DNA of 64,000 nt, taken from assembly GCA_946699065.1 (NCBI GenBank), contig CAMPDV010000706.1, positions 62,001 to 126,000 of the forward strand. Reading direction: 5' to 3'. The notes beneath the pieces are model-generated. The model worked only from the letters and a program-made list of their open reading frames with translations. It ran no database searches and was not told the origin of the DNA. Made by a program: the position numbers and the translations under genes. This DNA comes from Loxodes magnus (Eukaryota; Ciliophora; Karyorelictea; Loxodida; Loxodidae). Positions 1 to 64,000 of the stretch are shown here, one piece after another (within the stretch, counting starts at the first letter, position 1; each line of letters opens with the position of its first letter).

Positions 1-823
1 GATTAAATATAATTAAATTTATAAACCTAATGCTTAAATATAATAAAGATATAAAGCCTCTTGCAAATAGATTTACACTTACTATAAATATATCTAAGAT
101 ATATATTATTAAACTCTATTGATATTGGTTAATTAAATAGTAAAGTTCAAAATATCTAAATAATAGATATTAATGAGATTTAATTAAGGAGCTCATATTA
201 AAAATAATTATATATATATCTTTTTTCTAATTGTTTTTATATATCTAATACTTTTTTGGGTATATTAGATAAAAAGCTAAATACACTTATCATTTTTATT
301 AAAAAAATCCATAAAAATAGAATAAAAATAAATATATCTTTAGTGTTTAAATCTCCTATTAAAAAAAGTCTATAATAAAGCAATAAAGTTAAGAGATTAA
401 TGGTGCTTATTAAGATTATATCTAACTTTTATCTTAAAAATAATTTTCTTAGGTAACTTTGCTTTAAAATAATTAAGAGTACGAAATGCTCGTTTTATAC
501 AAAAGGAATTTAAAAATGATTACCAAAATATTTTAAACAAAGAGTATGATTAAATACAATTAAGAAAATTAGGTATATCGTATATAATAAAGACATATAA
601 GTATAGAATAAAAAGTTAATCCAATATCCTTTTTCAATAATTTTATCTAGATAATTGAATATACGATATTTCTTAAAATCCTTATATTTTATTTCCTCAT
701 ATTATAAAACTTAAAAATATTAAATAGAGGAGCAAATAATAGAAAGAACTTTGCAATAAGAAATAGCTAAAGTAAAAAGCTTTTAGTATAGAACTTTAAG
801 TTTGAAATCTCATGAAAAGTTTT
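1..823. repeat. AT-rich flank carrying a dispersed repeat copy
   Basis: No convincing coding sequence is visible. Roughly 20-480 resembles 23690-24100, with shared blocks around an 'atgcttaaatataataaa' motif, a 'tatatctaagata' motif and 'taaatagtaaag'. Its end ('agttaagagattaatggtgc', 386-405) resembles 38350-38400. The 38-kb copy also precedes an eEF1A-like sequence, so flank and gene may have been duplicated together. Similarity was judged by eye. Confidence 0.45.
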
Positions 824-851
824 GTGAAAAGTTTGATATAAAACTTTTCAC
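824..851. other. Perfect 11-bp inverted repeat upstream of the eEF1A-like gene
   Basis: GTGAAAAGTTT at 824-834 and AAACTTTTCAC at 841-851 are perfect inverse complements around a 6-nt loop. It ends 58 nt before the ATG at 910. A direct repeat of GAAAAGTTT lies just before it. It may be a promoter or 5'UTR element; this is inferred from position only. Confidence 0.5.
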
Positions 852-909
852 GACTTAATTGTAATTGGCTTATTTGACTTAAAATATTAAAAATAGTTAA
901 ATAAAAATA

Positions 910-2334
910 ATGCCAAAGGAAAAATCACATTTAAATTTAGTGGTAATAGGTCATGTAGATTCAGGAAAATCTACTCTAATAAGTAATATGATTAATAAAT
1001 GTGGAGGTATTGACAAACAGACAATTTAAAAATTAGAGAAAGAAGCTGAATAGAAGAAAAATCAATTCAAATTTGCTTTTATATTAGAAATATAAAGGTA
1101 AGAGCCTGAACGTGGAATATAAATTGATATATGCCTATAAAAATTAGAAACTTCTAATTATGAATATATGATAATAGATGCTCCAGGACATCGTGATTTT
1201 ATAAAAAATATGATTACAGGTACTTCTCAAGCTGATGTTGGTCTTCTGATAGTAGCAGCTGCATAAGGAGAATTTGAAGCTGGTTTTAGTAAAGAAGGAT
1301 AAACTAGAGAATATGCACTTCTTGCTTACACTTTAGGAGTAAAGCAATTGATTGTAGGAGTAAACAAAATGGATGATAGAACAGTAAACTATGGAAAGAA
1401 AAGATTTGAAGAAATCTAAAATGAAGTGAAGGAATATTTGAAGAAAATAGGATATAATCCAGCAAAGATTCCTTTTGTTCCTGTTTCAGGTTTGTAGGGA
1501 GATAATTTGACTGAACCTTCTAGTAATATGAATTGGTATAAAGGATAAACTCTTCTTTAATGTTTAAATGCAGTTCTTTTACCAAAAAGACTTATTGATA
1601 AACCTCTTCGTATACCTATTTCAAACGTATATAGGATTAGAGGCATTGGAACAGTTGCAGTAGGAAGAGTAGAAACAGGAGTTTTAAAACCTGGCATGGA
1701 AGTAATATTTGCTCCTGTAACTTTAACTGCGTAAGTAGCCTCAATAGAAATGCATCATTAAACTCTTAAAGAAGCGATTCCAGGAGATATAATAGGATTT
1801 AATGTAAAAGGCATATCTGCTAAAAATATAAAGAGAGGATATGTTTGTGGAAATGCAAAAAATGATCCTCCTTAGGAAGTAGGATCTTTCTTAGCGAAAG
1901 TGATAATTTTGAATCATCCAGGTAAAATTAAGAAAGGATATTGTCCTGTTTTACATTGTCATACTGCTCATATAACTTGTAAATTTTAGGAATTGAAATA
2001 GAAAATAGATAAGCACACAAGTAGAGTAATAGAAGAAGAGCCTTAATATTTGAGATAAGGAGAGGCTGCTATTGTTTAGTTAGTTCCAAGTAAACCAATG
2101 TGTGTTGAAACGTTTTAATAATATCCTCCTCTAGGAAGATTCGCAATTAGAGATTTGAAATAAATAGTAGCAATTGGAATAATTTAAGAAGTAGAGAAGA
2201 GAGAAATAGGAAAGAGAATGACGAAAGTAGTATGGAAGGAAAACAATTTATATAATTAAGCAATATTAAATATTATATTAATGAGAATAAATTTAAAACT
2301 GAAGATTGAATATATTTTAATTAATTTTACATGA
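910..2334 (+). CDS. Divergent translation elongation factor eEF1A-like GTPase
   Basis: The 474-residue product aligns over its length with eEF1A, the GTPase that brings aminoacyl-tRNA to the ribosome. The P-loop GHVDSGKST (residues 14-22), [24 protein letters not shown], the domain 2 motif [12 protein letters not shown] and the domain 3 motif PSKPMCVE are all present. TAA and TAG codons read as Gln throughout, and no TGA interrupts the frame before the end at 2332. Oddities: the effector-loop Thr of RGITI is Gln (TAA codon), SGW is SGL, and about 25 residues extend past the usual Lys-rich C-terminus. It may be a fast-evolving paralogue rather than the housekeeping copy. A related pseudogene lies at 38.9-39.6 kb. 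Homology to eEF1A is certain; activity is not. Confidence 0.9.
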
Positions 2335-4290
2335 GATAGATTATATACATTAATAACTTTTTAAGAATAATAGTAAAAGAATTAATAAATAATTAAATTG
2401 GTATAAAATTTAATATCATTAATATTTGATTATTTAATTAGATACTTTTTTAATATTTTAATTTGTAATTTTAAACATGATTTGTCATATCCTTTTTTCT
2501 TTATAATTTTCTAAAAAAAGAGATTATAAATATTATAATTAAAATTAAAAAAATAATATAAAATCATAACTTCTAGAAGAGAAATGTAAATAGGAAAAAT
2601 GCTTAAAAAGTTTAAATCTTAAAGACTAAAAGGATATTGTGAAAATTCTATGATAAGTAGCTTATACAATTAAAACATTAAAAGGTAATAAAATAATTTT
2701 AAGGCATATTTACACATAAATCTTAATTTAACAGTACTTATTATTATAAAAAATAGATTCTTGAGATTTTCTTACAGTGATAAATATAAACATTATTCCT
2801 GTCTAAAGCCAATATAAAAGAAAATTTATTGTTTCTTCCTTTCAAAATAATATATTTGAAGAAATTTGATTAAAGAAATTTTTAGGAGAAATTATACAAA
2901 AATTAAAGGAAAAATATTAAATAATACTTAAATTAACTTAGCTAGATTATATACATAATTATTATAGAAGTCTAGATGTAAATTGTTTTTACTTATAATT
3001 CATATATAATTCCTTTAATTTATATTATAAGTTTATAATAATAAATAGGTTTAAATTTTAGAAAATTACCAACTAGATTAAGATCATAAAGAGCTTCTTT
3101 TTAATAACTTGAATGTGTCATATTCTATGTTTCTATTTTTCGTAAAAAGATTGCTGTAGTTAATTTTTAATTTTATTCTTAAAGAATGAAAAATTCAATT
3201 ATATATATATTTTTGGTCAGATTTAAATAAAAACAATGTACTATATAAAACCACTTTGTAACTATCTACTAGAAGTATTATCAATTTTATACTTATATGC
3301 CTCAACTTGATGTGATTAATAAAATTTAAAATTGAGATATTTAAGATTTATTATGAAAACTTTTAGTTGCTTTCAAATCTAACTTTTAGTTGTTTTCAAA
3401 TCTAACTTTTTCACTTACTGGGTAACTTTTAATAAATAATTTAAATTATTTTGCTAACTGTTTCATTTCTTTAGGTTTTATATATAATTTTTTAATTTAA
3501 GTATTTATGCCTCTACTACTGTTTATACTCTTATTTATAAATTAAATTTATATATTTTCTTATACTATTTAACTTTTTATTATTATTTATTTCTTCCTTT
3601 ACAAATTTTTCAGGTACTCTAATTAAGCTTTATAATAGAAAATTAAACCAAATACAAACCTAATTTTAGGTAAATAGTATTTAAAAAATTAAATTTATCT
3701 TAATTACTTATAAATAAGCAGATCTTACAAAAATTAATTCCATCAAGAGTAATCAATCAAATCTTTATGTCAAAGAAAAAGAATCCTTATTACTAGCTCT
3801 TCATATATTTTAAATGGTTTTATTTTTTGATGCTTTAGTATATTTTCACAGTATAAAATAATCCTTAATTTCTCAACTTTTTATATATAATAGTTATTAT
3901 ATATGCCTTAGCTAAATTTTAAAACTTAAATTATTTAAAATATGATACTAAAAAGGGTTTTTATTTTAAATTTATTCATTAGTCGAAATTAGAGTTATAA
4001 ATAATCCAAAAAGATAAAATTATGCTTTTATTAATGTTTGAAGAGAAATAAAGGAATAAAAACTGAAAGATATTACATTGAAAGTCATATTCAGTTTAAG
4101 ATAAATTAGTAAATTAATTTTTGCAAGACAGAATTAAAAAAGATATATATAAAGGTATTTAAAAGAGTATAATGATAAATCATTTTAAATTACTTTTTAC
4201 TAAATATTTATCGAAATAATACTAAACTAAGCTATTTGTAGAACTTTGCTCTATTTCATTAAAGTAATGCTATTATAATAAACCAATAAC
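2335..4290. other. AT-rich spacer, no gene recognised
   Basis: Low-complexity AT-rich DNA. In no frame did I find a motif, Cys pattern or balanced amino-acid composition. The stretch just after 2334 resembles the 3' flank of the eEF1A pseudogene (shared 'atgagatag' around the stop). Confidence 0.4.
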
Positions 4291-4297
4291 AAGAAAC

Positions 4298-4566
4298 TCC
4301 TAGAAGGAAGATTCGAAAAACTGGAGAACTCTGAATGTCAGGAGAAAACCTTCTTCATCATAGATCGGGGAAAAGATGTTCCCGTAATCGCATATTGCAT
4401 CCTATGCTTTGGAGGGTTAAATTGCATGCTCGCCCTGTAGGAAGAGAAATCAAAGATAGAGAGACTTATTAAATTTTATTTTTCGACTTTAAATAAAATT
4501 AATTTAAAGAGCTTCACACCAACGAGATTGTTATGCGCTCTATAAACCAATTTATTTATTTATTCC
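4298..4566 (+). mobile_element. SINE/LINE-like repeat with 3' hairpin (copy a)
   Basis: A GC-richer block of about 210 bp stands out from its surroundings. It ends with the shared hairpin unit at 4509-4540 (GAGC...ACCAACGA...GCGCTC), then 'tataaaccaatttatttatttatt', an ATTT-type tail. The body differs from copies b and c; only the 3' hairpin and tail are clearly shared. A family unit of a non-LTR system is inferred from the conserved 3' end. Confidence 0.6.
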
Positions 4567-5082
4567 AGAACTTTTGTTTGTTTAGATATTAAATAATTTT
4601 AATTTAGCCATTTAAACTTAGAGTAATAATAATAATAATAAGATAAAAAAGTTTCAATACTTTGAGTATAGGAACATAATTGCACTACTTATATTTATAT
4701 TTCATGCGAATTATGTTAAGTATAAGAGTTTATGTAATTTTATTATCAACCTCTAGTTAATTCTTCTATTTCTATTATTAATTTCAGTAAGAATATATTA
4801 AAAGACTTACAAAAGTTTAACTTGAATCAACACAAAATTTGTCTAATAGAAATGAATTAAAGTTTATGATTAAAGTGAAACTAGAATTTAAGATATTTTT
4901 ATAAGATTCTTATATCTAAATATTTACATCTAGCGCTAAAATAAAAATTTAATTACACTAATTTAATAAAGAAACGAATTTTCGAAGAGATTTGATTAAA
5001 ATTGATTAAGTTATTTACTCTAAAGCTGAAAGTTTTTATTATTTTTTAAGTCTATTTCATGTCTGACTATTTAAAAACTAAC

Positions 5083-6352
5083 ATCAGGAGTGACCTAGGA
5101 ATTTTCTCTAATAATTATTTCTACTCAATCCAAAAAAATATTGTTGGTGTTAAATTAGTTATTTTGGCCAATTTAATACTATATCCATAATCACACTCCA
5201 TAAGAAGCTCATTTAAGAAAGGATTTTATTCTTCATAAAATTTGAGCTACTTCAAATTTTTTTGTTTAAGATAAAACAATCTGGAAGATTTTTTTTAAAT
5301 ACTAATCAAATATTTTTCCTGCTACTTACCAAATATAGTAGTAGATAAGAAGATTTTTGAAAATCACCCTTTAGCATTTTCAATTTTTCATTTTTTGTTA
5401 TTTAAATCTTTATTCTGCAGAAGATATCTTTTTATGTTTGATAATTTTACCAATTTATATAATACAATTTAGATTGCTCTTCCTAATAAACCTTTGATAT
5501 AATTTTTTTTGCTAAAGTTAAAAAGCTTTGTTAAAGCCTTAGTAGTCAGACATCTGACCTATTCTATAGCTTGTCTCCATTAGTTTGTCATGAATTCCTA
5601 CTAAGCTTAGTTAGGCGGTATAGCACTTCATTAGTGCATCATCCTTTAATATTCTGAATAGTTCTTGTCTTGCATGTAGCGTTCCTAATTATTTCTCCAA
5701 GGATTAAGATTTGAATTAAAGAATTTTTACTAGAAATTTTTCCGCTTTATGTTGGATATATCCTAAATAATTTTTTTAAATATATTATTTATTCTTTCTT
5801 TAAATTTCGCTAAGTTAGTAACAGTTCTTTCATTGGTGTTATTTATTGCACACCTAGCATTTTATTCTTCTTTTAAACTATAATTCCTGTAACACTTATT
5901 TAATTTAAATTTAATACTTATTTTAAATAAACTTTTACTGTTTATTTTAATTTGAGGCTTAATTTTCTATTTCCATAGAATCTGATTAATTCTGTTAAAA
6001 CGAAAATGGCGTTACCTGAATTTATTATTAAATTTAAATAATTCCTTGTTCCTATTTGTTTTCTATTTCTTACGTTGATTAATATTGTTTCTCAAGTAAA
6101 GACGTTATTAATTTTTCTACTTTATCAGTGAGGTATCTGCTTTAGAACATAAACTCATTTAATGACTTAGATAATATTTATATTTGAGTTTGTGTCGAAA
6201 GTTTTTCAATTCTGGATTTCCAAATGGTTAATGTTCATCATATCAATCATATTTCTCGCTTTCACTCATTGTAATTATTTTGCTTTTTAATTTTTTATAG
6301 AACTTCCTGTTTAAATGTTTTGTTCAAAGTTCTGTTATTTCTTAGAAGCCAT
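5083..6352 (-). CDS. Gag-like protein with coiled coil and CCHC zinc knuckle (degraded)
   Basis: Probable nucleic-acid-binding ORF1/Gag protein of a retroelement. From about 6200 to 5400 one frame reads as a Gln/Glu/Lys-rich coiled-coil segment (DKVEKLITSLLEKQYQS), then a zinc knuckle at 5821-5859 with C-x2-C-x3-H-x4-C spacing (KCQVCNKQHQ[TGA]KNC). After it come some 100 residues with ARQELFRILKDDALMKCY. The knuckle TGA sits two residues after His, where the 9-kb copy also has TGA, so Trp is the likely reading. The Met at 6352 is in another frame and joins by a -1 shift near 6220. The frame drifts again after about 5200, so the copy is probably dead. No reverse transcriptase is adjacent. Confidence 0.55.
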
Positions 6353-7546
6353 TTTATATATCTATATGTTATAAAACCATATAAGCGAAAAGTTTATTAA
6401 TTAAATTTAGGCAAGTAGCTATAAGTTAATAATTATTTTAGCATGAAGGATTAAACATTTTTAAAATAGTTAAATTAATAAAGTTTAGTTATTTATATGC
6501 AGTAAATTAAATTAAAAGTCTATTACTACTAAATTTACAATTTTTCCTATTTTTATTCTATATCTAAATCACTTCATATAATTAATAGTTTCTTCATTAT
6601 TATCAGTTCTAGTGCTTTACAAGAATTGCTAGAATTCTTTTAAGTGTTAAATTACCGAAGAAAGGTATTATTATTAAAGATTTTGCTAAACTAAATAGTT
6701 AAATTTAAAATAGTTAAATCTTATTTAGATATATTAATTATATATCTCTGATGATAATTTTAAACTTATTTATTATTCTTTATAGGTTTTATTTATTTAG
6801 ATATTGTAATATTTACACTTTTATGCTTTATAAAAATACTAGCTTTGATTCTTTTTTATTATTAATATTAAATAAAATAAAAGCTTTGAGCAATTATTTA
6901 AAAATGTATTTATCTTAAATAATTTTATAATTTTTAATTATAATAAATAGATGATTAATGTGTTTCTATCTTATATAATCCTTATAATTATAAAGTTTTA
7001 TATAATATATTTAAGTTTTATAGATATCAATCATAGTAAAAATTAATTATATTTATTTATATTAATAAAATCTTATAATATAATATCTCAATTATAACAT
7101 GCTTAATATTTAAGATATTTAATTTAATGCTTTTTAAATATTATAATTTATTAACCTTAATTAATTTTAGCATCTATACTATTAAACATTTTTAATATTA
7201 AAATAGATATAAAATTAAAATAGCTAATCTGCTTCATATATTTAATTATTAATTACAGTATTAAGTAAATTTTAAAATAGACTAATTAAGCAATATCTCA
7301 TTGCTATTTTAGATATTTTTAATTTAGATATATATAATTTATTATTTTCCTTTTTTTGGAAAGGTTACTTACTTGAAATTAATTTCTAAGAGCTTTTTTA
7401 AATTTAGAGATTAATGGTTATATTATCTTTTATCAACTATTAAATGAATCTATTTTCTATTTTTAAATATCTATTTTAGTTATTTCTTTTTGGTTCATGT
7501 TTAACTTAATTATTCTTTAACATTTTTTACATAATTTTTAATAAAA
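6353..7546. other. AT-rich spacer between two divergent gag-like units
   Basis: No gene recognised. A short piece near 7400-7425 ('tttagagattaatggtta') resembles the end of the dispersed AT-rich repeat at 1-480. Confidence 0.35.
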
Positions 7547-8623
7547 ATGGTAGAGATTTTATAGAAAGTAAATGAAGAAAAAAGTCGAAGGAACTCTTGA
7601 AATTACTTTTCATAAAGCACCAGTAAAGTATAAGTACCTTTCTGGAGAATCTGAGAAGTACTAGAAAAAAAATAGAACTCTAGCAAATAACCTCAGAAAT
7701 CTCAACTTGAGACATTCGATAATTTTAACCCTAATTAAAAACTAGAGCTGGAATAGCTCAAAAAAGAAGAACTTATTAGTTCTATCAAGGACATAATGAA
7801 TGCTTAATCTACAATAAGAACAAGATTGATATTTGAAGAAGATTACCCTTGTGAGTCTTCTCTAATGAAATAAGAATAATTCTGGGTACTAAAGGAAAAT
7901 ATTGAGATTTCGGGAGAGCAACAGGAAAAAGAGGCCGCCAAATTAAAGAGAAATTGCAAATAATATCAGAAAAGATAAACAATCTAGAATAAAATAAGAA
8001 ATTATATTAATGATAAAAATAGAATCAACGAAGACAACGAGATGTAAAACTTACAATTATGTGAGAAAGATAATAAAGAAAAACTAATACTACCCCTCTT
8101 AAAGATATTTACTAAGGAACTGTTGAAATTATAAAGAACTAAAATAAAAACAAGAATAAATTATTGAAAAATGATAAATTAATATACTGGGAGTATTGGA
8201 TACAAACAAATAGAATTTTAAAAAAGAATCAAAAATTATTAGCTAAAGATGCAGGGCTAAAAAAATAGGCTTACCCTTTTATTTGAAATAGAGAAATTTT
8301 TAGACTTTTAGATTAAGCTGAAAGGTAAATAGCTATTTTAATAATTAATATTTTTAAAAGGGATTAATAAAATGGAAGGATTCAAAAGAGGATTGATTCT
8401 ACACCACTTCCAAAAATTGGAGAGGAAACCTAATCCAATCTTGTATAGTCTTCTTTCCCTCAACCCTAACCTTTCTCTTAACCCTAATGACCTGGAAAGT
8501 AACAGAAAAAAACTCAGAAAACAATACATGCAATAACTCAAACCTTACAAGAGATGCCAAGGAAACATTAGAAGTCTGCTCTTCACTAGGAGGTTTCGGA
8601 GTTCAATCCTTCTAGCTAGATGA
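7547..8623 (+). CDS. Retroelement ORF, Lys/Glu-rich, upstream of the zinc-knuckle ORF
   Basis: The ATG at 7547 opens a 358-residue frame in which TAA/TAG read Gln and three internal TGA codons would read Trp (NS[W]NYF, RI[W]EV, NY[W]KM). It is rich in charged helices, such as QKLELEQLKKEELISS and KEAAKLKRNCKQYQKR, and ends in a basic stretch after SLNPNLSLNPND. I do not recognise a domain. Its TGA at 8621-8623 overlaps the ATG of the next ORF (ATGA at 8620-8623), which suggests coupled re-initiation or a -1 shift. Another frame is also long but has more TGA codons and a less protein-like composition. It probably belongs to the same element as the knuckle ORF. Confidence 0.5.
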
Positions 8624-9320
8624 GTATGGAATGGCTCATCAAAGTGGTACTGAATCTCCAGGAAGAAGTCAGGAAGCTGGAAAATAATTATAACAAACTA
8701 ATAGAGAATCTGAATAAGCAAGAGGAAATCAAATCAAGACTCATGTCTAAGGTGAGAGATCTAAGCGCTTTCTGGAACATATTTCAGAGTCAGAACAGCT
8801 AATCCCAAAATCATGATAAAAAATTTAGAGAAATTGACAGTAAATTAGCATAGTTAGTAGAAGGTCATCAAACATTGCAAAAGTAAATTGAATCAAGGGA
8901 TTAGAAATAAGACAAGATGGAAATCGAAGAAATTAAAGTTAGCAAGCCTTTATACAAGCGAGAAATTAAATATTGCTACTACTGTGGCTCAAGAGAACAT
9001 TTGTGAAGGAAGTGTAGGAAATTACTAAATTTCAAGCAGAGTTATTGGCAAAAGCAAAGATAACAGTAGGAAAAAAGGAATAGGTAGCAACAGCTCAAAG
9101 TTAGAAGGAAAAGAGAACAATTACGGATGAGCACTCTTGGGAATATATGCAAGAAAAAAGGCAATTAATAATGGAAGAGAAACTAGAAACTTTAAGAACA
9201 AGAAAGACAGGGCAGTGGGCAGAGTACGAACATTTAATTTTAGGCTCTGGAGCAATCTGGAAGTAGGCTAGAAATAGGTTGAAATACCTAAAGAAAGTCA
9301 AACACTCTTATTCTTAATAA
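8620..9320 (+). CDS. Gag-like zinc-knuckle protein (frame broken after the knuckle)
   Basis: Starts at the ATG overlapping the previous stop. An N-terminal coiled coil (NLQEEVRKLENNYNKLIENL), a linker and an acidic stretch lead to a knuckle at 8974-9015: C-x2-C-x4-H-x4-C, read CYYCGSREHL[TGA]RKC. The TGA at 9004 falls inside the knuckle and is best read as Trp. Directly after it the plausible frame is -1 (ITKFQAELLAKAK, later QWAEYEHLILGSGAIWK and RLKYLKK), so a 1-nt deletion near 9010-9020 is likely. The copy at 40.6-41.7 kb shares 'ctgaatctccaggaag' near the start and 'ggttgaaatacct' near the end. Probably an ORF1/Gag that coats element RNA; now likely defective. Confidence 0.6.
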
Positions 9321-9777
9321 TATAAAATTTTTTAAAAAGCAAACTTTACTATATTTATTTTAGAGTTCATCACACTTCTTAATAATTTATTAATATATCT
9401 CTAATTTAAAATTATAATCATTTTAATTTTTAGTGTGAAATTAATGGAAAAAAGAACTAAGAAAAATCTAATTTTAATAAATCTTCTCTCTATTAATTTT
9501 AATTAATTATATATTAAACTAACTATGCCTCCATTTATTTTTACTATCTAGATTTATATATTTTCAGTTATTAAAATTATCTTTAAAGAAAATAATTTTC
9601 TTTAGAACTTATCTCATTTAAACCTAATTTTAATTATTAAGTATTGAAGTTCTAATATCATACTTCTGATGATTTAAATATTTTAAATTAATGAAATAAT
9701 ATCTTTATTTATAAAATAAGATTAATTAATTTATATAAATAAGATAAGTAAGTTATTAAATTTTCATATTTTCTTTT
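9321..9777. other. Spacer between gag-like unit and convergent membrane-protein gene
   Basis: AT-rich DNA with no recognisable motif, lying between two convergent coding regions. Confidence 0.35.
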
Positions 9778-12700
9778 TCAGTTTATTTGATCTTCTAGAT
9801 GGTGAATTATTTTTATACTTATTGGATGATTATTTCCTTGATTTAATATTTTTTATTTTGATGTTTTACTTTTCCTGTTAATCTGCCACATTTCCTTGTA
9901 GCTCAATTTAGTCTTCCACTATATAATTTTAAAAATTCTAAATATGTAAAATATTACATTTTGAATATTTGCTTCCTTTAAAAATCTCTAATCATATATT
10001 TTAAAGTTAGGTTCTCTTAGATTATAGTTATCAAAATGAATATTTTATATTAATTAGTTATCTTAAGAAGTTATATTTTAACTTATATCTAATCTAGTTG
10101 TTGCTTAATCTCTAGTAGTTTATTTTTAACTTTAATTTTCTTATTAATTTTTAATCTTTTTCTTTAGTTTTATTTCATCAATTATATCTCTTATTAGACA
10201 GTAAACACATAATACCATTCCTAAAAATGTAACTATGTTTGATATTATCACTATTACTTACCCTAACTTTTCTGAACTTTCTGACTAAATAGATAGTAAG
10301 GTTCTCTTTGTATATTGTTTATCTATCTAATAGAAGTAAATATTGAATAAACTTAAAATAGTTAGTCAAACTTCTAAAATAATATGAGTACAGTTAAGTA
10401 CTTTTCTAATAAATGGATTAAATCTTATTATATAAACTATTTATGATATACTTATTATGCTACACAGTACTATTTATGCTATTTAGTATTTCCTTAATCC
10501 TATTAAAATAAATGCTAAAATCAATCTTCTTACAAGAACTAAAGGATAAAATATTAGAGCACTCTTTTAGTCTTTTAGTTCGTCAAATAAAGGGAAATAT
10601 TTAGATTTTATTAGTTCTATTTATTTCTTGTTTTCTAAGCTTTCTGGATTAACTTAGACTTTTAAATTTAGATACTTTTAGATCACTTTTAATAACCAAA
10701 GAAAGCAAAATATTTAGAATATCTAAATATAGAAACTTACCATAACTAAATAAGCTAAAGCAATATTTAAAAATATATAAGGAGTCTTTGCATTTCAGTT
10801 AAAAACTTGAAGCATAATATCAATGTTTATATGAAGTGAGAATGCAATATATACTTATATTAGAAACCTATAATGAAGATACTTATTTCTAAAATTGCTT
10901 ATTTTATTAAATCTTTTGCATTTCCCAATTAATCCAACCAATAAATCAAATCCTAAGTATATAGCTAGGAACGATAAATGAAAAAAGCTATTGGATAAAT
11001 ATGTATAGTTTTAGTATCCTATAAGTAATAAAATTTAGTCTGATATTTTTAGTTATTTAGCATCAAAATTAAGCAGTATAAACTTGTTATCATTTCCTTA
11101 AGCAATCATATTACTCTAACTTTATTAAAAGTAATAAGCTGCTAAATTTTATGGTTTTGAAACATTAATAAATGCATTCACTAAAATTAATTGAGTAGTT
11201 AGTATAAGAGTGAGTCAATTTGCTGATGAACTTGATGATTAAACTGTTGTTGATAAAATGATACTACTACTTACTCCTGCTGCATTAAAATAAGATGCTA
11301 ATTACTCTGAAATATAAATAAAGTTTTGTTAAGTATCGGATATATTAAAGTCATCTAAACTTTAAGGAATTTCTTAATCTTCTTTATCTTTCTAGTTATT
11401 TTATTCATTTTAATTTTTCGAAATTTAAGAATTTTCAAAATCTTCAGCTTATTCAATTTTTTATATGCACTAATTATAAAATAGAACAAATTGATCTTCG
11501 CATTCTAAACAGTCAATACTGGAGTTACATATAGAGCATCCTAATAAATTACATTTAAAGCATGTTCCTTCTTCTAAGTAATAACCTTAATCACATTAAT
11601 TGCATTAATTAGTTAAATTATCAAAGCTATCACAATTCTTAAATATTTCGTTTCATTATACACATTTGTACTCTTTGTTTCGCTAATCATTCTAATCGCA
11701 AATCATTAAACACCTATTATCAATCAAAAATGTATCTTACTAACACTTTAAACAGCTTTTATTCTCATTACACTCTTCACAAAATTCTATAACCTATGAG
11801 CACTAATAGCAATGAGTATCATTTAAAATAAAGTTTTCTTTGCATTAATAACATTATTACTCATTACATTTTTAGCAGTTTTCATATAATTAATCACACA
11901 GAAAACATTTAAAATCTCTTTAAATTCAATTTTCTGTTGGACATTATTCTACACAGATACCTTCATATAGAAAAAAATTTAAAAAACATTATTAACACGT
12001 GTCATTTTGGCAAATAAGACAGTTTGAAATTTTTGAACTACATAAAATACAACTATCTTATAACTAAGAAACTTGATAACCCTATTAGCATTCAAAGCAT
12101 TTTTTTAAAAACTGGTCAAACTGAAGACAATTAGAAATCATTTTTTAGCAAATGCTAGTAGAATCAATAAAAAATTAATTTATTCCACAAAGACAGTTAC
12201 TCTGCTAAATTGAATTACAATTTGGTTTGCATCTTCCATTCACTTCACTTATGTTCAAACAATACGTAAGACTAGAACATTATTCAAATGTCGTGGATCC
12301 GCAAGCACAATTATTTTAAAATTAAGTGATACAAAGAGGTAAACATAGACCTGTCGAAGAACTACTATCTTGACAAACGTTTGTTGAGTTACAGAAAGTT
12401 TTATTATTTATTCCACAAAGACAGTTACTCTGCTAAATTGAATTACAATTTGGTTTGCATCTTCCATTCACTTCACTTATGTTCAAACAATACGTAAGAC
12501 TAGAACATTATTCAAATGTCGTGGATCCGCAAGCACAATTATTTTAAAATTAAGTGATACAAAGAGGTAAACATAGACCTGTCGAAGAACTACTATCTTG
12601 ACAAACGTTTGTTTAGTTACAGAAAGCTTTGTTATTTATTCCACAAAGACAGTCACTCTGCTTAATGGAAGTACAATTTGGTTTGCATCTTCCATTCACT

Positions 12701-13419
12701 TCACTTATGTTCAAACAATACGTAAGACTAGAACATTATTCAAATGTCGTGGATCCGCAAGCACAATTATTTTAAAATTAAGTGATACAAAGAGGTAAAC
12801 ATAGACCTGTCGAAGAACTACTATCTTGACAAACGTTTGTTGAGTTACAGAAAGTTTTATTAATTATTCCACAAAGACAGTCTGATTGGAAATTTTTTTC
12901 GCAATTTTGTACGCATTTTCCATTTTATTCGCTGGCATTTATACAAAATAATTATTTTTAGCATCATTAAACATTTTTTTGACCGCACGGACATTCTTTT
13001 TAAAAATTGTTTATACAAAGATTTTAACATTTTCCCACTTAATCTGTATAGTTAACGCATGCTTGTGTAGTGTTACATCATTATCTATTCATGCCACAAT
13101 AACAGTCTATTTCAGTCGTTTAGTTACAGTTAGGTAAACATAAACCATCTTTCCAATTTTGGTTATAACAAAAAGTGGTTTAACTACACATTCAAAGATT
13201 TTAAACACCGCATGCACATGAATTTTAAAGGTTTTACTGACATTTGGATAAACAATTTCCTTAAGTTGAATTATAATTCTCACAATACGTATAAGAGTTA
13301 CAATTTACTTATGTGGATATTCCGCAGAAACAGTTATTTAATTAAGATTTTGAGCAGGTTATGGATAAAACAATAAGTTAAGTCGAAATAAATAATAAGC
13401 TAGAAATAATTATTAACAT
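9778..13419 (-). CDS. Cys-rich (furin-like repeat) multi-pass membrane protein
   Basis: A single uninterrupted frame of 1,213 residues from ATG 13419 to TGA 9778. A hydrophobic signal peptide (ISSLLFISTQLIVL) is followed by about 500 residues of Cys repeats of two kinds: CxCG modules (first half) and CxxC/NC modules typical of ciliate furin-like proteins. A membrane-associated C-terminal half follows, with hydrophobic helices and a basic Gln/Lys-rich tail. Eight internal TGA codons (13192, 13078, 12964, 11926, 11653, 11215, 10795, 10366; low coordinate given) sit in otherwise intact sequence, e.g. LEV[TGA]LTIL in a helix. At 11653 (CVQ[TGA]NEIF) the CxxC pattern would favour Cys, the one poor fit for Trp. 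Three repeats at 12180-12863 are nearly identical. Likely a cell-surface protein; ligand unknown. Confidence 0.8.
12180..12863 (-). repeat. Three tandem 228-bp in-frame repeats
   Basis: Units begin near 12180, 12408 and 12636, with a spacing of exactly 228 bp (76 codons) measured at 'agacagt.ac' (12191, 12419, 12647). The two lower-coordinate units differ by only a few bases and the third by a handful, so the expansion is recent. Each unit encodes CxCG-type Cys modules and keeps the frame. Confidence 0.9.
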
Positions 13420-14242
13420 TAAGATTAAAAATAGTAAATTCGAGATGTCAAAAATTATATCAGAAATAAAATAAATTAAAAATAATTTTAAAAATAAATT
13501 TTAAAAACGAATTTAAAATTTTTTTTATATAAAGATAACTCAAACGTAGATTTTTTCTCCTTTTTTCAAATAAATTATCTATTTTTTTTAAACAATAAAC
13601 TTCATTTATTTTCTTATTAATTCAATTTGTATTATATGTTTTTTTATGTAAATTTTCACTTATTTAATGCAATATCTTAAGATTTTTCTGAATATTTTTT
13701 AACATCTTGTATGCTTAATCTAAAAAACTCTTTTTTAGCTGTGAAATGATTTTTTTCTAGTTTACCTTATACAAAAAGATGAAAAAGTATAATCTTTACA
13801 GGTTAAAATTTTTCTTGAAAACAAATCTAAAGCAACATTAGCAAAAAATTTTATTTTAAAATATTTAAAAAATTGAAAATGCTTTATTTTTTAAATGCTT
13901 CTTAATCAAAAATTATAAAAACATATAAATTTATATTACCTTTAGATCTTTTAAAAAAACTATTTAAAAACTCTGCTTCTTAAAAATTCCTGCCTCACTA
14001 ATCAAAAAATTTGTAAATCTTCTTATATAAAAAATTTTTATAGTCATTTTTTCATAATAATTTTTTTTTTCTTTAAAACTTTAACTTAGTTCAATTAAAA
14101 CCTAAGTCTTCAAAAATTCTTTATAAAAATATTATTTAACTAATTTCTACTTTTTATATGCACTTTACTTTTTTATTTACTTTACACGATTTTTTTAAAT
14201 CTCTCTTTGTATCTTTATTTTATTAATAATTAATTTTAAATA
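13420..14242. other. AT-rich region upstream of the Cys-rich gene
   Basis: No gene recognised. It must hold the promoter of the minus-strand gene starting at 13419, but no defined element could be picked out. Confidence 0.35.
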
Positions 14243-14560
14243 GGGTGGAAAAATCCTTCCACTGTGATTGATAGAAACTCTGTTACCAGGAAATATCCCG
14301 TGCGAAGACCTGAACAAGAATCTTGACAGGAGCCAAGGATGTCAAGATCGAGATATTAAGTAACGATATGTTGAACGATGCCTGAGATTAAGTTCTCTTT
14401 AGAGGAGCACTCCGACATTGATCCTATAGGAGACAAGAATTTCCAAGGGATGCTAGCATAGGGAAGAATGTAATATAATACGTTTTTAAACTTTTAAGAA
14501 CTTTAATTAAAGAGCTGCACACTTTCGTAGTGCTATGCGTTCTATAATCTTAGTTTTTTT
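14243..14560 (+). mobile_element. SINE-like repeat with 3' hairpin (copy b)
   Basis: A GC-richer block of about 300 bp, homologous along its length to 21473-21790. Shared points in order: 'aaatagg' start, 'gaacaagaatcttg', 'gatgcc', 'ggagacaag'/'agaagacaag', and 'gatgctagca'. The 3' end is the hairpin at 14512-14543 (GAGCTGCAC...GTGCTATGCGTTC). No ORF is conserved between the two copies, which fits a SINE or the 3'UTR of a LINE. Confidence 0.65.
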
Positions 14561-15839
14561 TAATTTTTTTAACTTATTATTTCTTAGAGTTAAACTTCAA
14601 TTTACATTTTTTTACCTATACTTTTCTTGATCTAATAAATATCTTTTTTCATTTCTACGCAGCATTTATTATTTTTTAATTTTTAAATATTAATATAGTA
14701 ATTAAAAACGAGGTATCACCATTAATAGGATTACAAAAACAAAAAGTTTAATGTTAAAAGAGATATTTACTTTAAATTTGATTGAATCTTCACTCGTAAT
14801 TCTTGATGAATTTTGCTTAATTTTTCTGATTTTTTTCTGTAAATCAAATCCCAATAATTTTAAATTATTTCAAAAACTGCTTTAAAATATAAGAAGAATC
14901 TTTATTATATGAAATATTTTATTTATATAAAGTAAACCTTCTTATATTCAGTATATTTTAAATATATATTGTTATTATTTTCTATTTTCTCTAATCTTTT
15001 TATTTTTATTGATAGTAACTACTTACTTTTTATCAAGCCCGTTTGTAGTATCAATATTTTTATTCTTTGAAAAGGAGGATCCTTTTTTTTAATTTTTGTT
15101 CGATTGTTAGTATATTGTTATTAATGAATAATTAGGATTTTTCTAGCTTATAGTTTCTAGAAATTTTAATTTTTCATTAAATTCTATTCTGTTTAGGAAG
15201 CTCTCTATAAAAATTGCTACTTGAATAGTTTAAAGCTAACTTCTATCTTAAAATTAGATTTTAAATTTTAAATATCCATAGCATTGTCATATCTTAAGTT
15301 CGTTAATAAAGATCACTGATATCCTTTACTAATTTTTGATTATCCATCTTAAGAGAAAAAATAATTGTCAGCATCCTACTAAGAGTTATTAGGTTTTGCA
15401 GGATAGGTTTGTTTCTCTATAATCATTTTTAGCAATTATCCAATAAAAGTTATTTATGGATTTCAATTATTTATAGATATAAATACTGCTGATTATTATA
15501 AAAAGAAAAAGATTTTTTTGACTTATAGACTTAAAATATTTATACATGATGCAATTAAATTAAAGGAATATTTAATAGGAACATTTCATTTAGATTAAAG
15601 AAAAAACAATAAATATTAAATCTAATTTGTAATTAAACAATTAGTTATGTAAAATTTTAATCGTCCATTTTAATTTAACTTTCTCTATTAAGTTATTATT
15701 ACTCTAAGCATTTAATTATATTAACAAATAAATCTTAGTTTATAAATTTAAATTATTAACTAAATACACAATCTTTTAGCAACATATTTATATAAAACTT
15801 TAATTACTACTAATCTCTTTGCTTGTATTATATAAACAA
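14561..15839. other. AT-rich spacer
   Basis: No gene or repeat recognised. Confidence 0.3.
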
Positions 15840-16590
15840 ATGGAAAATTACTTGTTAAAAATCTTTTAAGGAATCATCGTAGTCAAGTTTCGATTAATAA
15901 AAAATACTTTAAGAACTCCAAGTCATACAATTAGAAAATTTTAAACTCTTAAGAACTGTACAAGAACTGGAAGAAAAATTGAACAACTGGTGATTAACTC
16001 ATAAGAAAAAAACATTGAAAATAAATAGCTAGGATTATCAGGATAGAATAATTAGAAAATAAAATTATTCAATTCGCAGAGTTAACTGAAAATGTATTAC
16101 TGTAAAAAATGGAGATGAATGATCCGATGGATGTAGAGCAACAGCCTACAACAAATTATATTCCCTATTGGAAAATAATGAGATGTTGATACTGCAAGCG
16201 ACTAGGGCACAAAGTTAGAAGCTGCTTCCAATTCTAATAAAAATAAAAGAAAATAGTAGAAAACTAATGACAAATATTTTCAGGATTTATTGCAATCAAG
16301 AAGGTAAACTATACAGGAAAAATACTCCAGCTAAACAAAGTAGCTCCAAACATATAGCATGCAATTAACGAATTTAATAAGAAATTAATGGGATTCGATC
16401 TATCAGAAACCCTAAGAAAAAATAGATTAAAAATCCTTAGAACGTATGATAAGCAAGATCCAGCAAATATGAAGTTTCTTTTATTTAATATTAAACTTTT
16501 GATTTGTAATTAACCAAATAATGGTGAAATCACGTAAATTAATTAATTCATTGATAAACAAATAAATTAAATATATTATTTGTAAATATT
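15840..16590 (+). CDS. Gag-like protein with CCHC zinc knuckle (one frameshift)
   Basis: The first part, in the line-start frame, reads as a coiled coil (LQELQVIQLENFKLL then VQELEEKLN). Near 16040 it shifts +1 into EQLENKIIQFAELTENV and an acidic linker DPMDVEQQ. The knuckle at 16184-16225 is C-x2-C-x4-H-x4-C: C[TGA]YCKRLGHKVRSC. A second in-frame TGA follows at 16268. An aromatic residue after the first knuckle Cys is common in Gag proteins, so TGA as Trp fits. About 100 further residues (KVNYTGKILQLNKVAPN) follow. Role: RNA-binding ORF1/Gag of a retroelement, probably decayed. Confidence 0.55.
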
Positions 16591-16655
16591 AGATAAAGGA
16601 TTTAGAATTATCATTTAAATTAATTTCTTTTTATATTTAAAATATTTTATAAAAA

Positions 16656-17451
16656 ATGGCTAAGGTCTTAAGAAGGATTTTTTCCAACTCCATAAAAAAG
16701 TAAAGAAAACCAGAGACTTCTAATTCTTCTTCTATCACGTCTTCTTTAATAACATAATAATTTCCTTAGACTCTTTAACCTCCAAATTTTGAAAACTAAA
16801 AATAATTTTAAATTGAATAAGAAATAAATCAACAGAAACTGACTAAAAAAAGCTAGACTTTTTACTCCCATAGCCACGAGCAAGCTCATACATTAAAATT
16901 GGTAACTAAAAAATAATGTAGAAATAAAAAATAATGAATAGCTAATAATAGAATAACTTATGAAATCTATACGTAACTTATAAGACGAGGTTTAAATATT
17001 AAAGAAAGAAAACCAAAAATTATTATAGAAAAGTTAAAACAATGAAGAAAGATTAATGAAACAGTAAATCGAAGTGAAACTTTGGGAGAAAAAAAATTGA
17101 ACCTTAAATCTTAGCTGAAATAAAATGGAACTAGAATACATAAAACCAATAGAGATAACTCCATCCAGAAGAATCGTCAAGCTGTGCTACCTGTGCAAAT
17201 CTAAATTCCACACATACAAAAGATGGAAGATATATCCGGACAAACAGAGAAAAAATAGTGAATAAATTTGAAGAAAATTATCAAGAATTTATGAAGACAA
17301 GGATGAAAGAATATTAAAAAGGGGCTTTTTCAAGGGAGTACCGGGACTCCAAAAAAACTGCGAGTCCCGAACTTTTTTTTAAACCTCAAGGAACGAACTC
17401 TGGAGGTATGTATTGAAGGGGTTTAAAATCCCGGAGATATGAACACTTTAA
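16656..17451 (+). CDS. Gag-like protein with altered zinc knuckle (one frameshift)
   Basis: The ATG at 16656 starts a Ser/Gln-rich N-terminus. Near 16860 the plausible frame moves +1 into a long coiled coil (LMKSIRNLQDEVQILKKEN), then a knuckle at 17185-17226 with C-x2-C-x4-H-x4 spacing whose last Cys is replaced by Trp (TGG): CYLCKSKFHTYKRW. The frame runs on through NELWRYVLKGFKIPEI to TGA 17449-17451. Layout matches the other gag-like ORFs here: coil, knuckle, basic tail. The reverse-transcriptase-type fragment that follows could belong to the same element. Confidence 0.5.
17342..17369 (+). other. 8-bp GC-rich hairpin followed by T8
   Basis: CGGGACTC at 17342-17349 pairs with GAGTCCCG at 17362-17369; eight T residues follow two bases later. 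It looks like a terminator but lies inside the gag-like frame (PGLQKNCES), so chance or an RNA structure of the element is as likely. Confidence 0.4.
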
Positions 17452-17465
17452 TTTAATATATTATT

Positions 17466-18690
17466 ATTATTATTAAAAATATTTAGTTAAAATAAGAACT
17501 AAAATGAAAAGAAGGCTAACCTTCTAATACTCTAAAGCTTAATGGAATACCAAGTGCTTATAAAGATGAAGTTATCTATTTGTGATATTAGTTAGGAATC
17601 AAATAAAATTACAAATTGCATTGTACAACAATAGCAAAATAAAGAATAGTTATTTAAAAAGCTACTAAAATACTTTCTAAGTATGAATTAATATCCCCTC
17701 TCAGCTTCAAAACTCTTTGTAGAACTTTTATTTTGTCTAAAACTTAATACGGAAGTTATATTACTCCATGAACTACTATTTCTGGAATTAAAGGAATAAA
17801 AACAAAATAACAAAATCGCAAAAACTTATCTCAAGATATTCATATAGATTTTAAGAATCCACATTTAATGAGTCATTTTTTATTGACCTAAACTAGCTTC
17901 CTTTTGAACATATAGCAACATAAAAACTAAGATATTTTTATTAAAAATTAATATAATACATCATAGAAAATCCTAACTCAGACATTGTTTTTTATTAGAA
18001 AAATGCTTAAATTCAATTTACCATGCTAGAAACATATAAATAAGTGTATCGATTTGCATAATTTAACATGTCAAATGTTTAAAATAATATGGATTTTTAT
18101 AAACTCATGAAATAAAAATTAATCATAATTTCTTATTGGAATGTCTCCCTAGGAATACACTTATGCCAACAGCATAAAGAATTATAGATTAAATAGAAAA
18201 TAATTAAAATGTATTTCCTGAAATTAATTATTCAAAGTATAATAAACACTATATTAGAGAGACTATTTCTATCTATAAACTGAGGACTTTTTCTTATACT
18301 TTTCAATAAGAACTCAGTAATCGCCACATTAACGATAGATATAGAATTATTTGCTTATGTGGCTAAGACTTTGATAAAACTGATCATATTTTTGATTGCT
18401 AATACTAAGCAGATATTATTGAGGAATTCGAAAGTCATAAAGCTTTTAAAGAAAAAGACAAGAAGAAATTAATTCTTTATGACTAAAAATAAATAAAAAA
18501 ACATTTTCCAAAGAATCAATTTCCTAAAATAGTCAAATTAATCAAAAATTTCCATTCTAAATTACTAAAAAAGCGTATTGAAATGTTTAAACTACAAGAT
18601 GAGCTTTTAGAAGAGTTTCTAGAAGAAAAAAAAATTCATCAAGACAATAAATAAAAATATATGATAGAGAAAGAACAAGAAGAAGCTTGA
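17466..18690 (+). CDS. 3' end of a non-LTR retrotransposon ORF2 (reverse transcriptase tail with zinc finger)
   Basis: From about 18190 to TGA 18688-18690 the line-start frame reads REISIYKLR-like sequence, then ICLCGQDFDKTDHIFDC, i.e. C-x-C-x8-H-x3-C at 18352-18399. This resembles the Cys/His finger that ends many LINE reverse-transcriptase ORFs. A Lys/Glu-rich tail follows. Upstream, 17880-18160 reads best one frame over (PNSDIVFYQKNAQIQFTMLE), so there is a frameshift near 18170. The catalytic core with its FADD/YADD box was not found, so the copy is 5'-truncated or scrambled. The assignment rests on finger, position and context. Confidence 0.45.
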
Positions 18691-19970
18691 TTGACATTTA
18701 CAAACTTTTATCTTTCAATATATTTGTAATATTTATAGTCTAAGCAAAATTATTGCAACTATGTCTCAATATTCTTAAATATTGAAACTATTATATTTTA
18801 ATTAATTAATTAAATAAAAACTAAATAGCTTTTTTATTAATATATATATTAAGTTAATTTATAATTAAATAAAATTATAGTATTTTAAATAATTTCCTTA
18901 TATCATTTTGTGTTTACTACTAAAACTTAAATAATCATATACTTGGATTTATTTATTTATATTAAACTTAACTTATAATTTTAGACATTTTTATTTTAAT
19001 AAATTTTAGAAATCAAAAATTAACAAATTTTGCTTGCTTTATACTTATACTATTTACCAAAAATTTTTAATTTAATTTAATTCAATTTATATTATTCACT
19101 TTTAATTGAGTTAGAAAAGATTTTAACTCGTAAAAATCAAAAATATTTTTTATAAAATTGAATGGAAATATTTATTACCTATATTTATTTTCAAACCTCT
19201 CTACTATTGTAAGTAAAGAAAAAAGATAACTAGCAAAAGATTTTATAAGAGTAATAATAAACTTCTGAAAACATAAATTTTTATATTTTAATGTATCTAC
19301 TAAATTTGTATAATTAATAAAGTATCATTATAAGAGAATCTATTAGATTTCCCTATGTTTCTTTAAAAAAGCAAATTTAGTTAAATCAGATTATATTATA
19401 GTTTGGCAAAGATAAAATTAAAATATTCTAATTTTATTTTTTAATCATTTAAATTAAGTTATTAAATAAATAAGTCTATTTTATCTATAGCTGCAAGATG
19501 TTTAATATTTGTAGTATTTAAAATAATTTAATAAAAGCTTTAATTTATAGTATCTAAGATTAATTAACTAATAATATTAAATAATTGAATGTATTTTACT
19601 AAATTATATTTTTCATTCTATTCATTATTTGTCTTTATCTTAAAGTATACGATAAATTTCTCACTTCAAGACTCTATAGATATCTTTATAAACGAAAGTC
19701 ATACTAATCTCCTAAAATAGCTTTAAAAATTATAAACTATGTACCAGGTATGAAGATTACAGTCAATTATTGATTTACAACAAAGATGAGAAAGGTCAAG
19801 ATATTTATTAGCAACTTTTATTGATATCGTAAGAATATTTGAAAACATAGATAAATATTTATTTTTAATCACTTAAGTAAAATGAATTTCCTCATGCTCT
19901 AATAAAAATTTTTGAGTTATTTTAAAATAAATTAGATGTTCTTTTCTTTAAGATGGCTAACTCTCAAAAA
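18691..19970. other. AT-rich spacer
   Basis: No gene recognised; strongly AT-rich on both strands. Confidence 0.3.
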
Positions 19971-20030
19971 ATTTATAAATAAATAAGATTAGAGAGTGCG
20001 TAGCACCTCGTTGACGTGCAGTTCATTCAA
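19970..20030 (-). mobile_element. 3' hairpin and ATTT tail of a repeat (copy f)
   Basis: On the minus strand GAACTGCACG...CAACGAGGTGCTACGCACTC occupies 20024-19994, followed by CTAATCTTATTTATTTAT. Same hairpin and tail as copies a-e. The ORF at 20023-20427 runs into it. Confidence 0.7.
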
Positions 20031-20427
20031 TACTAATATTAAGAAAAAATGTTCTCATACTTCTTGTTTTCATTATAGCTGTCCAATGAGTCATGTCTGC
20101 TTCTCTAAATGGAGATTTGCTTAATAAAATTATTCTTGTGTCTTGAACCAAATTTTCCAGTTTTCTTGAATAAGATCCATATAAGAATTAGTTATTAAGT
20201 CATTAGTTAGAAGGCCCATCAGTCAAACATTCATATTGCTAGTGAAAATCCTCGGTTAAGTTAGGTTTATCTCTTCTGAGCTTGTCCATTCTTCTGTGAT
20301 GGCGTCTAATGCGAGATTCTCGCAATACAGTAGACAATAAACCAGATTGTCTACTATTTCTCCTGACCGTAGCCGGCATCCGTTTTATTATATAATTTAA
20401 TAATAGAATATTACAAAAAATTCGCAT
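20023..20427 (-). CDS. Small basic ORF ending inside the repeat hairpin
   Basis: A 134-residue frame, notably GC-richer than its surroundings. It starts at ATG 20427, or at 20379 which begins MPATVRRNSRQSG. It is Arg-rich at first (RIRRHHRRMDKLRRDK), then reads YGSYSRKLENLVQDT and MTHWTAIMKTRS. One internal TGA (NQ[TGA]LNNQF) would be Trp. The terminating TGA at 20023-20025 lies in the first bases of the 3' hairpin, so the ORF seems to be the body of that mobile element. No family is recognised. Confidence 0.4.
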
Positions 20428-21472
20428 AAATCAGTTTTAGCTATTATTTTCTATGATATAGTTATAAATTACCTAGCAACGCTAAAAGCAAGTTTTATCA
20501 TTATAATTTGTGGACGATTGCTTGCAACAAAAATCTGGGTAGAAGATTCCCATTGAACTCTGTTGAAAAAATGTAAATATTTAATTAGTTATGTGAATTA
20601 AGTTAAAAATTAATAGTAATAAATGTAATATAACTGCTTTAAAAATAAGAATTAAAAATGAAGAACTAAAATTACATTAAATTGAATGATTAGGAGTCAT
20701 AAAAGTCACAAAAAATTACTAATTTGGATTATTTTTTCATAAGAGAGAATATTACAAAGCACTTTGTAGTGAAGTATTCCAAAAATATAGTAAGCACGTG
20801 AAGGGATCTATAACTTATTTGTCAAAATATGAAATGTTACACAATAAAATTTGTAATAGTTCTTTTGTGTTTTCTTACTTTCAAAAGCGAAATATCATAA
20901 GATTATAGTTAGAGTTAAAATAAGAATCCATAAATAATCCATATTCAACATCCTTAAATAAAAATTTTTTAGCTATAACTTAATACAAATAAATGTTCTA
21001 ATTAATTTTCTTATCTTTATAGTGAAAATAGTTAAAAGAGTAAGCTTTAAATCTAAACTACAATATTTTCCTCTCTCAAAGGTTCGAATAATACAATAAC
21101 TATTTATGAACAATAAATATTTAATAAGCTTATGAGTGTAGAAAACTTGATTAATTTCATTCTATGAATTTAAATGAGTGACTTGGCTTTTATTTCTCAA
21201 TTTAGTGATAAACTTTACAATTTCTATGTAGGATTTTTGCTAGATATTAGGCCTTCTAAATTTAATTTAAAATATGATCAAGTATTTCAATTTAACAAGT
21301 TTCAATAGTGCTAGAAATTTTTGATTCTTTAAAAAATTTTAATTTGTATAGATAAAATATTTAGTAACTTTATTATAGATACACTTACACATATACAAGT
21401 TGTTTAGTTTAATTCATTTCGCTTACAAATTTTTATTCATCTTTCTTCTCTTATTAATAAATATAAATAGGT
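20428..21472. other. AT-rich spacer
   Basis: No gene or clear repeat recognised. Confidence 0.3.
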
Positions 21473-21790
21473 AAGGAGAGCAATCCTCCAACTTAGATTG
21501 AATTAAGATCTGGTTCCAGAAAGTATCAAGGGAAAAGAATCGAACAAGAATCTTGGTAGGAGTCAATAGAAGACAAGATTTAAGAGGCATCAAGTAACTT
21601 TAATGATGAAAGATGCCAGATACTAAGGTCTCTTAGGGAGTATTCCGATAATGGCCTTATAGAAGACAAGATTCGCAAAGGAATGCTAGCACTGTGAAAA
21701 GCTTTTTTTAACTTTAAAAATCTTTATTAAAAAGCTGCGCGCAACAAAGGTGCTACAGGTTCTTTAATCATATTTGCTTATTTATTATTT
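21473..21790 (+). mobile_element. SINE-like repeat with 3' hairpin (copy c)
   Basis: Homologous to copy b along about 300 bp. Hairpin unit at 21732-21763 (AAGCTGCGCGCAACAAAGGTGCTAC), more diverged than the others, then an AT-rich tail ('tatttgcttatttattattt'). No conserved ORF. Confidence 0.65.
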
Positions 21791-23680
21791 AATGAAAATA
21801 TCTCAATGTGTTTTGTTATAAATCCAAATTTTAATACTTTTTTCGCTCAAAGGTTGAAGATAATAATAAATAATTTTGAAAACTAAATACTTAATTAACT
21901 ATGATTTTAAATTTATTTGTCTTAGATTTTGTTGAAACAACTTGGATTAACTCTAGCTAAGTTAATTACTTTAATAATTATTTTTTATTAAATTTCCTTC
22001 TATTATTAAGAGTTAGTTTAAAATCCTCAAAGAGATATACTTTCTTTCAGTTTTTTTAAATAATTTAAAATGGAATAAAATCAGAAATTACTATGCCTAT
22101 CTTAATAAATTACATATTTACTTTCCAAATAGCAATGAGAGTTACTCGCAGAAGTAAAAATTTGCTAGATGGGTTGATTTTATTCTCCTATAAAGATTCT
22201 ATAAATGAAATCTTATAGCTCTTATATTTGAAGCTATTATTATAGAAAAATAAAAAAGAGATATATTTATTTTATTTATTCTTAATAGGATTTATTTACT
22301 AAAACTTAAAAATCTATTTTATTTTTAATTATCATATATTTTTCTAAAAGTGCTAAGAAAGATTTATAAAATTAAGATAGAATCTATATAGAATTTACTT
22401 AGTAAATTATCTTTTGGTTCCAATTAACTAAAAATAAAGAAAAATATTTAATGCTAACTGTTGGATAATATCAATGCTTAGTTAAAAGTCTAACAATTAA
22501 AGAAAAAATAAATTTAAGTTAATAAGCTTTATCCTTATAAAATACATGCTAGGTATAAATATTTTTTAGATATTTTTAATACACTTGCATGATTTATTTG
22601 ATCAAAAGCAGTTGAAAATAGATAATAAGCTAACTAAAACTAAACAGATAAAAGATTAAAAAATAATAATTTGAGCAGTGCAAAAGTAAAAATAAAAATA
22701 AAATAAAAATTATGATTTCTATTTTCATTCAATCAAATTAAAATTAATGAAGGAAAAGCCAATTTAATAAACTAAAAATATTTCGACAAAAGACAATGTG
22801 CTAAGAACATAGTTATATTATATATTTATTTTCTAAATAAGTTTGTGAATTTTAGAGTCTCTTAACCTAAATGAAATATAAAATTATATATATTTGCAAG
22901 TTTTTTTATTATTGGTTCTGATATTTTATCTTATTTAAAATAACTTAAATTAAGCTATGGAAATAATTTAATTTAAGCATATCATTTATATGTTTTGCTT
23001 AATTAAATAAATTGCCTTTTATATTAATCTAACAAAATGCACTTACAAACCTCAAAAGGTTGAGGATGCAACTAAGTTTAATGCGACTTTTTTCTATAGT
23101 TGAATATATTCTTCAGCAATATTTTATAGGCATTTATACTTAATTTTAAAATATTTGTTTAATAATTTATTAAATAATCTTAAATTAAGCTTATTCAAAT
23201 TATATTCCTTTTGATAGCTTTATAAACTAAAAATAAGTGGTTAACTAATTTGATAATTGGTTATCTACAATAAATTTGATAAATATAAGTCTTTACTCAA
23301 GTAAGATTAGCATTCCCTTATGTTTTGTTATAATTTTCTTTCTGATCTTAAATTACTTTTCTCATATCTTTTAATATCAAAATTCCTTAGAAAATATCTA
23401 CTATAAGTTAAATAGTGTTCTCTTGTTGTTTTTACTAACTATTTTATTTAAATAAGGATTAAGATATATATCTTTTAAAATGGAAAAGCAATAGACTTAA
23501 CAAAGTACTAAGATTAAAATATATAATTAGATGCTAATTATTACTATTTAGCTTAGCAAAATAGCAACCTTTTTACAACAGATAGGTTATTAAAAACTGT
23601 ATTCTATTACTAATGATGACAGTTGTAGTTAAAATAGCTTTTGGTATAAAGTAGATAAAAGACTGCAAAGAGATTTAGCC
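21791..23680. other. AT-rich region
   Basis: No gene recognised on either strand. Confidence 0.3.
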
Positions 23681-23689
23681 TAATTTACA

Positions 23690-24100
23690 TTTATAAATAT
23701 AATGCTTAGATATAATAAATATATACTAGCTCTTTTGAATAGATTATATATTACTATGAATATATCTAAGATACTTATAATTAAATTAACAAATATTATT
23801 AAATAAATAGTAAAGCTTAGAGTATCTAATTGATAGATATAATAAAAATAACTTAAAGAACTAATATTAAATATCATGTATTATAATCTATTTTTCGTAT
23901 TTTATTTATTTATAATTTATTATTATTTTTCTAATACTTTTAAAATTTAATATTCATTTATCTATTTTAGAAAACCTTAATGAAGCTATGCGAAATTAAT
24001 CTAAATTATCTTAATATACTATAAAAGAATTGCTAATACAAAGCTCTAAAATCAAAAGTTTATTGGTGACAGTGAAGATATTATTAGTTTTTCGCCTTTA
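23690..24100. repeat. Dispersed AT-rich repeat, related to window start
   Basis: Shares several blocks in the same order with roughly 20-410, including 'atttataaa..taatgctta.atataataaa.ata', 'tgaatatatctaagata', 'aaatagtaaag' and the 'ttattggtg' end. No coding content was seen. Identity was not computed. Confidence 0.5.
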
Positions 24101-25904
24101 AAAGCATTTTTTGTAAATTTAGATCTTAAGATAACTTCAAAATTGGAAAATTAAGTTCTCTTTTCTTTTTCTTCTTTTTTGGTTTACGACAGCTAATTTT
24201 TATAAGGTCCTATGCTTTCAGTTAATAGGTTTATAAGTTTTATTATCAACCAATTAATTAAAATTAAATATTTTATTTTCAAAATTTCACTTTCAAAATC
24301 AATAAATTTTAGCGAGTTTGAATCAACAAGAATTTTTAATTCCATTCTTAGATATAATAGCGAATGGCATAAACAAAATCACTAAAATTAATAAAGGACA
24401 AAATTAGTTTAATTTAGCATTCTAAACAAATAGATTTGGAAAATTATACCTATTAAGTGGATATTAAAGCATAATAATAAATTTACTATATGAAATAGTT
24501 TAAATTTAAAGTTGGATAATTGTCTTCTGCAATTTTTTTTCTAATCTTTGTGTTTCATCTAAAAATTATAAAAACCTACAAAATATTTAAAATAAATTAA
24601 TAAGAAAGAAAAAACTCTGGTATATTACATATTAAAATAAAAGTCTTTTTAACTAAGAATTTTAAAATGTAAAAAAATGTGAAAAATATGGATAGAACTT
24701 TTAATTTCCTATCTGTGATTGCCTTTTTTTTATTTCACTCTTTATCTTAGTAATAATTATTATAAGTATTTTTCATTTATATTTATAAAAATTTTATATT
24801 ATTTCTATAAATCTTAAGGATTCTTTAATAAGTTATAAAAAGCATAATTTAGATCTTAGGTATTAGTTTAAATCTTTCGATTTGTTGAATGCTCATAAGT
24901 ATTTGATAATTATTGTACACTTTAACACTCTATTGCTTAAGAATTCGTAGAAATGCTTAATTATAATTTTCTCTTAATTAGTTGCTTTTAAGTACTTTTT
25001 ATTAGTTCTTATTTAAAAATTTGATAGCTGGTTTCTAATTATCATATAGAGTTTTTTTGGAAACTTTAAAATCTTAAATAAAACTTTTTAAATTCAACAT
25101 AGTAGAAGAGTTAAACGCTGTGAATCAATTATAATTTATTTTTAATTTTTACTCATTTAAAAAAATTTAATATGAAGATATTATTAGATTAAATGTAATA
25201 CCTTCATTTTAGTAATTTAAATCTTTTAAATTAAATATTTATTTATTTGATAGAGAAATGCTATAAATACCTTGAGATCTCTAAATTTAATCCTAGTCTA
25301 TTTTAATTTAATACTGAGATTAAACTTTTCATCAAGCTTATATTTTTTTGTTTTAATACCTTTTGATGAGCTTTTCTCTTCACTATTTGAATAGAGGAAT
25401 TAAGCTATTTGTTCTAAACTATTGAAAACATTGCCCTTTCGCTCTTAGAGATTGACATTAATACCTAATATAAAATATTATTCTTACCCCTTTTATTTAT
25501 ATTTATTACTTATAGAAAGGCAAAGCTTGAAAATAATTATTTGCATAAAACATTCTTTTGACATGATGTAGCTAGATGAAAAAATTTATTAACTCATAAT
25601 TAAAAAAATTGGGCAAATTAAAAATTTTTAATTTTAATTAGGTTTATTCATTTATATATTAGCATGATAAATTTATAAATATTTAGTGAATAAGAGATTT
25701 TTTTATAGATTATATCCAGAAGATTAAAAACAATATACTCAGTCTCATCTATTTATTTATTATATAAAATTATTAAAATTTTTAATTTTCATTATTTTAT
25801 AAAGTTTAACCTCTTAGAATTTATAATAAACAAATAAAAATATTAGAAAGATACACTTTTATTTCCATATAAAGTAAGTTCTTAAGTGTGAGGCACCCAA
25901 AGAA
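24101..25904. other. AT-rich region
   Basis: No gene recognised. Confidence 0.3.
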
Positions 25905-26255
25905 ATGAAATATTTTTTGAAGATTTTTTGAATAAATAAATTTTAAATCTTCTTTACAGTTGCTGTTTTAGCCTCTTTAAAATTATTGGATACTGTGGAT
26001 TCATTAAATCATCCATCAGAAAAGGATAAAAATGAATGGTTATTGTAAAATTATCATCAATGTTTTTTCAAATGTTTCAATTCAAGCTGTATAAAAGATT
26101 CTGTTTAAGATAGATTATATATATAAAATTTAAATAGATCAGTTTATTTAAAAATGCTAAGATAAATATCATACTTAAAATTAAGCTTCGATTTATTGAT
26201 AACTCTATTAGTTAATAACCTTCACCTTTACGATTTAAATAAATAAATTTTTTGA
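25905..26255 (+). CDS. Possible small secreted protein
   Basis: ATG 25905 begins a hydrophobic N-terminus (FQIFFTVAVLASLKLL), then a short Cys cluster (CFFKCFNSSC) and ends at TGA 26253, with one internal TGA early on. A splice-like pair GTAAGT at 25873 and TTCTTTACAG ending at 25955 frames the N-terminal part, so an intron is possible instead. 116 codons is within chance length where only TGA stops, so this is weak. Confidence 0.2.
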
Positions 26256-26344
26256 TTTAATATTAAATATTCGCTTAAATAATAAAAAGCTAAGCAATTT
26301 TATTAATTATATATTAGGAGTGTATAGCATCACATTATAATAAA

Positions 26345-26483
26345 ATATTTACATAGGCAAACATTTTAATAGCTTTGACAGAGACTTATTCTAAAATACG
26401 TACTATAATAATTAATATCTCATTTCTGAACTAATAAGAGCTAATAATCAAGACTTTAATCGTTTTTAGCCTATGTAAAAATA
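26345..26483. mobile_element. MITE-like element with inverted termini
   Basis: TTTACATAGGC at 26348-26358 is inverted as GCCTATGTAAA at 26469-26479; imperfect matching continues inward (CAAAC versus GTTTTTA) and outward (ATAT/AATA). About 110 bp lie between, with no ORF. Confidence 0.45.
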
Positions 26484-29400
26484 ATCTTTAGTAGGACATT
26501 TAGAGATGCTTAGAGGCATAAAAATCAGTAATATTTGCACAAGCAATTTTTGAATTTGATGAGATTTAAAAATATAATTTTTGCCTTTTATTTGCATCTA
26601 GAACTATCCTCTAGGGTAATTTAATCTTTGACACTTCTAAATTATTATTCTAGTTATTTATAATATAAATATAACTCTGAATTAAATTGGTGCTGCTAAG
26701 CTTAGTTAAAAATCTAGTAATAATCTATAAAGCAAAGCACATTATATATATAATTAGTTTTTTTCCAATTTATCTTTATAATAATATTCAACGAAACTAG
26801 AAATACATTAAAAGACGATCATAATGTGGTTAACCATATTTTTAATACCAAACAATTAAAAAATTATAAGTCTTCAAATCCAAGAGTTTGATAATTAGTT
26901 TTAAAAATATTACATAGTAAATATTTTAAATTAGTGCACTATTTATTTATAAGTTCTAAAATTTTAAGCTAAAAATTAAAATATCATAAGTTTAGACAAA
27001 TTAAATTTAGAAGTTTTCTTGATTATCTTTAGATATTAATCTAGATAAAAATATTAATAGTCCTTCTTATTTTAATTTATTTAAAAGTCTAATTAATATA
27101 AATTTAGTTTTTACTATAGAAAGTATATTTAATCAAGTAGAGATGGCTTGTTTATTCTAATTTCTTTAATTTTATAATACTTTTACTAACTCCTTTATCT
27201 AATATTTTAAATTATATATCTTTAATTAAAAAATTTTTTAAATATATTAATATATATTTGTGAAAAAAGCTTAGTATTTCAACTAATTTAGATAAAATAA
27301 TAAAATAGATTGAATATAATAAATATCTAAGATAGTTCAATCTTTGATTTATGCACTAATATAAGAAAAATTAACTTTAAAATATGAAAAGCAATATGTT
27401 TATTTATTTAACTTATAATTATTAGCTCTAATTTATAAATATATTACATAAGCTTATAGATTATTTATACAAAGCTTAGCTAATATTTATCTACTTTTAT
27501 TAATACTTATACTTGGTTTAAAAATATTAGTCATATTATATTTCATCATACCTAATCTAGCTCTTGGCCTCAAATTTTAGTAAATAAAATAAAGAAATTA
27601 TTAAGAAATTGAAACTCTCTCTTATAGTTATTTGCCTTTATATTTTAAAGTTATCTCTTTAAATTATAAGTTTAGATATCTGCATTCTATGATATACCTC
27701 TATTATTTAGGTAAGCTTGAAAAGCAACTGTTTATACAATTCTAAATACTTTACCTAATCAATTTCTTAGTTCAGCTAAAAAAACATAATAGGCCGTTTG
27801 TTTAAAACTAAAAATATCAAACTCAATTTTTTCAACCTAAACTGAAAATATACACAACTACAAAGAAATGCTAAGAATATAATAATAATGCAGAATATAG
27901 TAAAATCATAATAAAAGAGTAAAATAATAGTAATGCATTAATCTAATAAGAAATCTTTTTATATGGATTTAGTTTAGTTTACAATAATTAAATTCATTTC
28001 TTATTGTGATTTCAGCTAAATAAATTTAATAGCTTGATATAATTTATCGTTATTTTCAGAAGAAATATAATTACCTTCAATTTTTTATATAAAAAGTTGA
28101 AATATTTTATGTCTTTAAGAGTTTAGAAATTGATTACTAACTGACTGGATGACTTATTAAAGAGTAAACTAGCTTAAGAAAGTTTGATAGGTTTTCAAAT
28201 AGCTAATTTTATTTACATAAACCAATAACCATAATAGAACTATATTGCTTGCTCTTAGCTTTGATAGATATTAATTTATTTTAATTTTTTAAAATAATGA
28301 TAATTTTCATGATTCAGTATCCTTTTTATTCTTTAATTGATTTTTCAATCAGTCATTTTTTAACTTAATTTTACTCCAAAAGTTAAATAATTAGAATGTC
28401 TTGTATTTTATTATTAAGCAAGCGTATATTTTCATATTAACAAATACAATAAAATACTTGCTGCTAGTCCTTAGATAAAATAACCTTCTTTATTTTATTA
28501 ATCTAGGATTTTGAAATAATACATTTCTAAAGCATATATAATCTAAAATCTTAATTATAATAGAAATTAAGTTTAAGACTCTTGCTAATATTAATACCAA
28601 CTATATATGAACAAATTAAAGACTATTAATTCGAAAGATTCCTTAATCTTATCTAGCTATTAATTAACTTAGGTATTTTATAATAGTTATGCTTATTATT
28701 TCCTTTACCAAAATGACTTGTTATTTTGTAAAACGTTGCTTATTAATATCTTTGGCTATTAAGAGCTGAAGATAGAATCAAATTACTTTTAGTGAGGGAA
28801 TTTTTATTATTATAATCGCTATATTTTATAAAATATTGAATCAAATATTAGGCTTTTATTCTTATCTTTAATAATAATCTCTAGTTCTTCTTTGCTACTT
28901 CTATGATAACTATGCATCAAAGAGTTTTTACGTATTAACTATTAAAATATGGACTAAACGTATTAATAGAAGAACTAAAGAATAACTAAATTTATAGGAT
29001 TTGCTAATAAACTAGGCATATGATATTTCTTGCTTGCATACTCAAATATGCATAATATTTCCTTTCTAATATAATAGTAATTATTTATTAATAAAGGGTA
29101 TTATTAATTAGATTATTACATTACATTCTTTTTTCTCTAGTTAAGAGAAATTAATACCTTTTTTCTATTTCTCTCTCCTTAATATTTGAATACTTAATAT
29201 ATTAAGTTAGTTCTATCATTTCTAAATATTATCATTGAACATCGAAAATTTTTGATTTGCTATTTAAAAAGAAAGAAACAAACTGATAAATCTTGAAAAG
29301 CATTACTAAATACTCAAGGAGGAAGTTATAGATCTTAAATTACTTTAGTTATTTAAGCATTAGTATAAAGAAAAGTGCTTCTTTACAAGTAATGTAAATA

Positions 29401-30215
29401 AACATTATAACCTACCTATAAGTAGGAACTATCAATAAATATCAATATACTAAAAGAAAATTTCAGGTTCATTAATACAATCTTTATTACTTATATCTAA
29501 AACTTAAATTTCCAACCATTTGCTTATTACTCTAACCTACTTGTTTCTTTAAATACCTGTACTTTTTTTAATATATCTAACAAAAAGGATAAAGCACTTA
29601 TAATAGCAGTTATTTTATAAGCTTCAGTTCTTTTAGTGTTAAATGTTTTCGTTTCTCTTTAATAAATATTCAGGACTAATATAATAATAAGCAAAAGCTG
29701 ATATAGTAATTATTTATATGTATAAAGATATTAAAGCAAAAATACTAAAAATAGAGCTATTTAGATAGATTTCTAAAGGTATTTAAGTACAATAAATATA
29801 ATATTAGAAATAGAATAAATGGTGACTGATCATTATTCCAAGCTTTCTAAAATATAGAGATTTAAATTATAAATTACTCATAAAACCTTTAATTTATACC
29901 TTAATACTTATATTTAATATATTATATCTAATAAACTAATTATATAGCTTTTAATTTAATAAGGATATTTCCTTCTTGAAAAAGTTAAATATGGTGCTAT
30001 ATAACTAAATTTTAACCAAATGCAATTATATTATTAAAATGAATATATATAGTTTTATATCATTAAATTAATTAAATAGGGTAATAGATTGTTTTATGCT
30101 ATTAATAACTCTTATGGAAGGTTTAGTGAAGTACTTTTATACTATTTTGAAAGTTTTAATATCAAGATATATAGTTAATAAGAGTTTAAAGGATAGTCTA
30201 CTTTTATTATAGCTA
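26484..30215. other. AT-rich gene-poor region
   Basis: No protein motif or GC-richer island seen on either strand. It abuts the 3' end of the LamG/Cys-rich gene. Confidence 0.35.
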
Positions 30216-33200
30216 TCAGGACTAAACTTCTTCATTTGCTTTTGCTTCCTTCTCCTTAGATTAATAAGTAATAGATTCTGTCTTTTCGTTCTTTATAGTT
30301 GCAGTTTTTTAATATTTTCTATATGTTTCACAATTTTAGAACTCTACAGTTGTTATATTTTACTCCTTTTCAAAGATGGAAATTTCTTATTCTTTATTTG
30401 GTTCTTCTAACTATTACTTTTCATCAATTTCCTATTATTTGAAGTTTTAAATTTATACCTTTAATTTCTTTAATTTAAGATTGATATAAAAATTGAATAA
30501 ATTGATGCTCAAGGAAAATAGATAATTTCCTATTACTATTAAGAATGTCATTAGAACAATAGCGAACGCAAACCCTTCGTATTTATCCGCATCTTCATTC
30601 ACTCAGATTGAAAACTATATAAATAAAACTAAAATCCAAGTTTCGTTTATTATAACTACTATTAGTTCTACTTTATCTTTCAATGGCTTAAACTTACATA
30701 AATATACTATATAGCTGAATGTTAATACTGAACTAGCTGAAATCTAAAACTCTGGACATTCCTATCCAAATATGATGATGAAAGCTTAAATAATTCTTCT
30801 TATTAGGAAGATACTATAAAACTATAAACAGTATTTACTTTTACTTTCCTTAAGTTCAGTTAAGAGACTATTATACTACTATTCAATCTAAACTTTAAAG
30901 AAAGTTAACTTTTCGTTCTATTATTAAGAGGGTTGTTCTATTAAACTCTATTAATAGATGCTTAGTTTTCTATAGATAAGAATTTAGAAAGAAACCATTA
31001 GAATCTAAAATAAAAGCTTACTAACAGCATATATGCAAGTACTGAGTTAAAGGTAACATATGAATCATCGTTACTTGTAAAGCGAATCTAGATTAAGACA
31101 GATATCATAAGACCGAATGACATATTTAAAATTAATCTTATGAATGTAGAAAATTTATAATTATCATAAGTCTTCTATAAGTATTACTATAACCTGTTTT
31201 ATATACTTTTAGCTTTCCAGATTAGAAGAAATAAAATACTACAGAATATAAAGTTTATAACTTCTCTTAATCCATTTGCTAGGAAAGTAGCTGAATTGAT
31301 ACCTTGAATTTGTAAGTTATATCAGATATCAGTTTAAGATTTTTAGTATGAGTTTAAATCAAAACCTATTGCATTCAGTATGAGTTATTAAAAATCTAAG
31401 TTAACTAAAAATAAAGCTTAGAATATTTAAGGCATCATAACAGAAACCATTCCTGTGCATACTATCATTTCATCTAAGCAATAAGCTATTCATAGTTAAT
31501 AGCATGTAGATGTAGATCCACTACTTACTATTAAAGCTATTACTCCCGCCGTCAATGCTGTTGGAATAATAATAGAACGAGCTATTTTAATTGCTTAAAT
31601 CAATTATTCTTCATAAGTAGTTAAGTTAAAGTCAGAGATTGAATTGGGAATAATCTTTTAAATTTTCTGATTTTCTTAATCTTAATTTTATTTTTAGTTG
31701 ACTTAAATGCAAGAATTAATTTTAGAATGAAATTAATATCCTTTTTAACATTTTAAGCAGGAATTCGTTTTGTTGGAGCACTTGATACATTTTGGAATAC
31801 TTTAGTTGCAAGGTTTGCATATTCAATCTTGATCATAATCTTACTGATCATCAGAACATTGAAGAAGACATTAATTATCAATAGATAATTTATAAGGTGA
31901 TTAGCAAGATTTACAACTAAGATCTGTGCAAAATTCGCAATTTTCATATTTTATGGTGCAGTTAGTACATTCATTATTTTCTAAGAAGTATCCACTTTTA
32001 CATTCATTGCATTCTGTTCCTAGTAGGTTACATTTATAACAGCCCTTTATATTTTAGTCACATTCTAAACATTTGTCTCAATTTTAAAAACTTATTTGAG
32101 GACATTATTCCAAACATCTATTTTCAAATAAGAAATATTTAGCTTCACACTAAAAGCAATTACTTTAGGAGCACTATATACAATTAGGAATACTCTCAGT
32201 ACATTTTAAACATTTTCCTTACTTCAGAACATAATCTTCTTAGCATTTAAAGCATTTGTAACCCTTTTCGTCACATTCAACACAATTGGGAATTTAATTC
32301 TAGCAAGACTCACAAATAAAATCTTTATCTGCATCTTGCTAATTTAAGGGACAATTTTCAACACATTTATTATCATAAAGCTTGAAAGGAAATTGACAAT
32401 ATAGACATTAATCTACATTGAAGCATTTATTACAGTTTGGATCTATTTATTAGCAAGATTAGCAGTTTCTACTCTTCTGATCTATGAAAAATCCTTCTTC
32501 ACATCTCAAACAAGTATATCCAGAGTTATCACATTCTTAGCAGTTTTATATCTTACAGCTGCATTAGTTATTAGATAATTCAAAGCTATTCAAGCACTAA
32601 GTACACTTTGCTTCTGAGTTTTATTCTAGTTAGCACTATTTACAATTCTTTATAGCAAGTTAGCAAGAAGTACATTAAGATTCATTTAAAAAGAATCCTA
32701 AAGGGCAACTATTACACTATACTTTATCATTTTAATTCTAGCAGCTTAAGCAGTTCTATATTTGATTAGTGCAAACTTCACAAGTATTAGTCCCAACATC
32801 TAGATAAAATCCACTATAACAGCTAAGACAGTTATTAACTTTATTTCCAAAACAACTACTACAACTTTAATGACACATTTATAGGCAACTTTTTATATTT
32901 GGACCCTAGCAAGTATTTTATGAGCAACTTTTAGCGCAGTCATTATTATTAAATATGTCTTAAGAATCTTAAATATCTAGATAAGTATCATAAATATAAA
33001 ACTTTACATCGTAAATACTTCCTTTAAAGTTCTATTCTTTCTAATTACCTCCTAAACTTATTGTGCTCGCTTTATCAAAATATAAAAATGTAGTTTATAA
33101 AGTGTCACAATTCAATACCGTATTATATGAGAACTCAAATAAGCAAATTACTAATGGATCATTTTGCGAGTTTAGACTGAGAGATATAAAATATCACTTC

Positions 33201-35562
33201 AGAGTGTTAATAGTCTTGGTTCATACAAAATTAATTTGGAAGGAATTGAAAGTAGCTTATAGTTGAGAAGTTTAGTAGTCAATTTCTTTTACTTATAAGA
33301 CTAATGAACTGCTAAATGGTTTATCTATTCTAAAAATATATTTTCATTATTATGCTTATAAATCTCTTATTTACCTTAATAATTATTAAGAATTTAATCC
33401 TATATTTTAGAACCATAAAGAAAAGCTTAAGCTCTCAGTTGAATATTTGGAAGGATCATATCCTAAATCTGCAAATATAAACTAAATAGCTGGCTATTAG
33501 TCACTGCTTGTAATTTCCCGTAAGCTTTATGTAATATTAAAGAAATGCAAATTAGAATCTTCTTAAATATCAGGAGAAGCACATTCTTTTTAATTAATAA
33601 TAGCACAAGGATTTTAATAGTTAATAATTTAAATTCAGTCTTATTCTGTTAAAATATAATCATAAGTATAAAATCTTGGTTGAAGGATTAATCCATTAAA
33701 TTTAGGAAGATTATAACTTTAATCATAAAATATTAGTCAATAGCTTCATAAAAGGTAATTGGTGCTAATTTATTCATAATTGCATTAGATGGTAGAACTT
33801 TAAATGTTATCAACATGACATACAGTAAGATAACCGTTTTAGTCAACTGAATATAGGAAAAAAATCACTAATTTTTGCCTGCTTGATAATTATAATAAAA
33901 TTAAGAATAACCTTCACTTAATTTGATATATTAAGTATTTGATTCTTAATCGAACTGTATGCTAATTAAAAATTAATTTGAAATTAATGAACGTCTTCTA
34001 AGCTAAAATTGTTCTTTAATAAGAAATAAGAATTATTATTAAGTTTTTGTTCCATAGTTTTTAATTCAAAAGCTCATAGAATAAGTTTGTGAAGAATACT
34101 AAGAAGGATCGTATCCATAATAATCAAATTAAGTATTCAAATACAAATTAGTATTTTATGATTTTAAAGGTTTGTCAGATAACTCTATATAATTATAGTT
34201 GGCTGAGTCTGCCTCACAACTTTTCACTTGAGGTGAAGAAAATTTATTGCACTCTTTTTCTAAATGACATGGAGTTTGATATTAAGCTATTTATAAGAAA
34301 TCATCATAGTCTAATAGAGTATCAAAAAGGTAAACTCTAAACTAGAGTATATATCCAGTAAACATAAATCAGCTTCCTAATACAATTTATGAGTTATAAT
34401 TTCATTGGGGATTAAAAACAAAATTTGATTTCTCAATTTTATAGCCTTCTACCTTTGGAATTACAACAATGGATTAAACTTTGCTATCAGGGTTACTTAA
34501 AGAAATTCCAATAAAGATCCAACTTGAACAATCTATGAATTCGTTTTACTCAATAATAAAGCGACTATCTTATTATAAGTATAGTTTTAATTTGAAGGTA
34601 TACTTATTATTTTAACTTTATACTAGCGAAAAGTTTAAACTAACTTATTCAAAAGCCCATATGTTTTATTCACTTTCTTCTTAGCAATTGCTTTAAATCC
34701 AAGTAGAAAAACTAATATATTATTTCGAGAATCTTAACATATAAATTCAATCCTTCATTATTTAAACTTCATTGTTTGCTTTATCTTATATAGATAGATA
34801 AGGAATGTTTTTGGATGTAATGCTATAAAATTAGTAATTTTAACATTCTGTTATTTCAATTCCACTACATTAGCCTCCACAGTATTAAGTGCAAGGAATT
34901 AATTCTAAAGCTTCATGAAAGTCTTCAGATATTTACTGAGAGTTATAAATTCAAAACAATAGCTATAAAATCTTTCCAGTCACACTTTTATTTTCTTAAT
35001 TCCCTATTATAATAGAAGTGCTTTACGTAAAGCTTGGAATGAGATACTTATATAAACCTTTTTCTTCACATTTTTTGTCGAATCCAGTAGAAGAATATTA
35101 AGAGAAGCAAAATATTAGATCTCCTTTTTAATCTAGCAGCATGTATTTAAGACCTAAAAACACCCATTCATTACAAGTTTGTCCTAAATTAAAGGATTAA
35201 CATTCTAAGAACTAAGCGTTAGCATCAGAATGACAGAAGGAGAGAGATTATTCTTAATTTTGTAGTTATTATAAAGTTACTTCAACTTTATAAAAATCTT
35301 CATCGTTTATAGAATAAAGATATCTCTTTTCCAGGTCTTCACATTTATTTCATGCCCACAATGTTAGAGTTATAGAATCCGAACTATATTGCATTGAATA
35401 TTCTCACTTCTATCAAACGTTAATCTATATATAAAAATTTGAACTAATTTCTTAAGTCAAAAAAAAGTCACTTAGTTCGTGGTACGATTCTGCTTAGACT
35501 TTATAATTGCTTAAAATAAGTAAAAGAAGAATTGATTTGTAAAAATTATATGGTCCATCCAT
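30216..35562 (-). CDS. LamG-repeat and Cys-rich multi-pass membrane protein (two 1-nt frameshifts)
   Basis: From ATG 35562, a signal peptide (YKSILLLLILS) leads to four LamG-like modules with S-x-x/x-W and later W-x-F-[IL] signatures. A Cys-rich CxxC stretch (about 32.9-31.75 kb), several membrane helices and a charged Gln/Lys/Glu tail to TGA 30216 follow. Trp at the eight equivalent LamG positions is TGG at 35356, 35164, 34699, 34519 and 33413, and TGA at 34066, 33865 and 33194. More in-frame TGAs fit Trp (FQN[W]DKC, DI[W]YNLQ, SI[W]VNED). The frame moves -1 at an A7 run (33858-33864) and again near 30890-30970. The span, 5,347 nt, becomes 1,783 codons if two bases are missing. Likely a surface receptor or adhesin; the frameshifts may be real or homopolymer errors. 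Confidence 0.8.
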
Positions 35563-38129
35563 TTTCTAACGAATTATAATTTAAATTAAAGAAGCAAATA
35601 AAAAGGATTTAGTTAAGTTTAATAGCTGTTTTAAAAAACCCCTAATACCTTTCAAATTTCATTAAACTTAAGAATTATGCTTATGATTTTAAATAAGCCA
35701 GTTGCTATAAATTAGGGATAATTCTATCTAAATAAAATTTAAAAATTAAGACAATAATTATGACTTTATACCTAAACCTTATATTAACGATGTTTCTTAA
35801 TTAGTTATGATTATTTTTCTTTTAAAATTTAAGGAAACATTAACCTCTTATAACTTCTAAAGCCTTTTATCTAATAAATGGTTCTGTTATCTTTATTTTA
35901 TTAATAGTTAGCTTAAGAAATTAATTTAAGCTCAACATTTAATATCTCTGTTTAATGAAATAGATTGAATTTTTTCTAAAGTACCATAGAATGCATTTAT
36001 TAAGTTCAAGAAGATAGAGAAAGCAACTAAATTTTAGGCTTACTTTGCTAAAGCCAAGAATATTCTTCAGTAATACATTTTTATAGTTATTTCACCCTTC
36101 ATTTTAAATACTCTGCATATATAGGTTATTAAATACATACCTTAATTAAATTTCTAAATTTATTTATTTCAGATTTTTTGATAGAGTCAAGAGAAAGTTG
36201 ATAATAATCTGGTTATGGATTGTCTATGAAATCAATTTGGTAAATATAGGTTTTACTAATGATAGCAAACGTCTCTTATGGTTTTATTAAAATAGACTTA
36301 AATATCAAAATTATTATTAATGTGCTTAATATTATGAACCTCCTATAGACTTATACATAAGACAAACTAGTTTTCCTTTGTTTGAATGATGTCTATTGTT
36401 TTTTAATTTAAAGGAAATAAGATTTATAGCTCTATTAAACAAGAAAGAGATATCCATATAACCTAAACAATTTACTAAGCTTAATGATACTAGTCATGAA
36501 ACCATAGAAAATAAGAGTTTGACATGATAAAAATATATTAAAGTTTCCAAACAGGATAAAGATAGGCCATTTAATAAGATAGAAAACTTAAAAGCTTATT
36601 AACTTTAAATAAAGTGATTAAAGAAACTTATATCATAATAAATAGAAAAGGCTAGCTCTAATAATAATATTAGTATTTTAATCCTTTAAATTTATAATAA
36701 GCATTAAATTAAATTAGAACACCTATAATTAAGTTTAGTAAGCATTCTCTGCATCTAATAATACCTAACTAGCTTTTTCTTAATTAGATAATTATATAGT
36801 TATCTATTAGTAAAAAGGGATTAGAGAATATATAGTAAAATGGTCTATCTCATATAAAATATAACTAATAGCTATTATATTTTCTATAGTTCTAGAAAAA
36901 GGCAAAATTAAATAAAGCTTTGATTAAATATCTAATTTGTCTTAGAAAAAGAACTAAGGATAAAATAAAAATAGATTGTAGGGAAATTTATTTTCTATCT
37001 ATAAATGAAATATTTCGTTATTTTCTTGCTCTATCCTTTAATTAATCTTATTTTCTTTGGCTTCTAGATTCTTAGTTTATAGAACTGTATACTCTACAAA
37101 ATATTTTCAATTTAAGCGAAGAATGTTTAACTCATTAAGTAAGATTAAGAATAATTTATAAATAGATATAATACATGGTTTAATAATTCGAGATGCTAGA
37201 AGAACTAGAAATAAATATAATAAGCAAGCCCTTCTACTCTATATAGAATGTTAAATTTTAAAATAAAAACTGGAAAAAAGATAAAATAATTATTTATAAG
37301 CTGAAAAAATGAAAAACTAAATACATAAAATCAATAAAATTTGAAGACGTACAGCGAAAAAACTTGAAGAAATTGTAATATTTTAACTTTTATAATTGAG
37401 AAGATAAAATGGAAGCAATCAATGATATATTAAAGCGTGAAGTTTCTAAATTATAAAATAAAGCATTTTAGTAAATAACTTTTTCCTTACCGATAAAATA
37501 TTCCTATCAATTAGCCCTTTAATTAATCAATTATTGTAATATCTTTTTTTTTATCATTTTCTATGTTTAGAATATTTTTGGTATGCATTTGTAAAATTTT
37601 AAAGCAAAACTTTTTTTCTGGAGTCTAGCTACTTCTTTAGTTATTATATAAATTTATTAACTCAAACAAGTATAAGCATTTTAATACAAGCCAAACGCTA
37701 GAATTTTTAAAAGAGAGAAAACTGTGTACAATTAAGAAAAAATAAATAGAAAATGCTTTAAACTAGCACTTCATAGATTAAAATTGTTTTATTATATAAG
37801 TGAAATAAATTACTAAATGCTTATAACTTCAGTCTAAATATTCTTCTAGTTTATCAATTGGTACTTATTTCATTTCTGAATACATTCAACTATTATATTT
37901 TAGGGATTTGAATTTTATATGAAATTTATAAACTTAAAAAATAAAATAAATAGCAACTAATGCCAATTTATTTTATAAATGACACCATTATAAACAAATT
38001 TAAATAAAATTTAATTAGAGAAGCTATATCTTCAAACTTAATAGAGTATAAAGAGAGGAGCAATTTTAAGAGATTGAATTAAAATTAATTTATAAAAAGA
38101 TCTTTAGCTATAATTAAGATATGCTAATT
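35563..38129. other. AT-rich region upstream of the LamG gene
   Basis: No gene recognised. It should contain the promoter of the minus-strand gene starting at 35562. Confidence 0.3.
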
Positions 38130-38890
38130 CTTTTGGATAAATTTGATTATTATTAGTATAAGTATATCTAATAAATTAATATCAAACTTCTTTAGAGATT
38201 AAGCATTTTAAGAATAAAGCTAAAAATATCTAATGACTCTCCAACTAATCTATATAGATGCTAATATACAAGCATCGAATTTATATAATCCTTTGATTAG
38301 ATAAAATTTATCTAATCTAAGATATCTAAATTTACTATTAATAGAATGATAAATAATTAAGTAGTGAAGTTAAGAAACTAATAGTTCTTATGAAGGTTAT
38401 TATAATTTTTTGTGTATAAACATTTTCTCCATAGTTTCCTTCTAAAAATAATTTTGAGTTTCTTTTTTCTTTATTTTTAGTTCATTATTTTCTTTTTATT
38501 CTATTTTTTGAAATCCAAGAAATATACATGATATTTATACCAGAGTGTTTGATTCATAGGCGAATAAGAAAATTTGAGATTTGATTTAAAAAAGGAAAGA
38601 AAGATAATATAGTAAATTAATTAAATTTAGTTATTTAAGATCTTAGTTAGATAATTTAATATCTAACTGATTTTTTAGTTTTGGTATTTTATTTCCATAT
38701 ACTCTAAAGTTTATAAAATAATTATCAAAGGTATGATAAAAAACTGCAATTAGATATAATTAAAAGGTTTTTATTTGTGCAGATTTTGAAAATATTAAAA
38801 TAGTAAAAAATTAGAAATAAAGCTTTTAACTATTTTATTGTAAAGCTTTTTCAGCTTTAATTATGATAAATATTTGAATAAATATAACAA
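38130..38890. repeat. Duplicated upstream flank of the eEF1A pseudogene
   Basis: Near 38350-38410, 'agttaagaaactaatagttcttatgaaggttattat' structure resembles 386-430. The blocks between this point and the pseudogene are more diverged than those at 430-909. This suggests a segmental duplication with the gene; eye comparison only. Confidence 0.4.
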
Positions 38891-39600
38891 TAAAGGGAAA
38901 AAACATATCAATTTAGTGGTAATTATTACATAGATAGAAGTCTATTTCAATTAAGCATAGGATTTGAAAATGTGGAGATTATGTCAAACGACTTGAGAAA
39001 AATGAAAAAGGATTACGTGATAAAAAATTTATTAATCTTTTATAGATAAGAGATATTATAGGAGAATGCAGCTTTAACTTCTGAAGAGAAATAAATAGAA
39101 AAACGTCATAAAACTTCAGAAGAAGTGATTGTAGGAGATATAATTGGAATTAACATAAAAGGCTTATTTGTTCAATAATATAGAGAGGTTATGTTTGTGG
39201 AAATGTAAAAGATGATTTACCAGAAGAAATAAGATAATTTTTAGCAAAAGTGATACTTTGAATCATCCTGGTAAAATTCAGTAAGGGTATTGTCCAGCTT
39301 TATTAGAAGAAGAGTCTTAATTTTCGAAAGCAGTAGAAATAATTATCGTTTAATTAGTTCCAAGTTAGCCAAATTTTTTGAAGCATTTAAATAATTATCT
39401 TTCTCTAATGAGAGATTCAGAACAATTAGTAGCAAAAGGAATATTAAAAGAAGTAGAGAAGAGAGAATAATGAAAGTGAAATGGAACAAAATAAATTTGT
39501 TGTCTAAACAATATTATAGATGATATTAATGAGGAGTGAAATAAAGAGGATGAATAAATACTTATTGAGTTTATATGAGATAGGCTATTAATAAAGAAAC
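38891..39600 (+). pseudogene. eEF1A-like pseudogene with internal deletion
   Basis: Starts with sequence matching the 5' end of the 910-2334 gene ('aatttagtggtaat'; P-loop already damaged). It jumps near 39060 to domain 2 ('ggagatataattgg', 'gttatgtttgtggaaatg', 'aatcatcctggtaaaatt') and runs to the end with 'gaagtagagaagagaga' and the 'atgagatag' stop region. Most of the GTPase domain, some 600-700 nt, is missing and several frameshifts are present, so no full product is possible. Confidence 0.85.
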
Positions 39601-40054
39601 TATTTTTAAGGTTCATATTAAAAAAATAATTAAATTTGGTTTATAAGTTCAGATAATGAATACTTATTGATAATCTAATGCTATTTAAATAATTATTAGC
39701 ATATATCAATAAGATAGATTCATCAAACTGCGTTTTTATATATTTCCTAGATAAATTGATTACTAATGTGAAATTAAAAGAATTAATTATTACTCTACAA
39801 TTAGAGGATTATATAATAGCTTTTGCTAACATTTTAAGATAAATAAAAAATAACTTTATAAAGAAAATAATTTTCAAGTATTACAAACAATGATAATGCT
39901 AAAATAAAATTAACAAATCAAAATAGGAATAAAGCAAGAAAGTTTAGAAAAGAAGAATTTAATTATATAAGCAAAGCTTTTAAGTAATAAATTTATTTAA
40001 GAAACTAAAACTTTAAAAATGCTTATCAATGGCAATTATTATAATAGACATGTA

Positions 40055-40130
40055 TTGAAACATTTATTAAAGAGCTGCGCACCAACGAGGTGCTACGCGC
40101 TCTATAATCAAATTTATTTATATAAAATAT
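40055..40130 (+). mobile_element. 3' hairpin and ATTT tail of a repeat (copy d)
   Basis: The hairpin unit at 40072-40102 (GAGCTGCGCACCAACGAGG...GCGCTC) is the cleanest copy, followed by 'tataatcaaatttatttata'. The sequence before it is AT-rich with no GC-rich body, so the copy may be severely 5'-truncated. Confidence 0.7.
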
Positions 40131-40619
40131 AAAATTAAAGAAATCCCTAGAAGAGGAATTAATAAAATATATAAATAAATTTAATAATTTTAAATATGTA
40201 AAGGTATTAGACATAGAAATTTATTAAAGATATTATGATGTGAGGATTTACAGCTAAAATAAATAAAATTATCTAAATTAAAAAACTTTATTTAATAATG
40301 TCATGCATTATGAAATAATTAATTATTAGATAAATGATTTCCTTTCAGCTATGAATAAAATCATTATTAATAGTAAAATAAATAAAATACCTATTTTGCA
40401 GTTCCATAATTTAATTATCTAATTAGTCTATAAATAAAATCAAATGCTTTAGATAAAAAATGTAAGGTTAAAGAAGAAATTGTACATAATAGCTAAAACT
40501 TGAAATAAAATGCTTAGCTTCATAAAATTATTTTTATCCTATAATTTCAACTTTTTACATTTCTTGTTAGAATAAAAAATATATGTCCGGATTTTTTGCT
40601 AATTCAAAAAAGTAGAAGT
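40131..40619. other. AT-rich spacer
   Basis: No gene recognised. Confidence 0.3.
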
Positions 40620-41690
40620 TAACAACATCCTAGAGAGATTAGGACCAGGAAAAGTGTCCCAAAAAGATCTTCCACCAAAGATGAATTCCTACCTCTGAAG
40701 AAAAGCATAGGAAATAGGCAAAATATATAATGAACTCTGAAGTCTCAAATTTTAACATTAAAAAAAGTATCAATTATTTAAAAATAAAGATATGCTGAAT
40801 CTCCAGGAAGTGGTAAAAAGACCGAAGAAAGATAATAAAGTACTGATGGAAATGTAGCGGAAATAGAATCGAGACTTATGACCTAAGAAAGAGACTTTAA
40901 CGCCTTCTGAAACATTTAAAAGACCAGAACAGCCAATCATAAAACCGGTAATAGAAGCAGAAAGAGCGGGAAAACAAGATAGAAAAAATAGAAGAGAATC
41001 AGGAAAAATTTCAACGTTAAATTGAACTAAGAGAACAAGGGAATGATTCAAGATTTAAATTTAAACGAGAAACAAAAAGATGCTAATAGCAAATCTCAAA
41101 TTGATTTATAGGAAAGATATAAGATTGACATCTCCCTTCTAAGAATAAATGGATGTGGACCTTTAAATAAAAGTTTTTCACAGGAATTTACTAAAAAAGA
41201 ATTGGAATTGAAGGAAAAAAAATTTAAGCCCAAAGAAGAACAATAAGAAAGAACATGAAACAACGGAGAAGAGTTAAAAGATGAAGAGAACGAATTTTTA
41301 ACTAATGAACATAATTAAAATGAATTAACTGATTCGTATCAGGATTTCATTTCATTAACACTTTTATTAGAGTGATTTCATCAAGAAAAAATGCAAGAAA
41401 TTTTACAAATTTAAATAAGATTACGAAAATACTAGAAGAAGTTGGAGAAAAAAGAAGAGAAAATCAGATATAACTAAAAAAGAGCAAGAGAAAATTATTT
41501 CACAATTAATTAAGAAAAATATATAAGAAAAAAGAGATCGAGTAATATCTTGGCGAAAGAGTACTTCGAGGACCATATGCATAGCAAGGAAAAGAGACTT
41601 AGAGATATTCAAACTTTTATATTTAGCCTCTAGAGCAATCTAGAGGATGATAGAAAAGCGGTTGAAATACCTCCAAGAAAATCAAATTTT
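40620..41690 (+). pseudogene. Degraded second copy of the 7.5-9.3 kb gag-like element
   Basis: Shares the exact string 'ctgaatctccaggaag' (near 40797; also near 8650), then 'atcgagacttatgaccta'/'atcaagactcatgtctaa' and 'ccagaacagcca'/'tcagaacagcta'. Near the 3' end it shares 'agagcaatct', 'ggttgaaatacct' and 'agaaa.tcaaa'. Frames break often and the zinc knuckle is not recognisable. The remaining sequence is Lys/Glu-rich in all readable pieces, so this is a dead paralogous copy. Confidence 0.65.
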
Positions 41691-44600
41691 TTATTTTTTA
41701 TTTGTGTAAATTTCTTGGCAATTTATAGTTACTAGAATTCTTTCTGTAAAGCATATACAATTTTTTCATATTCATAAAATTAAAGCTATTTACTCTGAAT
41801 TTTATGATATTTAGTATTTTCACTAATCTCAAAAATTAATCTATTTGTTAGTGGCCAAGCTAATCTCAGAATATAAAAAGAAGTCACTTAATTCATAATA
41901 TACTGTTGCTTTAACGTTATAGTATTTAAAATCGGAGAGAGAAGAATTGATATGCAAGACTTATATGACACATCTATTATTTTAACTAATTAGGATTTAA
42001 ATTAAACAATCAAAAGGAAAAATATTCAGTCAAGTTTAATAGCTATTTTAAAAACTCCTAGCAACTACTTATTTATTTTCATTAGCTTAATAAAAAGAAT
42101 ATTTTAATTTAAAATCCGGCAAATTAGATTAATGCTTAGAAAGTGATCTAATCAAATTTGAGAGATATTAAAAAACAAAATGCACTTAATACTTAAAAAT
42201 TAATGCATATAAGTTCATTTAATGGATAACTTCTTATTAATTATAGATAGAAAAAGCAAAGAGAAAAGCTTTTTCTAGTTAATAAAGGCAGAAATGGTTT
42301 AAATAGATAGTTTAATATAAGAGTAAAATTATTTAAATTATCACATCCTTTTTTATATCTTTTTGATGAAATGTACTATCTCTTTAATTAATAAAAAGGA
42401 AGACTCATTTATCATTTTTATTAAATGAATAATGCAAATGATTAATAATCTACGTAATTTAAGTTAAATTCTTAATTTTTCTCTATTACAATTAATAGTT
42501 AGCCTACGTCTTAAAATAATTATTTGAATTGGATTATTATAGAAATCACTAACTTTAATTTCTTCAGAGACAAATCTTTCAGATATTTACACAGGAATTA
42601 ATGCTAATTATTTTTTTAATTAATGAATTAAGAAAAAAGATTGGTAAATAAAGGTATTTACTTTTGGCTTATTCATCTCTCTTTTAACTTTCCTAATATC
42701 TTAAATACTTCTATGCGCTTCATATTTTAAAAATTGTTTTGGTTGTTTCTTTTATAAGATTAATTAAATACCCTTCTTTGCTAGAAGAATATTTGCTTAT
42801 TTTGGCAATTATGAAGAACTAAGACTTAAAAAGCTTAAAAAAGATATAAAAAATAATTTATGAGAAATACTAAGATTAATAAACTTTAGTGGATGTATGT
42901 ATAAAGCAAAAATATCAGTATAATATCTAAAAAACTCTTTAACTATATAATGATAAATTTTATAAAAAAGTAAAAAGGAAAATTAAAAAAGGGATAATTT
43001 TAATTAAAGTCTTAAGGTTAATTTTAAGCTTATATTGTTCAAAGTTATCTCTATTAATAATAATATCATTTTTTTCATATTTAAAGCTTCTAATTTTATA
43101 ATATTAGTTAAATTGATATAATCTTGAAAAAATTTTAGTAAAAATATACCAAAATTCTTTAAAATTTAGCTAAAATTATTATAACAGAAATAAAAAGTTT
43201 TAAAATAAAGTGTACTTGGACTATTTAAAGTAAAATGATAATTGTTAGCATAATATATAATTAATAATTAATAGCTGCTTTTTATAATTAAATAAATAAC
43301 CAATTATATCTTAAGAATAATATAAAGTTTATTTGAAGTTCTGAAAGTAATTTACCTGTTTTCTTATGGAATTTTTTAAGAAATAAATAAAAATCAGTTT
43401 CTCAAACATTTGCTCATTTTATATGGATGCGACATTGTGATTATAATTTTGTTCTAATCTTTTATGAATTTTAAATTTTGGAAATGTAGCCTGGTTATAA
43501 AATTCTAACAGTGTAAAATATTTCTAATTAAAGGCAAATCATTTATAATTCTAAATTATTAGTCTATTAAATGATTTCAAATTTATTTACTAATAATATA
43601 TAAACTAACTAAACAATTAAAATTTCCTTTCTTTATCTTCCTTTTATTTTTTATTCAAAAAGGGCTAGATAAACTCTTAAGAATCTTAAAATTTTACAAT
43701 TTTATTATTAAAAATAGTGTCTAATCATGAAAAAAATCTATATATGTGGAAAAGATAGTAAATCTTCATTTTAAAACGCTATTTAAACAAAGCAATGCAC
43801 CACTAATACCTCTATGTTTATCAAACAGTCTTAGAAAAAAAGGATTATACGTATCTTCTTTGTAATTTTCATTTTTTATAAAATGGAATTAAATGCTTAA
43901 GAAATAATAATAAACCTAATACATATTTGGTAAGTTATATCTCTTAATAATTATATTAAATGTATATTTTACTTAGTTAGATTTTGTTTTAAGTAAAAAC
44001 TTTATTAAGTTCTATGATCTCATTAAAAGAGTATAAAATTAAATCAAAACTTAACAAATTTAAAAATTTTTTATTTCTTTATATTTAAATAATTTTACTT
44101 GGAAGCTTATAGTTGACTACTTATCAAATAAATATATTAAAAAAATTTCTTAATTTTATCACTTCGTGTCAATGCTAGCTTATATATCATTTTATAAACC
44201 ATAAATTTTGCAAAAAATTAGGAATAAATCATTTTCTTTATCACTGCTAAGGCAAAAAGCCAACTTAATTTTTCATATTTAATTTTCTTTTTTAAAAAAT
44301 TATTGTAAGCATCTGATTAAATCTGCCTATCACAATAATTATTCTATAAAAGAAAAATTTATTTCCTCTATAAATTAAGATTTGTCTAAGAGAGAAAGAA
44401 ATTTAAAAATTATGTGGAATTTATTTTTTTATTTAAAGCAATCTAATAGATATTAAGTTCAAATTTTTTAATATTAGATCAAAGATAAATTATATTCCAT
44501 CAAGACCATTTAATTAACTTTGTTGCTTAAATAAAAAACTCTATTATCTTCTTTTAAAATACACCAAATAAATTTAAAATTTTCAAAAAAAAATTAAAAA

Positions 44601-46099
44601 AAGCTTTTAGTCAACTAAAGTTCCTTAGTTATAAAATAAACCAAAAAAATAAGATTGATAGTTAGAGAAAAATTAAGATAAAAATAATTAATAAAAATTA
44701 AAAAATTTTGTTTTTATAAAATAAATACTTATTATCTAAATAAAATAACTTTCAACTCATTTCAATTTGTAATAATACCTTTTGGTAAAAAATATCAACA
44801 AATTAATGAAGAATATATAGACAATTAGAAAGAAAGCTTGTTCATTTTTTATTCTAATTAAATTTGACATAATAAGTTTTTTTCATTGGTTAATAAATAT
44901 TTTTATTTCTTTCAACTTTTGAAATATTTTAAAAAATTTATGTTTCTCTTAATTTATTAAAAAAAGTCAAATATTTGAAAATTTATTTTCTAAAAGTATA
45001 TTTATATAAATTTAAAAAATTAAAAATCATTAATCTATTAAGAATATTAAATTTATTCCACTTTTATTTCTAATAATATTCATATTATATTAAGTTTCAT
45101 CAAATTGCTATTAAAATTAGTGATTTCAATTTAATAAGATATTAATATACAAAAATTAAAATTAAGCTCTGCATTAATAAAAATAGAAAACTCTAAGTGG
45201 AAGAATAAAAATTTTTTAAGTATTAAGTTTGATTCAAAGAGAACTAGAAATAACTAATTTTGAGATTCACTAAAATTTCCAGTGTTTTGTAAATCAAATT
45301 AAAGGAAATAAGAGAATCTTTAATTTACCTTAAAATTACTACAAACTCTATTTTCTTAATTAAGAATTTTATAAATTTAATGAAGAATTAATGAAATATT
45401 CTTATATAATTTTTTTATACAAAAGCATAAGGAAAATAAATAATTGATAAAAATATTATCTTACATTTTAAATAGTTGATGTCTAAGCATAAATTAAATT
45501 TTAAAAAGGAACTTCCTTTATTAAACGAAATCAAATTTAAGAAAATATATTATATTTTAAATTAAGATTTATTTAATTTAACTTCTATAATTAGATTATC
45601 AATTTTGAAGATATAATTATGAAAAATGTAAGATTAATAAAGGATTATAAGCAGAAGCTAGAAGAGCTATTAAAGTGAAAAGATTGAAATAAAACTTTCT
45701 AAACTTTTTTATTTTATTCTAAAGACTGAAAAATAAATTTTCTAATAAAACAAGTTTTCAGTATATAAAGATATATACCTCTTAATCTTTAATCCAACTC
45801 TATAATACAAAAATTTTTTATTCTATTAGAAAAAGAGCACAAATTTAGACATACCTTCTTTTAATTTATTTATATTATTTAATGAAAATAAAACTTCAAA
45901 GAGTTTTCTTAATTATTAAATTAACTTTTTAAATTAAGATTTAATGCTTTATATCAGTTACAGTTCATTTTCTAAGGATATTATTATTTTTTTGATTTAG
46001 TAAATTTAAAATACTCATTTGATTATTTTTTTATTATTAGCTCATAATCAAAGGATAAAATACAAAATTACTTAGACTGGTATAAAAGTATTTTCAAAT
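41691..46099. other. AT-rich gene desert, left part
   Basis: Over 4 kb with no recognisable coding segment, motif or GC-richer island on either strand. Confidence 0.35.
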
Positions 46100-46565
46100 C
46101 TCATAAATAAATAAATTTGATTATAGAGCGCGTAGCACTCTCGTTGGTGCGCAGCTCTTTAAAAAATTGTTTCATACTGACAAGAATGTTTGTTACTGAT
46201 AAAATTATCAGATACTGATAAACCTTGTTCAATACTGGTATAATTTTAGAATACTCGTAATCTTTAATACTTGTTGGAGGTCCAAGGACATGGCAGGATT
46301 GTGTCTCATCGCATCACCAAAGCAGAGGACGACATGTGTCAATTATGGGTACTTAAATTCCCCACCTCTGATGAAGCTCGCAATATTATTTCTTTTTCGT
46401 TCCAGAATTAAAGCTAAACTAAGCCAGTGCCGAAGGTCTAAGAATCTTATGTCTCGAGGCCAAACCAAAGCAGAAGAAGACATAAAGTCGATTATGGGTA
46501 CTTAACTTCCCCAACCTCTGATGAAGATGACCTTGTTGTTCACCTTCGAACAACTATGGCGGTTT
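46100..46565 (-). mobile_element. GC-richer repeat with 3' hairpin (copy e) and internal tandem duplication
   Basis: Read on the minus strand: a GC-rich 5' part (46560-46270), a Thr/Ser-type spacer rich in 'gataa' palindromes (46260-46190), the hairpin (46157-46126) and the tail CTATAATCAAATTTATTTATTTATG. The 5' part holds two copies of a unit with a 149-bp period, marked by 'attatgggta' at 46342 and 46491 and by 'ctctgatgaag' downstream of each. No conserved ORF was found; the plus-strand ATG at 46290 is a shadow. Confidence 0.65.
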
Positions 46566-49500
46566 AAAAAAAAAAATATATATATATAATATTGTTAACC
46601 TTATGAAAATAGATTAATTATTCTTTTAAATCCAGAAACTAAAATAGAAAGATCTTAAATATTATTTCTTCAAACTGTCAAATATAATTAGGTTTAAAAG
46701 AGAAGTTAAAAGAAAACGAACTTGCTTTTATTTTAAGCTTAAATTAAAGTTCTTAGCTAAATAAATGTTTACAATTATTTATTTAAATAAATAATTATAA
46801 CTTTTCTGATTTAAACATTTTAGAAATCTATAAGCTCTCTTTTATAAAGAGTCTATCACCAAAAATAAAGCTACTAAACTTGAGCTTAGGCATTAATTAA
46901 ATCAGTAGACTTAAATTTTTCTCAGGCATTTTTTTATATTATACAATTAAAACTTTCATTAGCCTAGATTTCTTTAACTTGAAATTATTATAATTAATAT
47001 CACTTAGAAAGTTAATGATAAAACTTAATTAAGTTATTAAAAAATGTTGGTTCTTAAATTTATAATAAGATAGCTAGTGATTTATTAAGAGATATTAATT
47101 TATTAATATTTTATTTAATTGAATATCTTTCAATCTATAATCTTTGACTTAAGAAACAATTCCTTATTTATAAGCATTTATTCTAATTAAAAAATTAAGC
47201 TATAATTATTCTTTTAATTATGATAAATAAGTTTTATAAAAAAGATTAGATCGCTTCTTTTAAAAATCCCCTTCTTAACTTCTTCTATCATGATGTGAAT
47301 TTCAGCTTTTATTATTTAAACAATTTTATTTCTATTTTTTATTAAGTTTTATTATTTTAATATTTTCTTTTCTTTTACTTTTTATCTCTTTTTACAAATA
47401 TATAATTTAATATTATTATTTCTACCTTAAATTCATTTAAATGTGTATAAAACTATTAATTAAAATCATAAAAAGCTAAAATAATTTTTAATTATTAAAC
47501 AAAGCTTTTTAAACTCTCAATTTTCTTTTTTTGCTTAAAACTTTTTCTTCCGTCGTTGTAGATATATATATATTTTTTATATGAGTCTTGATTACTATAT
47601 TTTTGCAATTCTAAATAAGTAAGTTAATAAAGAGAATTTAATACTTCAGAAGGAAATATCTTTTTATCGAAATCTTCAACTTCTTTCCTTCTCAATATAT
47701 TGATAAATGATTCAATCAGTCTACAATTTAAAAGATATAATTTCATCTTTTAGAATCAATCTCTTGATAATATAAATCTTTTAGGAACAAATTACTTCGC
47801 ACTACTAAAAATTATTTCTATGATACTTATGTAACTATAATTTAATAAGGAGTCACACTATAAAAAGAAATAAAAATGACTAAATTTCTATTATTATTTA
47901 ATTTAATATAAAATAAGATAGATATTAAGTTATATCCTTCCCTTTAATTTAAAGTTATTCTTATACTAGAAATTTCTATTGCTTTGTAGGAGCAAACCAA
48001 GCAAAGATTATCATATGCCTAAAATTTAAACCAGACTAATTAAATTTAATTATCATTTGTTTTACTATTTTAACACTTAGAATCATATTTAAAAAATGAA
48101 ATTTTCTACTTTAAGCTTATTTTAGTATTTTACGTAATAATTTTAATAACTAGATTGTAGAGGGAGTAGGTACTAAAGGAGAAGTGAAGATTATTAATAA
48201 ATTTATCTATAGAAGCTAAGTGATTATTTAATATTTTATTAAAAGAAAGCTTAAAACTAAAATACTTCTAAATTATAGTAATCTCAACTTTATTTTTAGC
48301 TATTAATAATAGTTATCAATTATTAGCTTGATAATATATTAAGTTGGTTATATCTAAGAAAATAATAACAAATGCTAATTAAAATAATTAAATGATATCA
48401 GTATGCTAAAATAGTAGCTTTTAGATTTAATGTTTATTAATAATCTATTTAGCAATGATAGAAAATACTTATTTAATTTAAATTAGAAATTTAGTTTATT
48501 TGTACTTTAAAAGTAAAGTTATTTTAGTAAAGTACCTATTTTAAAAATATTTAGCTTAAAGAGGTTTCTTCATTATGACTAAATAGTTAATATATTTTAC
48601 TTTTTATAATTAAATTTAAAAGTTTTTCCTTTTAATAATTAAATGCATTGCTCTTTATCTAATTTATTTATAAATAAAAATAAAGGGAAAATTTCCAACT
48701 GAATAATATAATAGATAGAAGAGCTTAAAAATATTTATTTTGACCAAAATTTTAATATAACTTATGGAGTCTAAAAGTCTTAAAATTTGATAATTTATAT
48801 ATTAGATATTTATTATCTATGATCTAATGAATATCTCACATTAATTTTTATGGTTCATATGATAAACATTTTAGTAACTACAATTATCTATCAAATTTCT
48901 TATAATTGATTTACTCTTTTAATATAATTTATCTATATAAATTAATACTTAAAATGAAAAATAGAACCTTTTTAAATTAAAAGTTGAAGTTACAAAAGTT
49001 TCTTAATCATGATAAGCTTATATTGAGAAATTAGGATGTAAATAATTGAAACCATAAAGTGAAATTAAGAGTTATACTTAATAACCTTTTCTAATCAACC
49101 ACTTTCTTTTAAGTTTGATAACTACTAACTCTTTCCTTTTCTTATTATTATCTAAAGTATTATTTTAATTTTCTTAAATACTAAGTCAATTAAATAGAAT
49201 TATTTAATGAAAGTTTTAATTTATTATCGCTTTAATCAACTAATGAAGTTTTAAGGTTGAATCATATCGTATAGTTTTTTAAATTTGGGAAAAATAAAAT
49301 GCTTATATTTATGAGTAAACTAAGGTGCTAATAGAAATACTAGGAATATATTAAATAAAGCTTCTAACTAAATAATTAGATTTTAATTTAAATGATAAGA
49401 ATAATAAGAAACAATTATTCTTTCTTAATGCTTTAACTATTTAATTTATAAACTTATCTACTTTAATAATTTAAACTTGAGATAGAGAAATAAGAAGAGT

Positions 49501-52500
49501 AAAATGTCTAATTTATTTTATAACTATAAGTAGAATTTAAAAATATGGTAATTATATCTAGTTAAATCTCTTAAAATTAAGATAAGGCTTTTATAATAAA
49601 CTGAATAATTTATAATTAAGAATAAATTTAAGAAATTGAATATAGCTTATTTGATTGATGTATATTAGAAATGCTTAACTAATTTAAAGTTAATATATCT
49701 ATAATAACACTTAATTTAAAGAATGTTGCATCTAAGATAAAATCAATATATGATCAACTCATTAGATTTATCCAAACTAGCTAAAAATTCTCATTTTTTA
49801 ATGAGACTATTAGATTGTTATTAAAAAAACAAAGATAAAAGTTAAGAACATCCAAAAAGAAATAAGATATAGATGAAAAAATTAAAGAACTTAACCTAAA
49901 ATAAATCTAAATAATGTAATAAGAATAAATAAATCTTAAGTTTTAGAAAAAAATAATCTACTATATTTAATTAAAAAAGTCATATGAATTTCATCAAATA
50001 AGATAAATTAATTATATACAATTAAATAAAAATAATTTATAAACTCTCATCTTTCTAGAAAATTAATAATAGTCATTACTATAATTTCTATAATCTTTTT
50101 CCTTAAATTTTATATCTAACATTTTTAAATTTTAACAATTTTATTGAGTTTAAGATAAAAATTTAGAAGAAATAATTAAAAAATCATCAAGTTTATAAGG
50201 ATTTATTTTTAAAGCTTAATAATAAGTCCACATCAATATAGAGTAATAATTTTCTTATTTTTTGCTAGTTAAAATATAATAAATGCTATTAATAAAAGCA
50301 TCTTTAACTTTCTTTTAGTTTTCCTAAATAAACATTAAAATTTTATTTTTATAAATTCTCTACTAATGTATCATTATCTTCATAAATTGAAATAAATTTC
50401 TCAATTAATGAAGTTAAATTAAGTATATCCTTTTCTTTAGTAGAAAAAGTTTCTAAGTAAATTTTTATTATATTTAATTTTAGTTTGCTTAGAAAAATTA
50501 TAAAATAAGAGAAGGTATCACTTATAATCTTATGACAATCTAGAAACTTAAATTTTGATTTAAATTTAATCTCATTATTGTTAAAAGTAATTAATATGAT
50601 ACCTTACTGAGTTAAGCTTTTAATAATATCGACAATCCTGTAAAAATTAATTTTAATCTTACAATAAATAATAATTAAAACATTTGATTATTAATACTCA
50701 GTTATTAGTAAAGCTTAAATATAAGCTAGGCTATTTAATATATTAAGTGTTTATCTAACACTTTTATTTAATAAGCAGCACTTTTATATTTCTATATAAA
50801 TTAGATGAGGGTTTTTAGATCTATTTAGATAAAACGTTTATACTTTTACTAATGCTTTAATTAATAGTTATAAACATAATAAAATCATTTGGCAATATAT
50901 TTATTATTTAAATAGTTAGGATTTATCTTTTATTAATGAGATACTTTTAAATCTATTCTACAGTCTAAATTAAAATATATTTCCCTTCTTGCTTATTATT
51001 CCTTTTATGTATTTAGTTAAAAATAACTCTAATTTATACATCACTTACTAGATGGATGCTTTATATATTTTAATAAAGCTATCTTTAATTAATTAAAAAT
51101 TTAACTAACTTAAAACTTTGAGCGCAATAGATATAAAAGAGATAGTTACTGATTTAAATTAAAATTAATGCTTTTAACCAAAATTTTATTATTATTTTCA
51201 GAAGTATTAAGATATTCTTATACTTTATATCTTTTATCCTTAGGCTAAATATTTACTTTTAAAGATAACTATTAATTTTTTATATTTATAAAGTGTCTCT
51301 TAAATACTTTTCATAAACTTATTTATTAAGGTATATTACTAAACTTATCAGCTATATTTTATATTTTCTTTTATATTTTTGTTTTCTCTTTTCTTTCTAA
51401 TGTAATTTATCAGGATTCAATTCCTTAAATTTTGTTTTAGTTGCTTTTTTTACTAAGATTCACTAAACTTAGGACTAAGTAGTGTTATACTTTACCTTCT
51501 AAGCATTTAGCAGAATATATCTATTACATTTGGTTGATTACGAACTTAATTTGCTATAATTATAGGAATTTATTTGATTTAGGTCTTTATAATTATATTA
51601 GCAGCATTATTTGCAATAGGAGTTTTCTGCATCCATAGGTAGTTTAACTACTAATGATGTTATAATTATAAATTTGAGAAAAAATCTATGAAATGAAAGA
51701 AATGAGATTTAGATAGAAGTTTACAATTAAATCATATTAATTATTAAAACTTAAAGTTTAGCTATTTTGGATTGTTAATGATAATACACTTTTCATATTT
51801 ATAATAAAAGAGTTTATTAGTTACTATACTTATTACTTGAATCTATATAAGCATAAAATCTAATTATTTGATTATTAATTAAGTTCTTAAATTTCTTAAT
51901 TCCTTTAAAATAATAGCATCTTTAAATTATTATCTAGCTATTTAAATAGAGTCCTGATGTTATCACTCATCTTATTTTCTTTATTTATTTAATTATTAAA
52001 CTTCTTAAATATTTAAAATAATATAAAAATAGTTATTTAAATAAAGGATTAAAGCAGCTATATAAATATTAGGAAAGAATGAGATAAGCTATGACTATTC
52101 TATTTATCTTAATGCCAATTAAATTAAATTTAGAGCATTAGAGTATATTAAAGATATAGCCTAAAGCATAATACTTATATACTTTTGCGTCTTATAGCTC
52201 TATTTATACTTTTTTATATTTAAAATTGATGTTCCTATATATTCAAATACTATCAAAACTACTAAGTAGGAAATATATATTTATATATACTATATGCATT
52301 TATACTTTACTAACACATAAAATTATGCTAATAATATAGTAAACTATTTAAGTGAGGAAATAATTTAAAGGGCTACCATACACAGAATTATTAATTCTAA
52401 AGTAATAAAAGTTATGAGTCTTAAATATTACAGATAGAATAAATTAGAAGTAGAAGAATGTGAGTATAATTAAGTTTACACAATATTTTATCAATACTTA

Positions 52501-53777
52501 GAGGAATAAATTATTATCTAAAGCTATTTATTATTCTTTAGAACAATAAATTCTTATATTATAAGTTAAAACCTAAATATTGAGGTTTCATACCTTATTT
52601 CATCTAGTTTTTTGCTAAGAGTTCCCATTGGTTTACTATTTAACTTATTTATTTTCACTTCTTTGCTACTAGATTCTAATTTGTGTTCTCAGTAATTACT
52701 AAACTAAGATAAAGGTTAAAACTATATATACAAGATAGATTTCTAGTTGATAGTTAAAGAATTAGTAAATTCTTAATTATAATTTAGCTAGTTTTTCTAA
52801 TAATTAGGCTAAATCATCTATAAACTTTTGAATATTTATCTGATGAATATTCAATTCCTTTTTAAATTGAGTGCATATTTAATTTTTTGGAGGATATTTC
52901 TTAAAATTAACCAGCAAGATAATATTCCCGCTTCAATTCATTAAACATTTAATTGTAATTTTAAAATTTAGTTATTTATAACTTAAAAAGAAAATATTTA
53001 TAAAAATATAGCCTGCAACTACATATTTAATATAGCAATATCAAGGATAAAGTCCAATTTATTGTATCAAAAAATGAAAATTATATTTGAATAGAATTTA
53101 AATACCAAACAATATAAATTTTTATGTAATCTCAATCCTTGCTGGGTGGTAAAAAGCACTGTAATTAATCATAGATGTTTCAGTAAGGATAAAAAGTAAT
53201 AAAAAGCTAGTTTTTATGTTTTAATGTTTTTATTATTTTTATAATGATTTTAGGAATAGTCTTTTATAGCTAAATCTAAGTAAAACAAGTATCAACTATG
53301 ATTTTTTAACTTTTATCTTTTTATTGTCTTTAATAAGCCAAATTTTATAATTTTATTTCCATAATGTCTTTTAAGTTAAGTTTTTTTAGTTTTTTTTAAA
53401 ACATAGTTGATATGTACTAAGCTTTATCTTCTCGATAAAAAAGATAATTATTAAATTTTTTATTTATTTAAATTCAAAGAAGAGTAGAGGAAGATGCTAA
53501 AAAGCTTTAACAGAAATAGATAAAATAAAAAAGAATTGATTCAAAAATTTCTTAAAAAGAAACTAATTTATATCTAATTTTATGCTTAAGCATATAATCA
53601 TTATTTTACTTAGTTATATCTAATAGTTAAATGGCTAAAGTTATGTTACTATGTAATTCTCTTTAATAAAGAAGTTTTGCTAATTATTAATTAACGAAAT
53701 GGATTGTAAGCATAATAAAAATGTTCAAAGAATATTAAATATAAAAAAGATTAAATGAAGTTAAACGTAAATTCAGT
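46566..53777. other. AT-rich gene desert, right part
   Basis: Begins with an A-run and (AT)n (46567-46590). I saw no motif-bearing frame, RNA gene or GC island over 7 kb. It could be intergenic DNA, old transposon remnants or germline-limited sequence. Confidence 0.35.
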
Positions 53778-53783
53778 TCATCA
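53778..53783 (-). other. Tandem TGA-TGA stop
   Basis: After the tail residues EECQVEELD the frame meets two successive TGA codons. All 27 earlier TGAs are single except two that are one codon apart. A doubled stop would make sense where TGA can also be read as Trp. Confidence 0.6.
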
Positions 53784-56700
53784 ATCGAGCTCTTCAACCT
53801 AGCACTCTTCAGTTCGGAGATATTATAATTTTTAATCTTAGTCTTTAAATAATTTTGACTAATTGCTACTCTACTACAAAGAGACTTTATCTTCTTGTAA
53901 TTCTTCAATGATAGCTAACTCTTTTACTTATTTATATGTATTAATATGCTTTTTATCCTAAAATAACTATTTATTGACTTCGCTACTCTATATCTAATCT
54001 ATTTGCTATACCTTTGTATAATTAATTCCTTCGTTCTATTCCTATGTTTCTTATTTGTAAGCAATGGTTTGCATTTTCTATTATTTTAAATCAGTTATTT
54101 TTATATCTAATTAGCATTTTGACTATTAATATTTTTATTCTTCATTAGCAATACCAAACTCTAATTTTAAAGTACTTTCCTCATTCTTTTCTTCGTTATT
54201 ATCTTAAGATTAATTTATGCTTTCAAGAAAATTAACCCTTGTTACTAACTCTTGAATTCTGCTATTTCAGTAATTTTTCCATGAAGTCTTAAAATTCAAA
54301 CTTATTAGTTTATGGAGTTCACTTAAACTTGTTTATGTTAAAAGGTATCATTCAATCTTCTTCAAAAGCTATAATTCCTCTTGTTGCTTAAAAAGCATTT
54401 TAAGTGTTTTGCTATGTTTATTTTCTTATTCTATATCATATAAAGGAGGATCCTCCTATACTTAGATTTTTTCCTTCTTCTTATTGCATAATAACTTAGA
54501 CAGTCACTTTCTACACTTCTTTCTTTTTTATTATTTTTTTAACTATTTAATGCTTTCATTTTCCCATTTCAAATTCGTATCTATCAAACTTATTCTGCTA
54601 CCTCTTAATCTTCATAAGCATAAGAATCATTTTTACTGATTTTAATGTAGGTTTTAACTGACTTAACTCATAAACCGCTAAAACCAAATCACTATAGCAT
54701 AGCAATTGACTATTACTAGTAGAATGAAACTTGCTAAATCAAGGACGTAATAGCGCTAACCTGAGCCAAAGTAAATTCCTAAGTACAAAATAAAGGTAGA
54801 AGCAATCAAATAATTAAGCTCTAAGGAATTTAGTTCCTTATTAATATAAGGCTAGCATTTATTCTATGCTAATATGCAAACTACTAGAACTGACATAAGG
54901 CATCAGTACTAGAAAACTATGGTAGATTTCTATAAAAATATGTAAATGAAGGAAATTGAAAACTTCTAGTAGAACTTAATGAACTCTCAGAAATAGAATT
55001 AGTCCTTAAAGCCTATTGTAAGGAACCCAAATTAAGATTTGATGAGATAGGATTTTATAATTTTTCTGTTCTTGTAGAGATACAAAATTATTACTAAAGG
55101 AATAAAAATCCCATAGAATATTAATGCTGGTAATGCAAAAGAAAATACATATTTCAAATGTTCTCCTTACCAACATACTATATTTGTGTAGGCATTTAGA
55201 ACCTAGACTTCTTAGGAAATGCTGTAGCAACTAAAGGCACCAAAAATAGTTTAAATCAGTACTGTGTATATTTAGAAAAAGGAGACACTCATGACTGTAA
55301 TAAAAATGGATTTATTAAAAGATTTCATTTAAATTAGGGATAACAAAATCAAAATCAAAAGTGTAACTATTAAAATTACGAAGGGTAACATAATTAAGCT
55401 ACTTACTTTGCTATAATAAACCTATTCTCCTTCCTTTTAAAGACAATCGAATTAAAAAATATTAGAAGTTATTTAATAGTATCCTTGATTTAATTGAAAG
55501 AAATCAATTAAATAATCAGGCCAATCGAATTTAAAGTTCTAAATTAAAACTGAAAATTGCATATAGTTAGTGAGAATTTTGAAATACACACCATAATATG
55601 ATGCTTGCTTTTTTGCTGATTTAAGAGTTTATCAAACTAAGTAAAGAATAAAGCAAACGAAAATAAAAACAATAACTGATAGCATAATAATTTATTCCTT
55701 TTTACTATAGCATTTCTTGCATTTATTTTATCCATCTTTAGCTCAATCTTCTTCACATACATCACACATAACTCCTTTATACCCTTCTTCACATTCTCCT
55801 TATCAGTTAATTTAATTTTACATATTAACTCTTTCCTATCAATCTGTAACTTGCAAATATTTAGTTACATAGTCGCTATTTAAAAATGCTCCTTAGCAAG
55901 CAAGTGAGGTAGGACATTTATGAATTACATCAGTGTTGAAATTTTCTTTTCAGTAACCATTTTCAGGAGTTATTAAATTACTTCCATAGCATTTAGCTCC
56001 TTTGATGCATTCTTTACAAGTATTGTGAGTTTAATCTAGGGAGTATTATCCATAAAAGCAATTTTAGCATTCTTCACCATTAACTAGTATTTATCCAGCG
56101 AAGCAATTAATGATTTCTAATTAGAAATAAAACTTATAAGTGATATTATTATCTAAAGGTAAGTTATTCATATCTACTGCATTTGTTTCCAGCTATAAAT
56201 GTATTTAGGTTGCTGGTTTTGCTTTGATTGCTATATCCTTAATGTCAAAAATTCCCTAGTCTGCATATATTCTAGTACTGCCAGATAATTTGGAATTATT
56301 AGAATAAACTTAAACTATTGATGTATTATCAGTTTTTATTATCTATCCATAAATGTCTGTAATGTAAATACGCCTTTCAGAAATCAAAAATCCTGGTAAC
56401 TAATTATCTAACAATCTCTAAGTTCTTCTTTCATTACACTGATTTAAAGCATCATCTTTATAGCTATTACTTAAAGTGTATCCAAATGAAGCTAAATTAC
56501 TACCATAAGTAGCAGAGTTATTAACAAACAAGGAGCAAATTTCTTAGCTTGTTATATGAGGAATGAAAATAGGTAAAGTTCCCTAGAAGGAAATAGCTCC
56601 TCCTTCACTTGAATAACTTTTGATTTGATTATTAATAAATTAGTTATTTTCTATTTTATACTCGCATTTTTACTGCTAGTCACATACTAATCTTAAAGCT

Positions 56701-59700
56701 CCTCCTTTTTATAACTAAGCATCTTATCCTTTTAATTAGTTGTTAATGAACAAGTTATTGTTAAATGTAATATTAGCATTTTGACAGTATCCTACTCCTC
56801 CTTAGTGGTTAGCAGTACAATTAGTGAAAGTATTATTAGTAATGAAGTATTTATATTTGATCTTATCATTTAAAATAGCAAAACATGAACCTTATTTAGC
56901 TTATTAATTAGAACAATTACAGTATGATATATCTACTTAAGAGTTTAAGGAGTAAACTGCTGATCCATAATTTGCTTCACTGACTCCATTTTTAAAGATG
57001 GTGGAAGTTACATTTAGATAGCTTTGCTCTTAAATAACTATTGCAGTGTTGATGTAATCTTATATAATAGATTCTTGTAGTCTCATATTAGAATCCTTTA
57101 TAAAAGCAACTGATCCTTCATTTGAGGATGAACACTGAGTTAATCGTGAGTTTTGAATAGTTAAATTAGATGAAATCGCATAAATTACTCCTCCTTAAGG
57201 AGACGTCATATTTTAGAAATGAATGAAGTTGAATATTAGTTAAGATTCTGTTAAATAAAAGGCACCTCCAAATATAGCTTCTCCATTATTAAATGATGAA
57301 TAAATAATTTCTATTTCTGACTTTGATTCTCCTAAAATAAAAGTTGCTGTATTTGCTTTTTAATTATTAAAATTAGAATTTTGAATATACAATTTTGCAT
57401 TTGAAGTATGAACTCCAGAAGTTTATCCTGTAGCTATATTATTTGAAACATTGACTTATCTTAATTCTAAGTTACTTTTATAGACATAAATGAGTGATTC
57501 TTTCATATAATTATTAATAAAGATTGTATCTATAACTTCACTTTATTTCTGCTAATTTGAATTTCATAAGTTTATTATTCCTACTGCATATGCTTTGTTA
57601 TCCTGTATTTATGAATCTTTAATCTAAAAATAGGAATTTTAGTTGAATATGAATGCTCCTTCATCTGCTTCATTTTCAGTCACTTATGATTTGTCTATTT
57701 TGAATTAGCTTTTTAATTCCATAAATATAACTCCTCCTTTGCTTTTAGCAATATTTCCTTTAAATTAGACTTTAAATAGATTGATAATTGACATCTATAC
57801 ATGAAAAGTAGCTCCTTCATCTGCTTTATTATAATTGAACTAAGAGTTAGTAATTTATATATCTGACTATTAAGCTTTCATGCATCCTCCTATATTTGCT
57901 ATGTTTTCATTACTGATGATGTTATTTATTTGAGCATCTACTTAAGAAAAGAAAAAGACAGCTCCTATAAAAGCTTCATTTTAAATAAAGGTACAGTTAT
58001 CTATCTAAATTTTATCTTGACTAGCTTCTATGATTCCTCCCGAATTAATAACTCTATTGCCATAGAAATAACTACCCACTATTTAATAGATTGAAAATTA
58101 AGATTAAATAGAAGCACCTTTCATTCCTTAATTCCCATAAAAATTAGAATGTTAGATTGTTCCATTGGATTAAAAAAGAGAAATAATGACTCCATTAATA
58201 TTGATATTATGAGAGATGGTTATATTAGCTATAGAAAAATGCTTATTAAATACTTAAACTAAAGATCCACTATAAATCTAATTTCATTCGATTTTACTTT
58301 CATCTATTTCTAGTTTAACATTCTTAGTCTCTATTATTCCATACTGTGCTTTATTTAATTTTAAATCATTCTAACTTATAGTCATTTATACTATTTAAGA
58401 GGCATAAAGAACTGAATTAGCTAAGTTGTTTATAAATTTGCATTCAAATAGTTATAAGCTATTAGAGTTTGATATTTCTATTAAACTTCCATCTGTTGCT
58501 AGACTATCTAGAAATTTACTTTCAGTAATTATAATGTAAGTAGCCAATGTTACAAATAAGCAGCTTCCATACTAAGCCTTATGTTAACAAACTATCTAAT
58601 TACTAATATTTAAATATCCATACTGTTAGTAAACTAAACCTCCTATTTCCTCTGCTTAGTTATCATAAGCATGTACATTCTCTAAAGAATTATTTGAGTA
58701 GATACTATAAATAAATGCTCCTTTATTAGCCTTATTATTTTTAACTAGTATATGTCAAAATCAACTTTCTGACTGTTCAATATAGAACACTCCAGATGCT
58801 CTTGCTTAGTTACTCATTACAGTTAACTTTCCTAAAATCACTTTCTGTTTCTAGAAATACCCAACACTTCCATACAACGCTAAGTTATCACTAAAGGAGC
58901 TATTTCACATCTCAAAATCATTTTTTTCCAAATCATAATAAAAAGCCAAAACTCCACCATATTTATTGGCAACATTTTAGGTGAAATGACTATCTCTTAT
59001 TTGATTCAAAATGGAATTATGCAAATATGCATATCCTCCACTTCAAATTAAGGCTTCATTTTTTATTGCGATTATACTTTAAATTTAATTAATGAAGCTG
59101 TTACTAGCGTATAACGAACCACCATAATTAGCATGATTATCACTGAATAAACTGTTTTAAATGGATAATATTATAGCGTTTTCAGTTGAAATAGTACCTC
59201 CTCAATCTAAAGCCTTATTTTAAATAAATTCGCTATTTTCTATAAAATAAGCATTGGAATCTTATAAGTATAAACTTCCCCCTTATTTAGCAGTATTCTA
59301 CTTAAAGGTGTTCCTCTAAATATTTAAGATACTAGAGTTGCTAAATAAGTAAAATACTCCACCTTGATAAGCAGCTTAGTTGTAAGAAAAGTAACTGTTA
59401 GTTAGATAAATGATGTTTGTACAGTTTTGAAACATAAATCCTCCAGATCTTCCAATTGCTTTATTCTCAATGGCGTTTATATTAGATATTATACTTACAT
59501 TTGACTTTTGTATATTTATACAACCTCCTTCAAACCCTAAATTCCCAGTAAATGAGCAATCTTTTATTCAAGTTATTTATGAAGCTTCTATTCAAATGGC
59601 TCCTCCTTGCTAATTAGCACTATTATTACTGAACTGATTCTTCTAAAAATACCCAATGTTAGATTATTTAATAGCAATACTTCCACCTAATATTAAGGCA

Positions 59701-62252
59701 GAGTTAAGATTAAAATTACAAGATTCTATTTACTAAACTGATGATTATATTATATAGAATGCTCCTCCTTATTAGGCTTAATTTACTTAGAATTAGCTGT
59801 CTTTTAAACTACTTACGTTTACTTACTAGAAATAGAAAACTCCACCTAATCCACTAACTTAGTTTTACTCACCAATACAACTTCTAATATTAATGATACT
59901 TGCATTCTATGAGAATATAGCTCCTCCTTATACAGCCTAATTTCCAATAAATTAACATTTTTCTATTAAGCTGATGCTAGATTGCTAAATGAATATAGCT
60001 CCTCCATAGTATTGCACAGCCGTATTTTATTAAAAGGAGTTATTAACAATTGCATTTTGCTTAGATTATGAAAAATATAAGGCTCCTCCATTATATTTTG
60101 CAGAGTTTAAAAGGAGTACATTCCCATCAAAATTAAAGGCCTAAGATTTGAGAAAGTATAGAACGCCTCCATTTTGTAAAGCTTAGTTTTTATAGAAATA
60201 GTTTTCCTTTATTAGATTAACTTCACTATTTACAAAGTATGCCACTCCTCCTTATTATGATTAGCTTTCAATAAAAGTGTTATTTTCGATCAGTTAAATA
60301 CTAAATTAATCAGTGCTTATAACTCCACCATAGTATGTAGCACTGTTTAGTTGAAAATAATTGTTCTGTATATAACTAATTTTTGAATACTGGCCTCAGA
60401 TACTTCCTCCCCCACCATTAGCTTTGTTTTATATAAAAGTACTGTTATATATAAAGCTAACATTCGCATATAGTAATGAAATAGCTCCTCCATTCACACT
60501 AGCCGTATTTTAATAAAAATAGCTATTGCTTATGTTAGAAATACTTGAATTTTCAAAATAGAAAACTGCTCCTGTTGTTGTTAATTATCCAATAAACTAG
60601 CATTCGTCTACTAAAAGCAAACTTGAGTTTTTTAGTCTTAATACTCCTCCGTATGAAGAAGCTTTATTTTTTGTAAATAGACTCTTGGTAATAGAAGTAA
60701 TATTTGACTACTAGAAATATAAACTTCCACCTTGGTCAGCTTTGTTTGAATCGAACGAGTTATTGTTCATATTATTTAAAGTCGAATTTAAAAAATTGAA
60801 AGCTCCACCGTTTAAGCTTACTTAATTTTCGTTAAATTGGCTGTTTTATATAGTGTCAACGATAGATTCTGATATTTATGCAAATCCTCCATTTTTTGCA
60901 ATAGCTTTATTTTAAGAGGCATTCAAGGAAGAAATCGTATTAATGTATGAATTATTAGCTCCGAAAGCTCCTACTCATATAGCTTAGTTTTATATAAATG
61001 AACAGTTTTCCAGTTTGTCAAGTTAAGATTATTTTAACTAAACAGCTCCACTTTATGTTCCAGTATTCTTTATAAATCAAGTGCTGTTAATTGTATTGAT
61101 GCTTGTATTATCAAAATAAATCCCTCCACCTGTATCCAGTGCTAAATTAGATGAAATATTACATTGTCTAATGAAATAAACTTTAGACTTTTTAAAATAA
61201 AGACCACCTCCATTGGTAGCAGTATTCTCAATAAACTCAGTTTTATCCACACTAAAGTTAGAATTTTCTGCATACAGAGCTCCTCCTAAACCCTTTGCTT
61301 TATTGTTCTTAAAGGAATTTTGATATAGCAGTGAATTAGAATGATTTGCTTACAATACTCCACTATAATTTCCTTAGTTCTCTTAGAAGAGTGAAAAATT
61401 TAGCTGTAAAGTAGAATAATCATAATTAATGGGACTTCACGTAGCTATGTTTTTCATAAAGAAGGAATTATTGACTGTTATATTACTCCAAATACCATTT
61501 ATAACATTTCCTTTATTTTCCGTAAAGTTAGTTCCTCTTATAGTAACTAAAGATTAGCTTACATATATAAGAGTTCCATTCGCATTAGGCTTATTATTAA
61601 ATATGACTGAGTTATTTACTTCTAATGTGCTTTATTCTGAGTATATATAACAAGCAGGTTCCATAGAGAAGTTCTTAAAGATAACATTGTAAAAGGTAAA
61701 ATTAGAGTGTAGTATTTTAATAAAATAGTTATATGAATACTAAGTGCAGTTAGGTTAGTTACATATGATTTTAGTAATTAGTTGATCACCACTAATAGTT
61801 AAGTTTTTAAACGTTAGAATATCTTTATTTAAGTTTAATTTAATATCCGTTTTTTTAACTATTAAAGTTGAACTTTATTTCTAATTTCAACACATCGCCT
61901 AATTCAACTCCTTTAAACAATCCAAATATGTCGTTATCGTTATTTCTTTATATCAGTTACTACTACCACCTCCTCGTACTATTTCACATTAGTTCGAGCA
62001 GGAGTTACAGCTTAGGCAGTCAAGATAATGATCATGAGGAAAGAGAAATATTTCATGTGCAGTTCCTTCACTCGCATTAAATATTGTTTATGCGACGGAT
62101 GTGAAAGGAAATTACTTGGTACCATTAGAGACGCTTAGACCTAGTCTGCTGAAAACATCAGGAGTTGTAACATAAAATTGAAGCGCGTAAGTTGTTAGAG
62201 TCAAAAGTTGAATCACCAAGGCTTGCAACAATAGTTTAGAGCTAAGCTCCAT
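53781..62252 (-). CDS. Giant beta-helix (PMP-like repeat), Cys-rich, multi-pass surface protein
   Basis: 2,823 codons in one unbroken frame from ATG 62252 to TGA 53781-53783. A signal peptide (LLLQALVIQLLTLTTYA) is followed by about 1,900 residues of short repeats of the N-x-A-x-x-x-GG-[AG]-[IL]-Y type, as in right-handed beta-helix or polymorphic outer-membrane-like proteins of ciliates. Then come a Cys-rich neck (CEEGYKGVMCDVC), several membrane helices with the family motif FDWPDYLIDFF, and a Gln/Lys/Glu-rich cytoplasmic tail. 27 internal TGA codons occur with no frameshift in 8.4 kb. Some fall on positions that I recall as Trp in relatives (ENGY[TGA]KEN at 55950, YF[TGA]EFIK at 54987). 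About six Trp are TGG. The stop is doubled (TGA TGA). Probably a surface adhesin or receptor. Confidence 0.85.
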
Positions 62253-64000
62253 TATTATAATTGTTTATTTAATAGCTAAGCTTTAAAGTAAGTCTTAAGA
62301 ATAAATTTAAGTTTAAAATCTTCAATTAAGTTGTATAAGGATTAAGGCTAGCTTAGATTTCTTAATATTTTAAATACTTAAATTGGTATTAATTATATAA
62401 AGCATCTTCTTAAGAACTTAGATCTATAAATTATTATAATTTAAGTCTATTTATCTACTATAAAACAAATATTGCATTCATTAATTATACATGCATTATA
62501 GGCTTATTTATTGGTGTTGGAATATTTTCATTTTTATATCTTTAGTTAAAGATAAATTTAATGGATTCATATGAAAGAATAAATTTTATAAAAAAATAAA
62601 GAGCCCTTATTTCTTAAATATCTATCATATGCAACTAGCAAGCGTAGTTAGATAAATAGTTTTATTACACATTTATGATAATTTTTATTCTTTTACTACG
62701 TATTTATTCGATTTCAAGAACTGTACAACCTAAATTTTTCACTGTTATTAATATCTAAAAATGAAAGATTGTATAAAGTGTTTATAAGCCAGAATGAATT
62801 TTAAATCATTTGCAAGCATCTTTCTTGTTGAGTCTTTTGATATTTCCATACATGAGATTCAGAGTGATTTTTATAATTCTTTTAACGTTAGAATATATTT
62901 TGAATGCTTTGATGAGATAATATTCTTTTATACCATCTACTAGGTTAATTGTAGATACAATATCATACTTATTTAATTCTCTTGATTGTATAATTTTATA
63001 AGGGCAATTTTTGCTCTATTTTTAAATAGGATTAAATTGTTTTAAAATTTAAATGAACAGCCCAGCTACAATAGGTTTAGAAACATTCTATTTCTTGTAT
63101 TTTCTTCGTAGATTTAGTCATTTAGCTGTGGTACTTTTGCTATAATAAGTAAATTCTAATTAAACTAGCTTAATAAATAAATTTTAAGGAAGCACTAAAT
63201 ATTAGAGTATCCTATTTGCATAATTAAAGGATTCTAAAGTTATTAATAAAATAGTTGGATGAACAATTATATAGTAATATTATATCAGATAGATAAATTT
63301 ATTTCATACACTTAATCTTTTAAATATATTGAGGATAATTTTCGAAGAGAGAAGGAATCAAAAAAGCTAATAAATACCTAATTTTAAGCATAGCAGTAGT
63401 TTCTTTAGATATTAAATCTCTTATTATGAAATCAAAAAATAGCTTAACTATGATGAAAATCTTGATTATTATGAAGCAAATTTAATATAGTTAATATTAA
63501 CCTTTTATAAATAATTGTCTAACCATTTTGTTGTAAATTGCTACAGAAGCTAAAATTAAAACTAATGAGCCAGAGTATATTTGATAAGGGGCATAATAAA
63601 GATGTCAAATTTATTTAATTCTTTAATCTTAAAAGCTCATTCCCTTTAATTTTTTACCTAAGCTTATTAAATAAAAATGATATATTTTAATATCTAGAAT
63701 TAACAATTGATTAAGGTTATAAAGGGTAAATATTACAATCTAAACCACTTTATTTTCTAGCTGATGAAATAAATTTTAAATTAAATACTCTTACTGTTTT
63801 AAGAATGAGGTTAAAGCATAAAGCATAAGTAAATTTAGTATATAAGATAGTAGATATAATAGCTTTAATCCTTATTTAATATTATTTTGCTAGTTCTATA
63901 AAATAATTTTTGCTTTAAGCAGGATATTTTAATTATGTATCTAAAGACTAAAACATTTCCTTAAATTTAGATATTTATGACAAGTTAAATAGGGAACTTA
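62158..64000 (-). CDS. Partial hypothetical protein, Leu-rich (5' end beyond the window)
   Basis: One frame stays readable from the right edge to TGA 62158 with TAA/TAG as Gln and five TGAs read as Trp, such as RE[W]AFKIKELNKFD and CK[W]FKIHSG. Composition is protein-like (TLESFNYANRILQYL; YLIKAFKIYSNVKRI; IPTPINKPIMHVQ), with many Leu/Ile at intervals that could be leucine-rich repeats. No domain is recognised. Its 3' end would overlap the next gene's start (ATG 62252) by about 95 nt, so the true end may be earlier. TGA density here is not far below chance, so confidence is limited. Confidence 0.4.

Follow-up and report, generated by a model that had tools for sequence, protein, structure and literature searches.

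The 64,000 nucleotides analyzed in this work (hereafter, the window, corresponding to bases 62001-126000 of contig 706) belong most likely to the nuclear DNA of Loxodes magnus and are almost certainly read with the published genetic code table 27, according to which TAA and TAG encode Gln and TGA encodes Trp inside coding sequences and stop near the end of the mRNA. The reading of internal TGA as Trp is supported, at the level of sequence comparison, by the exchange of codons among the copies of one gene, by the Trp columns of tubulins and actins, and by the tRNA set. This is not a discovery, since the code has been described before (NCBI table 27; PMC11441545; PMC4967479), and nothing is added here to the code table. 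According to PMC11441545, UGA is the sole stop of table 27 and is also read as Trp, provided that its distance from the downstream poly(A) tail is sufficient; the same paper describes a macronuclear assembly of 706 Mbp with abundant retrotransposon-related repeats for L. magnus. Our data are in agreement with the karyorelict code reported for Loxodes magnus and Parduczia (PMC11441545, PMC4967479), in that TAA/TAG as Gln and TGA as both Trp and stop are also found here, and no difference emerged from the available portions of those papers.

The analysis was centered on one gene of the minus strand, the features of which are listed below in window positions. The codon counts given for the other copies were obtained over 29 loci, the window's own locus being left out.

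30216..35562, minus strand: member of a large multicopy gene family (from its translation and its genome copies), with a signal-peptide-like start, four LamG-like modules, cysteine-rich repeats and a multi-pass membrane region
35356..35358, minus strand: module 1, Trp column 1, TGG (other copies: TGA 18, TGG 9)
35164..35166, minus strand: module 1, Trp column 2, TGG (other copies: TGA 25, TGG 2)
34699..34701, minus strand: module 2, Trp column 1, TGG (other copies: TGG 26, TGA 3)
34519..34521, minus strand: module 2, Trp column 2, TGG (other copies: TGG 23, TGA 5)
34066..34068, minus strand: module 3, Trp column 1, TGA (other copies: TGA 22, TGG 3)
33865..33867, minus strand: module 3, Trp column 2, TGA (other copies: TGA 22, GAT 1, GGA 1, TGG 0)
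33858..33864, minus strand: T7 run with a frame change, T8 in most copies (homopolymer comparison across copies)
33413..33415, minus strand: module 4, Trp column 1, TGG (window reading, outside the copy test)
33194..33196, minus strand: module 4, Trp column 2, TGA (window reading, outside the copy test)
31005..31021, minus strand: putative 17-nt GT..AG intron, GTAAGCTTTTATTTTAG (from the comparison of copies)
30603..30605, minus strand: sense TGA (Trp), 129 codons upstream of the terminal TGA (TGA in five and TGG in two of seven copies, window included)
30216..30218, minus strand: TGA read as stop (gene end in 7/7 copies, window included)

Read in its three stretches, the gene comprises 1773 codons, including 20 sense TGA and 8 TGG. 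Its signal peptide, repeats and membrane region were assigned by eye; the gene belongs to a large family that evolves rapidly and resembles a cell-surface membrane protein. When its first 571 codons were searched against the genome (7843 contigs, 705,730,643 bases in total), 78 matches were returned, fragments counted in. A coding-potential segmentation recovered the main genes of the window, with a bias toward the cysteine-rich ones.

The region 30216..35562, treated as one protein in the initial annotation, is not a single open frame: the frame shifts after the T7 run and again across the putative intron. The length of the T run was measured at 23 loci and is T8 in 19 of them, T7 in L032 (the window's own), L040 and L058, and T9 in L035; by eye, L036, L048 and L049 change frame at the same spot via other indels. 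The T7 of the window may be either real or an assembly error. A 17-nt intron at 33814-33798 was considered for this first frame change and then dropped, since the reading continues in most copies with no such intron, the difference from the window being one T in a homopolymer. As to the second frame change, the intron at 31005..31021 (GTAAG...TTTTAG) is 17 nt long in six close copies. In L066 its length is 19 nt (GTAAT...), in L069 it is 18 nt, and the frame downstream is in both cases, by eye, the one expected from that length. Another 17-nt candidate, at 30838-30822, was discarded, its GT being lost in four copies, and the intron at 31021-31005 was inferred instead. The length of this single putative intron matches the mode of 17 nt given in PMC11441545 for the introns of L. 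magnus, a species in which introns of about 17 to 25 nt exist.

The label LamG-like, also proposed in the initial annotation, is plausible but weak, all Pfam Laminin_G scores lying below the cut-off. The modules of the window share with Laminin_G_3 (PF13385) what we take to be its two Trp signature positions and its overall spacing. Nevertheless, both they and their paralogs score under the cut-off of that family: the best Laminin_G_3 values are E = 0.039 in the window (one of the four modules) and E = 5.8e-4 in the paralogs (one of six; 20.5 bits versus a cut-off of 27.6). No Pfam match over the cut-off was obtained for the gene at 30216..35562, nor any LamG match over the cut-off in the Pfam comparison that included the in-frame proteins at 55693-60493 and 11084-13337, and the profile of the modules had no match in the PDB up to E = 10.

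Whatever the name of the modules, the eight Trp-column codons are all present where the initial annotation had placed them, each coordinate that it gave being the last base of the codon on the minus strand. It had further claimed that TGA stands exactly where sister modules carry TGG, and this was borne out when the modules were realigned with TGA masked in turn as X, R and C, which keeps Trp from drawing the columns together: the same columns were obtained with each of the three masks. In modules 1 to 4 they read TGG/TGG/TGA/TGG and TGG/TGG/TGA/TGA, and they are the only columns with at least two TGG among the four modules. The probability that all three remaining cells contain TGA by chance is about 4e-6, a value computed from 15 TGA in 861 codons, for columns picked post hoc and with a reading that includes about 20 wrong-frame codons. 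Only three of the 15 TGA of the module region lie on the two Trp columns.

Further evidence comes from the copies of the gene. Thirty loci of the 78 matches, the window among them, were compared, and 19 non-redundant ones (<95% codon identity; the window again included) were used for the exchange counts, which span the first 582 codons only and thus leave module 4 outside. Among the 2945 cells paired with TGA, which are not independent of each other, 2028 contain TGA itself, and the commonest exchange is with TGG (376 of the 917 non-identical cells), followed by TAA (100), TTA (66), GGA (35), AGA (2) and TGC/TGT (1). The count for CGA is zero and is uninformative, since this codon is absent from the copy set. 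The excess of TGG is greater than the raw counts might suggest, as TGG is rare (64 codons) and TAA common (687). The columns of the window are mixed in the copies, as in the case of one window TGG facing 18 TGA and 9 TGG or one window TGA facing 19 TGA and 9 TGG; some TGA columns are occupied by residues other than Trp elsewhere, as at codon 272, where TAA prevails, and at codon 398, where AAC/AAT do. Those of the 30 loci that are full-length copies share 40-86% identity with the window and maintain open frames of at least 565 codons with 7-15 TGA each.

The same assignment was examined in tubulins and actins. The tubulin set comprises 28 loci, namely the eight best and 20 hand-picked ones out of 150, and the share of TGA in it (68/91) is inflated and unusable as a baseline, since 18 of the hand-picked loci were chosen for carrying TGA. 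Of 67 TGA that could be placed, 38 fall on columns with a Trp majority, 16 on columns with a Phe majority and 13 on other residues; column 103, at which TGG occurs in two other loci, accounts for 13 of the 16 on Phe-majority columns. Of 47 TGG, 37 are on Trp-majority columns, and the position Trp21 is written TGA in 14 loci and TGG in the other 14. As for the actins, eight of 96 matches were picked so as to include TGA carriers, and the four Trp columns of the conserved actin account for five of their eight TGA; in the divergent actin L076, the alignment with PDB sequences agrees with Trp at two of four TGA.

The reading of TAA and TAG as Gln is supported by the gene copies, where CAA-TAA pairing accounts for 23.5% of cells versus 6.8% for GAA-TAA and 5.8% for AAA-TAA, and by the canonical Gln places of alpha-tubulin, which by eye carry both TAA and TAG. 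When counted over the tubulins, TAA is paired with Gln more often than with any other residue (76/352); the tally is noisy for TAG (Ala 20, Lys 16 and Gln 13, n = 108), and CAA/CAG are likewise spread in it (Gln 39/174), because the set is divergent.

The idea that all the classical stop codons would have a sense meaning holds for this lineage, as judged from the copies, tubulins and actins, but TGA is also a stop. The TGA at 30216..30218 closes the gene in all seven copies compared, and past it the copies differ by length changes of the DNA that are not multiples of three. The TGA at 30603..30605 alternates with TGG and the one at 30216..30218 is a conserved end; therefore, both meanings of the codon occur in one gene. 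Between these two positions the window has no further TGA in frame, although copy L068 has one. The 128 codons before the stop are free of TGA and the last 20 contain one TAA and one TAG, figures from a single gene that can be compared with the karyorelict trait of sense TGA and TAA being depleted in about 20 codons before the stop. Both alpha-tubulins inspected by eye also end in TGA.

Other explanations of the in-frame TGA have to be weighed against this scenario. The gene might be a pseudogene in which TGA is a plain, premature stop, as the frame change after the T7 run and the many repeated and partial copies in the genome could suggest; we consider this very improbable in view of the 20 sense TGA in 1773 codons, of the frames of full-length copies, which stay open over at least 565 codons in spite of 7-15 TGA each, and of the fact that TGA swaps mostly with TGG and occupies Trp21 in 14 tubulin loci. 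It might also be argued that the in-frame TGA are embedded in short unspliced introns and need not be sense at all. The introns of the species are indeed as short as about 17-25 nt (PMC11441545, accessible part), and the TGA at 35406 begins a possible 24-nt GT..AG stretch; yet in most of the copies shown this TGA is in frame, with aligned residues both before and after it, and the Trp columns within the aligned protein are kept in the copies with TGG replacing TGA, so that this explanation has, in our opinion, an extremely low probability.

The identity of the residue leaves even less room for doubt. TGA is one base away from CGA, AGA, TGC and TGT, and a reassignment to another residue, e.g., Arg or Cys, might be imagined on this basis; the exchange counts (AGA 2 and TGC/TGT 1 versus TGG 376) and the Trp columns of tubulin and actin render it scarcely conceivable. 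The Condylostoma code (table 28), in which TAA and TAG are also stops, has sense assignments identical to those of table 27, but the conserved end of the gene and the two alpha-tubulin ends seen by eye are TGA, and the length of the putative intron fits Loxodes; we judge this code to be about as improbable as the pseudogene. The reading preferred here remains table 27, with internal TGA as Trp.

A further question concerns the decoding machinery. The initial annotation had suggested looking for either a tRNA-Trp with a UCA anticodon or a modified tRNA-Trp(CCA), and for changes in eRF1. No match to a strict pattern for tRNA-Trp(UCA) was found in the genome, although a divergent form could escape such a pattern, and the altered tRNA-Trp(CCA) was detected. 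A pattern search revealed 129 tRNA-Trp-like places; among the 100 listed, 48 are on contig 67, where they form a tandem array, 49 on contig 148, nearly all of them in tandem, and three on contig 110. The 27-43 pair is absent (A-C or T-C mismatch) in 97 of these 100 places, leaving an anticodon stem of 4 bp, and the three places of contig 110 have a 5-bp anticodon stem and mismatched T arms. In the two places that were examined, ARAGORN called tRNA-Trp(CCA) and the cloverleaves were inspected. The source for the Loxodes tRNA is reportedly Swart et al. 2024 (eLife). A tRNA-Trp(CCA) with a 4-bp stem is attributed by citation to Blepharisma and Loxodes in a 2026 paper (PMC13092985), and our finding of the same lost pair in 97 of the 100 listed places, with no UCA form by the strict pattern, is in agreement with it; in that text the broken pair is numbered 26C-42U rather than 27-43, and the genome analyzed here harbors, in addition, the three places with a 5-bp stem.

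A change in eRF1 was also found. The first domain of this protein has three matches in the genome, one being a pelota homologue and the other two being eRF1 copies located on contig 196, which are 87% identical at the DNA level in the part of the gene that was aligned, and both of which have RAQNIKS in place of the TASNIKS of human eRF1. The tRNA-Trp(CCA), with its anticodon stem shortened to 4 bp, probably reads internal TGA on the ribosome; it would do so in competition with eRF1, and termination would prevail only near the poly(A) tail.

A possibly new aspect is that genes differ in how far they use TGA for Trp. TGA accounts for 20 of the 28 Trp codons in the window gene and for 165 of 224 in 18 copies, shares that are near the share of A at other two-fold sites. 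On the other hand, it is absent from the 11 Trp codons of the conserved alpha-tubulin, the beta-like tubulin and the conserved actin (one representative each), the GAA and AAA shares of which are ordinary. Of the 150 tubulin matches the best 30, and of the 96 actin matches the best 44, also lack TGA in the matched stretch, many of them being near-identical copies. It might be speculated, with slightly less than even confidence, that in Loxodes UGA(Trp) drifts freely in fast-evolving genes and is purged from strongly conserved and probably highly expressed ones, expression being assumed here from the kind of gene. Conservation alone, rather than expression, may be the driving force, since the actin-like genes L080-L082, which differ from the conserved actin, have no TGA in eight Trp codons and the Trp codons of one eRF1 gene are, by eye, all TGG. 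In Blastocrithidia, highly expressed genes are reported to avoid reassigned codons (PMC12153298), and no report of such avoidance for Loxodes was found in the literature searched, which was accessible in part.

Useful material is thus available within one genome, namely a single gene reading the same codon as Trp at one place and as stop at another, and a family (78 matches, with fragments counted) whose members exchange TGA and TGG. If the idea of a purge from conserved genes was correct, then the choice between UGA and UGG would report the cost of competing with eRF1.

The use of TGA is uneven among the genes analyzed in the window and elsewhere in the assembly. The window harbors the following features:

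910-2250, forward strand: divergent copy of elongation factor 1-alpha, open when TAA/TAG are read as Gln
11086-13338, reverse strand: cysteine-rich repeat protein, with six TGA and one TGG
38969-39554, broken frame: fragments resembling, by eye, another elongation factor 1-alpha copy
55695-62078, reverse strand: right-handed beta-helix protein of 2128 codons, recognized by Pfam matches

The gene for the beta-helix protein, which scored E = 2.7e-31 against Beta_helix and E = 2.6e-11 against the Chlam_PMP repeats, contains 19 TGA versus a single TGG, and the Pfam search with the cysteine-rich repeat protein returned nothing above the cut-off. The codon count of the longer elongation factor 1-alpha copy gave no TGA and two TGG; on inspection by eye, TAA/TAG also occupy several positions where the canonical residue is Glu, and one where it is Trp. 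The fragments at 38969-39554 probably represent a decayed duplicate, since their frame is broken. In the assembly, no in-frame TGA occurs within the matched stretch of the best 30 of 150 tubulin matches and the best 44 of 96 actin matches, and many copies of lower rank carry one to four each.

In the gene under study, a T run (33858-33864) lies directly 3' of a TGA(Trp) codon, as it does at the matching place in three other genomic copies (L035, L040 and L058); its length is 7, 8 or 9 in close copies, which alters the frame, and this variation may reflect sequencing error or be real.

As for the decoding machinery, tRNA-Trp(CCA) genes with anticodon stems of 4 bp form tandem arrays on contigs 67 and 148, with at least 48 and at least 49 copies among the matches listed and a usual spacing of about 187 and 241 bp, respectively. 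The release factor eRF1 is encoded twice on another contig (C196), the copies being separated by about 35 kb, and in both of them RAQNIKS replaces the TASNIKS motif of human eRF1.
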